Below are positions 1 through 64,000 of a DNA stretch of 64,000 nt, piece by piece. Source of the stretch: Hyalangium ruber (lineage in GTDB: Bacteria; Myxococcota; Myxococcia; Myxococcales; Myxococcaceae); contig NZ_JAXIVS010000019.1 in assembly GCF_034259325.1 (NCBI RefSeq), forward strand, positions 62,001 through 126,000, given 5' to 3'. A program made the translations under genes and the position numbers. A model generated the notes under the pieces. It saw nothing but the letters and a program-made list of their open reading frames with translations, ran no database searches and was not told where the DNA came from. Each line of letters opens with the position of its first letter. Position 1 is the stretch's first letter.

Positions 1-5
1 ACAAA

Positions 6-55
6 GAGGGCTAAGGACGAGGGCTAAGGACGAGGGCTGAGAACGAGGCCTGAGG
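6..55. repeat. short 13-bp tandem repeat
   Basis: About 3.8 tandem copies of a 13-bp unit (GAGGGCTAAGGAC) start at 6, 19, 32 and 45. The first two are identical and the later ones are degenerate. They lie just beyond the stop of the histidine kinase gene. No gene is visible here. This may be slipped-strand intergenic repeat DNA. Confidence 0.7.
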
Positions 56-71
56 CGAGTCCCGCGCGGGC

Positions 72-1994
72 CTACGACTCGACCAGCGGCAGGCGCAGGG
101 TGAAGGCCGTGCCCTGCCCCACCTGGCTGCTCACGGTGATGCGGCCACCGTGGCTCTCGACGATGCCCTGGACGATGGAGAGCCCCAGGCCGGTGCCCTT
201 GCCCTCCTCCTTGGTGGTGAAGAAGGGATCGAAGATGCGGCTCAGGTGCTTGGGTTCGATTCCCGAGCCCGTGTCGCGCACCTCCACCACCGCCTCCTGA
301 CCGTCGCGCCGGGTGACGAGCGTCACCTTTCCGCCGGGGGACATGGCGTGGCAGGCGTTGGTGATGAGGTTGACGAAGACCTGCACCAGGTTGGCGCGCA
401 CGGCGGAGATGGGCGGCAGCTCCGCGTACTCGCGCTGCACGCTGGCCTTGGCGTTGGACACCACGTGCTCGCAGAAGCCCACCGCCTGGTCGACGATGGC
501 GTTGAGCTGCACCCGCTCGGGCCGGTCCTTGGCGGGCCGCGCGTAGGAGACGAGGTCCTTGGTGAAGCGGAGGATGCGCTGGCTGTTCTCGAGGATCTTC
601 CGCAGCTTGTCCACGTCGGCGGGCACGGCGTCCTGGCGTGACTGCGCCTTGATGAGCAGCGCCTCGCTGTAGGCGGACACGGCCGTCATGGGGTTGTTGA
701 TCTCATGCACCACGCTGGCGGCGAGCTGGCCGATGGAGGCCAGCTTCTCGGCGTGGATGATGCGCTTCTCCAGCTCCTTGATGACGGTGATGTCCTGGCC
801 GATGGCGATGACGCCCTCCACCTCGCCCAGGGGCGTGCGCATCGAGGAGGTGGCGAAGGAGACGCGCACCTCGCCCTCCTTGGAGCGCAGCCGTGTCTCG
901 AAGTTGTTGACCGCCTCGCCCCGGATGGCGGAGGCGAACACGGAGCCCAGGCGCAGCTGCTCGTCCTCGGGGATGAAGGCGAACACGTCCCTGCCCAGCA
1001 CCTCCTCCTTGGAGAAGCCGGTGAGGGCGCTGAGGGCCTGATTGAAGACGACCACCTGCTTCTCGCGGTTGGCCACGAGGATGAGGGCGTTGGCTTTCTC
1101 CAGCAGCTCCTCGAGGTACTTGCGCACGAACGTCAGCTCATCGATGAGCTTGGCGTTGCGCACGGCGACCGCCACCTGGTTGGCGAGCTGCAAGAGCACC
1201 CGCTCGTCGTGGGCGACGTCCGCCTCCAGCCCCTCGGGGTACTCCATGTTGATGGCGCCGAAGAGCTGGCCGCTGGCCACCAGCGGAGCGCTCACGCCCA
1301 GGGTGCTGCCATTGAAGATGAGGGGCACCTCGCGCGAGACGACGACGCGGTCAGCGGGCAGCGCGTCCGGGTCCAGGTGCGTCTTGACCACGGCGCTCTG
1401 CTTGAGGACGAGCGGCTCGTGCGCGCCCTCTTTCAGCCTGCCTTCGGCGTAGAGGGAGGTGAGGCCGCCCGTGCGCGCATCGACGATGCGGATGCAGAAG
1501 GCGCGCTGGGGGAAGAGCTCCTTGACTCCGCGAGCCACGGCCGCGACCAGTTCCTCCTCGCCTGTGGCCTCCGCCACGCTGCGGCTCAGGTCCAGCAGCA
1601 CGCCCTCGGTGCGGGCCTGCTCCAGCAGCGCGCGCTCGGCCATCATCAGCCGGCCCGGCTCCATGCGCCCGCGCACCACCACCGTGTCACCGCGCCGCGC
1701 CAGCGTCACCAGCACGCAGCGCAGGTCCGGCAGGGACACCTCCACGTCCGAGTTCTCACCCTCGCGCGGCGACAGCCCCGCGTCCTGGGAGAGCGTCGCC
1801 ACCACTCCGGCCACGAGGCCCTCGGGGGTGGTGTCCTGGGCGGAGCAGAAGCGGATGAAGGGCGGGTTGGCGGCCAGCAGCCGCAGCGTGCCGTCACACA
1901 GGGCGAGCGGCTCGTCGAGCACCTCGAAGAGGGCTTGGAATGCCTCCGGGGTCGGGCCGCCGGAGATGCGCAGCACGCGGGAGTCACTCTTCAT
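72..1994 (-). CDS. GAF/PAS sensor histidine kinase
   Basis: A 640-residue soluble hybrid sensor kinase with no membrane segment. It has a GAF domain at roughly residues 130-285, a PAS domain at about 295-400, and a HisKA dimerisation domain with the phospho-accepting His at residue 430 (motif VVHEINNP). The HATPase_c domain has its N box near residue 547 (FVNLITNACHAM), followed by DTGSGI and GTGLGLSI. It should autophosphorylate and pass phosphate to a response regulator that is not in this window. The ATG overlaps the stop of the upstream sensor gene by 11 bp, so the two are probably translationally coupled and may work together. Confidence 0.93.
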   Translation of the reverse strand: MKSDSRVLRISGGPTPEAFQALFEVLDEPLALCDGTLRLLAANPPFIRFCSAQDTTPEGLVAGVVATLSQDAGLSPREGENSDVEVSLPDLRCVLVTLARRGDTVVVRGRMEPGRLMMAERALLEQARTEGVLLDLSRSVAEATGEEELVAAVARGVKELFPQRAFCIRIVDARTGGLTSLYAEGRLKEGAHEPLVLKQSAVVKTHLDPDALPADRVVVSREVPLIFNGSTLGVSAPLVASGQLFGAINMEYPEGLEADVAHDERVLLQLANQVAVAVRNAKLIDELTFVRKYLEELLEKANALILVANREKQVVVFNQALSALTGFSKEEVLGRDVFAFIPEDEQLRLGSVFASAIRGEAVNNFETRLRSKEGEVRVSFATSSMRTPLGEVEGVIAIGQDITVIKELEKRIIHAEKLASIGQLAASVVHEINNPMTAVSAYSEALLIKAQSRQDAVPADVDKLRKILENSQRILRFTKDLVSYARPAKDRPERVQLNAIVDQAVGFCEHVVSNAKASVQREYAELPPISAVRANLVQVFVNLITNACHAMSPGGKVTLVTRRDGQEAVVEVRDTGSGIEPKHLSRIFDPFFTTKEEGKGTGLGLSIVQGIVESHGGRITVSSQVGQGTAFTLRLPLVES

Positions 1995-3954
1995 GGGAGG
2001 ATGCCTTGTCGAGGTCGAGGATGCGCTGCGTACCCATGTAGGCCTTGGTCTCGTAGCGGGTGATCTTCCCGATTTTCCGGACGATCTCCGCCATGCGCTC
2101 GGCCTCGCGATAGATGATGTCCACGGGCTTGAACGCGAAATCCTCGGGCTTGAGCTTGCGCTTGAGCAGCTCGGCGTAGCCCATCACCGAGGTGAGCGGT
2201 TGGTTGAGCTCATGAGCGGCGGTGCCGGCCAGGGCGACGATGACGGCGCTCTTCTCACTCTCCTCCAGCCGCGTCTCCACGTCCGACAGCTTGCGCTCCA
2301 GCTGCATGCGGTCGCGCAGGTCGGTGAAGATGCCCACGGAGGCCGACTCGCGGCCGCCCTCATAGAGGATGGAGGCCGTCATGTTCACCGGCACCGAATC
2401 GCCGCTGCGGTGGATGAGCTCCTGGCGCATGACGGACAGCCGCCCGCGCCCGCCGAAGTCCGGGCTGCGCAGCTGGGCCATGATGCGCCGGGCGACGCCG
2501 GGCGGGTAGACCTGCTGCACGGTCATCCCCGCCAGGGCCTCCTGGGCGGTGTAGCCCAGAATGGCCTCGGCCCCCTTGTTGAAGAGGATGATCTTGCCCT
2601 GCATGTCCGCGGCGATGATGGCGTCCACGGACGAGTCGATGAGCCGCTCGAGGAAGTCCTTGGTGTGGCTCAGCTCGTTGGCCAGGCGGCGCGCGTGCGT
2701 CACATCCCGGAACGAGAGGATGGTGGCCAGGCTGCCGTTGTGCAGGGGCGCGGCCGACAGCGAGAGCGTCAGGTGCCGGCCTCCCACCGTCTGCACCGCC
2801 ACGTCCACGTTGGAGCGCGTCTCGCCGCGCCCAGCGGCGGCCACCAGCTCCATCAGCACCCCGTCGTCCACCGTCTGGAGCAGCTGCAGCAGGTGGCGCC
2901 CGCGCGCCTGCTCGGCGGGAGAATCCAGCAGCGTGGCGCCCGCGGGGTTGAGGCTGAGCACGCACGCCTTGTCATCGAGGATGGCCACGCCCTCGCCCAC
3001 GTTGGCGAAGAAGAGGTGGTAGGTGCGCAGCGCGGCGGCCTGCTCCTCGGCGGCGATGCGCGCCGTCTTCTCGCGCTCGGTCTGCCCGCGCACCGTCTCG
3101 ATCATCGAGGCGTTGCGCAGGGCGATGGCGGTGGCATGTGCCACCGTGGTGAGGAAGTCGATCTCCCGCGCGGTGAAGGTGCGCCGGCGCCCGGAGGCGC
3201 GCACCAGCAGCACGCCGCGCACCTGGCCGCGGATGGGCATGGGGAGCGCGGCGATGGCGTGGATGCCCTGGGCGGCCACCGCACCCTGCACCCCCTCCAG
3301 GAGCGGGTGGTTGGGGGCGTTCTCCACCACCAGGGGCCGGGCGGTGCGCGCCACCTCGCGGATCTCCGGGTAGCGCGCCAGCTCGATGCGCCGATCCTTG
3401 AGCGCGGGGTCGTCACTGGAGGCGACGATGACGCCCTCCTGCGCATCCGAGTCCAACATCACCAGCGAGGCGCGGGAGATGTCGAGCTGGAGGGCCAGGC
3501 GGCGCGTCACGTCATGCAGCAGGGCCTCCACGTCGAGGCTCTCGGCGTAGTCGGCGGTGAGCTCCAGCAGCAGCGAGAGGTCCTTCTGGAGCTGGGCCTG
3601 CTCCTCGCGCTCGCTGTAGCGCTCGGCCAGGCGGTGGAGGCGGTAGGCCAGCTCGTGCGGCACGGCGCTGGTGAGCACGTCGTCCGGCTTGAGGGGCTCC
3701 AGCGAGGCGAAGGCATCCTCGCCGGGGTCCACCAGCGCCAGCAGCAGCGCGCGCGAGGCGTTGCCACCGGCGAGGACCGCCGCGAGCGCCGGGCCGCTGC
3801 CCGCGGCGGTGAGGTCCGCCAGGATGATGGCGGCCTCGGCCGGATTGTCCATCACCCGCAGGCCGACCCGCGCCGCGGCACGCACGAGCGGCTCGCGGGC
3901 GGGCGAGTCCGGAGGCACCAGGGTAACGCCGAGGGCGATTTCGGGGGACGACAC
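1984..3954 (-). CDS. GAF/PAS sensor protein with HisKA but no ATPase domain
   Basis: 656 residues. The first ~110 residues look like a degenerate receiver fold. A GAF domain follows at about 130-290, then PAS at about 300-410 and PAS at about 425-540. A dimerisation/phosphoacceptor helix pair has its His at residue 581 (motif AAHELNQPL). The protein ends 75 residues after that His, so the catalytic HATPase domain is absent. The next gene in the operon has a complete kinase core and overlaps it by 11 bp. I infer that this protein is a sensory partner, either heterodimerising with or being phosphorylated by the downstream kinase. The absence comes from a normal stop in frame, with no ATPase-like remnant after it. 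Confidence 0.88.
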   Translation of the reverse strand: MSSPEIALGVTLVPPDSPAREPLVRAAARVGLRVMDNPAEAAIILADLTAAGSGPALAAVLAGGNASRALLLALVDPGEDAFASLEPLKPDDVLTSAVPHELAYRLHRLAERYSEREEQAQLQKDLSLLLELTADYAESLDVEALLHDVTRRLALQLDISRASLVMLDSDAQEGVIVASSDDPALKDRRIELARYPEIREVARTARPLVVENAPNHPLLEGVQGAVAAQGIHAIAALPMPIRGQVRGVLLVRASGRRRTFTAREIDFLTTVAHATAIALRNASMIETVRGQTEREKTARIAAEEQAAALRTYHLFFANVGEGVAILDDKACVLSLNPAGATLLDSPAEQARGRHLLQLLQTVDDGVLMELVAAAGRGETRSNVDVAVQTVGGRHLTLSLSAAPLHNGSLATILSFRDVTHARRLANELSHTKDFLERLIDSSVDAIIAADMQGKIILFNKGAEAILGYTAQEALAGMTVQQVYPPGVARRIMAQLRSPDFGGRGRLSVMRQELIHRSGDSVPVNMTASILYEGGRESASVGIFTDLRDRMQLERKLSDVETRLEESEKSAVIVALAGTAAHELNQPLTSVMGYAELLKRKLKPEDFAFKPVDIIYREAERMAEIVRKIGKITRYETKAYMGTQRILDLDKASSHEE

Positions 3955-4004
3955 GAAGCAGCAGGCTCCAGATGGGGGCGCCTGAGTCTACACGTGAGCG
4001 TGGC

Positions 4005-5693
4005 TCAGGGGCAGCCCGCCTCGCGTGCCCCCAGGTCTGGAGCCGTCCCACAGAAGGGAAGCCCCAGTGCTACACCCGTGTCGCGCGCCGCCGAGTCCGG
4101 CCCCGGGGTGAAGTCGGCGTTGGCGACATTCGAAAAGCCGGGGGAGCGCTCCACCGAGCGCCGGTCCAGCCCTGTCTTCGTCCTCCACTCGGACAGGCCC
4201 ATCTCCACCCCATCCAGGCGGAAGCGCGCCGCGCTCGCCTCTCGGTAGACGAGGTTGCTGTCCACCACCGCGCCGCTCCGGCCGGGCCCCGCGCGCAGCG
4301 CCTGGCCGCAGCCCGCCAGGATGTTGTTGCGCGCATCCAATCCCTGCGAGGGGCCGGTGTCCCCGCCGCCGAAGTAGAAGCAGGCGCCGGGCATGTTCCA
4401 GACGGTGTTGTGCTGCACCTTCACATCCGTGGAGGTGTCCACGCGGATGCCGACGCCGTCATTGTCATTGGCGTTGTAGCCGTCCAGCACGAGGTTGCGG
4501 CGCAGGACGATGCGGGTGGGAGGCGCGCCGACGCGCACCCCGCCCACGCTGATGCCGCGCCCGTTGTCGCGCAGCACGTTCTCCTCCAGGGTGACGTCCT
4601 TGGCGGACAGGTGGACCACCACGCCCTCTCCGCCCGAGGAGGAGGAGCGCCGGTGTCCCCAAATGGTGTTGCGGCGCAGCACCACCTTCGTACAGGTCTT
4701 GATGTCCACGCCGTTCTCCCGGTTCTCGTGCAGCTCGTTGTCCTCGAGCAGCAGGTTGTCGAACGGGGTGCCGGAGAGGGTGGCCCCGCCTTCCGGCCCG
4801 ATGCACTGCACGCCATCGCCGGAGTTGTGGTGGATGTCATTGCCGCGCACCACCACGTTGCGCGCCGTCGTCTGGACGATGACGCCGTGGCTGTCGTCGC
4901 CAGACTTCTGGAAGTGGTGGATCTCGTTGTTCTCGATGAGCACGTCGCTCGCGTACTCGGCGACATCGACGCCGGCCCCCGCGGTGCCGTTCTTCAGCGT
5001 GCTGTTCCGGAGCACGCCATGGTGCGCGCCCTGCGTGCGCCACAGCGCCGCGAAGGCTCGGTCGCCCGCCACGTCCACGGTGAGCCCGTCGATGCGCCAG
5101 TACGCGCCCCGCACCTCGATCATCGGCGTGGAGCTGCCCGTGCCTCCCTTCAGGGTGGGCACAGCGCCCGGGGCGGCCTTCAACGTCAGGGGCTTCGAGG
5201 CGGAGCCGCCCCGCTCCTCCAGGCGCAGCCGCTCGGTGTACGTGCCGGAGGCGAGGAAGATGGCCTCGCCGGGCCGCACCAGGGAGAGCGCCTTGGCCAG
5301 GGTCCGGAAGGGTCGCGTCTGAGAGCCCTCCGCCGTGTCACTGCCCCCCGGAGCGACCCAGAAGATGCGGGAGAACTCCGGCGCGGGCGGCGGGGTTGGC
5401 GCGGGCGGAGGCGTGGCAGGTGGGGCCGGAGCGGGGACCGGCTGGGAGGGTGCCTGCGGCGGGGGCGTGGGCTCGGGCGCGGGAGGCGAGGGCTCAGGCG
5501 TCGGAGGCGTCACCCCGGGGCTAGAAGGCTCCGCGGGCGGGGTAGCGGTGCCTTCGTTCTGGGAAGGCGCCGAGGCGCCCGGGAGGTTCGAACGAGGAAG
5601 GTCCTCGTGCTGGGTCATGTCGGCTCGCCCACAGGCGAGCAAGGAGAGGGTGACAGCACTACCGAGCGCCGCGAGGGCCGACCTGATGCGCAT
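4005..5693 (-). CDS. right-handed beta-helix lipoprotein
   Basis: 562 residues. A signal peptide ends in a lipobox-like LSLLAC (Cys21). A Pro/Thr/Glu-rich spacer of about 80 residues follows (many PPAPEP-type units). The rest is a parallel beta-helix, starting with the DUF1565-type motif WVAPGGSDTAEGSQTRPF and running through repeated NNxI/RxN turns (for example VLIENNEIHHF and VVRGNDIHHN). Such folds bind or cleave polysaccharide. No pectate-lyase active site can be assigned by eye, so the substrate is unknown. It is probably anchored in the outer membrane with the helix held away from it by the Pro-rich linker. It stands alone, with its own upstream region facing queD. Confidence 0.85.
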   Translation of the reverse strand: MRIRSALAALGSAVTLSLLACGRADMTQHEDLPRSNLPGASAPSQNEGTATPPAEPSSPGVTPPTPEPSPPAPEPTPPPQAPSQPVPAPAPPATPPPAPTPPPAPEFSRIFWVAPGGSDTAEGSQTRPFRTLAKALSLVRPGEAIFLASGTYTERLRLEERGGSASKPLTLKAAPGAVPTLKGGTGSSTPMIEVRGAYWRIDGLTVDVAGDRAFAALWRTQGAHHGVLRNSTLKNGTAGAGVDVAEYASDVLIENNEIHHFQKSGDDSHGVIVQTTARNVVVRGNDIHHNSGDGVQCIGPEGGATLSGTPFDNLLLEDNELHENRENGVDIKTCTKVVLRRNTIWGHRRSSSSGGEGVVVHLSAKDVTLEENVLRDNGRGISVGGVRVGAPPTRIVLRRNLVLDGYNANDNDGVGIRVDTSTDVKVQHNTVWNMPGACFYFGGGDTGPSQGLDARNNILAGCGQALRAGPGRSGAVVDSNLVYREASAARFRLDGVEMGLSEWRTKTGLDRRSVERSPGFSNVANADFTPGPDSAARDTGVALGLPFCGTAPDLGAREAGCP

Positions 5694-5937
5694 CCAGACT
5701 CCGGGTGTGGGTTCAGGCGAAGGGGTTCGCCGTGCGTCGGCCGCCGGACAAGGCAGGCGCGCTGATCATTCCCCCTCCCCTGGGCAAGCCCTGCCTGCCA
5801 GGCCGCTGGGGAAGAGAGCGGCTGACACGATTCCGCGAGGTTGGCGCCCCGGGTCGCGTGAAAATGGATGCACCCTTCGTGGGCCTGTGTAAGAGCATGG
5901 CGCCGCGCGCACCGCGCCGGTTTCACCTGGAGTCCTC

Positions 5938-6300
5938 GTGGAGATCTTCAAGGAATTCACCTTCGAGGCGGCCCATCGGCTGCCCAATGTTCCCCCGGGG
6001 CACAAGTGCAGCCGGCTGCACGGGCACAGCTATCGTGTGGAGATCCACGTGCGTGGGCCCGTGGGCGAGCGCTCCGGGTGGATCATGGACTTCGCGGACC
6101 TGAAGGAGGCCTTCTCCCCGCTCCACGCGAAGCTGGACCACTACTACCTCAACGAGGTGGAGGGCCTGGAGAACCCCACCAGCGAGAACCTGGCGCGGTG
6201 GATCTGGCGGAGGCTGCGCCCCACCCTGCCCCTGCTGCACCGCGTGGTGGTGCGAGAGACCTGCACCAGCGGTTGCCGCTACGAGGGCGAGGACGAGTAG
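5938..6300 (+). CDS. queD: 6-carboxy-5,6,7,8-tetrahydropterin synthase (QueD)
   Basis: A 120-residue 6-pyruvoyl-tetrahydropterin-synthase-family protein of normal QueD length. It converts dihydroneopterin triphosphate to 6-carboxytetrahydropterin, the second step of queuosine/7-deazapurine synthesis. The zinc ligands are visible as FEAAHRLP and the CSRLHGHSY motif, whose Cys is the catalytic residue. The start is GTG at 5938, where the family's N-terminus ([13 protein letters not shown]) begins. It is convergent, with a 3-bp gap, to a queuosine-precursor transporter gene, which supports the tRNA-modification role. Confidence 0.92.
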
Positions 6301-6303
6301 CGC

Positions 6304-7017
6304 TTAGGGGCTGTCGGCGAGGGGCTCGCCGTTGTTGCCCAGCAGCACGGGCTTCATCCCCAGCCAGCGCTGCACCAGCGCGTGGACGGCATAGATGAGG
6401 GGCGTGAGCCCCACGGCCACCAGCAGCTTCACCGCGTAGGAGGTGGTGACGATGCCGAGGATGCCCTCGAGGGGCACCACGCCCCACCACGCGATGAGCT
6501 GGAACACCACGGTGTCGACGAGCTGGGACACCACCGTGGAGCCCGTGGCGCGCAGCCACAGTTGCCGGTTGTGCGTGAGCCGCTTGAGCAGGTGGAAGAG
6601 GGCGATGTCGCTGAACTGGCCGATGAGGTAGGCGACCATCGAGGCCATCAGGATGCGCTGAGAGCCTCCGAAGACGTTGTTGAACGAGCCCTCGACGGTG
6701 CCCCGGTAGTCCGGAGCGCGGGTGAAGGGCGCCCAGTCCAGCCCCATCGCCAGATAGATGAAGGTGAAGGCGAACAGCGCCATCGCCAGGCCCAGCCAGG
6801 TGACGAAGCGGGCGGTCTGCTTGCCGTAGAACTCGTTGAGGGTGTCGGTGAGGACGAACGTCACCGGGAAGAGCAGGATGCCCACCGACATCACCGAGAC
6901 GATGGGTCCCAGATGTACCTCGAAGAGCTTCACCCCGATGATGTCCCCCACCACGAGCGCGGTGCAGAACACCCCGGCGAGCACCACGAAGAGCCGAGAG
7001 CGGTTGTCCAGCTTCAT
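6304..7017 (-). CDS. yhhQ: queuosine precursor transporter, YhhQ/DUF165 family
   Basis: A 237-residue integral membrane protein with about six hydrophobic segments. It has the family's signature features: an N-terminal GVFCTALVVGDIIGVKLFE helix, TDTLNEFYGKQ in the first loop, and GSTVVSQLVDTVVFQLIAWWG. The family imports preQ0/preQ1 across the inner membrane. It sits tail to tail with queD, so this locus combines de novo synthesis and salvage. The start ATG at 7017 has AAGGA about 8 nt upstream. Confidence 0.9.
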   Translation of the reverse strand: MKLDNRSRLFVVLAGVFCTALVVGDIIGVKLFEVHLGPIVSVMSVGILLFPVTFVLTDTLNEFYGKQTARFVTWLGLAMALFAFTFIYLAMGLDWAPFTRAPDYRGTVEGSFNNVFGGSQRILMASMVAYLIGQFSDIALFHLLKRLTHNRQLWLRATGSTVVSQLVDTVVFQLIAWWGVVPLEGILGIVTTSYAVKLLVAVGLTPLIYAVHALVQRWLGMKPVLLGNNGEPLADSP

Positions 7018-7129
7018 CCCTGATCCTTGAGGAGGAGGCGGCGCGTCTTACCACTTCTCGAGCGCTGAAACGAAAAGCGCCAGGGACCCGAGGTCCCCAG
7101 CGCTTGCTTGCTTCCAGCTATCGCTGACT

Positions 7130-7687
7130 TCAGTTCCAGCGGCTGGCCGGGGCGCCCCACCCGGAGCCCGAGTGCCGCTGCCAGGGAGCGGAGACCCACA
7201 CCCACTGCTCCACCGTCTCGTAGCGGCCTTCCACCCAGCGCTGGTCATAGTAGCCGCCCGTGCACTTCGTCACGGCGCGGCGGGGACGGTAGCGGCAGTC
7301 CTGCGGCACCCACACCTGCTCGTAGCGACCGGGGACCCACTGCTGCGTGAGGCGGAGCTCGTAGCGGCCCTGCTCGTTCTGCGGAGGCGCCGGCTGCGGA
7401 CCATGGTGGCAGTTGCCGGTGTGGATGTGGACCTCGAAGCGGCCCCGGCGATCCCTGCGGTCGTGCCGGTCATGCCGGTCGTGCCGGTCACGGCGATCGT
7501 CGTACCGGCCATGGTCGTCGCGGCCGTCGTAATAGGAGGGCTGGTCATGGCCCCCGTGAAATGCCTGGGCCTCGGGGGCGGCGGTGAGGTTCTGCTGGGT
7601 GTTCACCTGGGTGTCCTGCGCCATCGCCGTGGAGCCGAGGAGCAGTGCGCTGAGAGCCAGGGAGAAGATGCCGGTCTTGAGGGCCAT
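7130..7687 (-). CDS. small exported His/Arg/Asp-rich protein
   Basis: 185 residues. The ATG at 7687 is chosen because GGAGG lies 10 nt upstream and a clean signal peptide follows (MALKTGIFSLALSALLLGST, AMA-Q cleavage). The mature protein begins with a charged low-complexity tract of DRHDRHDRR type and then has two related modules built on WVPGRYEQVWV and WVEGRYETVEQWVWV. Such W-x-x-G-x-Y modules occur in small periplasmic proteins of unknown role. The His-rich tract might bind metal, but this is only a guess. No operon partner is visible. Confidence 0.8.
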   Translation of the reverse strand: MALKTGIFSLALSALLLGSTAMAQDTQVNTQQNLTAAPEAQAFHGGHDQPSYYDGRDDHGRYDDRRDRHDRHDRHDRRDRRGRFEVHIHTGNCHHGPQPAPPQNEQGRYELRLTQQWVPGRYEQVWVPQDCRYRPRRAVTKCTGGYYDQRWVEGRYETVEQWVWVSAPWQRHSGSGWGAPASRWN

Positions 7688-7814
7688 TTTCGAGTTCCTC
7701 CGTCGTAGTGCCCTTTCTGACGGGGGAGTCCCCAAAAGATTCATTCCCAACGGGCCGACCCGCTCCCAGGGAGGGGGAGGCCGCTACTCTTCGGAAATGT
7801 CGGGGGTTTTTGGC

Positions 7815-8933
7815 TCAGCGGGGGGCCACCTCGGCGCAGGTGAGGCCCTCCTCGGGGGCGCAATTCTGGCCGATCAGGCAGCCGCCCGCGCCGTTGAAGT
7901 CCACGCAGCGCACGGGCCGGCAGTCCGTGTCCGTCACGCAAGGCTTGCGGCTCAGCGTGCATGCGCCCTGGCTGCAGGTGCCCTGCGCACAGTCAGTGTC
8001 CCGTTGGCACGAGCAGTAGCCCAGCACGTCGCCCTCGGCCACGTCACAACGCCCCGCGCACGCGCCCACCTCCTGTCCTGTCTCCTTCACGCAGCGCCCG
8101 CCGCGCTGGCAGTCCGTGTCCGCGCGGCATGGGAGCGACGGGTCCGCCGGGCACTCGGCGTCGGCACGGCAGCGCGAGCGGCTGTAGGCCACCACCACGT
8201 CCGCGCACTGGTAGCCGTTCGGACAGCCCTGCCCCTCCGAGCAGTCCACCCCGCAGAAGGCGCTCCCTCCGGGGGCCGTCTCCACCAGGCAGTAGTTGGC
8301 TCCGCGCCCGCAGACCTGGATGCCTCCGCCGTAGTTGCAGCTCGCGCAGTAGGGCCGGCGCACCGGGTCCGCGTCGCTGTAGCAGAGCGCGCGGGGCTCT
8401 GCCGTCGGAGTGCCGCAGCGCTCACCGAAGGCACAGTCGCCGTCCTCCGCGCAGAAGGCCGCGTCACACACGCCCAGCGCGCATGCGGCTCGGCCCTCCG
8501 GGTCCGTGGCCTCGCAGAGACAGGGCGCGTCTCCGCAGCGGCAGGAGGCCGAGGGACAGTCTCCCGCGCTCCGGCACCCCTGCACGCAGAGAGCGCGTGA
8601 GGCGTCACACACCTCTCCTATCGGGCAGTGCAGGTCCGTGGCGCAGCGCCCGCGCTGGAGACAGGTGCCTGTCGTGGTGTCACAGAAGAGGGTCGGGTCC
8701 GCGCAGTCCGCGTTCTTCTCACAGCCGGCGCGGGGTTGGCAGAAGCCCGCCGCGTTGCACAGCTCGCCAGCGGCACAGGCCGCGTCGGTGCGGCAGAGGC
8801 ATGCCCCCTCGGAGCAGCGGTACGCCTCCGCGAGAGCGCCGCAGTCGGAGGGCTCACGGCACTCCAAGTCCGTGCGTGTCTCGGAACAGCCAGCGAGCAG
8901 GAGCAGGAGCGCGAGGAGCAGGAGACGATTCAC
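7815..8933 (-). CDS. Cys-rich repeat lipoprotein (last gene of seven-gene operon)
   Basis: 372 residues from the GTG at 8933, which overlaps the stop of the preceding gene as GTGA. The signal peptide (VNRLLLLALLLLLAGC) ends in a lipobox with LAGC, followed by Ser-Glu. The mature protein is almost entirely short Cys-rich units of the C-x-x-x-x-D-C...G-x-x-C type, found in many myxobacterial surface proteins, including TraA in this window. No enzymatic motif is seen. It is probably a disulfide-rigidified surface stalk or adhesin. As the last gene of the operon it has six overlapping upstream partners. Confidence 0.85.
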   Translation of the reverse strand: MNRLLLLALLLLLAGCSETRTDLECREPSDCGALAEAYRCSEGACLCRTDAACAAGELCNAAGFCQPRAGCEKNADCADPTLFCDTTTGTCLQRGRCATDLHCPIGEVCDASRALCVQGCRSAGDCPSASCRCGDAPCLCEATDPEGRAACALGVCDAAFCAEDGDCAFGERCGTPTAEPRALCYSDADPVRRPYCASCNYGGGIQVCGRGANYCLVETAPGGSAFCGVDCSEGQGCPNGYQCADVVVAYSRSRCRADAECPADPSLPCRADTDCQRGGRCVKETGQEVGACAGRCDVAEGDVLGYCSCQRDTDCAQGTCSQGACTLSRKPCVTDTDCRPVRCVDFNGAGGCLIGQNCAPEEGLTCAEVAPR

Positions 8934-11900
8934 GGTTCGAGCAACTCCGAGCGAGCCAGCGCATACGCCGTCCACGCGGCGGGAGACAGCGCGTCATAGG
9001 TCCACTGGTCATATTGGAAGCGGGGTACCCGGCTGCTCGTCAGCTCCGCCCGCAGCACGGCGCCCTCGGGCAGGGTGGCGCGCAGCACCTCCAGCGCTGG
9101 CGCGGGCATGGACACCTGGGTCTGCCCGCCGGGCATCACCACCGTCCAGCGGGGCCCTCCCGTGGGGCCTGTCTCCGAGAGAACCAACCGCCGCACGTCC
9201 GATGGGGCGGCTCCCTCCTCGTGCCAGGCCACCGTGCCCGCGAAGCGCTCGCCTCGCGCCGGCGTGGTGAAGGTGGCCAGGGGCAGCATCGGCCCGAGCG
9301 TCACCCCGGCAGCCAGCGCTCCCGGTTGCCGGTGGTAGAGCAGGCTCTGGGGGTACGCGGTGGTGCCTCGCAGCAGATCGAGGAAGAGGAAGCTCGCGCC
9401 GTCGAGCCTCGGGAAGTGCGGGAAGGACAGGCTCGGGCCGGGGCCTTCAATAGAGGAGACGAGCCGCGTGCCCGCGTTCCAGTTGTGCGGATGGGGAATG
9501 AACCCCTCCGCGCCCAGCTCCAACCATGCATACACCTGGTGCAGCGCGGGAACTCCGCTGACCTCGAGCGGTCCTTCCACGGTGAGCGGCACGGTGACGT
9601 CCAGGTGCATGTCGAGCACCACGTCCTGGCCCTCCGCGACCCGGGTGTTGGAAGCGGCGACACCACGGCGGATGCCGAGCAGGTAGGGCGCGAAGTCCGT
9701 GCCCTTCACCACGCCCAGCATCGCGTACACGGCACGCAGACCCGGCCGGGCATGCACTCGGAAGGAGGCCCCCTCCTGGCGCAGCCTCCATGTGTCAGCG
9801 GTTCGGTCCCCCGCGCTCCCGAACGGCGGCCCACCCGTGGGACTCGCCTGGGCGACGAAGACGCGCGCCTCCAGCGCCTCGTCCGGCATGAGCGGCCTTG
9901 GCGGCTTGAAGCCTCGGATGCGTCCGGTGATGACGGCCGTGGGAGGAACCGGGGGATCGCCTGGATTGGGTTCGCTGCCCACGCGGCGAAGGAAGACGGT
10001 GAGGTTCTCGGCTCGAAGCCCTGTCACCGTCATGGCGTCGTAGCCCTCCTTGAAGGCTGTCACCATCTGCGCGCCCGCGAGTCGGGAGTCCGAGAACGTG
10101 AGCTGCCCCCTCGCGTCCGTCGTTCCCTGGAATGGCGTCGTCGGCTCCAGGCCGAGCACGACGCGCGCGCCAGCCACGGGCCTCCCATATGCACCGAAGG
10201 AGGAGTCCAATACCGTCACGTTGAGCGTGCCGGTGAAGGGGCCTCCGGACAGGCCCCCGGGGCCGCGTGGGTCGAAGAAGGTGAACCCTTCGGGCAGCAC
10301 GGCACGCGCGCTCTCCCTCTCCACGACCACCTCCACCGTTCCTGGCTGGGAGAGTGGCGTGAGGCAGGTGAGCGTGTGGGCATCGAGGATCTGTACGTCT
10401 CGAGCGTGTACACCGCCGAAGGTGACAGAGGTGCCCTCTCCGAAGCCCGCGCCCCACAGCGTCACGCGCGTGCCCCCGGCAATGGCCCCTCGTGCTGGCT
10501 GCACCTGGCCGAGCAGGAGCGGCGCTTCGTATGTGAAGGCCGCGGGCAGGAGCGCCTCATTCTCTGGATCGCCCGCGGCGTGGACTCGAAGGTCGCTCGC
10601 GGGTCCGCTCGCGCCAGCAGGAGTCGTGAAGTGGAGCTGCGTCTCACCGGCGACGGAGACGTTTGCAGCTTCGAGCGCGCCCAGATGCACCACGGCGTCT
10701 GGAGGCAGGCTGGTGCCTTCGAGCAAGCCTTCCGTTCCGCCTCGCACCGGTCCGCGCAGGGGGTTCAGTGACGCCAGGGAGAGACGGAAGGTGTAGCCCT
10801 GGGGAAGGCTCACGCTCTCGGCGCCCTGGGTGACCGTCACGCTGACAACGCGGGGGAGGGCTCCTCGGAGAGGCACGCTCACCACGGCCGTGGTCGAGGT
10901 CACGGCGACAGGGGCTCGGGGCAGCTCTCCTCCAAAGCTCACGGCCAGCCCCGGCGCGTCGAGCCCCTGTCCGGTCAGGGTCACCGTGCCATCCGCCCGT
11001 GCTCCGACGTGGGGAAAGACGCCGTAGAGCGCCAGGGGCCCCGAGTCGTCGGCGTAGGTGAAGCCTCCTCGCGCTGTCCATGCATCCCAGGGCGTGTGTA
11101 CGCGCACGTCCACCGCCCCAAGCCCCGCACCGGGCGGGGTGGTGGCGGTGATGCGCGTGGGGCTCTCCACCGTGAACGTGCTCGCGGAAATGCCTCCGAA
11201 GAGGACTCCCGTGGCGCCCTCGAAGCCGCGCCCGGTGAGGACGACCTGGGTTCCTCCCGCCAGTGGCCCCGTGAGTGGCACGAGGTCCGCGATGCGCACC
11301 TCCTCGGCATAGCGATAAGCCCGGCGCAGGACGCTGCCTTCGCCTCCGCCGTGGACACGCACGTCCACGCGGTCCACCGTCCGGCCCCTGGGCACCACGG
11401 CACGCAGCTCCGTCGAGGAGACACGGGTCACCCCAGGGCTCGCCGCGCCGCCGATGAGTACCTGGGTCGTCTCCGTGAAGCCCGCGCCCGCAAGCGTCAC
11501 CGTGTTGCCTCCCGCCAGGGGACCTACCTCGGGCGTGACAGCGCTCAGGGTGAGCGGCTCGAACCAGGTGAAGCAGCCCTCGCAGACCGCGACGCCTCGC
11601 GGGTTCTCCAACGTGATGCTCGCGGTCCCCACGGGCCCCGGCGGCGCGCGCAGATCGAGCACGGTGTCATCGATGATCTGGAAGCCCTGGACCTGGCTGC
11701 TCCCGAGCTTGAGCACCGTGCGCCTCGCGGCCTCGGTCGTGCTCCCCGCCACGCCTTGCAGGAACCCCCTGCCCCGCAGCGTGAGCCACGTGCCCCCGCT
11801 GTTCTCCCCGCGCACAGGAGATACCTCCAGGAGCGTCGGCGGCGGCAGGGGACCCGCGTCCGGAACGATGCCCGCGTCCGCTGTCCCCGCGTCGTGAAAG

Positions 11901-12010
11901 TCTCCGCTCCCCGCATCCTCCCGCGTGCCACCGTCCACGTCCGGCCGACGCTCCGCTCCGCAGGCGACGAGGAGCAACACCAGGACACTCAGTCGGAGAG
12001 TCTCGATCAT
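8930..12010 (-). CDS. multi-IPT/TIG-domain lipoprotein
   Basis: 1026 residues. The ATG at 12010 overlaps the preceding stop (ATGA) and gives a signal peptide ending LLLVAC (lipobox), then Gly-Ala-Glu and an Asp/Gly-rich linker. At least six IPT/TIG Ig-like domains follow in roughly residues 60-600. They are marked by repeated P-x-x-G-P-x-x-G-G-T and GxGF motifs, for example TPEVGPLAGGNTVTLAGAGF. Next come a carboxypeptidase-regulatory-like beta-sandwich at about 615-700 (RPVAGARVVLGLEP) and a C-terminal region of unknown fold. Long chains of Ig-like domains normally project a protein from the surface. Its partners are the VWA and Cys-rich lipoproteins of the same operon. Confidence 0.87.
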   Translation of the reverse strand: MIETLRLSVLVLLLVACGAERRPDVDGGTREDAGSGDFHDAGTADAGIVPDAGPLPPPTLLEVSPVRGENSGGTWLTLRGRGFLQGVAGSTTEAARRTVLKLGSSQVQGFQIIDDTVLDLRAPPGPVGTASITLENPRGVAVCEGCFTWFEPLTLSAVTPEVGPLAGGNTVTLAGAGFTETTQVLIGGAASPGVTRVSSTELRAVVPRGRTVDRVDVRVHGGGEGSVLRRAYRYAEEVRIADLVPLTGPLAGGTQVVLTGRGFEGATGVLFGGISASTFTVESPTRITATTPPGAGLGAVDVRVHTPWDAWTARGGFTYADDSGPLALYGVFPHVGARADGTVTLTGQGLDAPGLAVSFGGELPRAPVAVTSTTAVVSVPLRGALPRVVSVTVTQGAESVSLPQGYTFRLSLASLNPLRGPVRGGTEGLLEGTSLPPDAVVHLGALEAANVSVAGETQLHFTTPAGASGPASDLRVHAAGDPENEALLPAAFTYEAPLLLGQVQPARGAIAGGTRVTLWGAGFGEGTSVTFGGVHARDVQILDAHTLTCLTPLSQPGTVEVVVERESARAVLPEGFTFFDPRGPGGLSGGPFTGTLNVTVLDSSFGAYGRPVAGARVVLGLEPTTPFQGTTDARGQLTFSDSRLAGAQMVTAFKEGYDAMTVTGLRAENLTVFLRRVGSEPNPGDPPVPPTAVITGRIRGFKPPRPLMPDEALEARVFVAQASPTGGPPFGSAGDRTADTWRLRQEGASFRVHARPGLRAVYAMLGVVKGTDFAPYLLGIRRGVAASNTRVAEGQDVVLDMHLDVTVPLTVEGPLEVSGVPALHQVYAWLELGAEGFIPHPHNWNAGTRLVSSIEGPGPSLSFPHFPRLDGASFLFLDLLRGTTAYPQSLLYHRQPGALAAGVTLGPMLPLATFTTPARGERFAGTVAWHEEGAAPSDVRRLVLSETGPTGGPRWTVVMPGGQTQVSMPAPALEVLRATLPEGAVLRAELTSSRVPRFQYDQWTYDALSPAAWTAYALARSELLEP

Positions 12011-13473
12011 GGGAGCTCCGCCTGGAAGGTGTAGCCGTTCGTCGTGCGTGCATCGTCCCCGACGACACGCGCGGTGAGAGTCCTGCCTCCTACGATCGCC
12101 TCGGGCAAGGAGACGACGGCCCCCGAGGGCTCGTCCGAGCAACCCAGCTCCGTGCTCCCATCGAACAGGCACAGGCGCAGCAGCCCGCTGGCAGCGGTGT
12201 AGTTCGTCAATCGGGCGCGCACGCCACGTCCCTGCGGAATCGACAGAGCGAAGTGGTCCTCGTCCTGCGGGCAGAGGACTCCTTCTGCTTGTGTCCCAAG
12301 CGTGTACGCCGTTGCCGTGCCCGGAGTGTCGTTGGGCTCGTGGAGATCGTCGTCACAGGGCGTCCCGCGCGAGAGGAAGAAGCCAATGTCGTAACGCTGC
12401 GAGGGCGCCGTGGTCCCCACTCGGACGATATAAGTCCCCGAAGCGGCGGCGACGAAGGAGGCCAGCATCCGTCCCGAGGCGCGCACCCTCCCGCTCGCCT
12501 CTGCAATGGTCGTGGAGAAGGAGGACTCGGCGAAGGGGTCCGCCTCGACATTCACTCCGAGTTGGTCGCCTCGTTGCAGCGCGAGCGCGAAGTGATCCGA
12601 ATCTCCCGCGCACAGGGTCAGGTCGAGGTAGCGACTGGCGCTGACTGGGAAGGCTGCGGCAGGTGAATCGTTGGGCTCCAGGGTGTCCGGTTGGCAGGCC
12701 CGAGGCACGCACGTACCGGTGCCCACCTCGCAGCGCAGGTGAGCGGCACAGCCTTCGTCCGAGGTGCAGGGTGGAGGGCGCTCCAAGCACGCTCCCGTGG
12801 GCACGTGACACGCCAGTGGCAGGAGACAGTCCCGGTCGGAGTAACAGCGCGGAGCAAGGGCGCACCGGCCCGCTGCGTCACAGACCAGCCCCGGACCACA
12901 CTCGCGGCTCTCGACACATTGGACGCAGCGGCTGTCGGCACAGCGCTCGTTGGGAGCACAAACCGTGGAGGCGGTGGCCTCGGTACATCGTGGGACGCAG
13001 GCATGCAGCCCGGTGTTGCAAAGCTCCTCCGCGCCGCAATCCGCATCCTCCAGGCAGCCGAGGTCCTCCTCGCAGACGAGGTTCGCACGGTGGCAACGCT
13101 GCCCGGTGGGGCACTCGTCGCGTGTCCCTGAAGGACAGAGGGTGACGGCGGTGCGAGGCTGGCACAACCCCTGGTGGCACCACGCACCTGCGGGGCACTC
13201 CGCGTTGAGGGCGCATTCCGCGCCCCAGCCTGGACGTGGGGTGCAGACTCGCGCGTCGGCCGCACAGACTTCCTTCAGGCGGCACTGCCCGTCGGACCCG
13301 CACGCCGCGCAGAACCCTTCCGGGGAACAGATCTGGCCTCCGGGGCAGTCCTCTCGGTGTTCGCAGGCGGGAGTGCTCACCCCCTCATCGGGACGCGTCA
13401 CCGGCTCCGAGTCCGAACAGGCCACCAGCAGGAGCACCGCCAGCAACAGGAGTCCTCTGCCTCCAGGACTCAC
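12007..13473 (-). CDS. Cys-rich lipoprotein with two PPC domains
   Basis: 488 residues from the GTG at 13473 (GTGA overlap with the previous stop). The signal peptide ends LLLVAC (lipobox), then Ser-Asp. Residues ~35-270 are tandem Cys-rich units (C-x-x-D-x-D-C-x-x-G type). Two bacterial pre-peptidase C-terminal (PPC) beta-sandwich domains follow, starting at LEPNDSPAAAF and HEPNDTPGTATAY, each with a D-x-D-x-F core (DSDHFAL, DEDHFAL). PPC domains usually accompany secreted proteases, but no protease domain is present here. It is probably a binding or structural surface protein. Confidence 0.86.
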   Translation of the reverse strand: MSPGGRGLLLLAVLLLVACSDSEPVTRPDEGVSTPACEHREDCPGGQICSPEGFCAACGSDGQCRLKEVCAADARVCTPRPGWGAECALNAECPAGAWCHQGLCQPRTAVTLCPSGTRDECPTGQRCHRANLVCEEDLGCLEDADCGAEELCNTGLHACVPRCTEATASTVCAPNERCADSRCVQCVESRECGPGLVCDAAGRCALAPRCYSDRDCLLPLACHVPTGACLERPPPCTSDEGCAAHLRCEVGTGTCVPRACQPDTLEPNDSPAAAFPVSASRYLDLTLCAGDSDHFALALQRGDQLGVNVEADPFAESSFSTTIAEASGRVRASGRMLASFVAAASGTYIVRVGTTAPSQRYDIGFFLSRGTPCDDDLHEPNDTPGTATAYTLGTQAEGVLCPQDEDHFALSIPQGRGVRARLTNYTAASGLLRLCLFDGSTELGCSDEPSGAVVSLPEAIVGGRTLTARVVGDDARTTNGYTFQAELP

Positions 13474-14894
13474 GGGGCCTCCGTGATGACACCACCGGGC
13501 CAGCCCACGTCCGCCACGTTCCACGTCTCGCCCTGTCGCGACAGCGTCCTCCGGAGCTCTCCCTTCACCACGCCCCGCTCGTACACCCGCACCGTCACCG
13601 TGCTCCGCGGATCCACCGCTCCGTTCGCCCGCGAGAACACCACCGCCACCCGGTAACTCCCCGCCACCGGCTCACCGTAACCGAACACCTCCGGCCCATA
13701 TCCGGTCAGCGCATCGCGCAGCAGCTCCGGATCATCCCTCTCAACTCCCGGCTCGCCCCAATCCGGGCGCGGGTTCGCATAGTGGCAGTCGTCCGGAATG
13801 CTCCCGGGCGCCGCTCCTGGCACGCGCAGCACGTGGAGATCCATGTCCGTAACCGCGTTGTCCCAGAACATCTCCACGAGGAGCTGTTGCGCGGGGGCCG
13901 CCACCACCCGCCCTCGGCCGGGAACGAGGCTCCGTGCTCCCGCCGCGTCCGTGACCTCCAGCTCCACGCCGTACTCCCCGGGGACCGCTGCGTCCAACCG
14001 CAACACCGTGCGCGCGGCCTCCGGCGCCACGAGCATTCCCTGCGCTCCCACCGGCCGCGAGCGCAATACCCAGCGATAGGACAGCGGCGCGTCGCCATCC
14101 GGATCCTCCGAGCCCGTTCCGTCGAGCACCACTTCGCCTCCGGGTACACTCACCTCCACGGGGGCGACCACCGCCACGGGCGCTCGGTTCACCTCACCTC
14201 GCAGCGCCACCGTGGCCTCTCTCCGGCCAGGGTCCGTGCTCCGCAGGCGCACCGCTCCCCGTGCCGCTGGCTCGGCGCCCAGCGGTACCGCGTAGCGCAC
14301 GGTGAGCTGGATTTCCCCTCCCACGTCCACCACCGCAGGCGTTCGCACCGAGCCCACGAAGCCGAACGCCGCGCTCGTGTCCTCCGTGAGCTGGAGGTCC
14401 TCCAGCACGAGATCCGCCGTGCCTAGCGCGCGCACTGAGAACGAGCGCGTCACGGACTGCCCCTCCGGGACACGGCCGAAGTCGAGCACCGCTGGCTCCA
14501 GCTCCAACGCTGCCGCCGTGCGTCCCTCTCCCACGAGCGCCACGTCGACGGTGCCACGCTCCATATCGTCCGTCTCCACCCGCAGCGTGGCTTGGTAGCG
14601 CTCCTCCCCCGGTGGCACGAAGGCAACCTGAATGGCCGCCGCTCCTGCCGCGTCCACGCCCTCCGGTGCCGACAGCACGCGGAACGGTGCGCCCTCCTCC
14701 TGAATGCGCACGCCCAGCACCCGTAGACCCGCTCGGCCCGCGTTGATCAGCGGTACTTCCCCGGTGGCCTCTCGCAGGACGGGTACGGCACCCAGCTCCA
14801 GCGTCCCCGGAGGTGCCACCAGCCGTGGACGCACCTGGCGGGCCACGTCATCGCCACACGCGACGCACAGCAACACCAGCACCAGCGCCCTCAC
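13470..14894 (-). CDS. ASH/PKD/YfaP-like lipoprotein
   Basis: 474 residues from the GTG at 14894 (GTGA overlap). The lipoprotein signal is VRALVLVLLCVAC, then Gly-Asp-Asp. Two ASH (choice-of-anchor-D) type beta-sandwiches occupy about residues 25-245, recognisable by LELGAVPVL and LDFGRVPEGQSVTRSF. A PKD-like domain follows (VVLDGTGSEDPDGDAPLSYR). The C-terminal ~150 residues resemble the YfaP/DUF2135 family (FWDNAVTDMDLHVL). All are extracellular protein-protein or carbohydrate interaction folds. It lies directly downstream of the VWA lipoprotein gene in the operon. Confidence 0.85.
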   Translation of the reverse strand: MRALVLVLLCVACGDDVARQVRPRLVAPPGTLELGAVPVLREATGEVPLINAGRAGLRVLGVRIQEEGAPFRVLSAPEGVDAAGAAAIQVAFVPPGEERYQATLRVETDDMERGTVDVALVGEGRTAAALELEPAVLDFGRVPEGQSVTRSFSVRALGTADLVLEDLQLTEDTSAAFGFVGSVRTPAVVDVGGEIQLTVRYAVPLGAEPAARGAVRLRSTDPGRREATVALRGEVNRAPVAVVAPVEVSVPGGEVVLDGTGSEDPDGDAPLSYRWVLRSRPVGAQGMLVAPEAARTVLRLDAAVPGEYGVELEVTDAAGARSLVPGRGRVVAAPAQQLLVEMFWDNAVTDMDLHVLRVPGAAPGSIPDDCHYANPRPDWGEPGVERDDPELLRDALTGYGPEVFGYGEPVAGSYRVAVVFSRANGAVDPRSTVTVRVYERGVVKGELRRTLSRQGETWNVADVGWPGGVITEAP

Positions 14895-16018
14895 GGTGTG
14901 CCCTCCTCGAAGTAGCGCACCTCCAGGCGAGCCCCCAGTCCCGGCACCGAGCGGCCCGCGAAGAAGAGGGCGCCACGCTCCGGCTCGTAGCGCCAGCCCT
15001 CCGCTCCGCCCTGTCGGGGCGTACACACCACTTCCAAAGCCTCGACAGGTTGTCCCTCGCACGCCGCCCGGTCCACCGCCGCACACGCCTCCACCGCCTC
15101 CGCCGTCACGCCGCACGGGTAGTTGACGCGCACGGAGAGCGTCTCCGGGTCCGGCGCGTGCGCGAGCACGAACGTCCGCCGCAGCCCCACCGCACTCGTG
15201 GCCAACGCGCGCAGCGTGTCGGCGAACTCCGCATCGCAGATGCTCCCCACCTCTCCGCCCGTCAGCCGCGCCAGCTCCTGGTAGCGCTGGCTTGGCGTCG
15301 CCCCACAATCATTGGCTGGCACGTCTCCGATGATGGCGGAGGCCACCACCGTGCCGTCATTGCCAATCCCCTGCGCCTGCTCGAAGGCCCGCCAGTACGC
15401 CCGCAGCTCCTGGGGCGAGCGGTCCTCCTCATCGGTGACGAAGACGAGGTACAGGAACGCCCCGGGTCGCAGGAACGCCACCGGGTGGCGCCCGGCACAG
15501 TCCTCTCGGCACCTCTCCGTCTCGCAGCCGGCCTCGCACGCGGCGAGCGCCTCCCGCTGAGGTGCTCCTTCCTCCGCCTGTCGCTCCAGCACGAGCCGCG
15601 CCGCCTCCAGGCCCGCCTCGTACGCGCTGCCCGAGGTGCCTACCCGCACGTTCCGCGCGAAGGCCTCCGCGAGGTCCGGCGTGTCGGGCGTCAACAGCGC
15701 GGGCGCGCCCACCAGCTCCCCGGGCCGGGCGAAGATGTCCGTGGTGGTGACGGCGAGGCGGAAGTCGAGCCGACCCTGGCGGAACAGGGTGATGAACGCC
15801 TCGAAGTTGCGCGCGAGGTTCTCCTGGCGAGGCGCCATGGAGCCCGAGTTGTCCACCACCCACAGCACATCCACCTTCGAGGCGGAGCGCTGGGCATAGG
15901 TCTCCACGTGCAGCCCCGGCGGGAGCGCGGGCACGAGGCGCTCGTCCCGACAGGCGGTCCCCAGGAGCACCCAAAGGGCCGCGATGGCCCAGCGGCGCCC
16001 TCGCTCCACGCCCCTCAC
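14891..16018 (-). CDS. von Willebrand factor A domain lipoprotein
   Basis: 375 residues from the GTG at 16018, overlapping the previous stop as GTGA. The signal peptide ends VLLGTAC (lipobox), then Arg-Asp-Glu. The VWA domain starts near residue 50 with an intact MIDAS motif (VLWVVDNSGSM, i.e. DxSGS), and the later part includes TDEEDRSPQEL. VWA domains bind partners through a divalent metal. In this operon the natural candidates are the neighbouring Ig-like and Cys-rich lipoproteins. Several Cys pairs (CEAGCETERCREDCAG) suggest disulfides, consistent with an extracytoplasmic location. Confidence 0.88.
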   Translation of the reverse strand: MRGVERGRRWAIAALWVLLGTACRDERLVPALPPGLHVETYAQRSASKVDVLWVVDNSGSMAPRQENLARNFEAFITLFRQGRLDFRLAVTTTDIFARPGELVGAPALLTPDTPDLAEAFARNVRVGTSGSAYEAGLEAARLVLERQAEEGAPQREALAACEAGCETERCREDCAGRHPVAFLRPGAFLYLVFVTDEEDRSPQELRAYWRAFEQAQGIGNDGTVVASAIIGDVPANDCGATPSQRYQELARLTGGEVGSICDAEFADTLRALATSAVGLRRTFVLAHAPDPETLSVRVNYPCGVTAEAVEACAAVDRAACEGQPVEALEVVCTPRQGGAEGWRYEPERGALFFAGRSVPGLGARLEVRYFEEGTP

Positions 16019-16680
16019 GCCGCGCCCGGGCGCTTCGAGTCCAGCCACTCCGCGAGGCGATCGGGCTCGGGCACATCCTTGAGAGACAGTGTCCGCTCCT
16101 CATTCTTGGCCCGGTAGCGCACCTCCACGGTGCCCACGCCTCGCCGACGCTGGGCACGAGAGACATGGACCTCCGCGTCCACCACGTCCGCGTAGCGCAC
16201 CCGTCCCTCGGGCACATCCTTGTCATCCACCTCGATGCCGGTCTCGCCAAAGCGCCACCGCGCGCCTCCGCGCCAGACCGCGAAGAACTGAATCGCCATG
16301 AACACCATGAGCAGGAGGAGGAGGATGACCAGTCCCGAGCCCTGCCTGCTCCACGCCAGCGAGCCCAGCAGCGTCAGCACCACCAGCACCGGCAAGGACT
16401 CTCGCGCCTGGCGACGCAGGAGCACCGGCGAGCGGACCACGAAGGGAGGCTCCAGCGCCTCCGGCAGTCGGGGCACCCGCCCTCCGGCGCGCCCCTGCCT
16501 CAGGCCCTCCAGCTCGCCGCGCAGGCGCTCCCGCTCGGTCTGGAGTCGCTCGAGCTTCGCGCGGAGCTCGGCGTTCTCCGTCGGCAATGGCTCCAACGCC
16601 CGCTGCTCGCTCCGCAGCGACTCCCGCACCTCCTCCACCGCCTGCCCCACCGAGGGATCGACATAGCGCTCAGTCGACAC
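16015..16680 (-). CDS. coiled-coil, two-TM membrane protein with PH-like domain (paralogue 2)
   Basis: 221 residues from the GTG at 16680, overlapping the previous gene by 11 bp. Residues ~10-60 form a Leu/Glu/Arg-rich coiled coil. Two hydrophobic segments lie near 90-130 (LPVLVVLTLLGSLAW and LVILLLLLMVFMAIQFF). The remainder is a beta-rich domain resembling bacterial PH-like (bPH2) domains, ending in RLAEWL. It shares this order with the preceding gene, so the pair arose by tandem duplication. Function is unknown. It may be an inner-membrane partner of the lipoproteins encoded downstream. Confidence 0.8.
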   Translation of the reverse strand: MSTERYVDPSVGQAVEEVRESLRSEQRALEPLPTENAELRAKLERLQTERERLRGELEGLRQGRAGGRVPRLPEALEPPFVVRSPVLLRRQARESLPVLVVLTLLGSLAWSRQGSGLVILLLLLMVFMAIQFFAVWRGGARWRFGETGIEVDDKDVPEGRVRYADVVDAEVHVSRAQRRRGVGTVEVRYRAKNEERTLSLKDVPEPDRLAEWLDSKRPGAA

Positions 16681-17410
16681 GCTTCGTCTCCTTCGCTCCA
16701 CGGACCTGGTCTCGCAGCCACTCGGCCAGGCGCTCCGGGTCATCCAACATGTCGATGTCCACGGACCGGTTCGGGTAGCTCTCCGCCTTGCCGATGGAGG
16801 TGGGCGCGGCGGGCGTCCAGAGGATCCGCACGGAGCCGAAGCCGAAGAGGCCCTGGAGCATCCCTTGCTTCACCTCGACCTTGTGGAGCTCCCGGTAGAA
16901 AACCTTGCCGTGCGTGCTGTCCTTGCCCACGGGCGCGAAGCCCTCCTCATCGAAGCTCCAGGCGGGCCCTTCCTCATCGTCCTCGGGCCCCTGAAGGACG
17001 AACGCCAGCACCAGGCACAGCAGCAAGAGGCCTACCGCCAGCGCGCTGCGCTCCGGCGAATCGACGCTCGCGCCCGCGAAGTACATGAACGAGGCCAGCG
17101 TCGGCAGCACCAGCTTCAACGCGAAGCGCGTCCGCCCGTAAGCGGTCCTCCGCGAGGGCGCCACGCGGAAGGGCAGCACCAGTTGTTCCGGAAGGGAGGA
17201 GGCGGGCCGCTCGGCCTCCTCTCGCGCCACCGCCAGCGTGCGGCGCAGCCAGCGCACCTCCCGCTCCAGCGTGGCCACCCGCGCGGCCAACTCGGCGTTC
17301 TCGCCAGGCAGGGCCTCCCGCTGGCGACGGGCCTCGCGCAGCTCCTGCTGGAGCCGCTCCAGCTCATCACGCTGCGAGCGACTTGGATCCGGCCGGGTCA
17401 GGGTGTCCAC
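16670..17410 (-). CDS. coiled-coil, two-TM membrane protein with PH-like domain (paralogue 1, operon head)
   Basis: 246 residues, GTG start at 17410. It has an N-terminal coiled coil (residues ~12-65), two hydrophobic segments (~100-145: LKLVLPTLASFMYFAG and ALAVGLLLLCLVLAFVL), then a beta-rich PH-like domain with WSFDEEGF and a terminal RLAEWL. This is the same architecture as the next gene. It is the first gene of a seven-gene run with no intergenic space, so the operon promoter should lie in 17411-17469 or inside the upstream gene. No enzymatic motif is seen. Confidence 0.8.
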   Translation of the reverse strand: MDTLTRPDPSRSQRDELERLQQELREARRQREALPGENAELAARVATLEREVRWLRRTLAVAREEAERPASSLPEQLVLPFRVAPSRRTAYGRTRFALKLVLPTLASFMYFAGASVDSPERSALAVGLLLLCLVLAFVLQGPEDDEEGPAWSFDEEGFAPVGKDSTHGKVFYRELHKVEVKQGMLQGLFGFGSVRILWTPAAPTSIGKAESYPNRSVDIDMLDDPERLAEWLRDQVRGAKETKRVD

Positions 17411-17469
17411 GGGCCCAGGCTAACAAAGCGCCCGGGCGCCGCTCCACCGCCCTGCCCCGCGGTACGACG

Positions 17470-18396
17470 CTACTTCTTCCCCGGAGCCGGGGCGGGCGCG
17501 GGAGCCGCCGGGCTCTTCGCCGAGGCGGACAAGCCCTTGTAGACCATCTCCAGGTACTGCTCTTCCTTGATGAAGGCGTTGCTCCAGCTCTTGTACTTCT
17601 CGCCAAGGCTCTGGGCCTTCACCTGCTCGAGCGTCTTGCCCGCGGCCAGGCTCGCGCGCACCATCGCCGTGCTCTCCTTCAGCATGGCCACCATGCGCTC
17701 CATGTCCTCCTTCTTCGCCAGCGGCCCGTGCCCCGGGATGATCTTCACGTCCGGCGGCAGCGTCTGGAGGATCTTCTCCAGGTTGCGCACGTAGCCCTCC
17801 ACCGTGCCCCCGTTCTCCATGTCGAAGAAGGGGAACGAATCCACGATGAACTGGTCACCCGTGTGCATCACGTTGGAGCTGGTGAAGTACACCACCGTGT
17901 CGCCGTCCGTGTGCCCCGCCGGGAAGTGCGTCAGCCGGATCTCCTCCCCGTTGAAGAAGATGGACATCTGGTTGTCGTAGGTGATGACCGGCAGGCCCTC
18001 CTTCGGCAGCGGCGCCACCGGCTGCCCGAAGATCTTCTGCTCGGCCGACAGGCGCGTGCGCACCGCGTCGTGCGCCACGATGAGCCCCTCCTTGCCGAAG
18101 ACGGGGTTGCCGCCCGTGTGGTCGAAGTGCCAGTGCGTGTTGAGCACGTACTGGATCTTCTTCTTGCTCAGCTTGTCGATGGCCTTGTTGATCTTCGGGG
18201 CCAGCGGGGCGAATTGATCATCCACCACCAGCACCCCGTCCGGCCCCGCCGACACGGCGATGTTGCCACCCGCTCCCACGAGCAGGTGGACATTGCCGGC
18301 GACGGGGGTCGCCGTCACCTGGACCTTCGAGAAATCCATGTCCTGGGCGAGCGCCAGGGTGGGAGACAGGGCAAGAGCGGTCAGGAGAGCCTTCAT
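17470..18396 (-). CDS. exported metallo-beta-lactamase-fold hydrolase
   Basis: 308 residues with a signal peptide (MKALLTALALSPTLALAQD) and a complete MBL metal site: THWHFDHTGGN (HxHxDH, near residue 107), FPAGHTDGD, HTGDQF and IPGHG. It belongs to the periplasmic MBL group related to B3-like and quinoprotein-relay hydrolases. The substrate cannot be told. Antibiotic hydrolysis is possible but not implied. The C-terminus is an Ala/Pro-rich tail. It is separated by 59 bp from the lipoprotein operon and may share its transcription. Confidence 0.88.
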   Translation of the reverse strand: MKALLTALALSPTLALAQDMDFSKVQVTATPVAGNVHLLVGAGGNIAVSAGPDGVLVVDDQFAPLAPKINKAIDKLSKKKIQYVLNTHWHFDHTGGNPVFGKEGLIVAHDAVRTRLSAEQKIFGQPVAPLPKEGLPVITYDNQMSIFFNGEEIRLTHFPAGHTDGDTVVYFTSSNVMHTGDQFIVDSFPFFDMENGGTVEGYVRNLEKILQTLPPDVKIIPGHGPLAKKEDMERMVAMLKESTAMVRASLAAGKTLEQVKAQSLGEKYKSWSNAFIKEEQYLEMVYKGLSASAKSPAAPAPAPAPGKK

Positions 18397-18473
18397 CGCG
18401 GGAGACTCCAGCAGGTGGGACGCTGCGAGGCGCGCACCTTAACCGCTCCGCCCTCGCGGAGAAGCCTTTCCTG

Positions 18474-19106
18474 CTACTCGTAGGTGGGGCAGTCCACGAC
18501 GTGGACGGTGCGCGTCACGGCGGCCGGAGCGTTGCCCGCGCCGTCCACCACCTCGTACACCAGCGTGTACGTGCCCTCGATCCACCCGTTCACCTCGCCG
18601 GTGATGATCAGCTGGGAGCTCACGTCGTAGCACTCGTCCGCCACCGTGGCCCTCGGGTCCTCGTAGGCGCTGCCGCAGGTGTGGGTCACCTCCGCGTCGC
18701 CATTGAGCACCAGCGTCGGCGCGCGCGTGTCCAGCACCGCCACCGAGCGCAGCTTCGTGTCCCAGTTCCACTCAGCGTCATGCGCCGCGTACTGCACGTA
18801 GTAGATGCCCTCGGCGACGGAACTCGGGCCCGGGCCGTACTCGTCATTGCCACCGTTGTACGTCTGGACCTCCAGCGGCGCGCCGTCCCCGTCGGTCGCC
18901 GTGGCGCCCGGATCCACCCACGTGTCGACGCCGCACTCCAACGTCATCTCCGCGGCTCCGTTGAGCGTCACCGTGACGGCGCCCTCCAGTGCTCCGACGG
19001 AGCGCGTCAAAGCGCCCTCCCCTTCGGCGGCTCCTCCGCAGCCGATCAGCGAGAGCCCGAGCGTTCCCAGCAGCACCTTCCAGGTCATGTTGAAGCGCGC
19101 ATTCAT
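18474..19106 (-). CDS. Ig-like (DUF5011-type) lipoprotein
   Basis: 210 residues. The signal peptide ends LSLIGC (lipobox) followed by Gly-Gly. Two immunoglobulin-like repeats of the DUF5011 kind follow: an ...LECGVDTWVDPGATATDGDG unit and a VTHTCGSAYEDPRATVAD unit, the second ending VYEVVDGAGNAPAAVTRTV. Such modules occur in bacterial surface proteins. The start has GAGGAGAG about 8 nt upstream. It faces the 372-bp regulatory region shared with a divergent small gene. Confidence 0.83.
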   Translation of the reverse strand: MNARFNMTWKVLLGTLGLSLIGCGGAAEGEGALTRSVGALEGAVTVTLNGAAEMTLECGVDTWVDPGATATDGDGAPLEVQTYNGGNDEYGPGPSSVAEGIYYVQYAAHDAEWNWDTKLRSVAVLDTRAPTLVLNGDAEVTHTCGSAYEDPRATVADECYDVSSQLIITGEVNGWIEGTYTLVYEVVDGAGNAPAAVTRTVHVVDCPTYE

Positions 19107-19478
19107 GTGTCTCTCCTCGGTGTCGAACTGCTGTCATTGAGCGACTTTCGACAGAAAACGTGGAGGGCCTACCTGGTCAGAAAAGCTCAATTTTCCTGAT
19201 AGGTTGGCTGCTCACCTTGTGAACGGAATTCTGGGTACTGACCCACCCCCAGTGAGTCTTCCCCGACCCGTGGGTGAAGACGAGGGCACAGAGTGTCACT
19301 GCGGGTGAAAGGGGCGAAGAGACACCCTGGCAGGGCGGCTGCTCCGCGCTCCACGATTCGATCGATTTCGTGAGGGAGCCCCGCACGGTGCCCTCTCAAA
19401 AATACAGCCCTATCGAGCTTTTCCAGAAAAGCCACTACGCTGAGGGCTCTCCCGTCATCGCTTTTCGGAGTCCTCCGC
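19107..19478. promoter_or_regulatory. divergent regulatory region with two AT-containing palindromes
   Basis: This 372-bp stretch without a convincing gene is noticeably richer in A+T than its surroundings and separates two divergent genes for exported proteins. A perfect inverted repeat GCTTTTC-CA-GAAAAGC lies at 19417-19432, 46 bp before the + strand start. An imperfect one, TCAGAAAA/TTTTCCTGA, lies at 19177-19199, about 70 bp before the - strand start. Both look like regulator-binding sites. A sequence matching the sigma-54 GG-N10-GC spacing (TGGCAGGGCGGCTGCT) is at 19328-19343, but could be chance. Confidence 0.5.
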
Positions 19479-19721
19479 ATGCGCCGCACTGCTCTCGCCG
19501 TCGCCGCCGCCTTCGTCCTGGGCGCCCTCAGCCACGCCGCCTATGCCGCGAGCCCTCCCACGCTGGACGACGCGCTCGTCCACCTGCGCTACGCGCTCAA
19601 CGCCCTCAAGCGCGCCGAGGTGAAGGCCCCCGCCAGCGCCAGCCGTGATCAAGCCGTGCAGCTGACCGAGAAGGCCCTCGAGGAAGTGAAGAAGGGCATC
19701 GCCGCTTCCGCCTCGAAGTGA
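19479..19721 (+). CDS. small exported helical protein
   Basis: 80 residues with a signal peptide (MRRTALAVAAAFVLGALSHA, AYA-A cleavage) and a mature ~57-residue helical domain rich in Ala, Lys and Leu (LRYALNALKRAEVKAPAS). The family is unknown. Helical pairs of this size recall small periplasmic proteins bound to larger partners. It is codirectional with the giant repeat-protein gene 139 bp downstream, so cotranscription is possible but not shown. Confidence 0.7.
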   Translation: MRRTALAVAAAFVLGALSHAAYAASPPTLDDALVHLRYALNALKRAEVKAPASASRDQAVQLTEKALEEVKKGIAASASK

Positions 19722-19860
19722 TCCGCACTGCGTCAAAACCCAGCAAGAAACCGAATCACGCAACTGGAGTTTCGCGGGGGCGATAACCCCAGCATGGGGG
19801 AGTTTCTCCCACCTCCCCGCCCCAGGCCCTCCTGGGAGCTCCTGAACTCTCGAGGTTGTC

Positions 19861-22800
19861 ATGTCCGTCAACAAGACCGGTGGTGGTTCTTCGAACAACA
19901 GGCTGCGCGATGCCGAGGAGAAGAAGGCTCCTCCGAAGCCGAAGGACCCGCCCAAGGCCGAGAAGGAGGCCCAGGGCCAGGGCCAGCAGCAGACGGGCAC
20001 GCGCAACCAGGCGCGCAACCAGGTGAAGCCGCAGTCGGACGGCTTCGAGACCAAGGCGGCCAAGCCCAACCAGCGCAACACGCAGGCGCTGCTGGGGTCC
20101 ACCACCGCGCCGCAGACGGCGGTCGTCCCTCCCCGCGCGGGCGCGCTGGAGAAGCTGGGGCTGACGGCCGATGACCTGGTCAAGGCCGGCGCGCACGCGG
20201 CGCCGCACCTGGAGCAGGCGGCGCAGGCGGCCACCCAGGGCAAGTGGGAAGAGGCGCTCGGTCATCTGGGAGACGCGGCCGCCTCCTCGACGGAGATCGC
20301 CGAGAAGGCCCTGCGCGGACTGGCGCAGAACCTGCCGGCCAGCGCGGGCGCGGTGAAGACGCTGCTCAGCGACCCGAAGGTCGCCCACGAGCTGCTGACC
20401 AACAAGGACCTGCACGCCTCCATTGGCAAGCTCATCCAGAACCCCGCGGACCTGGGGACGCTGCGCGAGCTGATCGGCAACGACTCGCTCCGCGACTCCG
20501 TGCTGGGCGCGCTGGGCAACGACCCGGGCGTCAAGGCGCAGCTCGAGAAGCTCGGCCTGACGCCGGAGGACCTCGTCGCCGCTGGCAAGGCCGCCCCGAA
20601 GCTCATCGACGCCTTCGAGAAGCTGCAGGCTGGCGATGTGAAGGGCGCGCTCACGGACTTCCAGGCCGCCGTGCAGGCCGCTCCGGACCTGGCCGCCAAG
20701 CTGGGCCAGAAGCTGCTCGACAAGGTGCCCCCGCAGATCAAGGAGCAGTTCGCCAAGCTCGGCATCACCGCCGAGACGCTCCAGAAGTCGGGCGCCGCGC
20801 TGCCCCACCTCTATGACGCCGCCGACGCCGCCGCGAAGGGCGAGTGGCAGAAGGCGCTCGACAGCCTGAAGCAGGCCGCTGGCGCCGCGCCCGAGGTGGT
20901 GCAGCAGGCCATCAAGGGGCTGGCCAACCAGCTCCCCGCCGAGCTCGGCGCGCTCAAGTCGCTGCTGACCAATGACGCCTTCGTCAAGGAGCTGGTCACC
21001 AACAAGGACCTGCACGACCAGGTCGGCAAGCTCTTCAATGACTCCACCCGCCTGGAGGGCCTGCGCGCCCTGCTGGGCAACGACAAGGCCCGCGACGCCG
21101 CCCTCTCCGCGCTCGGCAATGATCCGGCCGTCAAGGCGCAGCTCGAGAAGCTCGGCCTGACGCCGCAGGACCTCACCCAGGCTGGCAGCGCGGCCCCGAA
21201 GATCTGGGACGCGTTCGAGAAGCTGCAGGCTGGCGATGTGAAGGGCGCGCTCACGGACTTCCAGGCCGCCGTTCAGGCTGCTCCGGACCTGGCCGCCAAG
21301 CTCGGCCAGAAGCTGCTCGACAAGGTGCCGCCCCAGATCAAGGAGCAGTTCGCCAAGCTGGGCATCACCCCCGAGACCCTCCAGAAGTCGGGCGCCGCCC
21401 TGCCCCACCTCTATGAGGCCGCCGACGCTGCCTCGAAGGGTGACTGGAAGGCCGCTTACAGCGCCATCAAGAACGCCGCCGCTGCCGCTCCCGAGCTGGC
21501 GACGCAGGCCCTCAAGGGTCTGGCCAACCAGCTTCCCCCCGAGCTCGGCGCCGCCAAGTCGCTGCTCACCAACGATGCGTTCCTCAAGGAGCTCGTCACC
21601 AACAAGGACCTCCAGGGCTCGCTGGAGAAGCTCATCGGTGGTGACACCAGCGCCATCAAGGAGCTGCTCACCAACGACAAGGCTCGCGACGCGGCTCTCA
21701 CCGCCATCGGCAACGACCCGGGCATCAAGGCGCAGCTGGAGAAGATCGGCCTGACCCCGGCCGACCTCGTCGCCGCTGGCAAGGCCGCGCCGAAGATCCT
21801 CGAGGCCTTCGAGAAGCTGCAGGCTGGCGATGTGAAGGGCGCGCTCACGGACTTCCAGGCCGCCGTTCAGGCCGCTCCGGACCTGGCCGCCAAGCTGGGC
21901 CAGAAGCTGCTGGACCGCGTGCCCCCGCAGATCAAGGAGCAGTTCGCCAAGCTGGGCATCACCCCCGAGACCCTCCAGAAGTCGGGCGCTGCTCTGCCCC
22001 ACCTCTATGAGGCCGCTGATGCCGCCTCGAAGGGTGACTGGAAGGCCGCTTACAGCGCCATCAAGAACGCCGCCGCTGCCGCTCCCGAGCTGGCGACGCA
22101 GGCCCTCAAGGGTCTGGCCAACCAGCTCCCTCCCGAGCTCGGTGCCGTCAAGTCGCTGCTCACCAACGACGCCTTCCTCAAGGAGCTCGTCACCAACAAG
22201 GACCTCCAGGGCTCGCTGGAGAAGCTCATCGGTGGTGACACCAGCGCCATCAAGGAGCTGCTCACCAACGACAAGGCCCGTGACGCCGCGCTCACCGCCA
22301 TCGGCAACGACCCGGGCATCAAGGCGCAGCTGGAGAAGATCGGCCTGACGCCGGAGGACCTCGTCGCCGCTGGCAAGGCCGCGCCGAAGATCCTCGAGGC
22401 CTTCGAGAAGCTGCAGGCCGGTGACGTGAAGGGCGCGCTCACGGACTTCCAGGCCGCCGTGCAGGCCGCTCCGGACCTGGCCGCCAAGCTGGGACAGAAG
22501 CTGCTCGACCGCGTGCCCCCGCAGATCAAGGAGCAGTTCGCCAAGCTGGGCATCACCCCCGAGGCGCTCCAGAGCGCCGGCGCCGCGCTGCCCCACCTCT
22601 ACGAGGCTGCCGACGCCATCTCGAAGGGCGACTGGAAGGCCGCTTACAGCGCCATCAAGAACGCCGCTGCCGCTGCTCCGGAGCTGGCGACGCAGGCCCT
22701 CAAGGGTCTGGCCAACCAGCTCCCTCCCGAGCTCGGCGCCGTCAAGTCGCTGCTCACCAACGACGCCTTCCTCAAGGAGCTCGTCACCAACAAGGATCTC

Positions 22801-25134
22801 CAGGGCTCGCTGGAGAAGCTCATCGGCGGCGACACCAGCGCCATCAAGGAGCTGCTGGGCAACGACAAGGCCCGTGACGCCGCGCTCACCGCCATCGGCA
22901 ACGACCCGACCGTCAAGGCACAGCTCGAGAAGATCGGCCTGACCCCCGAGGATCTCGTCGAGGCCGGCAAGGCCGCCCCGAAGCTCATCGAGGCGTTCGA
23001 GAAGCTGGCCAGCGGCGACATCAAGGGCGCCCTGTCCACCTTCCAGGAGGCCGTCGAGGCCGCGCCGAACCTGGCCGCCAAGCTGGGCCAGCGCCTGGTG
23101 GAGAAGCTGCCCGCCAGCGTCAAGGAGCAGTTCGCCAAGCTCGGCATCACCGAGGAGGCCCTGCGCACCGCCGGCCCGGCCCTGCCCCACCTCTATGACG
23201 CCACCCAGGCGGTCGCCAACGGCGACTGGCAGGGCGCGCTCACCGCCCTGCGCGAGGCGGGCATCGCCGCGCCGGACCTGGCCACCCAGGCCCTCAAGGG
23301 GCTGGCCAACCAGCTCCCCGCCGAGCTCGGCGCCGTCAAGACGCTGCTCACCAATGATGCGTTCCTCAAGGAGCTCATCACCAACAAGGACCTCCACGAC
23401 CAGGTCGGAAAGCTCTTCAACGAGAGCACCCGCATGGAGGGCCTGCGCGGCCTGCTCGGCAACGACTCCGCCCGCGACGCGGCGCTCACCGCCCTCGGCA
23501 GCGACCCGGCCGTCCAGCAGAAGCTGGAGCAGATGGGCCTGACCCCGGCCGACCTCGTCGAGGCTGGCAAGGCCGCCCCGCACCTGCTCGACGCGATGCA
23601 GGCCTTCGCCGATGGCAACATCGAGGCCGGCGCCACGGCGCTGGGCAAGGCCGCCGAGGCCGCCCCCGCCCTGCTGGACAAGCTCGGCCAGAAGATCATC
23701 GCGAAGCTGCCGCCCAACGTCCGCACCACCCTCGACAGCCTGGGCCTGACCGCCTCCGAGCTGGCTCAGTCCGCCCGCGCCCTGCCCGACCTGCTCAAGG
23801 CCGCGCAGGCCTTCCCCACGGATCCGCAGGCGGCCCTCCAGCACCTCAAGAACGCCGCGGGCAAGATTCCGTCCACCGTCGTCGAGAAGGCCATCATCAC
23901 CATGGCCTCGAAGCTGCCGGAGACGGGCTTCGCCGGCATGGCGCGGTCGCTGCTCACCGACCCGGCCTTCGTCAAGGAGCTGGTCAACAACAAGGACCTG
24001 CACGCCACCTTCGACCAGATGATGGAGGGTGACTTCGTCAACGGCTTCCGCGGCCTGCTCGGCAACGCGGCGGTCCGTGACGCCGCCGCCAACGCCCTGG
24101 CCTCCAACCCGGAGATCATGGACAAGCTCAAGCCCTTCGGCATCCAGTCGGGTGCCGACATCGTGGCTCTGGGCGGCGCCGTGTTCGACGTGCTGGACGC
24201 CGTCAAGCACCTGGCCTCCAACCCTCCCAACCCGCAGGAGGCGCTCAAGTCGCTCAGCAAGGCGGTGGGTAGCCTCTCGCCGGACCTGCGCGCGCGCATG
24301 GTGGGTGCCTTCGCCGACAAGCTCGGTCTGCCCGCCTGGGCCAAGGACACCCTGGTCGCCGCCGCCGGCCTCATCGGCAACGAGGCGGTGGGCCAGTCGC
24401 TGGGCCAAGCCTTCGACGCGCTCAAGCGCGGAGACGTGGCGGGCTTCGCCGCGGGCCTGGCGGCCACGGGCCGGACCATCGCCCAGACTTCGCCCGAGGT
24501 GGCCAAGGCCTTCCTCAACACCCTGGCGAAGATCCCCGGCAGCGTGGGCGAGCTGTTCGCCGACCCGCAGCTCAACGCGGCGATGGTGGACTCGGGCGCC
24601 GCGGCCAACATGTTCAACGCGTTCGAGAAGCTGGCGCGCGGTGACATCGGCGGGGCCATGAGCGAGATCGCCGGCGCGGCCGGCAGCCTGCTGGGCCACG
24701 GCGACCACTTCGAGGTGGCCGGCGTGGAGCTGCCCTTCGGTCAGCAGGGCATCGAGAACTTCACCCGGCTGTTCGGGCGCTTCGTCGACGCGCTGCCGGA
24801 CAAGATCAAGGCGAAGATCACCGAGGCGGCCACGAAGTTCGCCGCCAAGGCGGGCCTCAAGTCCATCCCCTTCATCGGCAACATCGTCAGCGGCGTGAGC
24901 GCGCTGGGCAGCCTGAAGGACCTGGTGGGCGCCATCGGCGAGGATCCGAAGGATCCGATCAAGATCGCCCTGGCGGCCGGTCAGCTCGGCCTGGACGTGG
25001 CGGGCACCATCCCCGGCCTCAACGCCATCACCGGCCCGCTGCAGATCGTCCTGGGCACCGCTTCCGTCATCAAGGGAGCAGCGGACCTCATCACGGACAT
25101 GCAGGAGTTCCAGCAAGGCCTGATGGGCGTATAG
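19861..25134 (+). CDS. giant helical tandem-repeat protein
   Basis: 1757 residues, ATG with GAGG 5 nt upstream. Residues 1-80 are disordered, rich in Lys/Pro/Gln/Asn and contain SDGFE; there is no Sec signal. From about residue 95 to 1590 lie roughly seven repeats of about 198 residues (594-600 nt). Each has two homologous half-units (KLGLTPEDLVAAGKAAP-type and KLGITAETLQKSGAALP-type) and a connecting helical segment with LLTNDAFxKELVTNKDL and LGNDKARDAAL. Copies 2-5 are near identical in DNA; outer copies have diverged. The last ~170 residues are Gly/Ala/Ile-rich with amphipathic or hydrophobic helices (SIPFIGNIVSGVSALGSL). Function is unknown. It could be a scaffold, a contact-dependent effector or a non-Sec-secreted protein. 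Confidence 0.88.
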   Translation: MSVNKTGGGSSNNRLRDAEEKKAPPKPKDPPKAEKEAQGQGQQQTGTRNQARNQVKPQSDGFETKAAKPNQRNTQALLGSTTAPQTAVVPPRAGALEKLGLTADDLVKAGAHAAPHLEQAAQAATQGKWEEALGHLGDAAASSTEIAEKALRGLAQNLPASAGAVKTLLSDPKVAHELLTNKDLHASIGKLIQNPADLGTLRELIGNDSLRDSVLGALGNDPGVKAQLEKLGLTPEDLVAAGKAAPKLIDAFEKLQAGDVKGALTDFQAAVQAAPDLAAKLGQKLLDKVPPQIKEQFAKLGITAETLQKSGAALPHLYDAADAAAKGEWQKALDSLKQAAGAAPEVVQQAIKGLANQLPAELGALKSLLTNDAFVKELVTNKDLHDQVGKLFNDSTRLEGLRALLGNDKARDAALSALGNDPAVKAQLEKLGLTPQDLTQAGSAAPKIWDAFEKLQAGDVKGALTDFQAAVQAAPDLAAKLGQKLLDKVPPQIKEQFAKLGITPETLQKSGAALPHLYEAADAASKGDWKAAYSAIKNAAAAAPELATQALKGLANQLPPELGAAKSLLTNDAFLKELVTNKDLQGSLEKLIGGDTSAIKELLTNDKARDAALTAIGNDPGIKAQLEKIGLTPADLVAAGKAAPKILEAFEKLQAGDVKGALTDFQAAVQAAPDLAAKLGQKLLDRVPPQIKEQFAKLGITPETLQKSGAALPHLYEAADAASKGDWKAAYSAIKNAAAAAPELATQALKGLANQLPPELGAVKSLLTNDAFLKELVTNKDLQGSLEKLIGGDTSAIKELLTNDKARDAALTAIGNDPGIKAQLEKIGLTPEDLVAAGKAAPKILEAFEKLQAGDVKGALTDFQAAVQAAPDLAAKLGQKLLDRVPPQIKEQFAKLGITPEALQSAGAALPHLYEAADAISKGDWKAAYSAIKNAAAAAPELATQALKGLANQLPPELGAVKSLLTNDAFLKELVTNKDLQGSLEKLIGGDTSAIKELLGNDKARDAALTAIGNDPTVKAQLEKIGLTPEDLVEAGKAAPKLIEAFEKLASGDIKGALSTFQEAVEAAPNLAAKLGQRLVEKLPASVKEQFAKLGITEEALRTAGPALPHLYDATQAVANGDWQGALTALREAGIAAPDLATQALKGLANQLPAELGAVKTLLTNDAFLKELITNKDLHDQVGKLFNESTRMEGLRGLLGNDSARDAALTALGSDPAVQQKLEQMGLTPADLVEAGKAAPHLLDAMQAFADGNIEAGATALGKAAEAAPALLDKLGQKIIAKLPPNVRTTLDSLGLTASELAQSARALPDLLKAAQAFPTDPQAALQHLKNAAGKIPSTVVEKAIITMASKLPETGFAGMARSLLTDPAFVKELVNNKDLHATFDQMMEGDFVNGFRGLLGNAAVRDAAANALASNPEIMDKLKPFGIQSGADIVALGGAVFDVLDAVKHLASNPPNPQEALKSLSKAVGSLSPDLRARMVGAFADKLGLPAWAKDTLVAAAGLIGNEAVGQSLGQAFDALKRGDVAGFAAGLAATGRTIAQTSPEVAKAFLNTLAKIPGSVGELFADPQLNAAMVDSGAAANMFNAFEKLARGDIGGAMSEIAGAAGSLLGHGDHFEVAGVELPFGQQGIENFTRLFGRFVDALPDKIKAKITEAATKFAAKAGLKSIPFIGNIVSGVSALGSLKDLVGAIGEDPKDPIKIALAAGQLGLDVAGTIPGLNAITGPLQIVLGTASVIKGAADLITDMQEFQQGLMGV
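20560..23200 (+). repeat. near-identical ~594-600-bp coding repeats
   Basis: Equivalent points fall at 20641, 21241, 21835, 22429 and 23023, i.e. spacings of 600, 594, 594 and 594 bp. Identity between the middle copies extends to third codon positions (for example the 60 bases from 21241 and from 21835). This implies recent tandem duplication or gene conversion rather than selection on protein alone. The fifth copy shown here has already diverged. Confidence 0.9.
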
Positions 25135-25148
25135 CCCCCGCGCAGGGC

Positions 25149-25185
25149 GAGCCGGGGGCGTAGGCGAGAAGCGCCGCCCCGGCTC
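25149..25185. terminator. GC-rich hairpin between convergent genes
   Basis: The arms GAGCCGGGG (25149-25157) and CCCCGGCTC (25177-25185) are perfectly complementary. They sit 15 bp after the repeat-protein stop, and the second arm reaches into the stop codon of the convergent gene. There is no T-run on either strand, so it would act as a weak or factor-assisted bidirectional terminator. Confidence 0.45.
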
Positions 25186-25696
25186 AGCCCAGCTTGCGGA
25201 TGAAGTCGGCGCTCAGTTCGAGCTTGCGCGCCTCGGGCTCGCCCGCGGGCAGCTCGAGGATGCGCTCGCGCGGCACGTGCTTGCTGGCGCGATCGCGCAT
25301 CTGCTGGGTGAACTTCGCCACGTAGGCGTCCACGTCCTTCTGCTTCATGCCGGCGGCCAGCCCCTGCTTGCGCTGCGACTCCAGCGCGGAGAAGTCCAGC
25401 ACGCACCCATCCGCCTGCCCCAGGTAGAGCAGCCAGCTCAGGCTGTAGAGGCCCACGCGCGTCTCGCGCCCCGCCACCTTCTCCAGCGCCGCCTGGTAGT
25501 GCGGTGCCAGCGCCGGGTTCTCGCCCGGCGGGAGGTTGGACTGGAGGAACTGCTTCTGCGCCTCCGGGATGCGGGAGATCTCCGTGGTGATGGGGTCATT
25601 GTCCACGAACTTCAGCTTCGCGGACGCACAGGCACGCGCCACCCACGGAGCGGCGTCTTCCGGCTCGTTGGAGAAGACGATGACGAAGCGCTTCAT
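25184..25696 (-). CDS. conserved hypothetical protein
   Basis: A 170-residue soluble protein beginning MKRFVIVFSNEPEDAAPWVA, with no signal peptide or membrane segment. The middle has aromatic residues (GLYSLSWLLYLGQADG) and the C-terminal half is charged and helical. I do not recognise the family. It is convergent with the giant repeat protein gene and ends within a candidate terminator hairpin. Good codon use and a coherent globular composition support it as real. Confidence 0.7.
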   Translation of the reverse strand: MKRFVIVFSNEPEDAAPWVARACASAKLKFVDNDPITTEISRIPEAQKQFLQSNLPPGENPALAPHYQAALEKVAGRETRVGLYSLSWLLYLGQADGCVLDFSALESQRKQGLAAGMKQKDVDAYVAKFTQQMRDRASKHVPRERILELPAGEPEARKLELSADFIRKLG

Positions 25697-25758
25697 TTGA
25701 GGGACTCCCGGGCGAAGGACGGGGCCATCATAGCCGCCGCCGCGACCGCCGCGAGTCC

Positions 25759-27237
25759 TCAGGCCGCCTGCGCGGGGCGGGTCGCCGCCTCCACCGTGAG
25801 CAGCCGCGTCTCTCCCGCCACGCCCTTGAGCGGCACCGTGGCGACTTCCCGCACCGGGTACGCATCCCCCAGCCGCCGGGCCACCTCCTCGCTGAACAGC
25901 AGCGGCGGCCGGGGCTCCCGGGCCTGGCCCTCGATGCGCGAGGCCATGTTCACGGTGTGGCCGATGACGGTGAACTCCACCCGCTCCGTGCTGCCCAGGT
26001 AGCCCGCGACGGCGTCTCCCGCGTGGATGCCGATGCCCGACTGGAGCTGGATGCCCCGCTCGGCCAGCTTCGTGTTGTAGGCCTCCAGGCGCCGCTGCAT
26101 CTCCAGGCCCGCCGCGACGGCCGCCGCGGCCGGGTTGCCCACGCCCTCCGTGAGCCCGAAGACCGCCAGCACCGCGTCCCCGATGAACTTGTCCACCAGC
26201 CCTCCGTGGCGCTGGATGGCCTCCACCATCTCCTGGAAGTAGCCGTTGAGCACCTCGATGAGCACCTCGGGCGCCAGCGACTCGGACAGGTGCGTGAAGT
26301 CCCGCAGGTCGCTGAAGAGCACCACCACGTCCCGCCGGCTGCCGCCCAGCACGCCCATCTTCCCCTGGCGCGCGTACTTCTCGATGAACTCGCTGGCCAC
26401 CTGCGGCGAGACGAAGCGGCCGAACGCCTCGCGGATGCGCTCGCGCAGTTGCAGCCCACCCGCCATCTCGTTGATGCCCGCGGCCACCAGCGACAGCTCA
26501 TCCGGGCGACTCGTGCTCGCGCTCGGCTGGAAGTCTCCGCTGCCCACCCGGCGAATGGCCTCGATGAGCCGCTCCGAATCCCGGCGCAGGCTGCGGCCAT
26601 AAGCGATGGCCACCGCGAGCGCGCCGCCCGTGAAGCCCACGGCGAGCACGGCCGCCTCCAACACGTAGCGCCGGTCTCCTCCGAGCTCGTCGATGAAGCG
26701 CAGCAGGGTGAGCAGCAACACCGCCACCGGCACGGTGGTGAAGATGACGTAGCCCTCGCCGAGCCTGCGCCCGAGCCGCTCGCGCAGCTGGGCCTCCAGC
26801 GAGACGGAGGGCGGGACGGGCAGCACGCGCTCGAAGAGGAGGTACTCCACCTGCGCGACGATGCCGCCGCCGAGCAGCCAGTACCCCACGGCGAACTTCA
26901 GGTGACTGAAGAGGGGGAAGGTCGGGTAGCGCCAGGCGTGCAACACGATGCCGACGAGGCCCACGAGCACCCACGAGCAGACCGACATCAGCCAGGCATG
27001 GCGCGCGGGGGAAGAGCGCTCCCGGGGCGCGGGGATGAAGCGCAGCAACAGCTCCCGAAGGGCGATGTGGAACAGCGCCAGCAGCAGCACCGTGCGCGCC
27101 AGCACCGGCGGCGGCAGGCTGCAGATGAAAGTGCAGACCAACCGCGCATAGAGGAAGGTGAAGAGTCCCACCAGCACCGAGCCCCCGAGCAGCAGGAGCC
27201 GGAGGCGAACGGGAAGGCGCGGCGAGGAAGGGGTCAT
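25759..27237 (-). CDS. membrane class III adenylate/guanylate cyclase
   Basis: 492 residues. About six hydrophobic segments lie in residues 10-215, then a HAMP-like linker (~220-275) and a class III cyclase domain (~290-480). The metal-binding Asp residues are present in FSDLRDFT and DKFIGDAVLAVFG, and the transition-state Asn/Arg in NMASRIEG. The position usually occupied by Asp in VIGDxVN is His here (TVIGHTVN), while the adenine-selecting Lys of DKFIGD is kept. Nucleotide specificity is therefore uncertain. ATG at 27237 is chosen because it directly precedes the membrane region; longer starts would add an Arg-rich segment. Confidence 0.87.
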   Translation of the reverse strand: MTPSSPRLPVRLRLLLLGGSVLVGLFTFLYARLVCTFICSLPPPVLARTVLLLALFHIALRELLLRFIPAPRERSSPARHAWLMSVCSWVLVGLVGIVLHAWRYPTFPLFSHLKFAVGYWLLGGGIVAQVEYLLFERVLPVPPSVSLEAQLRERLGRRLGEGYVIFTTVPVAVLLLTLLRFIDELGGDRRYVLEAAVLAVGFTGGALAVAIAYGRSLRRDSERLIEAIRRVGSGDFQPSASTSRPDELSLVAAGINEMAGGLQLRERIREAFGRFVSPQVASEFIEKYARQGKMGVLGGSRRDVVVLFSDLRDFTHLSESLAPEVLIEVLNGYFQEMVEAIQRHGGLVDKFIGDAVLAVFGLTEGVGNPAAAAVAAGLEMQRRLEAYNTKLAERGIQLQSGIGIHAGDAVAGYLGSTERVEFTVIGHTVNMASRIEGQAREPRPPLLFSEEVARRLGDAYPVREVATVPLKGVAGETRLLTVEAATRPAQAA

Positions 27238-27364
27238 GGCGAGGCGGCGCGGGGGCGCATGACTTGCCGCGCGGCACCTCGACTCTACGCCCCGGGACAC
27301 GGGCGTTGTCTACCCAGGGGGTCCCCTTCCTTACCCAACGGGACGGCCCGCCTGCTCTCTGGCC

Positions 27365-27877
27365 TCAGTGAGTGGGCGGCGCATAGGCCACTCGCGTCAC
27401 CGTGTACTCCACCGCGCCACGAGGCCGCTCCACCTGCACCGACTCGCCCACCTCCTTGCCGAGCAGCGCCCGCGCCAGGGGGGACTCCACGCTCAGCCGG
27501 CCCGCGCGCACGTCCGCCTCGTCGGGCCCGACGATGCGGTAGGCCGTCTCCGCGCCGTCCTCATCCTCCAGCGTCACCCAGGCGCCGAAGAAGACACGCC
27601 CCTCTTGGGAGGCCTCGGGCGCCACCACCCGCACCTCCTCCAGCGTCGCCGCGAGCTGCTGCGCGCGCCGCTCGCGCTCCCGCTTGCGCACGCCCGCGTC
27701 CAGCTCCGACAGCTCGGTGTCGCCTGCCTGGGGTGCAAGCAGCGCGGCCAGCTCCTCCTCGAGCGCCCGATAGCCTTCCGGAGTGATGTAGCGCTTCTCC
27801 CCGGACGTGGAGCGGGGCCGAGGGGGAACGAGCCCCTCATCGCCCGCGCTGTCCTCCTTGGTGAACGCCTTGGACAT
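27365..27877 (-). CDS. greB: transcript cleavage factor, GreA/GreB family
   Basis: 170 residues from the ATG at 27877 (GGAGGT 5 nt upstream). It begins MSKAFTKED, as many GreB-type proteins do. A coiled-coil hairpin (~50-110) follows, then the FKBP-like C-terminal domain with IVGPDEADVRAGRLSVESPL and ALLGKEVGESVQV. It binds RNA polymerase's secondary channel and stimulates cleavage of backtracked RNA. It could be a paralogue rather than the main GreB, since myxobacteria carry several Gre-like proteins. It is divergent from the PilZ gene across 109 bp. Confidence 0.85.
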   Translation of the reverse strand: MSKAFTKEDSAGDEGLVPPRPRSTSGEKRYITPEGYRALEEELAALLAPQAGDTELSELDAGVRKRERERRAQQLAATLEEVRVVAPEASQEGRVFFGAWVTLEDEDGAETAYRIVGPDEADVRAGRLSVESPLARALLGKEVGESVQVERPRGAVEYTVTRVAYAPPTH

Positions 27878-27986
27878 GCCACCTCCCGCTCGGGGCTCCC
27901 GCCCCCTCCCGCTCAATGTGGGGTGCCTGACGGGCCCACGCCAGCAGAAACTTGCCGCGCTCGCGCCCGGTGGCAGGCTGCCTCGC

Positions 27987-28322
27987 ATGTACCTCCCGCG
28001 TGCTCTGCCGCGTCAGGCCCACCGCTTCGCCGTACGGCTGCGTGGAATGCTCCCCGTGTACACCCGCGATGTCTCGCCCAGCGGCTTCCAGGCGGACATG
28101 CTCCAGCCGATGCAGCCGGGCACTCCCGTGCGGGGCACGCTCGCGCTGGAGGGCGCGGAGCTGCCCTTCGAGGGCGAGGTGGTGTGGACACGGCAGTACG
28201 CGGGAGAGCACATGCGAGGGCGCTACGGCGTGCGCTTCACCTCCCTGCCGAGCGACTTCACCCGACGCCTCCTGGCGTATGGGCAACGCCAGGGCCGGCG
28301 CCTCGTGCGCTGGTTCCGCTGA
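27987..28322 (+). CDS. PilZ-domain protein
   Basis: A single 111-residue PilZ domain. The N-terminal HRFAVRLR stretch stands where the RxxxR c-di-GMP motif normally is, and the second motif appears as DVSPSGF (D/NxSxxG). FEGEVVWTRQ and YGVRFTSLP complete the barrel. Because the first Arg motif is imperfect, nucleotide binding is likely but not certain. The start ATG at 27987 is the one fitting the domain. A dienelactone-hydrolase gene begins 14 bp downstream, so the two may be cotranscribed. Confidence 0.82.
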   Translation: MYLPRALPRQAHRFAVRLRGMLPVYTRDVSPSGFQADMLQPMQPGTPVRGTLALEGAELPFEGEVVWTRQYAGEHMRGRYGVRFTSLPSDFTRRLLAYGQRQGRRLVRWFR

Positions 28323-28336
28323 CGAGGGCACGACAC

Positions 28337-29011
28337 ATGACGCAGACGACGAAGCTGACCGGGAAGGATGGCACCGAGCTGCCGGGCTACCTGAGCGAGG
28401 CGCCGGGAGGAAAGACGCGCGGCGCGGTGCTGCTCATCCACGAGTGGTGGGGCCTCAACGCGCACATCCGCGAGGTGGCCGACCGGCTGGCGCGCGAGGA
28501 CTTCACCGTCTTCGCCGCGGACCTCTACCACGGCAAGGTGGCGACGGACGCGGCCACCGCCCAGCAATACATGGGGGCGACGGACTGGCAGCAGGTCGGT
28601 GCGGAGCTGCGCCGGGCCGCCGAGGCGCTGCGCCAACGCCACCCGGGCACGAAGCTGGGCATCACGGGCTTCTGCATGGGCGGCGCGGTGTCCCTGTTCG
28701 CCGCGGCGAGGGATCCGGAGATCGCCGCCTGCGTACCCTTCTACGGCATCCCCGGCGATGACCGGGCGGATCTCACGAAGATCCGCGGCGCGGTGCAGGG
28801 CCACTACGCGAAGCAGGACGACTGGTGCTCGCCGGACCGGGTGGACGCGCTGGAGAAGAAGCTGAAGGGCGCGGGCGTGTCGGTGGAGCTCCACCGCTAC
28901 GACGCCCAGCACGCCTTCTTCAACGACACGCGCCCCGAGGTGTACTCGCCATCGAACGCCGAGACGGCGTGGCGGCGCACCGTGGAGTTCTTCCACGCGA
29001 AGCTCGGCTGA
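28337..29011 (+). CDS. dienelactone hydrolase family protein
   Basis: A 224-residue alpha/beta hydrolase of normal DLH length. The catalytic triad is visible: Cys in GFCMGGA (near residue 115), Asp in KQDDWCSP and His in AQHAFFND. VLLIHEWWGLN forms the oxyanion-side loop. The family opens lactone rings or cleaves esters; the natural substrate here is unknown. There is no signal peptide, so it is cytoplasmic. It probably shares a transcript with the PilZ gene 14 bp upstream. Confidence 0.9.
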   Translation: MTQTTKLTGKDGTELPGYLSEAPGGKTRGAVLLIHEWWGLNAHIREVADRLAREDFTVFAADLYHGKVATDAATAQQYMGATDWQQVGAELRRAAEALRQRHPGTKLGITGFCMGGAVSLFAAARDPEIAACVPFYGIPGDDRADLTKIRGAVQGHYAKQDDWCSPDRVDALEKKLKGAGVSVELHRYDAQHAFFNDTRPEVYSPSNAETAWRRTVEFFHAKLG

Positions 29012-29018
29012 GCGTCGC

Positions 29019-29049
29019 GCGGGGCGGAGAGAAGCGGCTTCCGCCCCGC
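29019..29049. terminator. GC-rich hairpin between convergent genes
   Basis: A 10-bp perfect stem (29019-29028 with 29040-29049, GCGGGGCGGA and its complement) with an 11-nt loop starts 8 bp after the dienelactone hydrolase stop and lies before the stop of the convergent lipoprotein gene. It has no T-run. Its position fits a bidirectional terminator. Confidence 0.55.
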
Positions 29050-29073
29050 TCCCCTCCCGGATTCAGCGGTGAC

Positions 29074-29553
29074 TCAGACGCCGGCGTCCGTGCCGCCCAT
29101 CGTCGACGGCGGCGGGGTCGTCTCGGAGGGCGGCGGGGCCGCGGTGTCCGTGCCCGTGGCGGGCTCGGAGGGCTGCGGCGCGGGCGCCTCGGCGGGGGCC
29201 TCCTCCGCGCGGGCGAGCTGGAACTGGTACTGGCTCACGCCCTTGGGCAGCACCACCTCCATCAGCGGGTTCTCGTCGAGCAGCGCCCGGGAGACGGGCA
29301 CGGAGATGCGGCCCTCGGCGTCGGTCACGGCCGACAGGCGCGGATGGCCCGCGCCGGCCAGCACCCGGGCCCCGGCGATGGGCTTGCCCGAGCCCGGCTC
29401 CACCACGCGAAGGATCAGCGTCTGCCCTTCGACGGCCTTCTGCGAGGCCCCGGCGGGCTGCACCACGTCTCGGTAATGCGGGCGCAGCGTGCAGGCGGAC
29501 AGCAGACCCAGGGTCACGAGGGCAAGGCTCAGCAGGACACGGCGAAGGTTCAT
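29074..29553 (-). CDS. lipoprotein with carboxypeptidase-regulatory-like domain
   Basis: 159 residues. The signal peptide ends LGLLSAC (lipobox) then Thr. Residues ~45-115 form a small beta-sandwich of the carboxypeptidase-regulatory or transthyretin-like kind (GKPIAGARVLAGAG, TDAEGRISVPV). The remainder is a Pro/Ala/Glu-rich tail. It is likely an outer-membrane-anchored binding module of unknown partner. Start ATG at 29553 is chosen because upstream codons in the same frame do not make a signal peptide. Confidence 0.82.
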   Translation of the reverse strand: MNLRRVLLSLALVTLGLLSACTLRPHYRDVVQPAGASQKAVEGQTLILRVVEPGSGKPIAGARVLAGAGHPRLSAVTDAEGRISVPVSRALLDENPLMEVVLPKGVSQYQFQLARAEEAPAEAPAPQPSEPATGTDTAAPPPSETTPPPSTMGGTDAGV

Positions 29554-29741
29554 GAGGTTTCCATCCAGACAGGGTGTCGGTACGACGGGCGCGGCAGCAT
29601 AGCCGTCCCGGCGCCTGGTGGGCGGCCTGTCTCCCGAGCAGCCCCCCCCGTGCCGCTCGCGGGTGCGTGTCACATCTTCAACAGCACCAGTCCCTTGTCT
29701 GAACCACCCGGGGCCATGCGCCCCGTGCCTAGGAGCCCCGC

Positions 29742-30245
29742 ATGCCCGAGTTCGTTCCGCCCGCCCCTGACCAGGACAAGACACCGCGCTCCTACGCCAG
29801 CGAGCCAGCCCGCCATGTGGAGTACGCCACCCTGCCCCCGGACGTCACCCTGAAGCCGGAGGGCATCCACTTCAAGGACAACATCCTCGTCGTCAGCGTG
29901 GCGACCATGGTGTTCACCAGCCTCATCATCTTCTATATCCCCTTCTTCAACGGGCTCCTGGGCGGCGCCTTCGGTGGCTTCCACGCGGGGCGGATGAAGC
30001 GCGCCCTGGCGGCGGCGGTGGCCAATTCCATCATCGTGCCGGGCATCCTCCTGCTCGCCTACGGCGTCGGTGCCCCGGACCTGCTGCGCTTCTTCTCGGG
30101 CCTCGGCGTCGGCGGGTGGCTGGCGCTGCACGTCATCGGCACCTTCATCGGCGCGGTGTCGGGCGCCTACTCGCGCCCGCTCATCAGCGATCGCAACATG
30201 TTCCGCTACGCGGAGGTGGCGCCTCGGACCGAGAAATCTTCATAG
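29742..30245 (+). CDS. small membrane protein with glycine-rich helices
   Basis: A 167-residue protein with an N-terminal hydrophilic segment (~45 residues) and three or four hydrophobic segments. The second is Gly-rich (FFNGLLGGAFGGFHAG), followed by an Arg/Lys pair and a third helix. The architecture recalls DUF5518-like small integral membrane proteins, but I do not assign a family. AGGAG lies 6 nt before the ATG. No operon partner is evident. Confidence 0.75.
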   Translation: MPEFVPPAPDQDKTPRSYASEPARHVEYATLPPDVTLKPEGIHFKDNILVVSVATMVFTSLIIFYIPFFNGLLGGAFGGFHAGRMKRALAAAVANSIIVPGILLLAYGVGAPDLLRFFSGLGVGGWLALHVIGTFIGAVSGAYSRPLISDRNMFRYAEVAPRTEKSS

Positions 30246-30372
30246 AGATTTCCGACCCTTGTCGTTAAAGCACCGGCTCGGATCCGGACCGGCAAACCCC
30301 AGGTATTTCAGAAGCTTGAGAACCCTCGTTCACGAACGTGTAGCCTTGCCGGCCCTCTTCGGCGCTCGAGAC

Positions 30373-30786
30373 ATGCAACGCACCCAGGTCCTGCACCTCC
30401 AGGAAGACCACGCTCGCCTGCGAGCCCTCCTCCAACACTGCGAAGTCGCCAGCCCTCAGGAGCTCGAATCCTCGATGCGACGGCTGGAGGAGCTCTTCGT
30501 GCCCCACCGCCAGGCCAAGGTGGCGCTCTACGAAGACTCCGTCCGCGTGTGTCAGCTCAAGGGAGACAAGACGAGCACGGCGGTGCTCAACATCTTCCGC
30601 AGCAACATGAACGTGATGGGCGAGGCCATCATGGGCTTCCTGCGCTTCCCCGACCCGCACCCGGATCGGCTCCTGCAGCGCTTCCGAACGGTGGCCTCCA
30701 CCCTGCGCTCGATGATGGACACCGAGGAGAAGGTCGTCTTCCCCCTCTTCCTGCGCCACGCCCGGGGCGAGGTAGGCCCCTCATGA
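30373..30786 (+). CDS. hemerythrin-like (HHE/Rsd-like) helical protein
   Basis: 137 residues, all helical, with the layout of an HHE cation-binding four-helix bundle: HLQEDHARLRALL, VPHRQAKVALYEDSV, MNVMGEAIMGFL and MMDTEEKVVFPLF. The first two helices keep His ligands. The third and fourth, which in hemerythrins would begin with His, have Met instead, so a canonical di-iron site is unlikely. It may be a degenerate HHE or an Rsd-like protein-binding bundle. The next gene starts inside its stop (ATGA), so the two products probably act together. Confidence 0.72.
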   Translation: MQRTQVLHLQEDHARLRALLQHCEVASPQELESSMRRLEELFVPHRQAKVALYEDSVRVCQLKGDKTSTAVLNIFRSNMNVMGEAIMGFLRFPDPHPDRLLQRFRTVASTLRSMMDTEEKVVFPLFLRHARGEVGPS

Positions 30787-31478
30787 ACGACGCCATCCCC
30801 AAGGACCTCTCGCGGCTGGATGCGCACCAGCGGCTCAACGCCTTCGACGCGGCCCTGCTGGACCGGACGCCGGACCCGGAGCTGGAGCGCCTGGTGGTCC
30901 GAGCCACGGAGGTGAGCGGCTTTCCCATCGCGCTGGTGAGCCTCGTGGTGGATCAGATCCAGTTCTTCCGGGCGCAGGCGGGGCTGCCTCCGGAGCTGGC
31001 GTCCTCGCGCGCCACCGACCGGTGCATCTCGTTCTGCCAGTACGTGGTGGCCGGAGACCAGCCGCTGAAGATCGAAGACGCCACGAAGGAGCCGGCGCTG
31101 CCCACGGAGCTGGTGGACACCTACGGCATCCGCGCCTACGTGGGCTTCCCGCTGCGGGTGGCGGGCCAGACGGTGGGCTCCTTCTGTGTCATCGACGGGA
31201 AGCCGGGGCGGCTGGAGCCCAAGCAGCTCGAGGAGCTCCAGGCGCTGGCCCAGGCCGCCAGCGCCCGGCTGGAGACGCTGGCCCGCAAGTGGGCACCTCC
31301 CGCCAACGCGGCCGAGGAGCAGTCCCACCGCGCGTGGATGGCGGTGGCCGAGACCCAGTCGCTGATGAGCCTGAGCGAGCAGTTCGCCTCGGGCAAGCTC
31401 TCCCTGGAGGAGTTCCAGCGAGCCCTGAGCGTGCTGGCCGCGCTCTCCGGCAAGCTGGAGCCGGCGGCCCACGAATGA
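30783..31478 (+). CDS. GAF-domain protein
   Basis: 231 residues. A GAF domain at about residues 20-170 has the typical FPIALVSLVVD, a CISFCQYVV Cys-containing segment and YVGFPLRVAGQTVGSFCVID. The C-terminal ~55 residues are helical. There is no output domain, so it should signal through a partner, most simply the hemerythrin-like protein encoded just upstream with an ATGA overlap. The ligand is unknown. The conserved Cys residues could sense redox or nitric oxide, but this is speculation. Confidence 0.85.
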   Translation: MNDAIPKDLSRLDAHQRLNAFDAALLDRTPDPELERLVVRATEVSGFPIALVSLVVDQIQFFRAQAGLPPELASSRATDRCISFCQYVVAGDQPLKIEDATKEPALPTELVDTYGIRAYVGFPLRVAGQTVGSFCVIDGKPGRLEPKQLEELQALAQAASARLETLARKWAPPANAAEEQSHRAWMAVAETQSLMSLSEQFASGKLSLEEFQRALSVLAALSGKLEPAAHE

Positions 31479-31491
31479 GCCGGAGCACCGC

Positions 31492-33054
31492 TCACTCGAA
31501 ACGGAAGTAGGCGTCGAAGTCCGGCGTCTCCTTGCGGCGCTTGCCGTCGGGGCCCACCTGCGGCGGGTAGTTGGCCAGCACGTTCGCCGTGTCCGGCTCG
31601 TCCGCCGTGCCCAGCGGCACGGGCAGGTGCTCGCGGATGCTCGGGAGCCCCGCGACGTCGCCCAGGAAGCGCGGCAGCGTGCGCGGGTCCACCATCTCTC
31701 CGGCGGTGAGCTCCAGCGGCTGCGCCTCGCCGAGCGCGTCGATGAGCTGGTAGAGCGCCTCGCCCTCCAGCCGGTAGGCCTTGAAGATGCGCAGCAGGGA
31801 CAGGCCCACCGCGTGCGCGGTGAGCGTCAGGTGGACGGGGTTGGTGCCCAGGTGGTCGTCGCCGTACGAGCGCCACACGAAGCCGCTGGCGCTCTGCACC
31901 CACAGCCCATGCACGTTCTCCTCGTCATGCATCTTGCGCGTGGGCAGCGCGCCGGACAGGCCCTCCAGCGCGTTGCGCGGCACGCGCAGGTGGCCCGAGG
32001 CGAAGGCGTCCGTGAGGAAGTGGTCGGCGAACGCGTTGCGCACCAGCGCCGCGTCCAGGTCCTTGCGCACCGCCATCTCCAGCGCCTCGCGGTGGTGACG
32101 GGCGTAGCGGGCCCAGCTCCGGGGCGCGAAGTGGTCCTGGTTCTCGTTGGCCAGCATCGCGTAGTCGAACCAGCCGCGGTGCGTGTTGAGCAGGAAGGTG
32201 CCCTCGTCCTGGGGCGTCACCCCGCGAATCGCGTCGGCCACCGCGGGCGTCAGCTCCGACGCCAGCTCCTCGGGGGTGGCGTAGTAGTCGCCCGCGAGCG
32301 CCACCACCTCTCCGTAGGTCAGGGTGAGGCCGGGGCGGATCTCCAGGTCCGTGAGCGGCCGGTAGCGCGCCATCAGGTCCTCGAGCCGGGCCTGGAAGGG
32401 CTCGCGCCAGGCCGGGTCCGCGCTGGCGACGGAGAGCCCCTCGCGCTCCAGCAAGGCGCCCGGGACGGGGTTGGGGCTCGCCACGCGCAACAGGACATGG
32501 GTCTGCGCGGCGGAGGCCTTGGGGAACACCGCCTCCCCGGCGAGCATGCGCGCGAGCTGCTCCGCGCTGGCACGGTGCTCGGCGGTGCCGAAGTAGTCCG
32601 GCCGCACCGTGGCCACGGGCCGCTTCGAGGTCTCCTTGCGCAGGGCGGCCAGCCGCTGCCCGTCCTTCGCCTTCGACTCGACGACGTTGCGCTTCGAGCC
32701 CTCCGACGGGGGAGCAGCGGACTCGGGCTCCAGGGACATCACCGCCCGGAAGCCCTGGCGCGCCACCATGCCGCGCAGCGCGGCCGCCTCCGCCGAGCGC
32801 ACCTGCGCGGGAGGAGGCATCTCGGAGACGCGGCTGCCGAACGCCAGCGGCGCGCCCGTGGGCGAGGACGCGGCGGGAGGAGGCGCGGCCTCGGCCTTCG
32901 GCTCGGGGACAGCCACGGGGCGCTTGCGAGCCGAACCGGCCGCCTTCTTCGCCGCGCTCTTCCCCGCCTTCTTCGCCGCGCTCTTCCCCGCCGCCTTGCT
33001 CGCGGCGCCGCGCCGGGTACCGCTGCCCTTGCCTTGGGGTTTGCGTGTACTCAT
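31492..33054 (-). CDS. protein with zinc phospholipase-C/P1-nuclease-like motif and Lys/Ala-rich N-terminus
   Basis: 520 residues; ATG at 33054 with GGAGGA 5 nt upstream. Residues 1-45 are a histone-like Lys/Ala/Arg-rich tail (repeats of SAAKKAGK). Residues ~60-150 are low complexity. The central-to-C-terminal region has a helical metal-site pattern: LNTHRGWFDYAMLANENQDH, YARHHREALEMAV and NAFADHFLTDAFASGH. The last resembles the HxxxD...GH cluster of zinc-dependent phospholipase C and S1/P1 nucleases. Assignment to that fold is inference from motif alone. It is coexpressed with a proteasome-like protein (ATGA overlap). The basic tail suggests contact with nucleic acid or anionic lipid. Confidence 0.72.
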   Translation of the reverse strand: MSTRKPQGKGSGTRRGAASKAAGKSAAKKAGKSAAKKAAGSARKRPVAVPEPKAEAAPPPAASSPTGAPLAFGSRVSEMPPPAQVRSAEAAALRGMVARQGFRAVMSLEPESAAPPSEGSKRNVVESKAKDGQRLAALRKETSKRPVATVRPDYFGTAEHRASAEQLARMLAGEAVFPKASAAQTHVLLRVASPNPVPGALLEREGLSVASADPAWREPFQARLEDLMARYRPLTDLEIRPGLTLTYGEVVALAGDYYATPEELASELTPAVADAIRGVTPQDEGTFLLNTHRGWFDYAMLANENQDHFAPRSWARYARHHREALEMAVRKDLDAALVRNAFADHFLTDAFASGHLRVPRNALEGLSGALPTRKMHDEENVHGLWVQSASGFVWRSYGDDHLGTNPVHLTLTAHAVGLSLLRIFKAYRLEGEALYQLIDALGEAQPLELTAGEMVDPRTLPRFLGDVAGLPSIREHLPVPLGTADEPDTANVLANYPPQVGPDGKRRKETPDFDAYFRFE

Positions 33055-34025
33055 GGAAGTCCTCCGTCGATGCCTTGCAGGCGCACCCCGAGCCGGATGC
33101 CGGCCAGCACGTGCGCGGGGCGGCTGGGAACGAGGTACGCCACCTGAAGTGTACTGCCCACGCGCGGAGCCCCCCGTCGCGTGGGCGAGAGGTTCTCCCG
33201 CGCGTAGGCGCACTGGGCGAGGAAGACGCAGTAGTCCACCGCCGCCTGCAGGGAGAAGTGCTCGGAGAGCGGCTCCTGCGCCGCCGAGAAGAAGCCCGCG
33301 CGCAGCACGCGCCGCGCGTACCTCCGGGCCAGCCCCCGGGCCGCCGCGTTGGAGAGCGGCTCGGCGAGGGACTCCAGGCGCCGTGCCTCCTGCGCGAGCT
33401 GCTCCAGCAGCCCCGGAGGCCCGTCCTCCGCGTCCGTGCCCGCCAGCAGCACCGCCAACCGCTCGGGCAGCGCCGGGTCGAAGCCCTCCACGAAGCGCGC
33501 CACCGCCTCGGTGACGCCCGCGTAATGCACGCCGAAGCGGTGCCGCGCCGCGCCGCCCTCCTCCTCTGTATGGAGGATGGGCGTGGGCGTGGTGGGCAGG
33601 CTCGGGTCCACGCTCCACTGGATGGACCAGAGGGTGGGCGGATCCACGCCATGCTCGGGCTGCTGCGAGAAGCCTCCGAGGATGAGGTGGAAGGGCCGAG
33701 GCAGCGCTCCCAGCCGGCTCAGCGCCTGGGCCTCCAGCGACGCATGGAGCCGCCGCGCGTAGTCGCCCACGGACTCGCTCTCGCCCAGCGGCGCGCGGTC
33801 ATCGAAGGCCCGCAGGGAGGTGGCCACCGTGCCCGAGCCGATCGAGCCCACCCCGTTGAACATGGCCAGGAGCCGGCCGCCCGAAAGCGGCACCAGCTTC
33901 TCCACGTTGGCCATGTTGGAGAGGAAGCGCTCCTGCCCGCGCGCGTCCACCTCCATCACCGTGGCCAGTCCGTCCGTGGCGAACACGAGCGCGTCTGGCG
34001 TCTTGAAGGCGATGTCGATGGTCAT
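33051..34025 (-). CDS. proteasome/HslV-like Ntn hydrolase
   Basis: 324 residues. After Met1 the protein begins TIDIAFKTPDALVFATDG. If Thr2 is numbered 1, Asp falls at 17 (ATDG), as in HslV and proteasome beta subunits. The later ANVEKLVPLSGGRLLAMFNG matches the NVxK(33)...L.AGF.G strand containing the catalytic Lys, with about nine extra residues before it. Met removal would expose the Thr nucleophile. It is longer than HslV (~175) or Anbu (~240) and has a ~100-residue C-terminal extension. It lacks the HslU partner; the following gene is a phospholipase-C-like protein. Proteolytic or other Ntn activity is inferred from motif positions. Confidence 0.7.
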   Translation of the reverse strand: MTIDIAFKTPDALVFATDGLATVMEVDARGQERFLSNMANVEKLVPLSGGRLLAMFNGVGSIGSGTVATSLRAFDDRAPLGESESVGDYARRLHASLEAQALSRLGALPRPFHLILGGFSQQPEHGVDPPTLWSIQWSVDPSLPTTPTPILHTEEEGGAARHRFGVHYAGVTEAVARFVEGFDPALPERLAVLLAGTDAEDGPPGLLEQLAQEARRLESLAEPLSNAAARGLARRYARRVLRAGFFSAAQEPLSEHFSLQAAVDYCVFLAQCAYARENLSPTRRGAPRVGSTLQVAYLVPSRPAHVLAGIRLGVRLQGIDGGLP

Positions 34026-34326
34026 GGCGCTCCCCCAGCATACAAGGCGTCAGCCACGGGCCCGGGGCGCTGGAAAAAAACGACGCGCGCCAGGCCTGCG
34101 AATGAGAGCCTGACGCGCGCCGAGAGACGACGACTTCAAGGGTGGCCCTCCCCCCCATGGGCCAGACAGTAGTTTCGCGTGAGGGGTCGATTAGTTTCTA
34201 TTGGGGGAACCCCTTAGGTCGTCCCTTCGTTCAATTTTGCGCACTTCCTCCGAATCCCAGAGGAAGCCGCTCCGCCGTGGGAGCACCCTCCGAAGGCTCG
34301 TCTGCGTGTCACAGGAGGAGCTATAC
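34026..34326. promoter_or_regulatory. divergent regulatory region of the Ntn-hydrolase operon and LuxR gene
   Basis: This ~300-bp gap holds an intrinsic terminator reading leftward (34074-34120), a short AT-richer patch at 34170-34205 that could hold divergent promoters, and the strong AGGAGGAG ribosome site of the LuxR-type gene at 34313-34320. No other gene is visible. Confidence 0.55.
34074..34120 (-). terminator. intrinsic terminator in the leader of the Ntn-hydrolase operon
   Basis: Read on the minus strand, a 13-bp stem (34108-34120 with 34083-34095, all pairs Watson-Crick except two G-U) has a 12-nt loop and is followed two bases later by seven T residues (34080-34074). This is a textbook rho-independent terminator, rare in such GC-rich DNA. 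It ends 48 bp before the start of the Ntn-hydrolase gene, with no minus-strand gene to its right that it could terminate. It therefore looks like an attenuator or the end of a short leader RNA. Confidence 0.75.
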
Positions 34327-35457
34327 TTGGAAATCGTGAATCAATTGGATTCCAGGGATAGAGCCCTCCTGGCGGACCTCCGGGGACAACTGGAGGTGCT
34401 CGAGCCTGGGGAGGAGGTGCTCCCGAGGCTGCTAGGCACCTTTCGCGAGAGCCTTCGGGCCGAGCGGATGGTGTCCTACGGGGTAGAAGTCGCCCCGGAG
34501 CAGTACGTGGCCAGCTTCTGCCACGGCGTGGGCTTTCCCCAACCGCAGGGGGAGTTGCTGGAGACGTTGAACGGGTTTCTGCGCCAGCAACCCAACCCCT
34601 GGGGTTACTACGATCCGGCGCGTCCGGCGCCGGCCCAGCGCAACCGGGCGCTGCACTTCAGCCCCCACGCGCAGGTGGAGTCGCAGGCGCCGCCGCTGCC
34701 TGACGCGCCCCAGGAGGGCTGGAGGCGACTGGGCATCGGCCCGGAGGAGGAGGCGCAGGTCCGGCAGCGGGTGAGCACCGCGGCGGGGACGCTGTACCGG
34801 CGCCTGGGCATGGAGCACATGTTCCAGGTGCGCGCGCTGGTGTGCGAGGGCCCCGCGCTGCTGGCGTGGGTGGGAGCGCTGCGCTCCGAGCCCTTCACGC
34901 CGCGCGAGCAGCGGCTGCTGCAGGAGTTGATCCCCTCGCTGCAGCGCCGGCTGAGCGTGGAGTTGCGGTTGCGAGAGGCAGGGCTGCTGGGCTCGGCGCT
35001 GGAGGCGGCGTTGGAGGCGCTCGGGCAGCCGGCCTACGTGCTCACCGCCACGGGGCGGGTGGTACACGCCAACAGCGCGGGCAAGGCCTGGGCGGAGCGC
35101 AGTCCCCGAGCGCTGGCGGATGTGACGCGGCGCTACGCGCGGGGCGAGCAGGGGGTGACGGATGCCTCCGTCACGCCGCTGCGGGTGCCCGGGCTCTCCA
35201 CACACTACCTGCTGGTGGACCGGAGCTCGGAGGCACAGGCCAGCGCGCGACTCCACGTGCTGAGCGAGCGCTGGGAGCTCACCGCGCGCGAGGCCGAGGT
35301 GATGGAGCACATCGTCCAGGGGGCCAGCAACAAGACCATCGCGGCGCGGCTGGGCTGCGCGGAGCGCACGGTGGAGGTCCACGTCACCCACGTGTTGAGC
35401 AAGGCGCAGGTGGAGAGCCGCTCGGCCCTCATCGCGAAGTTCTTCCAGGGCCCCTGA
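34327..35457 (+). CDS. LuxR-type transcriptional regulator
   Basis: A 376-residue protein with a C-terminal LuxR/GerE helix-turn-helix (LTAREAEVMEHIVQGASNKT, then AERTVEVHVTHVL). The N-terminal ~290 residues include a PAS-like stretch (GQPAYVLTATGRVVHANSAG) and an alpha-helical sensor region of unknown ligand. I choose TTG at 34327 because the strong Shine-Dalgarno AGGAGGAG (34313-34320) ends 6 nt before it. GTG at 34336 is too far and longer starts have no such site. No receiver domain is present, so it is not an ordinary response regulator. Confidence 0.85.
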   Translation: MEIVNQLDSRDRALLADLRGQLEVLEPGEEVLPRLLGTFRESLRAERMVSYGVEVAPEQYVASFCHGVGFPQPQGELLETLNGFLRQQPNPWGYYDPARPAPAQRNRALHFSPHAQVESQAPPLPDAPQEGWRRLGIGPEEEAQVRQRVSTAAGTLYRRLGMEHMFQVRALVCEGPALLAWVGALRSEPFTPREQRLLQELIPSLQRRLSVELRLREAGLLGSALEAALEALGQPAYVLTATGRVVHANSAGKAWAERSPRALADVTRRYARGEQGVTDASVTPLRVPGLSTHYLLVDRSSEAQASARLHVLSERWELTAREAEVMEHIVQGASNKTIAARLGCAERTVEVHVTHVLSKAQVESRSALIAKFFQGP

Positions 35458-35485
35458 GCGCTGGCGCCATGCCTAGGATGGGCGG

Positions 35486-36640
35486 GTGACCTCCCCTCGA
35501 ATCCAGGCTGCATTGGACAACGCCGCCCGATGCGCGGCGGGCGCTCCCCACTCCGAGCCCGCTCAGACTCCCCCCGTTCCGCGCACGCGGAGGGTGGCCA
35601 TCGGCGATCCCCAGGCGGACCTCGGCCGCTTCCTCGCCATCCTGGACCGGCATGGGCTGCTCGGCGCGAATGGGTGGCTGCTGCCACACGTGCAGCTCGT
35701 CTCGGTGGGAGACCACTTCGACTGGGGCGGCCGGGAGGAGCGGGAGGCGGTGGCGCGAAGCTGCCTGCGGCTGGTGGCGTGGCTCGCGGCGCACCCGGCG
35801 GATCAGGCCATCATCCTCGCCGGCAACCACGACCTGGGGCGCGTGGGAGAGATGGCGGAGTTCACCGACGCCACGTTCGCCCAGGCTCAGGCGGAGGCGG
35901 ACCGCGTGTACTCGGGAGACGACACGGACGAAGCGCAGGAGCACGCCTTCCTCGAGCGCTACCCGCACGTGCCCACAGTGGAGCTCGTCTCTCGTGACTT
36001 CGGCAACTTCCGGGAGGAGCAGCGCGCGTGGGTGACGCACCTGCTGCGGCAGCGGCGCCTGCGCGTGGCCTACGCGGCGGGGCCCTCGCTGCTCGTGCTG
36101 CATGCGGGCGTCACGCGAGAGGACCTGCGAGAGGTGGGTGTCGCGGAAGGAAGCCAGGGGGACGCACCCACGGTGGCGGCGGCGCTCAACGGGGCGCTGG
36201 ATGCGGCGGTGGAGGCCTGGAAGGGAGGCCGCCTCGTCATCCCCAAGCTGCACCACCCGGGCAGCGCGGCCTCCAGCGAGGGCGTGGGCATCTTCTACCA
36301 GCGCCCGAGTTTGAGCCCGGAGGAGGCGGAGCTCACGCGCCGCACTCCCCGCCGGCGCTTCGATCCCCGGCGGCTGCCGCTGGGGCTCACCCAGGTGGTG
36401 GGCCATACGAAGGACAAGCGCACCCGGCAGTTGCTGCGCCTTCCGGGCGAGGTGCGAGAGGGCATGCTGCGCCACCTGCTCACGGATGGCGCGCAGGTCT
36501 CCTATGCCCACGGCGCCCCAGCGAGAACAGGGCCCGGTGAGGCGGTGCTCGTCTTCACGGACGGCGGAATGCGCGAGGCGCCAGTGGAGGCGTACGAGCT
36601 GTTCGACCTGGACGCTCGCGCCGCCGCGCCGCCGGGCTGA
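35486..36640 (+). CDS. metallophosphoesterase (ApaH/Shewanella-like phosphatase type)
   Basis: 384 residues, GTG start. The metal-site motifs are IGDPQAD (replacing the usual GDxHG), VSVGDHFDWGG (GDxxDRG-like) and LAGNHDLG (GNHE/D), with later His residues in VLHAGVT and VVGHTKD. Together they indicate a calcineurin-like phosphatase that could act on phosphoproteins or dinucleotides. The protein is cytoplasmic, with no signal peptide. It follows the LuxR gene by 28 bp and may be cotranscribed. Confidence 0.86.
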   Translation: MTSPRIQAALDNAARCAAGAPHSEPAQTPPVPRTRRVAIGDPQADLGRFLAILDRHGLLGANGWLLPHVQLVSVGDHFDWGGREEREAVARSCLRLVAWLAAHPADQAIILAGNHDLGRVGEMAEFTDATFAQAQAEADRVYSGDDTDEAQEHAFLERYPHVPTVELVSRDFGNFREEQRAWVTHLLRQRRLRVAYAAGPSLLVLHAGVTREDLREVGVAEGSQGDAPTVAAALNGALDAAVEAWKGGRLVIPKLHHPGSAASSEGVGIFYQRPSLSPEEAELTRRTPRRRFDPRRLPLGLTQVVGHTKDKRTRQLLRLPGEVREGMLRHLLTDGAQVSYAHGAPARTGPGEAVLVFTDGGMREAPVEAYELFDLDARAAAPPG

Positions 36641-36658
36641 GCGGCGCGGCCTGGTGCC

Positions 36659-38011
36659 CTACTTCGCCTTCACCTCGGCGAGCTTCTTCACGAGCGCATC
36701 GAGCTGGCGCTGCGAGACCTGCGCCTCGGGCAGGGACTTCCCGTAGGCGATCGCCTCCTCGAGCGTCTTCACGGCCGCGTCCTTCTCTCCGCGAGCCACC
36801 TGAATGGCGGACCGGTCGGAGAGGACTCTCAGCCGTCGGCTTCCCTGGACACGCGCCAGTGCCCGGTCGTTGGCGGCGAGCGCCTCATCCAGCCTGCCCA
36901 GCATCCGGTAGAGGTTGGCCAGCCGGGCCGGCGGGTTGTAGTCGAGGGGCAGGTCCCGCTCGCTCTGCTCGATGGCGGGGACCACGCGCATCGGCTCCTC
37001 CAGCGCGAGCGCCGCCACCATGCGGTGCGAGTCGAAGACGGTGCGCGCCTCGGGGTTGGGAGCCTTGGCCGCCTCGCCCTCGAGGAACGTGAGCCACTGC
37101 TCCGCCAGCGCCTTCGAGCCCGCCGCATCCCCCGCGGCGGACCGGGCCTCCACCATCGCCTCGTACAGGCCGGAGCGGTCATCCGCGGGCATGTCGATGA
37201 GCGGAGGCGCCATCACCTCGACGGCCTTGGCCTCCAGCGTGCGAACCAGCTCCTTGCCCGCCGGGTGGTCCGGCGGAAGCGAGAGCGCGCAGATCAGCCC
37301 CATGGTCGTCGCATTGGCCAGGGACGGAGAGCGGGGCACGAGCGGTAGCTCCTGCATCGCCTTGCGCGCGCACGCCTCGGTCTGCTTCGCGCCCCAGAGG
37401 GCCGTCAGCAGTGACTCCAGCGTGCGGCCCCGGCGGGACCAGTCCGCGGGAGCCTCGGCGAGCGCCCGGCTGAAGGCCTCGGCGGCCTCGGCTGGCTTGC
37501 CCTGGCCATAGAGCGAGTCGCCCCACGCCAATGCCGCCTCGGCGCCCTCGGCCTTGCCGAGATAGGCGCGCTCACCATCCTCGAAGAGCTTCTCGAGCTG
37601 CGCCACGGTGGCGCTGCCCGCGAAGCGCACGAGGGCCTTCTCCTCCCTCGGGTCGATGATGAAGAAGGTGGGCCAGCTCTCGACCGGGTACTTCTCCTGG
37701 AAGACGGCGTTCTTTTCGAGATCCGTGTTGAGTTCGAGCCAGACGAACCGTCCGGCGTGCCGCGCGAGCGCCTTGTCCGTGAAGACGTAGGCCCGCATCG
37801 AGCGGCAGGTGTGTCACCACGGCGCCCAGGTATCGACGAAGAGGGGCACCCCCTTCGCCTTCGCCTCCGCGAGCGCGCGGGCGTAGTCATCCTCGATGAA
37901 CGGCAGAGGGGCCTGCTCCTGGGCTGCAACCGACGCCTCGGGCGCATTCGTGCGCGAGGCCGTGCAGGCCAGGAGCCCCACGACGAGCAGGCTGGCAACG
38001 TGAGTACGCAT
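36659..38011 (-). CDS. thioredoxin-like lipoprotein with in-frame UGA at the first active-site Cys (possible selenoprotein)
   Basis: Read through one TGA this is a 450-residue protein. The signal peptide has lipobox VVGLLAC (Cys16), followed by a linker. A thioredoxin fold then has DTWAPW-UGA-HTCRSM, with UGA as codon 66 and Cys69 three residues on, and YPVESWPTFFIIDP supplying the cis-Pro. The remaining ~300 residues are helical, with TPR-like repeats. The reading frame is open and coherent on both sides, and UGA replaces exactly the N-terminal Cys of a CxxC site. Two readings fit: selenocysteine (UxxC) or a point nonsense mutation making two fragments. A hairpin about 22 nt after the UGA exists but is not a clear bacterial SECIS. 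The start ATG at 38011 is the one just before the signal peptide; 38023 is an alternative. Confidence 0.7.
37814..37816 (-). other. in-frame UGA at thioredoxin active site
   Basis: On the minus strand the codons read GCG CCG TGG TGA CAC ACC TGC, i.e. A-P-W-(UGA)-H-T-C. The codon sits where related thioredoxin-fold proteins have Cys (WCxxC). No frame change is needed on either side. A possible SECIS-like stem-loop (37770-37792, loop TTCACG) follows; a second, weaker one is at 37793-37805. Confidence 0.75.
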
Positions 38012-38113
38012 GGCGGGCACCATAGCGCCGCCAGGCGGCTCTGTCCTCGGCGGACAGGGACGCGCGGAAGAACTGGGCGGAGCGTGCGGCGCGTGGTGTT
38101 CTCCGGTCATCGA

Positions 38114-39853
38114 ATGCTCACCCTGCCCGAGCTGCGCGCAGCCCTGGAGTCGGCCCTCACTGTCCTGCCCGCGCCAGAGCGCTTCTCTGGCGCGGAGGAC
38201 GCGGACACCGCGCGCCGCCTCGCCGAGCGCCTGCGCCGGGACTTGCTGCCCCGCCTGGGGGGAGATGCGCCGCTGCTGCTGGTGGCCATCGCCGGGCCCA
38301 ACAACGTGGGCAAGTCCACCCTGTTCAACGCGCTGGTGGGAGCGGCCCTGTCTCCCGCGCGCCCCGAGGGAGGCCTGACCAAGCAGTGCCTGGCGGCCGC
38401 GCACCCGGAGACGTGGACGGGCTCGCTGCGCGACTTCCTCACCCGCCGCTATGACGTCGTCCCGGTGCCCACGGGCTCCAGCGCGCCGGTGGACCAGCCG
38501 GGCCCGTCCGGGCGCCTCTACCTGGTGCTGGCGGAGGCGGTGCCCCAGGGGCTGCTGGTGATGGACACGCCGGACTTCGACAGCGTGTACCGCGACAACC
38601 GCGAGCGCACCGAGGCGCTGCTCGTCACCGTGGACGTGCTCGTCTTCGTGGTGAGCCGGCAGACGTACCAGAACGCGGCGCTGGTGGACTTCCTGCGCGC
38701 GGGGGTGGGGCGCGGGCGGCCGTACCTGCTCGTCTACAACGAGGCCACGCGCGAGGAGGTGGCGCGCGGGCACCTGGACAAGCTGGCCTCCGACGTGGGC
38801 CACCCGCCCCTGGCGCGCTACCTCGCCCCGCACCAGCCGGAGGTGGAGGCCGGGCAGCGGCCCTTGAGCACCCAGCCGCTGGACGGACAGCCCACCCTCT
38901 CCGCGCTGCTGGGCGAGGCCGAGCACGTGCGCGAGCTGAAGGCCCGGGCGCTGGCCGCCTCCCTGGCGGATGCGCGCGCGGAGATGGAGACGCTGGGCCG
39001 GGCGGCGCGACAGGCCACCCACGAGCCGGAGCGACTGCGCCAGCGGCTGCGCCACGAGCTGTTCGCGGTGGGCAAGAGCGCGGCGCTCAAGGGCGTGCCC
39101 GCGGACGTGCTGGTGGATGCCTTCCGGGACGAGCTGGACGCGCGCAGCTCGTTCCACCGCTACGTGCGCCTGCCGTTCCGGGCGCTGGCCACGGCGCTGA
39201 CGTTCGTCTCGCGCAAGGTGGCCCAGTCCTTCACGGGCGCGGAGCCCTCCGCGGCGCCGGTGCTCCACGCCACGGACGAGACGCTGCGTGACGGGGTGCG
39301 GCGGCTGGTGGACCTGATGGCGCCGGAGGTGGCCGCGTGGCGGGGAGACGCGGCGACGCGCGAGCAGCTCTCCGAGGCGTTCGGCCCGCCCACGCTGGCG
39401 CGGCTGGAGGAGCCGCTGGGCTTCGAGCCGCTCCATGCCCACGCGGCGGACCGCGACAGCCTCTACACCTTCTGCCGGAGCCTGGTGGGCGAGGAGCTGC
39501 AGGGCGGCATGCGCCAGGAGCTGCTCCAGGCGCTCACCACGCTCGTCTACTCGGTGCCCTCGGGGGCGGCGGCGGTGGTGACGGTGGCCACGGGCGGCAT
39601 GGGGCATGACGCCGTCATCTGGGCCGGCACGCTGCTGTCCACGCCGCTGCTGGAGCGCTTCGTGGACCTGCTGGGAGCGGACGTGCGCGCCCGCGTCACC
39701 CAGAAGTGGGCGGACGCCCACGGCGCCACGCTGGCCAAAGCCCTGGAGGCGCGCTTCTTCGCCCCGCTGCTGGGACACCTGGACACGCAGTCAGCCCAGT
39801 GGACGCGCACCGCCGAGGCCCTGGAAGTCACCGCCCGAAGGCTCGCGGAGTAG
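38114..39853 (+). CDS. dynamin-like GTPase
   Basis: 579 residues. The G1 P-loop is GPNNVGKST (near residue 62), G3 is DTPDFDS, and the usual NKxD appears to be replaced by VYNEAT. A long helical region follows, with two hydrophobic stretches near the C-terminus (SVPSGAAAVVTVATGGMG and VIWAGTLLSTPLLERFVDLL), as in membrane-remodelling GTPases. It resembles the GTPase at 54987-56711, so the window holds two related members. ATG at 38114 is used, though an in-frame GTG at 38096 is possible. It is divergent from the UGA-containing thioredoxin gene. Confidence 0.82.
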   Translation: MLTLPELRAALESALTVLPAPERFSGAEDADTARRLAERLRRDLLPRLGGDAPLLLVAIAGPNNVGKSTLFNALVGAALSPARPEGGLTKQCLAAAHPETWTGSLRDFLTRRYDVVPVPTGSSAPVDQPGPSGRLYLVLAEAVPQGLLVMDTPDFDSVYRDNRERTEALLVTVDVLVFVVSRQTYQNAALVDFLRAGVGRGRPYLLVYNEATREEVARGHLDKLASDVGHPPLARYLAPHQPEVEAGQRPLSTQPLDGQPTLSALLGEAEHVRELKARALAASLADARAEMETLGRAARQATHEPERLRQRLRHELFAVGKSAALKGVPADVLVDAFRDELDARSSFHRYVRLPFRALATALTFVSRKVAQSFTGAEPSAAPVLHATDETLRDGVRRLVDLMAPEVAAWRGDAATREQLSEAFGPPTLARLEEPLGFEPLHAHAADRDSLYTFCRSLVGEELQGGMRQELLQALTTLVYSVPSGAAAVVTVATGGMGHDAVIWAGTLLSTPLLERFVDLLGADVRARVTQKWADAHGATLAKALEARFFAPLLGHLDTQSAQWTRTAEALEVTARRLAE

Positions 39854-39958
39854 GCGGGCAACCCACCTTCAGCAGGGGAACGGCCCCCGCCTTGCTGGCG
39901 GATGGGGTGGGTTCATTGCACTATCGGACACTCCCTCGGCCTCTGCTGGAGCTGCGCC

Positions 39959-41746
39959 GTGCAGACCCCTCCCCCTCAGCCCGCGCCTACCGCGCCGGTA
40001 GCGACCACTCGCCTGCCGCTGGCGGCCCGACTGCTGCTGCTCATCCTCGCGGTGGCGGTGCCGCCGCTGGTGGGGCTGGGGCTGGCGATGATGAACGTGA
40101 ACGAGGGGGCGCTGCTGCACTCGGCGCGCGAGCTGCACCTCTCCATCGCGTTGGATGTGCGCCGAGCCCTGCGGGAGGAGCTGGAGCGCGCCCGACAGCA
40201 GAGCGCGGCCATCGGCTACTTGATGCTCGCCCCCGACGTGGGCACGCAGGAGGAGCGCGAGAAGCTGGCCGACTCGCAGCTCGCGTTCTCCACCAGCCTG
40301 GACTTCGTGTCGTTCTACAGCCTGGAGGGTGAGCGCCTGGGCACCCTGAAGGCGCGGGGCGTCGCCGAGCCGGACACGCCCGCGACGCTGCCGACGGCGC
40401 TGCTCACGGAGGTACCCGAGCAGGGCCTGCGGGTCCTCGGGCTGACGATGGCGGGAGAGCTTCCCTCCCTGCGCGTGCTGCAGCGCGCGAGCGTGGAGGG
40501 CAAGCCCCTGGCCTACCTGCTGACGCACGTGCGGCTGAAGCCCCTGGTGGATCAGCTCCAGGTGCTGAGCACGGAGTGGGACGGCCTGGAGGAGGGCGTG
40601 TACGTGGTGGACGCGGAGCGGCGGGTGGTGCTGCACCCGACGCGCTCGCGGCTGGGCGCCTCGCTGGCGGAGTCCGACTTCTTCGCGGCAATTGGCCGGG
40701 AGGTGTCCTTCCACTCGGACTTCGTGGCGGCCTCCGACTTCGAGGCCGAGATGCCGATGTTCGGCGCGCTGGTGACGGTGCCCGAGGTGGGCTGGGCCAT
40801 CGTGGTGCAGCGCTCGCAGCCGCTCACCTTCAAGACGCTCCGGGACATGCGGCTCTCGGTGGGGCTGGCGCTGGGGCTCTGCGCGCTGGTGGCGCTCGTC
40901 GGCGCCTGGCTGGGGGCCCGGCAGCTCTCGCGTCCCATTCAGGCGCTGGTGCGCGCCACGCGGAGCATCGCCGCGCGGAGCTTCACCCAGGTAGAGGGCG
41001 AGGTGGAGACGCGGGCGGACGAGCTGGGGCACCTGGGGCGCTCGCTCGGGGAGATGGCGCGCTCGCTGGAGAGCTCCGAGAAGGAGTTGGTGGAGCAGAC
41101 GCGGGTGCGCACGGCGCTGAGCCGCTACCTGTCCGCGGACGTGGTGGAGCTCATCGCCCGGGAGCCGGGCCGGCTACGGCTGGGAGGCGAGCGGCGCGAG
41201 GTGACGGTGCTCTTCTCGGACGTGTGCGGCTTCACGCGCCTGTCGGAGTCGCTGCCGCCGGAGACGGTGGTGGCGCTGCTCAACGAGCTGTTCACCTTCG
41301 CCACGGAGATCATCCACCGGCGCGGCGGCATCATCGACAAGTTCATCGGCGACAGCGTAATGGCGGTGTGGGGCACGCCCGAGTCGCACCCGGACGACGC
41401 ACGCCAGGCGGTGGAGGCGGCGATGGAGCTCCGTCGCTGGGTGGAGACGGGCAACCGGCGCTGGCGGCAGAAGTGGGGCGTGGAGATTCAGCTGGCCATG
41501 GGGCTGCACACCGGCACGGTGGTGGCGGGCAACCTCGGCAGTGAGAAGCGCATGGAGTACACGGTCATCGGCGACGCGGTGAACGTAGCGGCGCGGTTGG
41601 AGTCGATGGCGCAGCCGGGGCAGATCCTCGTGAGCGCGGCGACGCGGGAGCGGCTGGGCGAGGAGGCCGAGGTGCTGCGCCACCTGGGCGAGCGCGCGCT
41701 GCATGGCCGCAACGCCACCACGCAGGTGTTCGAGGTGGCCGCGTGA
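39959..41746 (+). CDS. membrane cyclase with extracytoplasmic sensor and HAMP
   Basis: 595 residues from GTG at 39959 (GGAG about 10 nt upstream). A transmembrane helix lies at ~25-50, then an extracytoplasmic sensor of Cache type (~55-300: MFGALVTVPEVGWAIVVQRS). A second TM helix (~310-335) and HAMP follow, then a class III cyclase domain (~400-590) with both metal Asp residues (LFSDVCGFT, IDKFIGDSVMAVWG) and intact VIGDAVNVAARLE. It should make cAMP or cGMP in response to an external signal. Its stop overlaps the next gene's start (GTGA), linking it to a Ser/Thr kinase. Confidence 0.9.
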   Translation: MQTPPPQPAPTAPVATTRLPLAARLLLLILAVAVPPLVGLGLAMMNVNEGALLHSARELHLSIALDVRRALREELERARQQSAAIGYLMLAPDVGTQEEREKLADSQLAFSTSLDFVSFYSLEGERLGTLKARGVAEPDTPATLPTALLTEVPEQGLRVLGLTMAGELPSLRVLQRASVEGKPLAYLLTHVRLKPLVDQLQVLSTEWDGLEEGVYVVDAERRVVLHPTRSRLGASLAESDFFAAIGREVSFHSDFVAASDFEAEMPMFGALVTVPEVGWAIVVQRSQPLTFKTLRDMRLSVGLALGLCALVALVGAWLGARQLSRPIQALVRATRSIAARSFTQVEGEVETRADELGHLGRSLGEMARSLESSEKELVEQTRVRTALSRYLSADVVELIAREPGRLRLGGERREVTVLFSDVCGFTRLSESLPPETVVALLNELFTFATEIIHRRGGIIDKFIGDSVMAVWGTPESHPDDARQAVEAAMELRRWVETGNRRWRQKWGVEIQLAMGLHTGTVVAGNLGSEKRMEYTVIGDAVNVAARLESMAQPGQILVSAATRERLGEEAEVLRHLGERALHGRNATTQVFEVAA

Positions 41747-43041
41747 GCACCGAGCCCGATGCGCGACTGGGGAGGACCCTGGCCGGGCGCTACCACCTGC
41801 AGCGCGTGCTGGGCCGGGGCGGGATGGGGACGGTGTACGAGGCGGAGCACGTGGGCCTGTCCCGCCAGGTGGCGGTCAAGGTGCTGCACACGCACATCGC
41901 CACCGCGCCGGGAGCGGTGATGCGCTTCCAGCGCGAGGCCCGGCTGATGGCGCGGCTCCAGCATCCAGGAGCGGCCCAGGTGTACGACTTCGGCGAGGAG
42001 GCCGGAGAGCTCTTCCTCGTCATGGAGCGACTCCAAGGCGAGACGCTGGACACGGTCACCTTCCGCGAGGGCCCGCTGTCCATCCCGCTGGCGGTGGAGG
42101 TGGTGGCGCAGGTGCTGGAGGTGCTCGAGGCCTCCCATGCGCTGGGCATCGTCCACCGGGACCTCAAGCCCGGCAACGTGATGCTCCTCGGGGAGCTGTC
42201 CGCCCCTCGCGTGAAGGTGCTGGACTTCGGCTTGGCGCAGCTGGTGGACGGCTCGCCTCAGGAGCGCATCACCGTCTCGGGCATGGTGCATGGCACGCCG
42301 GGGTACATGTCTCCTGAGCAGTGCCGAGGAGAGCCGCTGGACGGGCGCGCGGACCTGTACGCTCTGGGGTGCGTGCTGCACGAGCTCCTCATCGGGCAGC
42401 CGCCTTTCGGAGAGATGCCGGTCGCGGAGGTGATGAGCGGGCACCTGTACCGCCCTCCCGCGCCCCTGCGGCAGCTGCGGCCCCATCTCTCCATCCCGCC
42501 GGCGCTGGACACGCTGGTGCTCGAGTGCCTGGCGAAGATGAAGGAGCAGCGCCCGGACAACGCCCAGGTGATGCGGCTGCGGCTGCGCCAGTCGCTCTCC
42601 CTTCCCATCTCCCTGGCCCAGGCGCCCCGAGGCGAGGGCAAGAAGAAGGAGCGCCCCCTGCCGGCGCCCCAGCCCTCGAAGACCGAGGTGCCCTCGGATG
42701 CTCCCGTGGGAGTGATGGAGGCGGGGGGCCTCGCCAATCCTCATGGAGTCGGCACGGCGCTCGCCGCGGCCGGCTTTCGCGTCGTGCCGTGCGTCGAAGG
42801 GGTGTCCGTGGGCGACGTGCGCGCACTGATCATCGTCCCCGAGGCCGGAGGTGATGCACTGCCCCTGGCGCGCCAGCTGGCCTCACGTCCTCATGGGCCG
42901 CCGGTGCTGCTGTGCGGCGAGGACGACCTCACGGTGATGACCCGTGCCATTGAAGGTGGAGTCTATGACTACATCCCGCTTCCGCTGGATCCGGTGGACC
43001 TCTCTCGCAAGGTGGCTCGTGCCCTGCGGGCGCGCCGCTGA
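41743..43041 (+). CDS. Ser/Thr protein kinase fused to a pseudo-receiver
   Basis: 432 residues. Residues ~15-280 are a complete Hanks-type kinase: GRGGMG loop, VAVKVLH Lys, HRDLKPGN catalytic loop, DFGLA and TPGYMSPEQ. The C-terminal ~115 residues have a receiver-like pattern (ALIIVPEAGGD...YIPLPLDPVDL). The phospho-accepting Asp (LLD in real receivers) is replaced by Val-Pro, and the conserved Lys before Pro (KP) by Leu. It is therefore a non-phosphorylatable pseudo-receiver, likely a docking domain. There is no transmembrane segment. Its GTG start overlaps the cyclase stop and the FecR/LysM gene overlaps its 3' end. Confidence 0.88.
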   Translation: MSTEPDARLGRTLAGRYHLQRVLGRGGMGTVYEAEHVGLSRQVAVKVLHTHIATAPGAVMRFQREARLMARLQHPGAAQVYDFGEEAGELFLVMERLQGETLDTVTFREGPLSIPLAVEVVAQVLEVLEASHALGIVHRDLKPGNVMLLGELSAPRVKVLDFGLAQLVDGSPQERITVSGMVHGTPGYMSPEQCRGEPLDGRADLYALGCVLHELLIGQPPFGEMPVAEVMSGHLYRPPAPLRQLRPHLSIPPALDTLVLECLAKMKEQRPDNAQVMRLRLRQSLSLPISLAQAPRGEGKKKERPLPAPQPSKTEVPSDAPVGVMEAGGLANPHGVGTALAAAGFRVVPCVEGVSVGDVRALIIVPEAGGDALPLARQLASRPHGPPVLLCGEDDLTVMTRAIEGGVYDYIPLPLDPVDLSRKVARALRARR

Positions 43042-44563
43042 GCGCGTCCTGGGGCTGGGACTGCTGCTCCTGGCCACCGTGGTGGGGGCGGCCGAGCCGG
43101 AGGGCCCGAGCGAGGACTTCATCGTCGTGCAGCCGGGAGACACGTGCCAGCTGCTCGGCCAGCGCCTGTGGGGCACGCCGGATGGGTACCGGCAGCTCCA
43201 CGCGCTCAATGCCTTGAAGAACGCGCACCCCCCGCTGGTGCCGGGCATGCGCCTGCGCATCCGCCCCGAGCCGGAGGCTCACCTCACGTACGTAAAGCCG
43301 GACGTCAACACGCGTCCGCCACAGGAGCCGCAGTGGAAGCCAGGGCGCCAGGGCGAGGCGCTGTACCGGCTCTACCAGGTGAACACCCTGCGCGGCGCGG
43401 GAGCGGAGGTGACGCTGAAGGACACCTCGAAGCTGCAGCTGCGAGAGAACGCGCTCGTCGTCATCTACGGCGCGCCGCAGGCCACCCCGAAGGAGCCGGA
43501 GCGCAAGTCAGGCGGCGTGGAGCTGGTGCAAGGAGACCTGCGCATGCGGCTGGCGGCGCTGCGGGGCGAGTCCCTGCCGCTGGAGACTCCCTCGGCACAG
43601 GTGGCGGCCACCGGGCAGGACGTGTTCGTCAGCGTGGATGAGCAGCGCATGAGCCGGGTGGCGGTGTTCGACGGCAAGGCGCAGGTCTCTGCGAAGGGCG
43701 CGCGGGTGGAGGTCCCTGGCGGAAACGGCACGCGCGTGGAGCAGGGCAAGGCGCCCGAGCCCCCGCGTCCACTCCTCCCCGCGCCGGCTTGGAGCACCCC
43801 GGGAGTGCGCGAGGTGCTGCTGGCGCTCGGTGGCACGCCCCAGTTCCACCCCCTGAAGTGGCAACCCGTGCCGGGGGCGGTGAGCTACCGCGCGGTGCTG
43901 GCGAAGGATGAAGGGCTCAATGATTTGGTGGCCCAGGCGGCTCCGACCTCGGAGGTGACGGCCACCTTCGAGACGACCGCATTGGCGCCGGGTCGGTACT
44001 ACGCCCGGGTGCAGGCGGTGGACGCGCTGGGGCTGCCGGGCATGCCCTCCGCGCCGCGCAAGGTGGAGGTGGTGGCGGTGAAGGTGGAGCGCGGCGAAGC
44101 CCAGGACCCGGTGCGGGTGAAGGGGCGTGGGCAGGTGAAGCTGTCCGTGGACCCGGCGGCGGGCATGGCGCTGCGCGTGAAGGGCAAGGCAGTGGGCACC
44201 GAGGCGGTGATGCTGGCGCCGGGGATTCACACGGTGGACGCGGTGGGTGTGCTCCGGCCGGTAAGCGTGGAGGTCCAACCTTCGGTGAGCGCGGAGGTGA
44301 CGCTGCGGCCCGAGGGAGACCGGTTCCAGCTGGAGGTGAACGCCCGTCCCACGGAGGCGGGCGCTCCGCCCATCGCGGATGGCGCCGTGATGGTGAGCGG
44401 GCTGGAGGGCTCGACGGTGTCGAACCTGGTCCGCAAGAGCGAGACGCGCTGGGAGGCGACCGTGGCGCCCGTGAAGGCGGGAGCTCGGCTCCGGGCGGCG
44501 GTGGAGGTCAAGGCGTACGGTGAGGCGGTGGGCCGAGCGAACGCCGAGGCCGAGGCGCGCTGA
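43019..44563 (+). CDS. exported LysM/FecR-domain protein
   Basis: 514 residues from the GTG at 43019, which follows AAGGTGG and gives a signal peptide (VLGLGLLLLATVVGA, AA cleavage); an in-frame ATG at 42965 would lie further inside the kinase gene. A LysM module (VQPGDTCQLLGQRLWG) binds peptidoglycan. A FecR-like beta domain follows (VELVQGDLRMRLAAL, VAATGQDVFVSVD), then Ig/Fn3-like segments. This combination with a cyclase or kinase is a common deltaproteobacterial envelope-sensing set. It probably sits in the periplasm and is coupled to the upstream kinase by a 23-bp overlap. Confidence 0.86.
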   Translation: MPCGRAAERVLGLGLLLLATVVGAAEPEGPSEDFIVVQPGDTCQLLGQRLWGTPDGYRQLHALNALKNAHPPLVPGMRLRIRPEPEAHLTYVKPDVNTRPPQEPQWKPGRQGEALYRLYQVNTLRGAGAEVTLKDTSKLQLRENALVVIYGAPQATPKEPERKSGGVELVQGDLRMRLAALRGESLPLETPSAQVAATGQDVFVSVDEQRMSRVAVFDGKAQVSAKGARVEVPGGNGTRVEQGKAPEPPRPLLPAPAWSTPGVREVLLALGGTPQFHPLKWQPVPGAVSYRAVLAKDEGLNDLVAQAAPTSEVTATFETTALAPGRYYARVQAVDALGLPGMPSAPRKVEVVAVKVERGEAQDPVRVKGRGQVKLSVDPAAGMALRVKGKAVGTEAVMLAPGIHTVDAVGVLRPVSVEVQPSVSAEVTLRPEGDRFQLEVNARPTEAGAPPIADGAVMVSGLEGSTVSNLVRKSETRWEATVAPVKAGARLRAAVEVKAYGEAVGRANAEAEAR

Positions 44564-44581
44564 GCTCCGGGTCTCCGAGCA

Positions 44582-44734
44582 AGAATCACCCGTGATGGGT
44601 AGGAAATGACGGGAAGACCAACAAGGTTATGACCTGACCGGTCCCTTGTGCATCCCAACCCCGGGTGTCCTTGGAGGACAACGCTCTACGTCCTATGAAC
44701 GCCACCGACTTTTCGCGGTGGGCATAGGATGGCC
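44582..44734. repeat. upstream regulatory region, copy A of a duplicated pair
   Basis: The stretch before the first XRE gene matches the one before the second (45205-45351). Shared blocks include GGTAGGA, TGTCCTTG, an ACGTC element (CTACGTCCTA versus TTACGTCTTA) and a long block CCGACTTTTC-CG-TGGGCA-AGG directly before the start codon. Both promoter and ribosome site were therefore duplicated with the gene. Confidence 0.75.
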
Positions 44735-45187
44735 ATGGACAAGGAGCTGAGCGAAACCCTCAAGAAGGCCATCGGGGCCAACATCCGAAAGGCGCGGCTG
44801 CGCCTCGGGCTCTCCCAGGCACGCCTGGCCGAGATGGTCGAGATGTCGACCGAGGTGCTCGGACGGATGGAGCGCAAGAAGGTGCTGCCGCGGCTGGAGC
44901 GGCTGGTCCTCCTGTGCCGAATCCTTGGGGTGTCGCCTGATCAGATGCTGGGCTTCACCGCTGGCCCGAGTCATCCGCCGGCCGCGCCGACCTCACCGGC
45001 CTACGACGAGATGATGACGGTGATGCGTCACTTCTTCCTGCAGATGGAGTCACGCTTGACGGAGGCGGAGCGCAAGGAGTTGATGCAAACCTTCGCTCAC
45101 CTGCAGCGGCTGATCACCCTGATGAAGAAGAAGGGGCCATCGGCGGTGATGTCCCGGCGTACGCGCCAGTCTCGGAGCCGGAAGTAG
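44735..45187 (+). CDS. XRE/Cro-C1-type regulator (paralogue 1)
   Basis: 150 residues. An N-terminal helix-turn-helix of the XRE type (ANIRKARLRLGLSQARLAEM, then MSTEVLGRMERKKVLPRLE) is followed by a linker and a ~60-residue C-terminal helical domain. The start is taken at 44735 by comparison with the paralogue, where ATG-GAC also lies about 6 nt after an AGG; ATG 44729 is two codons earlier. It probably binds its own duplicated upstream region. It lies two genes before traA, so it may control that locus. Confidence 0.85.
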   Translation: MDKELSETLKKAIGANIRKARLRLGLSQARLAEMVEMSTEVLGRMERKKVLPRLERLVLLCRILGVSPDQMLGFTAGPSHPPAAPTSPAYDEMMTVMRHFFLQMESRLTEAERKELMQTFAHLQRLITLMKKKGPSAVMSRRTRQSRSRK

Positions 45188-45204
45188 CAGGAATCGACCT
45201 GATT

Positions 45205-45351
45205 AACATCCCTGACAGGTAGGACGGAAGCACGAAACCGGTAAAGTTCTAACCTGGGTGGTCGGCTTCTCATGCGGACCTCGCATGTCCTTGCGAACCC
45301 AACTCATTACGTCTTACCTATGGCCCCGACTTTTCACGATGGGCAGAGGTC
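45205..45351. repeat. upstream regulatory region, copy B of a duplicated pair
   Basis: Second copy of the block described at 44582-44734. The final 27 bases before the ATG are the best conserved (CCGACTTTTCACGATGGGCA followed by GAGG). Conservation of non-coding DNA between two diverged coding copies suggests a maintained operator. Confidence 0.75.
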
Positions 45352-45798
45352 ATGGACAGCGAGCGGTCGAAGGCCCTTAAGAAGACTCTCGGCGCGAACA
45401 TCCGCAGGGCGCGGATGCAGCAGGGCATCACACAGGAGCGGATGGCGGAGTTGATCGACATCTCGCCTGAGGTGTACGGGCGCCTGGAGCGTGGGGGCAT
45501 CTTTCCCCGGGTGGAGCGGCTGGCGGACATCTGCGAGAAGCTGGGCGAGTCGGCGGATCAGCTGCTGGGACTCTCGTCGTCCGAGCGGCCGCATCCCAGA
45601 CCGCCGGACCCGCGACATGACGAGTGGCTGATGCTGATGAGTCGGTTCGTGCCGGTGATTCCGAAGCTGACGCAGTTTCAGCGGTTGGCGGTGCGGCGAC
45701 ACATGGCGGACCTGCACCGGTTGCTACTGACGTTCGTGGAGCCGGAGGCGAAACTGGCGGCGAAGTACCGCAAGCGTCGGGGCACAGCAGGCAAGTGA
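45352..45798 (+). CDS. XRE/Cro-C1-type regulator (paralogue 2)
   Basis: 148 residues with the same order as the neighbour upstream: helix-turn-helix (ANIRRARMQQGITQERMAEL, then ISPEVYGRLERGGIFPRVE) and a C-terminal helical domain (~95-130). Sequence similarity and shared upstream DNA indicate tandem duplication. The C-terminal domains have diverged more than the DNA-binding halves, which would let the pair respond to different partners at similar operators. The next gene is traA, 113 bp downstream. Confidence 0.86.
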   Translation: MDSERSKALKKTLGANIRRARMQQGITQERMAELIDISPEVYGRLERGGIFPRVERLADICEKLGESADQLLGLSSSERPHPRPPDPRHDEWLMLMSRFVPVIPKLTQFQRLAVRRHMADLHRLLLTFVEPEAKLAAKYRKRRGTAGK

Positions 45799-45877
45799 GC
45801 ACGGGGGGTTGTAGCGGGGGCCAAATCGGAACTCCCGTAACACCCCGAACCTGCTTTCTGGAGCATCCGGAACGTTG

Positions 45878-45893
45878 ATCCCCGAAGGGGGAT
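45878..45893 (+). promoter_or_regulatory. hairpin in traA leader
   Basis: A perfect 6-bp inverted repeat ATCCCC-GAAG-GGGGAT ends 18 nt before the proposed TTG start of traA. In an mRNA it would occlude the region just ahead of initiation. There is no Shine-Dalgarno sequence close to the TTG, so this stem may be part of translational control. Confidence 0.4.
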
Positions 45894-45911
45894 GGCGGAT
45901 GATGTAACCCC

Positions 45912-48089
45912 TTGTTCTCGCTAACTTTTCGAAGTGCTTATCTGGCACTGACAGTGCTTGTGTGCCTCGCGAGTACCGCGCAGGCGGCAAAGTTGCCTGA
46001 TGTCGTCGTGACCGGCGATCCGGTGGTGCCGTCACCCGGGCAAAGCGGCACGGGACTGTGCGTTGCCAACAGCATCTCGACGGATCCGAACGTCGACTTT
46101 CCTGAGAGTACTTCGGCTTTTATCGGTGGGCTGAATGACTTCATGGAACGGACCGCAGCGAGCCGGGTGACTTACGTGCTCCGCGCACCGTTCGATCTGT
46201 CCAACAACCACACCAATACCCCTCAAGCGAGCCGAGGGGACTTCCTTGACGCCATTCAGGGGTGTCCCAGCTACGGCTGCGGTTTCTTCATCAACGATAC
46301 GACGACACCCTTTGGCTCACGCTTCCGCGGGTACCTGAACGTCACTCCGGACATGGTAGGCAAAGTGCTTCACTTCGGTTTTTACACCGATGACGCAGTG
46401 AGCTTTACCATCTTCGATAAAGCCAACACTCAGTACCAGGTCATCAATCGGCCACCTGTGCGGTTCCAATACACGTGGCGAAGCACAAACAACGTCACCT
46501 TCCTGCAGTCCGGGCTCTATCCTGTCGAGGTCCTCTACGCGCAGGGCACGGATCACGCGGCCCTCGAGATGTCGCTCTTCGAGGGAGTTTTTTCTGATTT
46601 CGAGCAGACAGCAGCCACCTCGGCCTCTCTGAGGCAAGCCGATTTTCTTCTCGTTTCGCCTGAGAAGTTCTTCCAGACGGAAACCGGGCGCCCGTCTGGC
46701 ACACCTACCGCGCCACAAGATCTCAACCAGTGCGCACAGTGCAACCGCGCCAATGCGAATACGCCCGGCAACGGTGGCTGTGGCCTGAACTCCGGCTTCT
46801 ACTGCAACGGTGCCGCGCTGTGCGCCCCCTGTGACACCTCCCGGGTCTGTGGCCCGTCCTGTTCTCCCTGTGGCGCCAGCACCCCCAACTGCATCAACGT
46901 CAACGGCACCTTTACCTGCGTCGAATGCACCGTCGACGGCCAGTGCCCCAACGGCCGCTGCGACCCCTCCACCAACACCTGCAAGGGCTGCAACGACGAC
47001 GCCGACTGTCCTCAAACCGGCCGCTGTGACACCGCCACCAACACCTGCCAGGGCTGCAACGACGACACCGACTGTCCCGCCGACCAGGTCTGTGACGTCC
47101 CCAATGCCACCTGCGTCGAGTGCAACCGCGACGAGGACTGTCCCCCCGACGAGGTCTGCGCCCCCGAGTTCAAGGAGTGCCGCGAGTGCAACCAGGACTC
47201 CGAATGCGAGCGCGGCAAGAGCTGCTCCAATCACCAGTGCGTCACCTGCTCCACCAACGACAGCTGCGCCGGCAACTCCTGCAACTGCTGCCCCGGTAAC
47301 ACCCAGTGCGCCTCCCCCACCCCGGGTGCCTCCCCCTCCTGCGTCGAATGCACCACCGACAGCCAGTGCCTCGGCGGCCAGAAGTGCGACACCATCAACG
47401 GCCGCTGTGTCGACACCGTCCCGGAGTGCAACACCTCCGACCGCTGCGGCGCCGAATGCGTGAAGTGCCCCACCGAGCGCCCCTTCTGTCTCGATGGCCA
47501 GGTCTGCGTCACCTGCCGCAATGACCTCGAGTGCGGCAGCGGCCAGTTCTGTCTCAGCGGGGAGTGCGCCTCCTGCACCACCGACCGCCACTGCGGCTCC
47601 CGCTGCGAGGCCTGTGAGCCGGCCACCCCCTTCTGTCTCACCGACGGCACCACCGCCGGCAGCGCCTGCGTGGCCTGCCGCAACAACTCCGACTGCGGCA
47701 CCGGCGGCCAGTGCAACCCCGCCACCTTCACCTGCACCAACCCCACCGGCTGTGAACAGAACTGCGCCGAGCAGGGCCTGGTCTGCAACGGCTCGGCCTG
47801 TGTCCAGTGCTTCGCCGACGCCCACTGCCCCTGCGGTGGCTCCTGCGACCTGAGCACCAACACCTGCACCGAGCAGTGTGAAGACAGCGGCGACTGCCTC
47901 GGCGTCGAGTACTGCTCTCCCCTCACCCAGGAGTGCGAGCGAGGCCGCCGCAAGCCGGGCACCTCGCCTCAAGGCGGCTCGTTCTGCTGCGAGACGACCA
48001 CCGCCGACCTCACCTCCACCGGCACCGGCGCCTTCCTCGCCATGCTCCTGGTGGGCTTCCTCCTCCTGCACTCCCGCCGCTCTCTATGA
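45912..48089 (+). CDS. traA: TraA outer-membrane-exchange/kin-recognition receptor
   Basis: 725 residues. Signal peptide MFSLTFRSAYLALTVLVCLA ends AQA-A. Residues ~40-260 match the PA14-like variable domain that in M. xanthus decides which cells may fuse outer membranes (for example VTYVLRAPFDLSNNH and GYLNVTPDMVGKVLHFGFYT). Residues ~275-685 are Cys-rich units (C-x-x-D-x-D-C type). The last ~36 residues are a MYXO-CTERM tag: Cys pair, hydrophobic helix, HSRRSL. An in-frame stop at 45900 leaves TTG at 45912 as the first start. It has no good ribosome site. GC content changes sharply near 46730: the recognition domain is much richer in A/T third positions than the stalk. traB follows with an ATGA overlap. 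Confidence 0.92.
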   Translation: MFSLTFRSAYLALTVLVCLASTAQAAKLPDVVVTGDPVVPSPGQSGTGLCVANSISTDPNVDFPESTSAFIGGLNDFMERTAASRVTYVLRAPFDLSNNHTNTPQASRGDFLDAIQGCPSYGCGFFINDTTTPFGSRFRGYLNVTPDMVGKVLHFGFYTDDAVSFTIFDKANTQYQVINRPPVRFQYTWRSTNNVTFLQSGLYPVEVLYAQGTDHAALEMSLFEGVFSDFEQTAATSASLRQADFLLVSPEKFFQTETGRPSGTPTAPQDLNQCAQCNRANANTPGNGGCGLNSGFYCNGAALCAPCDTSRVCGPSCSPCGASTPNCINVNGTFTCVECTVDGQCPNGRCDPSTNTCKGCNDDADCPQTGRCDTATNTCQGCNDDTDCPADQVCDVPNATCVECNRDEDCPPDEVCAPEFKECRECNQDSECERGKSCSNHQCVTCSTNDSCAGNSCNCCPGNTQCASPTPGASPSCVECTTDSQCLGGQKCDTINGRCVDTVPECNTSDRCGAECVKCPTERPFCLDGQVCVTCRNDLECGSGQFCLSGECASCTTDRHCGSRCEACEPATPFCLTDGTTAGSACVACRNNSDCGTGGQCNPATFTCTNPTGCEQNCAEQGLVCNGSACVQCFADAHCPCGGSCDLSTNTCTEQCEDSGDCLGVEYCSPLTQECERGRRKPGTSPQGGSFCCETTTADLTSTGTGAFLAMLLVGFLLLHSRRSL

Positions 48090-49732
48090 AGCGCTCGCTC
48101 ACCACGGCCCTCGCCCTGGCGCTGGGCCTTGCCGCCACCGCCGCCACCGCGCAGGACGCGCGCTTCGATGTCCAGCTCTTCCGGCCCTCCGGAGCCCCTC
48201 AAGACGTGGTGATGGTGGGCCAATCCCGGCCCCTCGCGCACATGTCCGCCTCCGGCGGCTTCTTCCTCAACTTCTCGCTCGACCCGCTGGTGCTGGTGAA
48301 CAAGTCGGGCGACTCCTCCAAGAAGGTGCTCAGCCTCGTCGGCAACCGCCTCCAGCTCGACGCCATGGCCACCGTGGGCGTCTTCGACTGGGCCGAGCTG
48401 GGCGTGGACATGCCCCTGGTGCTCGCCCAGGGCGGCGACAACCTGGAGGCCATCGGCTCCGAGGGCGCCATCAAGGGCTATGTCCTCGGAGACCTGCGCC
48501 TCACCGGCAAGGTCGCCGTCCCCGGCCTGCGGCGCCGCCCCGAGGACTCCGGCCTGGGCGCCGCCATCACCTTCGGCCTCGGCCTTCCCACCGGAGACCA
48601 GGAGGCCTTCGCCAGCGACGGCGAGCTCACCTACTCCCCCGGCCTGCTGGTGGACTACCGCTTCGAGAGCGGCATCCTCCTGTCCGGCACCGCCGGCCTC
48701 TGGGACCGCCCGGACCGCGTCTTCAATGGCACCACCGTCGGGGACATGGCCCCCTTCGGCATCGCCGCCGAGGTCCCCATCCTCCGCGGCTCCGGCATCA
48801 CCGCCGTGGGCATGGTCCACGGCGCCGTCGGGCTCGACAAGCTGCCCGACGAGCCGCGCAACATCCCCGCCGAGCTGCTCTTCGGCCTGCGCTGGTACAG
48901 CTCCACCGGCCTCACCTTCACCGTCGGCGGCGGTGGCGGGTGCGGCTGCTCGCTCCAGGCCCCTTCGCTGCGCTTCTTCACCTCCATCGTCTGGGTGCCC
49001 GCCAAGACGGCCGAGTGGGAGGCCATCGAGAAGTTCAAGGAGCCGCCCGAGCCGCCTCCTCCGCCTCCGCCCGACTCGGATGGGGACTCCGTCACCGACG
49101 ACCTCGACGTGTGCCCCAAGGAGCCGGGCCGTGCCGACCGTGGCGGCTGCCCCATTCGTGACGCCGACGGCGATGGCGTGGAGGACTCGCTCGATAAGTG
49201 TCCCCAGGTCGCCGCCGGTCCCGACGGCAAGGGCGGCTGCCCGCTGGTCCGCATCCAGGGCAACAAGATCCTCATCCTGGAGCAGGTGAACTTCGCCACC
49301 GACCAGGACGTCATCCTCTCCGAGTCCTTCCCCATCCTCGAGGAGGTCTCCCAGGTGCTCAAGACGCACCCGGAGATCAACCGCCTCCTGGTCGAGGGCC
49401 ACACGGACGCGCGCGCCAGCGATGACTACAACCTGGACCTGTCCAACCGCCGCGCGGCCAGTGTGCGCCGCTACCTGGAAGAGAGCGGCGTGTCCACCGA
49501 GCGCCTGTGCTCGCAGGGCTTCGGTCGGACCAAGCCCCTGGCGGAGAACGACACCGAGGAGGGCATGGCCCTCAACCGGCGCGTCGAGTTCACCATCCTC
49601 CCGCCCGCCGCCGAGGGTGAGCCCCGCTGCCCCGGCGACCCCGTGGAGAAGCCCGGCAAGAAGAAGGGCGGCAAGCGCGCTCCCGCGTCCACGCCGCTTC
49701 CCGCCCCGACGAAGCCCGCCGAGAAGCCGTAG
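48086..49732 (+). CDS. traB: TraB outer-membrane-exchange protein, OmpA-type
   Basis: 548 residues. A signal peptide (LALALGLAATAATA) and a beta-barrel-like region (~25-305) are followed by a Pro-rich spacer and two calcium-binding type-3 repeats (DSDGDSVTDDLDVCP, DADGDGVEDSLDKCP). An OmpA peptidoglycan-binding domain is at ~405-510 (EGHTDARASDDYNLDLSNRR). In M. xanthus TraB is required with TraA for membrane exchange. The start ATG overlaps the traA stop (ATGA), so stoichiometric expression is expected. The C-terminus is a Lys/Pro-rich tail. Confidence 0.91.
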   Translation: MKRSLTTALALALGLAATAATAQDARFDVQLFRPSGAPQDVVMVGQSRPLAHMSASGGFFLNFSLDPLVLVNKSGDSSKKVLSLVGNRLQLDAMATVGVFDWAELGVDMPLVLAQGGDNLEAIGSEGAIKGYVLGDLRLTGKVAVPGLRRRPEDSGLGAAITFGLGLPTGDQEAFASDGELTYSPGLLVDYRFESGILLSGTAGLWDRPDRVFNGTTVGDMAPFGIAAEVPILRGSGITAVGMVHGAVGLDKLPDEPRNIPAELLFGLRWYSSTGLTFTVGGGGGCGCSLQAPSLRFFTSIVWVPAKTAEWEAIEKFKEPPEPPPPPPPDSDGDSVTDDLDVCPKEPGRADRGGCPIRDADGDGVEDSLDKCPQVAAGPDGKGGCPLVRIQGNKILILEQVNFATDQDVILSESFPILEEVSQVLKTHPEINRLLVEGHTDARASDDYNLDLSNRRAASVRRYLEESGVSTERLCSQGFGRTKPLAENDTEEGMALNRRVEFTILPPAAEGEPRCPGDPVEKPGKKKGGKRAPASTPLPAPTKPAEKP

Positions 49733-49770
49733 CGGCGGAGCTTCTCAGCGGGCGGACGGCGCCCGGGGCC

Positions 49771-51651
49771 TCATGCTTCGACGTTCCATTGGAGCAGGGG
49801 GCCCCGGTGGGTTCGCGCCCCCAGGCCCAGCGCGACGGGTGGGACGTAGAGCCCCAGTTGCTCGCGCTTCCACCACGCCCCCGTGCTCCGCCGCGTGGCC
49901 GGGTCCGTCATCCGGTAGTCGTACAGCACCGCGCGCACATACCGGGGCGGGCGCTCGGGGAACGGGTTGCGCTCGAGGAGCGCCAACACCTCCGGCGAGC
50001 CCTCCAGCAGCCGCACCAGCAGCGACAGGAACCAGCTGGGCGGCGAGCCCAGGGCCGCGAACCACATCTGCCAGTCCAGGCGCGGCTGGTGCGGGGCCAC
50101 CTGCCGGGGCGCCTGGTCCAGCCGCGACACCTTGTAGCGGAACGGGTACTCGCGCCAGTGCTCTCCATCCTCCGAGCCCTCGATGGAGATCTCCGGCCGC
50201 TCCACCGTCATCACGCTGAACAAGCCATAGGAGTTCACCGCGCGCAGTGGACGCGCCCACTCCTCCAGGCGCTCCAGGGCCCGTGGGAGCTGCCGGGGCA
50301 GTCCGAAGCGGGCGAGCAGCTCCCTGGCGCCGAGCACGAGCAGCGGCAGGGCCGCCGCGCCTCCCAGGAGCGTGCGCCAGAGCGGCCGAGGACGCGCGGG
50401 CTCCACGGGGCCGAGGGGCAACACGCGCGCGAGGGCCTCGTCGTCCAACAACCACAGGCCGAGCACGAGCGACTGGAGGTTGAAGAAGCCGTAGTTGCCC
50501 GTGGCGAAGATGGTCCCCTGCAGCAGGCCGAAGAGCGCGAAGGCGAGCTGGCGGGGGCGCCTCGGCAGGAGGGTCAGCACCGGCACCGCGGTCTCCATCA
50601 CCAGGGTGGCCGCCGTGGAGGCCTTCTGCAGGCGCTGGGGCAGCTGGTGGGCGTACCAGCCGCCACGCGTGGGCAGGGGCGCCGTCTCATAATAGTGGTT
50701 GCACGCGGTCAGCTCCCGCCAGGTCCGGTCTCCGGACTGGAGCTTGCTGAGGCCCGAGCCCAGGTAGAGGCGCAACAGGAGCGCCCGGAAGAGCGCCACG
50801 TCCAGCGCGGAGGGCGACTCCCGCCCCAACCCGGGCCGCACGCCGCCCGGCGCCGTCACCACCGCGAGCAGCCCCATCTCCAGCAGCAGGGCATCCCACT
50901 GGAAGGAGAGGAACTCGCGGCCCACCGAGACATAGGAGAGGTACAGGGCCCACAGCAGGGCCGCGCTCGTCCTCGGCGCGACATTGAAGAGCAACGCCAG
51001 CGACAGCAGCTGTCCGGCCCGGGCGCCGCGCACCAGCGCCGCATCGGACGCGTCCAGCCAGAACACCGAGGGCAGCAGGTGGAAGCGCTCCTTCCCCAGT
51101 GTCTGGAGCTGCTCCGAGCCCACCCAGTCCTTCACCGGGCGGATGCCCCGCGAGCCGAAGAGCCCCGGCACCTGCCGGCCCAGCGAGGTGAATGCGATGA
51201 GGAAGGTGCCTCCGAGCAACCTCAGGAACAGCCACCGCACCTGGCGATAGTCGGCGGGCCCCACGTAGCGCCGCCCATAAAGGAGTCGATCCAGCCGCGA
51301 GGCCTGGACTCGGTGGCTCGCGATGACGCGGTACACCCCCCGGGTGACCGAGCGCACGCCCGGGAGCAATCCCAACCGCGCGGCCCAGCGTGTCCCGCGT
51401 CGAGGCGACGAGAGGAGCATGCGGAAAGCGGCCTCGGCTCCCTGGAAGACAGCGCCGGAGGGCTCGATGAGCTGCATCGCACGCCGCGCCTCCTTGCGTC
51501 GGATGCCCAGCAACCAGCGCACCGCCGGCCGTGCCGGAAGGAAGCGCACGCGCCCTCCGGTGTGCGCCTGCCACCTAGTCACCCACCTCCGGCAGAAACC
51601 GCAGTCCCCGTCGTACAGCACCAGCGGTCGCGACGTCAGGCCCAGACGCAT
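49771..51651 (-). CDS. DCC-thioredoxin/HTTM (lipase maturation factor-like) fusion
   Basis: 626 residues. The N-terminus is a DUF393/DCC thiol-oxidoreductase domain (LYDGDCGFCRRWVTRW, DxxCxxC) of about 120 residues. It is followed by an integral-membrane region with about eight to ten hydrophobic helices typical of HTTM and lipase maturation factor proteins (RLYLGSGLSKLQSGDRTWREL). A C-terminal soluble domain contains ALYPFRYKV-like aromatic-rich strands (REYPFRYKV, RYVRAVLYDYRMTD). Such proteins assist folding or lipidation of exported enzymes. Here the redox domain is fused directly. It is convergent with traB. Confidence 0.83.
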   Translation of the reverse strand: MRLGLTSRPLVLYDGDCGFCRRWVTRWQAHTGGRVRFLPARPAVRWLLGIRRKEARRAMQLIEPSGAVFQGAEAAFRMLLSSPRRGTRWAARLGLLPGVRSVTRGVYRVIASHRVQASRLDRLLYGRRYVGPADYRQVRWLFLRLLGGTFLIAFTSLGRQVPGLFGSRGIRPVKDWVGSEQLQTLGKERFHLLPSVFWLDASDAALVRGARAGQLLSLALLFNVAPRTSAALLWALYLSYVSVGREFLSFQWDALLLEMGLLAVVTAPGGVRPGLGRESPSALDVALFRALLLRLYLGSGLSKLQSGDRTWRELTACNHYYETAPLPTRGGWYAHQLPQRLQKASTAATLVMETAVPVLTLLPRRPRQLAFALFGLLQGTIFATGNYGFFNLQSLVLGLWLLDDEALARVLPLGPVEPARPRPLWRTLLGGAAALPLLVLGARELLARFGLPRQLPRALERLEEWARPLRAVNSYGLFSVMTVERPEISIEGSEDGEHWREYPFRYKVSRLDQAPRQVAPHQPRLDWQMWFAALGSPPSWFLSLLVRLLEGSPEVLALLERNPFPERPPRYVRAVLYDYRMTDPATRRSTGAWWKREQLGLYVPPVALGLGARTHRGPLLQWNVEA

Positions 51652-51788
51652 GGCTCTCTCCCGGTCTCTCCTGGGAAAGATGGGAGTCCCCCTTGCCCCT
51701 TCGAAGCCCCGTGCCTGCTCGCCTGCTGACCGAGAGGCCCAGCGGGCTCATTCGGGGGCTTTCCCGGGCAGTGCCTAGCTTTGCTCGC

Positions 51789-52439
51789 ATGAGCGAGCCG
51801 AAGACGAAGGCCACGGACCTGGATGAGATCGTCCCAGGTGTCTACAACTGGCACGTGCGGGATGACCGCATCGGCGCGCGCAGTGACGCCTATGCGGTGG
51901 TGGACCGGGATGGTGCCGTCGTCCTGATCGACCCGCTGCCCATCGACGAGTCCCTGCTGCGCCCGCTCGGCACCATCAGCGCCATCGTGCTCACCGCGGG
52001 CAACCACCAGCGCTCGGCCTGGCGCTTCCGCAAGCTCTTCCACGTACCCGTGTGGGCCCCGGAGAACGCTCACGGCCTCGAAGAGGAGCCGGACAACTTC
52101 TACGCCAGCGGCGCCTCCCTCCCCGGAGGCCTGAGCGCGTTCCACACGCCCGGCCCCGCCGAGGTCATGTTCACCCTCTGGTGGCAGCAGACCCCTCGGG
52201 GCGTCGTGTTCATCTCCGACCTGCTCACCCACGAGGGGCGCGGCCGGCCGGAGTTCGTCCCCGGCCAGTACCAGGACGACCCGATGCGCACCCGCGTGAG
52301 CGTCCAGCGCGTGCTGGACCACCTCCCCGCGGACACCCTCTGCTTCGCCCATGGCGAGCCCATCGTGGGGGCGGGCAAGTCCGCGCTCCGGCTCGCGCTG
52401 GAGCTCGATGACGAGCAGCCCTCGGCGCCCGCGCCCTGA
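51789..52439 (+). CDS. metallo-beta-lactamase-fold protein with degenerate metal motif
   Basis: 216 residues from the ATG at 51789. The MBL fold is recognisable (VYNWHVRDDRIGARSDAYAV, VLIDPLPID, SAFHTPGP, VFISDLLTHEG, CFAHGEP). The HxHxDH motif is replaced by AGNHQRSAW, leaving only one of its His residues. The later His and Asp ligands are kept. It is thus either a one-metal variant or a non-hydrolytic member. It is cytoplasmic and convergent with the SIMPL-like lipoprotein gene (3-bp gap). Confidence 0.83.
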   Translation: MSEPKTKATDLDEIVPGVYNWHVRDDRIGARSDAYAVVDRDGAVVLIDPLPIDESLLRPLGTISAIVLTAGNHQRSAWRFRKLFHVPVWAPENAHGLEEEPDNFYASGASLPGGLSAFHTPGPAEVMFTLWWQQTPRGVVFISDLLTHEGRGRPEFVPGQYQDDPMRTRVSVQRVLDHLPADTLCFAHGEPIVGAGKSALRLALELDDEQPSAPAP

Positions 52440-52442
52440 GGC

Positions 52443-53177
52443 TCACTTCGCCGCGGGCGTCTCCTCGAGCTGGCAGTTCATCGCCAGCTTGAGCACCACC
52501 TCTTCCAGCGTCACCACCTGCTGCTCCACCGCGCCCGGCGGCGCGCAGTTGGCGAGCCGCAGCGGCCGATCGCCCTGCGCCACCGCGGCGAAGGCCTGCG
52601 CCTGCTCCACCCAGCGCTTCATCAGCTCGGCGCGGTGGGCTTCCGGATTCTTGAGCTGAACCGCCGGCTCGGAGAACGTCGTCCCGAGCCCCGCCTTCTC
52701 CGCCGCCGCACGCGCCTGGTCTCCCACGCGGAGGAGCGCGGTCATCAGCTCGGCGCGCCCCCAGTAGTCCAGCGTCGGCGGCAGCGTCACCTCCAGGCTC
52801 CCGTGGACCGAGACCCTGCGGCCCACCTTGTTGTCCTCCAGGGAGACGGGCTGGACTCCGACCCCTCGCATCCGCACCGCCAGCTCCGCCTTCGTGGTGT
52901 CCTGCGCCGTGCGCACATACGGCTCCACCGCGGCCTTGAGCGCCGGCACCACACCGTCCACCGAGGCCGTGTCCTTCCAGAAGGAGAAGGAGACCACCAT
53001 CAGATCCGGCCGCACCACCGTGTCGGCGCTCGAAGGCGTCCCCGGCACGGCCGGCATCGGGTTGCTCTTCTCGCGATAGCTCGACGCATAGGAGATGCCC
53101 CGGCCCCCATCACCGCAGGACGTCCACAGCAGGGTCAGCAGCATGCAGCAGGAAAGCAGCGAACGACGCAGGGACAT
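52443..53177 (-). CDS. SIMPL-like (DUF541) lipoprotein
   Basis: 244 residues from the ATG at 53177. The signal peptide ends LLWTSC (lipobox) followed by Gly-Asp. The mature protein opens ADTVVRPDLMVVSFSFW, the usual start of a SIMPL domain (xxVKPDxAxVxF), and continues with repeated beta-alpha units. SIMPL proteins form periplasmic oligomers of unclear function. A few Cys residues near the C-terminus could make a disulfide. Homology is suggested by pattern only. Confidence 0.68.
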   Translation of the reverse strand: MSLRRSLLSCCMLLTLLWTSCGDGGRGISYASSYREKSNPMPAVPGTPSSADTVVRPDLMVVSFSFWKDTASVDGVVPALKAAVEPYVRTAQDTTKAELAVRMRGVGVQPVSLEDNKVGRRVSVHGSLEVTLPPTLDYWGRAELMTALLRVGDQARAAAEKAGLGTTFSEPAVQLKNPEAHRAELMKRWVEQAQAFAAVAQGDRPLRLANCAPPGAVEQQVVTLEEVVLKLAMNCQLEETPAAK

Positions 53178-53213
53178 GGCACGAGGCTCCACGGGCAGAG
53201 ACGGTCCCGGGCC

Positions 53214-53996
53214 TTACTCCAGGGGCCCCTCGCGCACCAGCACGTGGCCTTCCTCCAACCCCGGCGGCACCAGGTGCAGCACCTCTCCCGCCTCAGCGCG
53301 CTCCAGCAGCCTCCGCAGCGCCGCCGTGTCCTTCACGGACACCCGCATCGTGGGGGCCACGGTGAGCCGGCGCTCCATGGCCGCCACCTGGCGCGCTTCG
53401 TCCTCCAGCTCCGTCTCGTAGAGGAAGCTCTGCTCCACATACTCATGAGCGCCCGGCACCCGCCCCACCAGCCGCAGCGGCCCCAGGCGCGTGTGGACGC
53501 GCACGCTCGGGTTGTGCCACTGCGCCACGCCTCGCAGGCGCCGCGCGCGCAGCATCCTCAGCGTCAGCATCTTCGCCCACATCCCGGCACGGATGCCGCG
53601 CACGAAGCTCAGCAGCGAGACTCCGATGAAGACCCCGGACACCACCGAGGGCGCCGCGTAGTAGGCCGCGCCGACGGTCAGCGCTTCGTCCGGAAGCCCC
53701 AGCCGCTCACGCGCCGAGTCCTCGAGCAGCCTCGCCGGACAGCGCAGCAGGCCGATGGCTCCCGGTAGCAGGTAGAGATCCGACACCACCCAGCTCGGAG
53801 TCCCCAGCGCACCGAACGCGAGCTGGTTCAGCTCCCGGTACTGCAGCACCAGCGCTCCGTGCTCCTCGGCTGGCAGGAAGGTCGCCGGGACTCCCGCGGG
53901 CTTCAGGTCCAGTGCCTGCGCGTTGGCGGAGGCACCCAACGCCGCGAGCGACAGCTCCGGGTGACGCGAGAAGAAGTCAGCGGCCAGCCCGTGCAT
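53214..53996 (-). CDS. hypothetical protein with one or two hydrophobic segments
   Basis: 260 residues. The ATG at 53996 follows the previous stop by one base (TGA-C-ATG), so it is translated from the same message as the amidinotransferase-like enzyme. A hydrophobic stretch lies near the middle (SGVFIGVSLLSFVRGI), and the C-terminus is charged. I recognise no domain. Tight coupling suggests it acts on, or anchors, the enzyme encoded upstream. Confidence 0.72.
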   Translation of the reverse strand: MHGLAADFFSRHPELSLAALGASANAQALDLKPAGVPATFLPAEEHGALVLQYRELNQLAFGALGTPSWVVSDLYLLPGAIGLLRCPARLLEDSARERLGLPDEALTVGAAYYAAPSVVSGVFIGVSLLSFVRGIRAGMWAKMLTLRMLRARRLRGVAQWHNPSVRVHTRLGPLRLVGRVPGAHEYVEQSFLYETELEDEARQVAAMERRLTVAPTMRVSVKDTAALRRLLERAEAGEVLHLVPPGLEEGHVLVREGPLE

Positions 53997-53997
53997 G

Positions 53998-54897
53998 TCA
54001 GCCCTCGGCCTCCATTCGCGCCGCCACCGCGGACAGGCGGTGCTCCTCCGGGACGGTGAACGAACCCGGCTCCAGCCGCGCCTGGGAGACCAGGCACCGG
54101 GACGCGCCGCCCCCCTTTTCGCACAGCTCCCGCATGACAAACGGGATAACGCGCATGCCCTGCGCCTCCACCAGGGCTCGCACCCGCTCCGGGACCACGC
54201 TCGGCGCGAGCAGCTCCCGCCCGAACGGCAAGCCATTGGTGGCGTAGCGGCGGATCTCCTCTCCCGTCACCGGCAGCAGCCGCTCTCGGCCGAAGCGCTG
54301 CTCCAGCAGGGCGTGGGAGGCTGGCGTCATGACCTCCGCGCATACCAGCATCCGGTCCACCGCGGGCAGTGGCAGCAGGGCCATGTTGCCGTGGAAGGCG
54401 GGCTCGCGCAGCTCGATGCGCAGCACCTCGCCCGGGAAGTACCGCGCCGCCGCCTCCATGCCCTCGAGGTTCGTGCGGACTCCGTGAAAGAGGAGCGTCG
54501 CCCCGTCGAAGGTCGCCACGTCCCCATGCGCCTCCCAGATGCCCACGCCCAGGTCCACCACCTCCAGGCCCATGCGCTGGGCCAGCCCGGACCAGTGCGC
54601 CTGTTCGCCCTGGCGGTGAGCCGAGAACATGCGCGGCAGCAGGAAGAGCGGCGCGGCGCCCTTGCGCGCCAGGATGTGGCCGGACTCGGCGGCGTAGGGC
54701 ATGCCGGTCAGCTCCGCCGAGGGAGAGGGCAGCGCCACCACCATCGCCCCGCGCGACTCCAGCGCTCGCGCGAAGCCCAGCCACTCCTGGCGCGCCGCGC
54801 GGGCGTCCACCTGCCCCGCGCCCTGGCTGCGGAAGTTGGCCCGTCCGCGCAGCGCCCACGTAGGCCCCGGCGGTGACATCAGGAATAGGTCGATCAT
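53998..54897 (-). CDS. amidinotransferase/dimethylarginine dimethylaminohydrolase-like enzyme
   Basis: 299 residues of the guanidino-modifying (GME) superfamily. Residues typical of it appear in order: MPYAAESGHILARKG, VDLGVGIWEAHGDVATF, EPAFHGNMALLP (catalytic His region) and EKGGGASRCLVS with the likely nucleophile Cys near the C-terminus. In related enzymes the last motif is GGxxHC, so Arg in place of His is notable. The substrate is unknown; the family includes arginine deiminase, DDAH and glycine amidinotransferase. It leads a two-gene operon. Confidence 0.78.
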   Translation of the reverse strand: MIDLFLMSPPGPTWALRGRANFRSQGAGQVDARAARQEWLGFARALESRGAMVVALPSPSAELTGMPYAAESGHILARKGAAPLFLLPRMFSAHRQGEQAHWSGLAQRMGLEVVDLGVGIWEAHGDVATFDGATLLFHGVRTNLEGMEAAARYFPGEVLRIELREPAFHGNMALLPLPAVDRMLVCAEVMTPASHALLEQRFGRERLLPVTGEEIRRYATNGLPFGRELLAPSVVPERVRALVEAQGMRVIPFVMRELCEKGGGASRCLVSQARLEPGSFTVPEEHRLSAVAARMEAEG

Positions 54898-54986
54898 CGC
54901 TTTCTCAGCTTATCCCGGCCTCCGGGCGGCAATGCACGATGGCCAAACGTCGATGCATCCATCTCTGGCCTCGGACGCGCGAGTCG

Positions 54987-56711
54987 ATGAGGCTCTGTCC
55001 CCGCGTGGACGAGACCAACCTGCCCGAACCCGATGAGCTACAGCGCCTGCTCTCCGCCGTGGTGTCCCTGCCGGCGCTGAGCCCCCATGCCGCGCGCCTG
55101 GAGCGCCTTCGCCAGGACTATGTCCGCGGCGTGGAGCGCAAGGATGCGCCCCTCTCCGTCGCCCTGGTGGGGGCCACCGGCGCCGGCAAGTCCACCCTGC
55201 TCAACGCCCTGGCCGGCCAACACCTGGCCCGCGAGGGAGAGAACCGGCCCACCAGCACCGCCTCCACCGTCTTCGCCCCGGCCGGCGCGGACCTGGAGTC
55301 GCTCGCCCGCGTGGGTGCCTCGGTGGTGCGCTACACCGCCAGCCCCCACGGCCTGTGGGCCGGGCAGATCTTCATCGACACGCCGGACCTCAACAGCGTG
55401 GCCACCGCCCACCGCGACGTGGCGCGCGCCGCGCTGGAGCTGGCCGACGTGGCCCTGGTGGTGATGCACCGCGGGAGCGTGGCCGAGGCCTCCCAGCTCC
55501 AGTTCCTCGCCGAGTTCGCCACGCGCCGCGCCCTCGTCTTCCTCATCAACTTCGCCGACGAGCTGTCCGCCGAGTCCCGCGAGGCCCTCAAGGCCCAGGC
55601 GCGCAAGCTCGCCTCCGAGCGGCTGGGGCTCTCGCAGGACGCCGTGCCCGCCTTCGCCATCAGCGCCCGGTCCGCGCGCGAGGGCAAGGATGTCTCGGGC
55701 GAGTTCGGCGCCTTCCTCTTCCACCTCCGGGAGCTGGCCACCCAGGCGGTGGCCTCGCGCGTACGCCGGGGCAACGCCCTGGGCGCTCTGGGCGAGGTGG
55801 CCTCGCGGGTGGACACCGCCCTGCGGGACACCGAGGAGCTGATCGGCCGCACCCGCTTCTCCCTGGAGGCCGGCCTCACCCGGATCGGCGAAGGGCTGCA
55901 CCACGACTTCGACATGCGCCTCGAGTTGGCCCACGGGCACCTCGCCACCGAGGTGCGCCGGCAGGCCGCGGGCCGCTTCTGGGGTCCGGCGGCCTGGGGC
56001 CTGCGCCTGTCCATGTGGGGAGCGGGCGGCCTCGGCGCCGCGACGCTGCTGTCCCGGACCAGCCTTCCGGTGGGGCTGGCGGTGGCCGCGGCCTCCACCG
56101 CGCTGGACGCGGTGCGACAGCGCACCCGCGCCCATGCCGCCGAGTCGGCGGTGGTGGAGCCCTTCGAGGATGACCTGACGGTGGAGGCGGCCGCGCGCGC
56201 CGCGCTCACCGAGGCCCGCGCCGTCGCACACGCCAGCGGGCTGGAGCCCGAGACCCTCGGAATCCCCAACACGCAGACCTTGCTGACGGAGTTGCAGTCG
56301 GCACGCGCGAGCACCTGGCGCTACACCGCCACCACGGCGGTGGCGGGGGCGGTCTCCGACTGGTGGAGCGTGGCGCGGTGGCTGGTGCTGCCGCTCATCA
56401 ACCTGCCCCTGTTCGTCCTGCTGGGGCACGTGGGCTACCGCGTGGTGCGCGCCTACCTGGAGGGACCGCTGCTGAGCACGGAGTACTTCCTCAACGCCGG
56501 CGCGCTCTTCATGCTGCTCGCCGGCGTGGGGGCGCTCCTGGCCTCAGCGAGTCTCGCGGGCGCTGGCCGAGCCGCTCACCGGGCGGGCCGGGCGCGGTTT
56601 TCCCAGGCCCTCGCCACCCTGAGCGGGAGGCTGGGAGAGGCTGTCGATGACAGCCTTCGCCCCGGGCGGGAGGCCGCGCGTCGCCTGCTCGCGCTCATCC
56701 GCACCCGTTGA
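54987..56711 (+). CDS. dynamin-like GTPase (second member)
   Basis: 574 residues from the ATG at 54987 (GTG at 55005 also possible). G1 is VGATGAGKST, G3 DTPDLNS; the expected NKxD appears as NFADE. The helical domain ends with two long hydrophobic segments (LVLPLINLPLFVLLGHVGY and ALFMLLAGVGALLASASL), suggesting membrane insertion. It resembles the GTPase at 38114-39853. Its last 168 bp overlap, tail to tail, the 3' end of the M23 peptidase gene on the other strand. Confidence 0.82.
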   Translation: MRLCPRVDETNLPEPDELQRLLSAVVSLPALSPHAARLERLRQDYVRGVERKDAPLSVALVGATGAGKSTLLNALAGQHLAREGENRPTSTASTVFAPAGADLESLARVGASVVRYTASPHGLWAGQIFIDTPDLNSVATAHRDVARAALELADVALVVMHRGSVAEASQLQFLAEFATRRALVFLINFADELSAESREALKAQARKLASERLGLSQDAVPAFAISARSAREGKDVSGEFGAFLFHLRELATQAVASRVRRGNALGALGEVASRVDTALRDTEELIGRTRFSLEAGLTRIGEGLHHDFDMRLELAHGHLATEVRRQAAGRFWGPAAWGLRLSMWGAGGLGAATLLSRTSLPVGLAVAAASTALDAVRQRTRAHAAESAVVEPFEDDLTVEAAARAALTEARAVAHASGLEPETLGIPNTQTLLTELQSARASTWRYTATTAVAGAVSDWWSVARWLVLPLINLPLFVLLGHVGYRVVRAYLEGPLLSTEYFLNAGALFMLLAGVGALLASASLAGAGRAAHRAGRARFSQALATLSGRLGEAVDDSLRPGREAARRLLALIRTR

Positions 56712-57320
56712 GAGCGACACCATCGGCTCGCCGACCTGCTGACGCTCGCGCGCCGCGACCATGTTCTCCTGGGACTCGCGGCACACCGGCGCGGCAATGC
56801 GCGTGTCACGCACCGGGTCGCCATAGCCGACGATGCGCGCCGGCACCGAGGGGTTGTTCCACCCGCGGCCCGACTCGCGCGCCACCTTGAAGTGCAGGTG
56901 CGGACCGCACGACCAGCCCGTGGAGCCGGAGAAGCCGAGGAGCTGGCCCTGCTTCACGCGCGCGCCGGACTTCACCACCACGGCGCTGAAGTGCAGGTAC
57001 TGCGTCTCCAGCCCGTCGCCATGGGAGACGACGACGTAGTTGGCCTGCGGAGCGAACTTCTCGTCGCAACCACCTTGCGTGCTGTCACCGCGCGCCAGGC
57101 GCACCACCCCGTCCCGTGCGGCGACGATGGGGGTGCCTTCCGGCATGCGGAAGTCCCACGCGTAGGTGTCGTTGTGCTTGTGGCTGCCCGTGTCGTGACC
57201 TTGGCTCACCGTGTAGATGCGGCCGCAGGCGAACGGAACGCCGACCTCGGGCATCGCCGCGAGGGAATTGGGGGAGACCACCGGAACCGAAGCGAGGATC
57301 AGGAGGGTGGGAAGGATCAT
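56544..57320 (-). CDS. exported M23-family peptidase
   Basis: 258 residues. A signal peptide (MILPTLLILASVPVV...SLAA) is followed by an LytM-type domain at ~25-180: the zinc/active-site motifs are SHKHNDTYAWDF (HxxxD) and GPHLHFKV (HxH), with Cys pairs likely disulfide-bonded. It should cut peptide cross-links in peptidoglycan, or bind them as an activator. The last ~55 residues are disordered and encoded antisense to the GTPase 3' end. The start is used by the only signal peptide in frame. Confidence 0.88.
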   Translation of the reverse strand: MILPTLLILASVPVVSPNSLAAMPEVGVPFACGRIYTVSQGHDTGSHKHNDTYAWDFRMPEGTPIVAARDGVVRLARGDSTQGGCDEKFAPQANYVVVSHGDGLETQYLHFSAVVVKSGARVKQGQLLGFSGSTGWSCGPHLHFKVARESGRGWNNPSVPARIVGYGDPVRDTRIAAPVCRESQENMVAARERQQVGEPMVSLSTGADEREQATRGLPPGAKAVIDSLSQPPAQGGEGLGKPRPARPVSGSASARETR

Positions 57321-57485
57321 GGTTGGGGCCGCCTCTCAACGGAGGGAGATCCTTCGCATATTCCGTGACCCTATTTCGCTAGTGGGCCGGCCGCCGCGCG
57401 GACCAGGAGAAAGGCCCTCGCTCGGCCAGCTGCTCACCCGTGCCCCGCATGGCCCTCCCTCCCCTAGGCTGTTAAAAACTCTGAC

Positions 57486-57495
57486 TGACTGGTCA
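57486..57495. promoter_or_regulatory. candidate TetR operator
   Basis: The palindrome TGACTGGTCA lies 30 bp before the TetR start, inside the AT-rich stretch that also holds TTAAAAA and TTTTTAA. An extra TGAC precedes it in the same helical phase. Placement between a promoter-like AT block and a self-encoded TetR suggests autoregulation of the TetR-hydroxylase pair. Confidence 0.5.
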
Positions 57496-57524
57496 CTTTT
57501 TAATCGAAGAGGTAGAACGAGGGC

Positions 57525-58184
57525 ATGCCTCCCCGTAAGGGCACACCCGCCGAGCCACCCCCGCGTCCCCGCCGCACGCAGCAGCAGCGCCGCGAGGAGA
57601 CGCGGCGCCGGCTGTTGGACGCCACCATCGAGGTGCTGGTGGAGCAGGGCTATGCCCGACTCACCACGGTGGAGGTGGCCCAGCGGGCGGGCGTCTCCCA
57701 GGGCGCCGTCTTCACCCACTTCGACACCAAGGCGGACCTGCTCGGCGCGGCGGTCGAGCACCTCTTCCCCCGCCTCATCCAGGACTACCTGGCTGGCTTC
57801 GGCGGGCTGACCAGCAGCACGGACCGGGTGAGCGCCGCGGTGGAGATGCTGTGGTCCATCTTCCAGCGCCCCGAGCTGCAGGCCGCCATCGAGCTGTACG
57901 TGGCGGCGCGCACGGACAAGGAGCTGCAGGCGGCGCTGGCCTCCATGGAGGGCCCCCACCGGGACAACCTGGTGCGCGTGGCGCGCGAGCTGTTCCCCGA
58001 GGGCGCCTCGCACCCGGACTTCGAGGCCGTGGTGGAGCTCGTCATCGACGCCATCCAGGGCAGCGCCATCGCGCGCGTGGCCCGGCCCGACCACCCCGCG
58101 CTCCAGCGGATGCGGCAGGTCCTCACCCGCTTCGTACGCAGCAGCTTCTCTCGCGGCCGGCACCGTCCGCTCAAACGGACTTGA
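57525..58184 (+). CDS. TetR-family regulator
   Basis: 219 residues. The N-terminal helix-turn-helix is RRLLDATIEVLVEQGYARLT, then VAQRAGVSQGAVFTHFDTK. The C-terminal ligand-binding domain is helical, with no recognisable ligand. It lies upstream of, and 11 bp from, a fatty-acid-hydroxylase-type membrane protein gene, and both read rightward. It probably represses that gene and itself through the palindrome near 57486. Confidence 0.9.
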   Translation: MPPRKGTPAEPPPRPRRTQQQRREETRRRLLDATIEVLVEQGYARLTTVEVAQRAGVSQGAVFTHFDTKADLLGAAVEHLFPRLIQDYLAGFGGLTSSTDRVSAAVEMLWSIFQRPELQAAIELYVAARTDKELQAALASMEGPHRDNLVRVARELFPEGASHPDFEAVVELVIDAIQGSAIARVARPDHPALQRMRQVLTRFVRSSFSRGRHRPLKRT

Positions 58185-58195
58185 GGAGGTCACCC

Positions 58196-59089
58196 ATGGA
58201 CACCGCTCACATTCCCGACCTCATCACCCCCGCGGTCCCCTTCTTCGTCGTCTCGCTCATCATCGAGGGCTGGGTAGCGAAACGAATGAAGGACTCGGGA
58301 CGCCCGCTGCTGGGCCACACGGTGAAGGACACCGCCGCCAGCCTCTCGATGGGGCTGGGCAACCTCGTTGTCGGCATCTTCTGGAAGGGCATCGCCTTCG
58401 CCTTCTACCTGGCGCTCTACCAGCTCACGCCGCTGCGGATGGGCTCGGGCGTGGCGGCCTGGGTGCTGCTCTTCTTCGCCGATGACCTCTGCTACTACTG
58501 GTTCCACCGCATCCACCACGAGGTCCGGCTCTTCTGGGCCTCGCACGTCATCCACCACTCCAGCGAGCACTACAACCTGTCCACGGCGCTGCGGCAGACG
58601 TGGACGCCCATGACGGGGCTGCCCTTCTGGGCTCCGCTGGCGCTGCTCGGCTTCCACCCGGCGATGATCGTCACCGCGCAGTCCATCAGCCTGCTCTACC
58701 AGTACTGGATTCACACCGAGGCCATCGGCCGAATGGGGCCGCTGGAGTGGGTGCTCAACACGCCCTCGCACCACCGGGCCCACCACGCCTCCAACGAGCG
58801 GTACCTGGACAAGAACTACGGCGGCATCCTCATCATCTGGGACCGGCTCTTCGGGACCTTCGAGCCCGAGACGGAGCGCCCCGTCTACGGGCTGACCAAG
58901 AACATCCACACCTTCAACCCGGTGCGCATCGCCTTCCACGAGTACGCCGCCATCATTCGGGACGTGCGGCGCCCCGGGCCGCTGCGCATCCGGCTCAGCC
59001 ACATCTTCCGAGGCCCGGGCTGGAAGCGCCCGGAGCCCGAGGCCCGCCCCGCCCCCACGCCCACGCCCACGCCGACCCTGCCGGCCTGA
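58196..59089 (+). CDS. sterol desaturase/fatty-acid hydroxylase family protein
   Basis: 297 residues with about five hydrophobic segments and the di-iron histidine clusters of the family: WFHRIHH, HVIHHSSEHYN and NTPSHHRAHH. It should hydroxylate or desaturate a lipid at the membrane surface. A Pro/Thr-rich tail (PTPTPTPT) ends the protein. Strong ribosome site GAGGAGGT 5-6 nt before the ATG. It is probably cotranscribed with the TetR gene. Confidence 0.88.
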   Translation: MDTAHIPDLITPAVPFFVVSLIIEGWVAKRMKDSGRPLLGHTVKDTAASLSMGLGNLVVGIFWKGIAFAFYLALYQLTPLRMGSGVAAWVLLFFADDLCYYWFHRIHHEVRLFWASHVIHHSSEHYNLSTALRQTWTPMTGLPFWAPLALLGFHPAMIVTAQSISLLYQYWIHTEAIGRMGPLEWVLNTPSHHRAHHASNERYLDKNYGGILIIWDRLFGTFEPETERPVYGLTKNIHTFNPVRIAFHEYAAIIRDVRRPGPLRIRLSHIFRGPGWKRPEPEARPAPTPTPTPTLPA

Positions 59090-59174
59090 GGCTTCCGCTT
59101 GGGGAAGAAGCCGACCTGAGCCAGTGTTCGCGCCCGCGCCGCGCCGTCACGGGGCGCACGGGAGGGAACCGCAC

Positions 59175-60608
59175 ATGAAGGCGCATTCCGGGAGGGCTCC
59201 ACGCGCGTGGTGGCTCGGGCTGTTGATGGCTCTCATGGGGTGCGCCACCGCGCAGTCCGCGGAGTCCGGTGCCGCTCCGGCCTCCGCCACTTCGGGAGAG
59301 CCGGTCACGGCCTTCGTGGGCGTCTCCGTCCTCCCGTTGGACTCCGACACGGTGCTCGTGGACCAGACCGTGGTGGTGCGCGGCGAGCGCATCGAGGCCA
59401 TCGGTCCCACTCCCTCCACGCCCGTGCCGGCTGGGGCGACGCGCATCGATGGGGCGGGCCGCTACCTCATGCCCGGCCTGGTGGACATGCACCTCCACCT
59501 GATGCCCGGCGAGGGCGCTCCCTCGGACCCGGCGGTACAGCAGCTCTCGCTGCTCCTGGCCAACGGCATCACCACCGCGCGCGCCCTGGTGGCGCCTCCT
59601 ACCGCCCTCGCCCTGCGTGAGCGCGTCGCGCGCAGGGAGGTGCTCGGTCCCCTGCTGCGGGTGGCGGGGCCCTCCTTCCACGGCAAGAGCGTGCAGGGCC
59701 CGGAGCAGGCCCGACAGAAGGTGCGGGAGCAGAAGGCCGCCGGCTATGACCTGATCAAGACCCATGGCGGCCTGGGCCGCGAGACGTACGACGCGATGGT
59801 GGCCGAGGCCAAGGCCCAAGGCCTGCGCGTGAGCGGGCACGTGACGCCGGACGTGGGGCTTGCGCGCGCGCTCGAGGCGGGCCAGCAGATCGAACACCTC
59901 GACGGGTACCTCGCCGCGCTCCTGCCTCCCGGGGACAAGGCGGAGGTGGGCCAGGTGGAGCTCGGTGACGTGCTCTCCCGGATGGACCTGGCCCGCCTGC
60001 CCGCCATCGCCGAGGCGACGAAGCGCGCGGGCATCTTCAACTCCCCCACCCTGGCCCTCTTCGAGGTGGTGGCCAGCGAGGGGGCCGTGCCGGAGCTGCG
60101 CACGCAGCGCGAGCTGCGCTACGTGCCGAGCGCCGCGGTCGATGCGTGGACGAAGGAGCTGCTCACGGGCCCCCTCTCGCAGGCCCCCGCCGCCAACAAG
60201 CAGAAGTTCCTCGAGCTGCGTCGCCAGGTGCTGCGCGGCCTGCACGCGGCGGGTGTCCCCCTGCTGGTGGGCTCGGACTCGCCCCAGCTCTTCATGGTGT
60301 CCGGCTTCGCCCTGCACCGGGAGATGGAGGCCCAGGTCGCCGCCGGCCTGCCTCCGCTCGCCGTGCTCCAGGCGGCCACGCGCAACGCGGCGGCCTACTT
60401 CGGAGAGTCCAGCCAATGGGGCGCCGTGGCTCCCGGCCAGCGCGCGGACCTGCTGCTGCTCAACGGCAACCCGCTGAAGGACATCCAGCTCGCGCGCGCC
60501 ATCGCCGGGGTGATGGCGCGTGGCCAATGGCTGCCCAAGAGCGAGCTGGATGCGAAGCTGGAGGAAGCGGCCACCGCCGCCAAGGCCACCAAGGCCGCCG
60601 GGAAGTAA
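59175..60608 (+). CDS. amidohydrolase-family lipoprotein
   Basis: 477 residues. The signal peptide ends LMALMGC (lipobox). The amidohydrolase barrel shows MPGLVDMHLHL (HxH), a Lys in YDLIKTHGG, SGHVTPD, IEHLDGYL and VGSDSPQL. These residues match the metal site of imidazolonepropionase/prolidase-like enzymes (HxH, carboxylated Lys, two His, Asp). The substrate is unknown; members cleave imides or Xaa-Pro dipeptides. The lipobox places it at an outer face, which is less usual for this family. Confidence 0.88.
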   Translation: MKAHSGRAPRAWWLGLLMALMGCATAQSAESGAAPASATSGEPVTAFVGVSVLPLDSDTVLVDQTVVVRGERIEAIGPTPSTPVPAGATRIDGAGRYLMPGLVDMHLHLMPGEGAPSDPAVQQLSLLLANGITTARALVAPPTALALRERVARREVLGPLLRVAGPSFHGKSVQGPEQARQKVREQKAAGYDLIKTHGGLGRETYDAMVAEAKAQGLRVSGHVTPDVGLARALEAGQQIEHLDGYLAALLPPGDKAEVGQVELGDVLSRMDLARLPAIAEATKRAGIFNSPTLALFEVVASEGAVPELRTQRELRYVPSAAVDAWTKELLTGPLSQAPAANKQKFLELRRQVLRGLHAAGVPLLVGSDSPQLFMVSGFALHREMEAQVAAGLPPLAVLQAATRNAAAYFGESSQWGAVAPGQRADLLLLNGNPLKDIQLARAIAGVMARGQWLPKSELDAKLEEAATAAKATKAAGK

Positions 60609-60912
60609 CCCATGCCCGCGCCTTAATCCCCTTCAGGTAAGTGAGTGAAGACCCAGTTCCCCAGAGAGGACCGCCGCCTCTCATGTGCATAGCCGCTCAG
60701 GCGCTTCCGCCAGGTGCTGAGGGCTGCTCAGCGGAAAGTTGGCTCCGAGTCTTGCCTTAGAGGCCGCCCCGGCGGCGCTTCCGTCAAACCTGTCTGATGT
60801 CTGACAGGTTTGCTCAGCCCCCGCTCTGGGCAGGCGCTCAAGTCCTGATCGCTCTGCCTCCACGGAAACGGTGACCATCGCTCAGTAGCTTCGGCAACTT
60901 TGCTGAAAGGGG
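60609..60912. other. 304-bp convergent gap with hairpins
   Basis: No gene is apparent. Two inverted repeats stand out: GCTGAG...CTCAGC at 60716-60732, and a perfect 10-bp palindrome CAAACCTGTC / GACAGGTTTG at 60785-60812 with an 8-nt loop. Both could fold as RNA stems. The second may act as terminator or regulator site. The region is convergent for both neighbours, so these are most simply 3' ends. Confidence 0.5.
60785..60812. terminator. perfect 10-bp inverted repeat in convergent gap
   Basis: Arms at 60785-60794 and 60803-60812 (CAAACCTGTC/GACAGGTTTG), loop 8 nt. There is no T-run directly after it on either strand, so termination would be weak. An operator role is an alternative. Confidence 0.4.
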
Positions 60913-62493
60913 TTAGCGTGGCGGTTCGGAGGTCATCACCGCCGTGGGGTTGCCGAGCCGCAGGTGTACCTCGACGCGGCGGTTGCTCTCGCGGCCCTGC
61001 TCGGTGGCGTTGGTGTCGACGGGCCGCGCCGCGCCGAAGCCCCGGGCCCGCAGCCGGTCCGCGGGCACGCCCCGCTCGATGAGGTAGCGGCGCACCGCCT
61101 CGGCGCGCTCCTTCGAGAGCGCCTGGTTGTAGTCGGGGCCGCCCACCGCGTCCGTGTGACCCTCGATGACGACGAGCGGAATCTCCGGGTGCTCCTGGAG
61201 CACCTGCGCCGCCCGGTCCAGCACGCGCGAGTTCTCGGGCGCCGTGGCGCTGCCCGTCTCGAAGAAGACCTGACCGTTGAGCACGAGCCGCTCGCGGGTG
61301 AGGGTGACGAGCTGCGGCATGTCGGCCGCGCACCCATGGTGCTCCGGCGAGCCTCGCTCCCGCACGCACGCATCCAGCACATCCACCACGCCATCCCCGT
61401 CGGTGTCGGCTTCCGGAGACGCGAGCCTGCTGGGCGCGGGAGGCGCGGAGCTCGGCGCGGAAGACTCGGGAGGCGAAGCCTCGGAGTCAGCCTCCTCTTC
61501 CTCGGACGGGGCCTCGGGCCTGCGCGGCCGCACGGGCGTGACGAACTCGTAGATGATCTCAGGCTCGGGCGGGGGATCGGGCGCGAGGGTGAAGGCCAGG
61601 CCGATGAGCACGCGGAACTGCGGGGTGCCCGGCTCCTGGCCAAAGCCCATGCCTCCCACGGCGAACACCTCCATCGTCGGCACGGGCGCATAGCGCGCTC
61701 CAGCCAGGGCCTCCACGGTGGCGGTGGTGCGGCCCTGGGAGAACGTCGCGCGCAGGCCCAGCTCGCCTCGCAGCGGCGAAGTCACCGTGGTCACCCCCGC
61801 CCCCACGCGCAGCTCGTTGCCCACCTCATCCTGTGAGCCCGAGGCATCCCCCAGCGCGACGGAGGGGCGCAGCAGCACCCCGGCTTCGAGCACGGGCGCC
61901 ACCAGGCCCAGGCGCTTGCCCACCATCACCTGGGCCCCGACGCTCGTGCCCGCCTCGCGTGCCAGCACCGACGTGCTGCCCACCGGCAGGCCCACGCCCA
62001 CCTTCAACGCCACGTCCACGAGATCTTCGGAAGCCTCGCTGAGCAACCCCAGGCGGCCCTGGAGCCAGGGCGAGCCGACGCCGCTGCTCGACGGAGAGGA
62101 GATGCCCTGCGCGGTGAGGTCATCGCCCTGCTGCAGCGCCACCACCGGCAGCCCCGCGCCCAGCTCGAGCCACGGCAGCACGCCATACGCCAGCGCCAGC
62201 ACCGCCGTGGCGCGGTCCTTCACGAGCGACAGCCGCTGCCCCTCGCTGTACACCGAGAGCGGTTTGCGCTGGTAATGGCCCACCAGCACGACGCGCAGCT
62301 CCCGGGCCGAGAGCAGCTCCGCGCCGCTCAGCACCACGGGCCCACGTCCCGGGTTGAGCTCCAGGCGCTCCAGCGAGAAGTTCGGCAGCGGCGACGACTC
62401 CTGGGCGTGGGCCGAGGCCACGGCGAGCCCCACGAGCACCAGCGCCACACCCCAACGGGCGCCGCCCCCTCGTCGATGGATGGGCAAGGACAT
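60913..62493 (-). CDS. TraB-like OmpA-family outer membrane protein
   Basis: 526 residues from the ATG at 62493. The signal peptide ends SAHAQ. A ~280-residue barrel-like region is followed by an acidic linker (EEEEADSEASPP), one type-3 repeat (EADTDGDGVVDVLDACV) and an OmpA domain (VFFETGSATAPENSRVLD, IEGHTDAVGGPDYNQALS). The order barrel, TSP3, OmpA is that of TraB. It lacks a TraA-like partner next to it. Its function is unknown, presumably envelope-peptidoglycan linkage. Confidence 0.85.
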   Translation of the reverse strand: MSLPIHRRGGGARWGVALVLVGLAVASAHAQESSPLPNFSLERLELNPGRGPVVLSGAELLSARELRVVLVGHYQRKPLSVYSEGQRLSLVKDRATAVLALAYGVLPWLELGAGLPVVALQQGDDLTAQGISSPSSSGVGSPWLQGRLGLLSEASEDLVDVALKVGVGLPVGSTSVLAREAGTSVGAQVMVGKRLGLVAPVLEAGVLLRPSVALGDASGSQDEVGNELRVGAGVTTVTSPLRGELGLRATFSQGRTTATVEALAGARYAPVPTMEVFAVGGMGFGQEPGTPQFRVLIGLAFTLAPDPPPEPEIIYEFVTPVRPRRPEAPSEEEEADSEASPPESSAPSSAPPAPSRLASPEADTDGDGVVDVLDACVRERGSPEHHGCAADMPQLVTLTRERLVLNGQVFFETGSATAPENSRVLDRAAQVLQEHPEIPLVVIEGHTDAVGGPDYNQALSKERAEAVRRYLIERGVPADRLRARGFGAARPVDTNATEQGRESNRRVEVHLRLGNPTAVMTSEPPR

Positions 62494-62674
62494 GGACGAC
62501 TCCAGGTACACGCGTACCTCGGCGCCCACTCTCCGCCGGATCAGCGGTCCGAGGAAGTTTTGCATCCCTCCCCGAAACAGCCGCTTCCTGCCCGAACTCG
62601 CCCTTGTCCCCTGGCCCCGCAATCCCCCTTTTCGCCCTTGCCGACAGTGTGTTCAATGTCATGCGAATCCCCCA

Positions 62675-62690
62675 CCTCACTGAAATGAGG
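62675..62690. promoter_or_regulatory. small inverted repeat upstream of pgi
   Basis: CCTCA-CTGAAA-TGAGG lies 70 bp before the pgi start, within the 267-bp divergent region. It could be an operator for either gene. Its significance is low without comparison. Confidence 0.3.
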
Positions 62691-62760
62691 GCTTCACACG
62701 CCTTTCCCGCTTGAAGGGGAGGCGCTAGGACAGGGGGGGAAACCCCGGCGTGGAGGAGCG

Positions 62761-64000
62761 ATGAGCCAGCGTGAGCTGTGGGAGCGGTACAAGAAGTACC
62801 TGTGCGTCTGCCCGTCCTTGGGGTTCTCGCTGGACGTTTCGCGCATGAAGTTCACGGAGGACTTCCTGGAGCAGATGCGCTGGCCCATGGAGGCCGCCCT
62901 CGATGCCATGGAAGCGCTGGAGCAGGGCGCCCTGTCCAACCCGGACGAGAAGCGCCGGGTGGGCCACTACTGGCTGCGCGCTCCGGAGACGGCCCCCGAG
63001 GCGGAGATCGGCCGAGGCATCCGCGACACGCTGGCGGACGTCCACTGGTTCGCCGAGGAGCTGCACGCCGGCCGCATCGCGCCGCAGACGGCCGAGCGCT
63101 TCACGCACCTGCTCGTCATCGGCATTGGCGGCTCGGCGCTGGGGCCGCAGCTGGTGGCGGACGCGCTGGGAACGAGCGCGGATGCGATGCGCATCTTCTT
63201 CTTCGACAACACGGACCCGGACGGCATGGACCGGGTGCTGACGCAGCTCGGCGACAAGCTGCCGGAGACGCTCACCCTGGTCATCAGCAAGTCGGGCGGC
63301 ACCAAGGAGACGCGCAACGGCATGCTGGAGGCCGAGCGCGCCTACCAGGGCCGCAAGCTCGACTTCGGCGCGCACGCGGTGGCCATTACCGGTGAGAACA
63401 GCGAGCTGGACCGGTACGCGAAGAAGAACAGCTGGCTGCGCACCTTCCCCATGTGGGACTGGATTGGCGGGCGTACCTCGGTGCTGTCGGCGGTGGGCCT
63501 GCTGCCGGCGCGGCTGCAGGGGCTGGACGTGGACGGGCTCTTGTCGGGCGCGCGGGAGATGGACCGGGCCACGCGCAACCGCGACGTGATGAAGAACCCG
63601 GCGGCGGTGATGGCGCTCATGTGGCACCACGCCAGCAACGGGCGCGGCGCCAAGGACATGGTCCTGCTTCCTTATAAGGACCGGCTGCAGCTGTTCTCCA
63701 AGTACCTCCAGCAGCTCGTGATGGAGTCGCTGGGCAAGGAGCTGGACAAGGACGGCAAGGTGGTGAACCAGGGCCTGGCCGTCTACGGCAACAAGGGCTC
63801 CACCGACCAGCACGCCTACGTGCAGCAGCTCCGCGAAGGGGTCCACAACTTCTTCGCCACCTTCATCGAAGTGCTCAAGGACCGCGAGGGCCCCTCCATG
63901 AAGGTGGAGGAGGACACCACCACCGGCGACTACCTGGTGGGCTTCCTGCTGGGCACGCGGCGGGCACTGTACGAGAAGGACCGCGAGTCGATGACGCTCA
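62761..64000 (+). CDS. pgi: glucose-6-phosphate isomerase (5' part)
   Basis: Runs off the right edge; 413 complete codons are seen. It starts [20 protein letters not shown], with GGAGGAG about 2 nt before the ATG. Sugar-isomerase (SIS) signatures are present: [44 protein letters not shown] and the [15 protein letters not shown] motif with the catalytic His. It interconverts glucose-6-phosphate and fructose-6-phosphate in the cytoplasm. The C-terminal part, including the last catalytic Lys, lies beyond the window. Confidence 0.93.

Follow-up and report, generated by a model that had tools for sequence, protein, structure and literature searches.

We identified in the myxobacterium Hyalangium ruber a gene whose in-frame UGA codon most likely encodes selenocysteine (Sec) in the active site of a thioredoxin-like envelope protein. 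The gene occupies positions 36659..38011 on the minus strand of the analyzed 64,000-nucleotide stretch (hereafter, the window), with a start ATG at 38011-38009, a stop TAG at 36661-36659, and a second in-frame ATG upstream, at 38023. When the TGA at 37816-37814 is read as U, this is the single recoded codon, no further stop appears until the terminal TAG, and the product has 450 residues. The initial annotation had described such a frame, running from a lipoprotein signal to a TPR-like end with one TGA on the first Cys codon of a WCxxC-type site, and had left the strand unstated; we confirmed this description. Numbered from the ATG at 38011, the site reads Sec66-His-Thr-Cys69 in the context DTWAPW-U-HTCRSM, with the proposed Sec codon of W-U-H-T-C at 37814..37816 and the codon of the resolving Cys69 (UxxC), which is Cys in 23/23 TGA rows of the homologue alignment, at 37805..37807. 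Judging by the Sec machinery of the genome, the codon itself, the conservation through the stop, and the domain architecture, all of them read from DNA sequence, we conclude that this stop-interrupted myxobacterial gene is almost certainly intact and that it is a real selenoprotein gene, the presence of Sec in the protein itself being a prediction. Such genes are liable to be split or clipped by ordinary annotation. We hold with high confidence that the product would be an exported, lipid-anchored envelope selenoprotein combining Thioredoxin_7 and TPR domains.

The window itself contains no Sec machinery, as had been pointed out at the outset, and a genome without selB and selC would have spoken against the proposal. 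The host genome (10.77 Mb, 43 contigs) was found to contain selA, selB, selC, and selD on other contigs, each above its curated cut-off: SelA with 566.8 bits (cut-off 267.9), SelB with 306.9 bits (242.25), SelD with 385.9 bits (125), and tRNA-Sec with 72.4 bits (47), the latter also called by ARAGORN as tRNA-SeC with anticodon TCA (UCA). The selD gene of this genome (L060, G000:C7:62733-63659, minus strand) carries its own in-frame TGA at the known Sec position (SHCAGUAAK), which fits the UxxK motif given for Sec-containing SelD in the consulted text of PMC13188914. The search for SelB and tRNA-Sec covered the H. ruber genome, and SelA and SelD were surveyed across the order. SelA exceeds the cut-off in 25/25 genomes with a TGA gene, which is weak support because 128/145 genomes of the order also have it; SelD exceeds the cut-off in 24/25 such genomes and in 129/145 overall, the exception being G032, a genome 81% complete. 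As further selenoprotein candidates, FdhA gave five matches, none over the cut-off and none with an internal stop, and none of the 16 other thioredoxin matches in the H. ruber genome carries a TGA.

The SelD survey provided two side observations. The SelD genes have TGA in many genomes of the order and Cys in others, so that SelD too seems to switch between Sec and Cys. In one genome (G137, L083), the thioredoxin-TPR gene has a TGA and the SelD match is without an internal stop, which suggests that SelD is not what maintains Sec decoding there.

We compared the active-site codon among homologues using a codon-level tblastn search of 88 loci, which yielded 90 rows. Every row has TGA, TGC, or TGT at this position, namely TGA in 25 and a Cys codon in 65; the ratio 25/90 is not a frequency, as TGA-flagged rows were selected on purpose (22 of the 40 stretches in the targeted sampling carried the flag) and some genomes are represented twice. 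The order-wide search at E <= 0.001 produced a match, in some cases a weak one, in 143/145 genomes. Among the matches listed, 26 were flagged with one TGA, and in 25 of them the TGA falls on the active-site codon; the exception (L098 in G049) has a Cys codon, TGC, at the site, and its TGA lies close to the C-terminus, at codon +366. No TAA or TAG was seen in the frames of the homologues among the matches listed. The genomes with TGA belong to four families: six to that of H. ruber (f1; genera g1, g3, g8 (twice), g10, and g17), 17 to f3, which we take to be Anaeromyxobacter-like, and one each to f6 and f7. At the phylum level a match was found in 186/195 genomes and, among the matches listed, no TGA row was added to those of the order-wide search; a scan of named genomes gave 18 loci, all myxobacterial judging by their titles. 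Tandem duplicates of the thioredoxin-TPR gene were also observed (L103 and L104 in G113 and G112, and, by position among the matches listed, in G101 and G110), with the second copy keeping CxxC and losing the WAPW context (FVFATAGWC, FVHAMAGWC).

This distribution bears on the possibility of an ordinary nonsense change, that is, a pseudogene or a sequencing error in a thioredoxin-TPR gene, for which the stop within the frame and the Cys codon of many relatives could be cited. The same TGA is found in 24 other genomes, making a sequencing error very unlikely, and the 23 distinct full-length TGA genes contain 23 in-frame stops in total, one per gene. Two close Cys homologues have 17 and 21 codons that are one base away from TGA, only one of which is the active-site Cys; the original argument that a random stop would rarely hit this codon is thus borne out by 25 rows. 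The homologues also continue at full length past the site, and no downstream breakage was detected. For the analyses of selection, RNA, and the larger tree, we worked with the 74 rows (23 with TGA) that remained once identical proteins and the truncated rows L078, L080, and L102 had been taken out. For the H. ruber gene and the two TGA genes closest to it, our own Nei-Gojobori script gave dN/dS values of 0.28-0.63 upstream of the UGA, 0.15-0.28 across the following 80 codons, and 0.19-0.30 for the TPR tail. We conclude from these sequence comparisons that purifying selection acts on both sides of the TGA. Together with the full Sec system of the genome, these results make a defective or misread gene highly improbable.

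The complete protein would consist of three parts. The signal peptide up to the lipobox Cys16 (MRTHVASLLVVGLLAC; 37964..38011, minus strand) was assigned by pattern match only. The LLAC lipobox pattern is present in five of the six TGA rows of f1, including H. ruber, and is not matched in the TGA rows of f3, f6, and f7, where a plain signal peptide is therefore more likely; in f1 we predict a lipoprotein on the basis of this pattern. The thioredoxin-fold domain (about residues 35-153; 37551..37909, minus strand) is supported by Pfam Thioredoxin_7 (PF13899, residues 40-121, 44.7 bits, cut-off 27), by the model, and by structural matches, and the protein has the cis-Pro motif SWPTFFIIDP. It is followed by a TPR superhelix (about residues 156-450; 36662..37547, minus strand), which is matched from residue 157 by PF13424 (32 bits, cut-off 30.1) and PF07719 (30.8 bits, cut-off 27) and structurally by 4wnd (Z 17.4, rmsd 5.4, 286 aligned). 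The AlphaFold2 model, built from an 18-row alignment, has a mean pLDDT of 90.0 and pTM of 0.86, with residues 1-31 below 50; it contains a thioredoxin fold followed by helices up to residue 449, and the UxxC geometry lies in the confident thioredoxin part.

An ATG at 37798-37796, seven codons past the UGA, opens a 379-aa reading frame, so the locus could be imagined to make its TPR protein separately from a short N-terminal peptide. According to the model, such a division would fall inside the thioredoxin fold, separating the first strand from the active-site helix; moreover, by eye no Shine-Dalgarno-like stretch precedes this ATG, and the Cys relatives are one continuous gene. We give this arrangement almost no credence. 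The sequencing-error, pseudogene, and two-gene readings were rejected on the shared TGA, selection, and fold continuity.

If a SECIS element overlaps the code, synonymous positions downstream of the TGA are expected to be constrained in TGA genes and not in Cys genes. We examined codons +4 to +20 after the UGA (37754..37804, minus strand) as the candidate SECIS by synonymous conservation, folding relative to synonymous shuffles, and counts of hairpins and pairs. Among pairs with 40-50% protein identity, the rate of identical codons was 0.75 in TGA pairs versus 0.64 in Cys pairs for codons +1..+10, and 0.82 versus 0.49 for codons +11..+20; at 65-75% identity, TGA pairs had 0.94 and 0.87 in the two intervals, versus 0.67 and 0.67 in Cys pairs. 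The rate is also raised in codons +21..+40, in TGA and Cys groups alike. The mean folding z at +4..+20 was -1.93 in 23 TGA genes versus -0.45 in 51 Cys genes (Mann-Whitney 6e-8, ignoring relatedness), and -1.89 versus -0.63 in a smaller set with 26 chosen Cys genes. It was negative in 23/23 TGA genes, and at 15 other window positions the mean z of TGA genes was between -0.88 and 1.15. The own z of the H. ruber gene is a modest -1.37, and 7/81 other windows of this gene are as low.

The usual hairpin has the foot GCUUC..GAAGC and the top GUC..GAC; in H. ruber it spans about 37759-37803 on the minus strand, with an apical loop at about 37778-37783. The TGA alignment has 74.6% paired cells and a covariation score of 0.126, and neither value was reached by any of 500 shuffles or by a slid version. 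In two of the five pair measures, the pairs and the cells changed on both sides, a slid control matched or exceeded the TGA alignment, and the number of pairs changed on both sides was reached by 38/500 shuffles. In the Cys alignment the proportion of paired cells is 52.6%, and 37/500 shuffles attained its covariation score. RNAalifold alone favours two shorter hairpins over the long one. These comparisons, whose statistics ignore relatedness, support a UGA-specific structured RNA overlapping the code just downstream. Codons +5 and +18 at the hairpin foot seem linked, with Phe TTC accompanied by Lys AAG in most Anaeromyxobacter-like rows and Ser accompanied by Arg CGG in the family of H. ruber, as though the foot imposed this choice on the protein; two rows, L091 and L094, violate the pairing (TTC with CGG).

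The element is unlike a textbook bacterial SECIS (bSECIS). We applied as an approximation the consensus rules in the Figure 2 legend of PMC13188914: a loop of 3-9 nt with G in its first two positions, located 16-37 nt from the UGA, a stem of 4-16 bp, and an MFE of at most -7.5. The H. ruber gene has one weak hairpin that satisfies them. However, a check of this kind, which had been suggested for the gene, did not, in this GC-rich DNA, set TGA genes (9/23) apart from Cys genes (23/51), synonymous shuffles (138/230), or other windows of the same genes (150/184). The loop of the candidate SECIS is without the consensus G, and a search of Rfam with 37500-38100 gave eight matches, each below the gathering score. 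According to the consulted text of PMC13188914, a subset of bSECIS elements falls outside the consensus. The early doubt about a convincing SECIS was thus justified with respect to the consensus rules, and it did not hold with respect to conservation and folding, which reveal a structured stretch specific to UGA genes. Based on the latter, the stretch very probably is a SECIS, albeit a candidate of non-textbook form. In SelD, a hairpin GCGCAG-GU(C/G/U)-CUGCGC follows the TGA in 11/13 TGA genes (among 31 SelD loci, L126-L155 and L060) and is likely the SelD SECIS; in H. ruber the distance from the UGA to its loop is 33 nt, and the hairpin fits the bSECIS rules.

If the UGA were read as a different residue, such as Trp or Cys via a near-cognate tRNA, the frame would also stay conserved through it, and the poor fit to the consensus SECIS rules is in favour of this reading. 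Against it, the genome encodes SelB and a tRNA-Sec with the anticodon TCA, the codon always corresponds to the redox Cys of homologues, and the RNA constraint downstream is specific to UGA, so that we regard it as very unlikely. Selenocysteine is the preferred reading. We infer the Sec residue, the SECIS function, lipidation, compartment, chemistry, and partners as follows. SelB and Sec-tRNA-Sec would decode the UGA, aided by an RNA hairpin over the next 20 or so codons, and the protein, once exported, would be held in the cell envelope by a lipid anchor. On the model of thioredoxins and DsbD-type domains, Sec66 would be the nucleophile attacking a disulfide or an oxidised thiol, Cys69 would resolve the bond, and an envelope reductant would recycle the pair. 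The TPR superhelix probably docks a client or partner. The protein would likely serve to reduce or isomerise disulfides of envelope proteins, or to repair thiols that have become oxidised.

The gene neighbourhood in the window (34201-44563) includes a LuxR-type regulator, a metallophosphoesterase, an MMR_HSR1/dynamin-like GTPase, an adenylate cyclase with HAMP, a Ser/Thr kinase, and a FecR-type protein; no operon partner was found in this neighbourhood. The LuxR-type regulator and metallophosphoesterase adjoin the gene in many Archangiaceae/Myxococcaceae loci, TGA or Cys alike, and had no match in the short flanks of f3, f6, and f7 loci. The flanks of four other loci contain different genes. 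In the flanks of the loci examined, some of them short, we found no neighbour common to all families that would hint at a substrate.

We used phylogenetic trees to follow the state of the active-site codon. The 74-row protein tree, made by a quick method, needs six state changes, or five if well-supported branches alone count, and a 22-row DNA tree with the codons around the site removed forces three. Judging by these trees, close relatives have switched between Sec and Cys at least three times. One clade of the 22-row tree (97/97) consists of three TGA genes, that of H. ruber among them, and the Cys-encoding gene of Hyalangium versicolor, which pairs with one of the three at 100/100. Constraining the three TGA genes of this clade together was rejected (p-AU 0.0024), as was constraining all four TGA rows of the tree (6.8e-6). 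The most parsimonious history would be a single gain of Sec that H. versicolor later reversed to Cys; recombination may instead have produced this Cys state. The stretch corresponding to the candidate SECIS has a weaker fold in H. versicolor, at -16.3 kcal/mol (z -0.72), versus -20.5, -20.5, and -21.5 in the three TGA genes.

Sister genomes with Sec or Cys at one site of closely related envelope proteins offer a natural experiment. Myxobacteria of the H. ruber family are aerobes. According to the consulted text of PMC13188914, aerobic bacteria rarely retain selenoproteins, and documented Sec-to-Cys changes occur primarily in FdhA and SelD. Clear switching outside these two families, with a visible fate of the RNA, would allow tests of the benefit of Sec and of the gain and loss of SECIS. 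We tentatively propose, as a possibility somewhat short of an even chance, an uncatalogued myxobacterial selenoprotein family with an unusual SECIS (an extended hairpin whose apical loop is rich in pyrimidines and without G), toggling between Sec and Cys, and a recent reversion in H. versicolor accompanied by decay of the hairpin. If the loop is truly without G, the range of SECIS elements readable by SelB widens.

With respect to known systems, the closest solved folds for residues 35-153 are the DsbD C-terminal (gamma) domain and envelope thioredoxins, including 2fwe (Z 14.6, rmsd 2.6, 114 aligned), 3f9u (Z 15.8, rmsd 2.2, 118 aligned), and 2kuc; DsbD and 2kuc are also matched by sequence. 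The likeness to DsbD-type systems is confined to the thioredoxin part, and the NCBIfam DsbD model matched residues 43-135 alone with 33.4 bits (cut-off 330), placing the protein outside that family. YbbN/CnoX (3qou) also has a thioredoxin domain followed by TPRs (Foldseek E 1.6e-4; TM-score 0.19 by query length and 0.30 by target length). YbbN acts as a chaperone in the cytoplasm and has no functional CxxC, whereas the H. ruber protein has a predicted signal peptide and UxxC. No NCBIfam model was above the cut-off for the H. ruber protein or three Cys homologues. Two selenoprotein families with thioredoxin-type domains matched weakly and do not include it, namely the Trx7/PDZ (seleno)protein NF041199 (16.8 bits, cut-off 300) and TsoB NF045694 (25.2 bits, cut-off 805), which have CxxU and UxxxxU, respectively (table in PMC13188914).

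The initial annotation had recognised no described family for this protein. In one genome (G014), which we take to be Anaeromyxobacter dehalogenans, the orthologue is the sole TGA carrier among 12 thioredoxin matches. A 2006 survey counts 'thioredoxin (2)' among the selenoproteins of A. dehalogenans, with no architecture given in the consulted survey text (PMC1794560), and the orthologue may therefore be one of these two entries. The claim of an undescribed family thus holds for the 119-family inventory of 2026, which names no thioredoxin-TPR family (PMC13188914, Table 1), and is weakened by this possible earlier count. Beyond it, we found no description of the family in the consulted, mostly open main texts of PMC13188914, PMC1794560, PMC1914089, PMC9312934, PMC12013277, and PMC5029168, and in the literature searched to that extent none of the thioredoxin-TPR architecture, the myxobacterial spread, the switching, or the odd RNA element. 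UxxC thioredoxins are already a known kind: the thioredoxin (PF00085) and thiol:disulfide interchange (PF13098) selenoproteins catalogued in Table 1 of PMC13188914 likewise have Sec for the first Cys of CxxC, a thioredoxin fold, and Cys homologues. In contrast to them, the protein described here has a predicted lipobox signal peptide (in f1), a TPR superhelix of ~295 residues, and Thioredoxin_7 as its best Pfam match.
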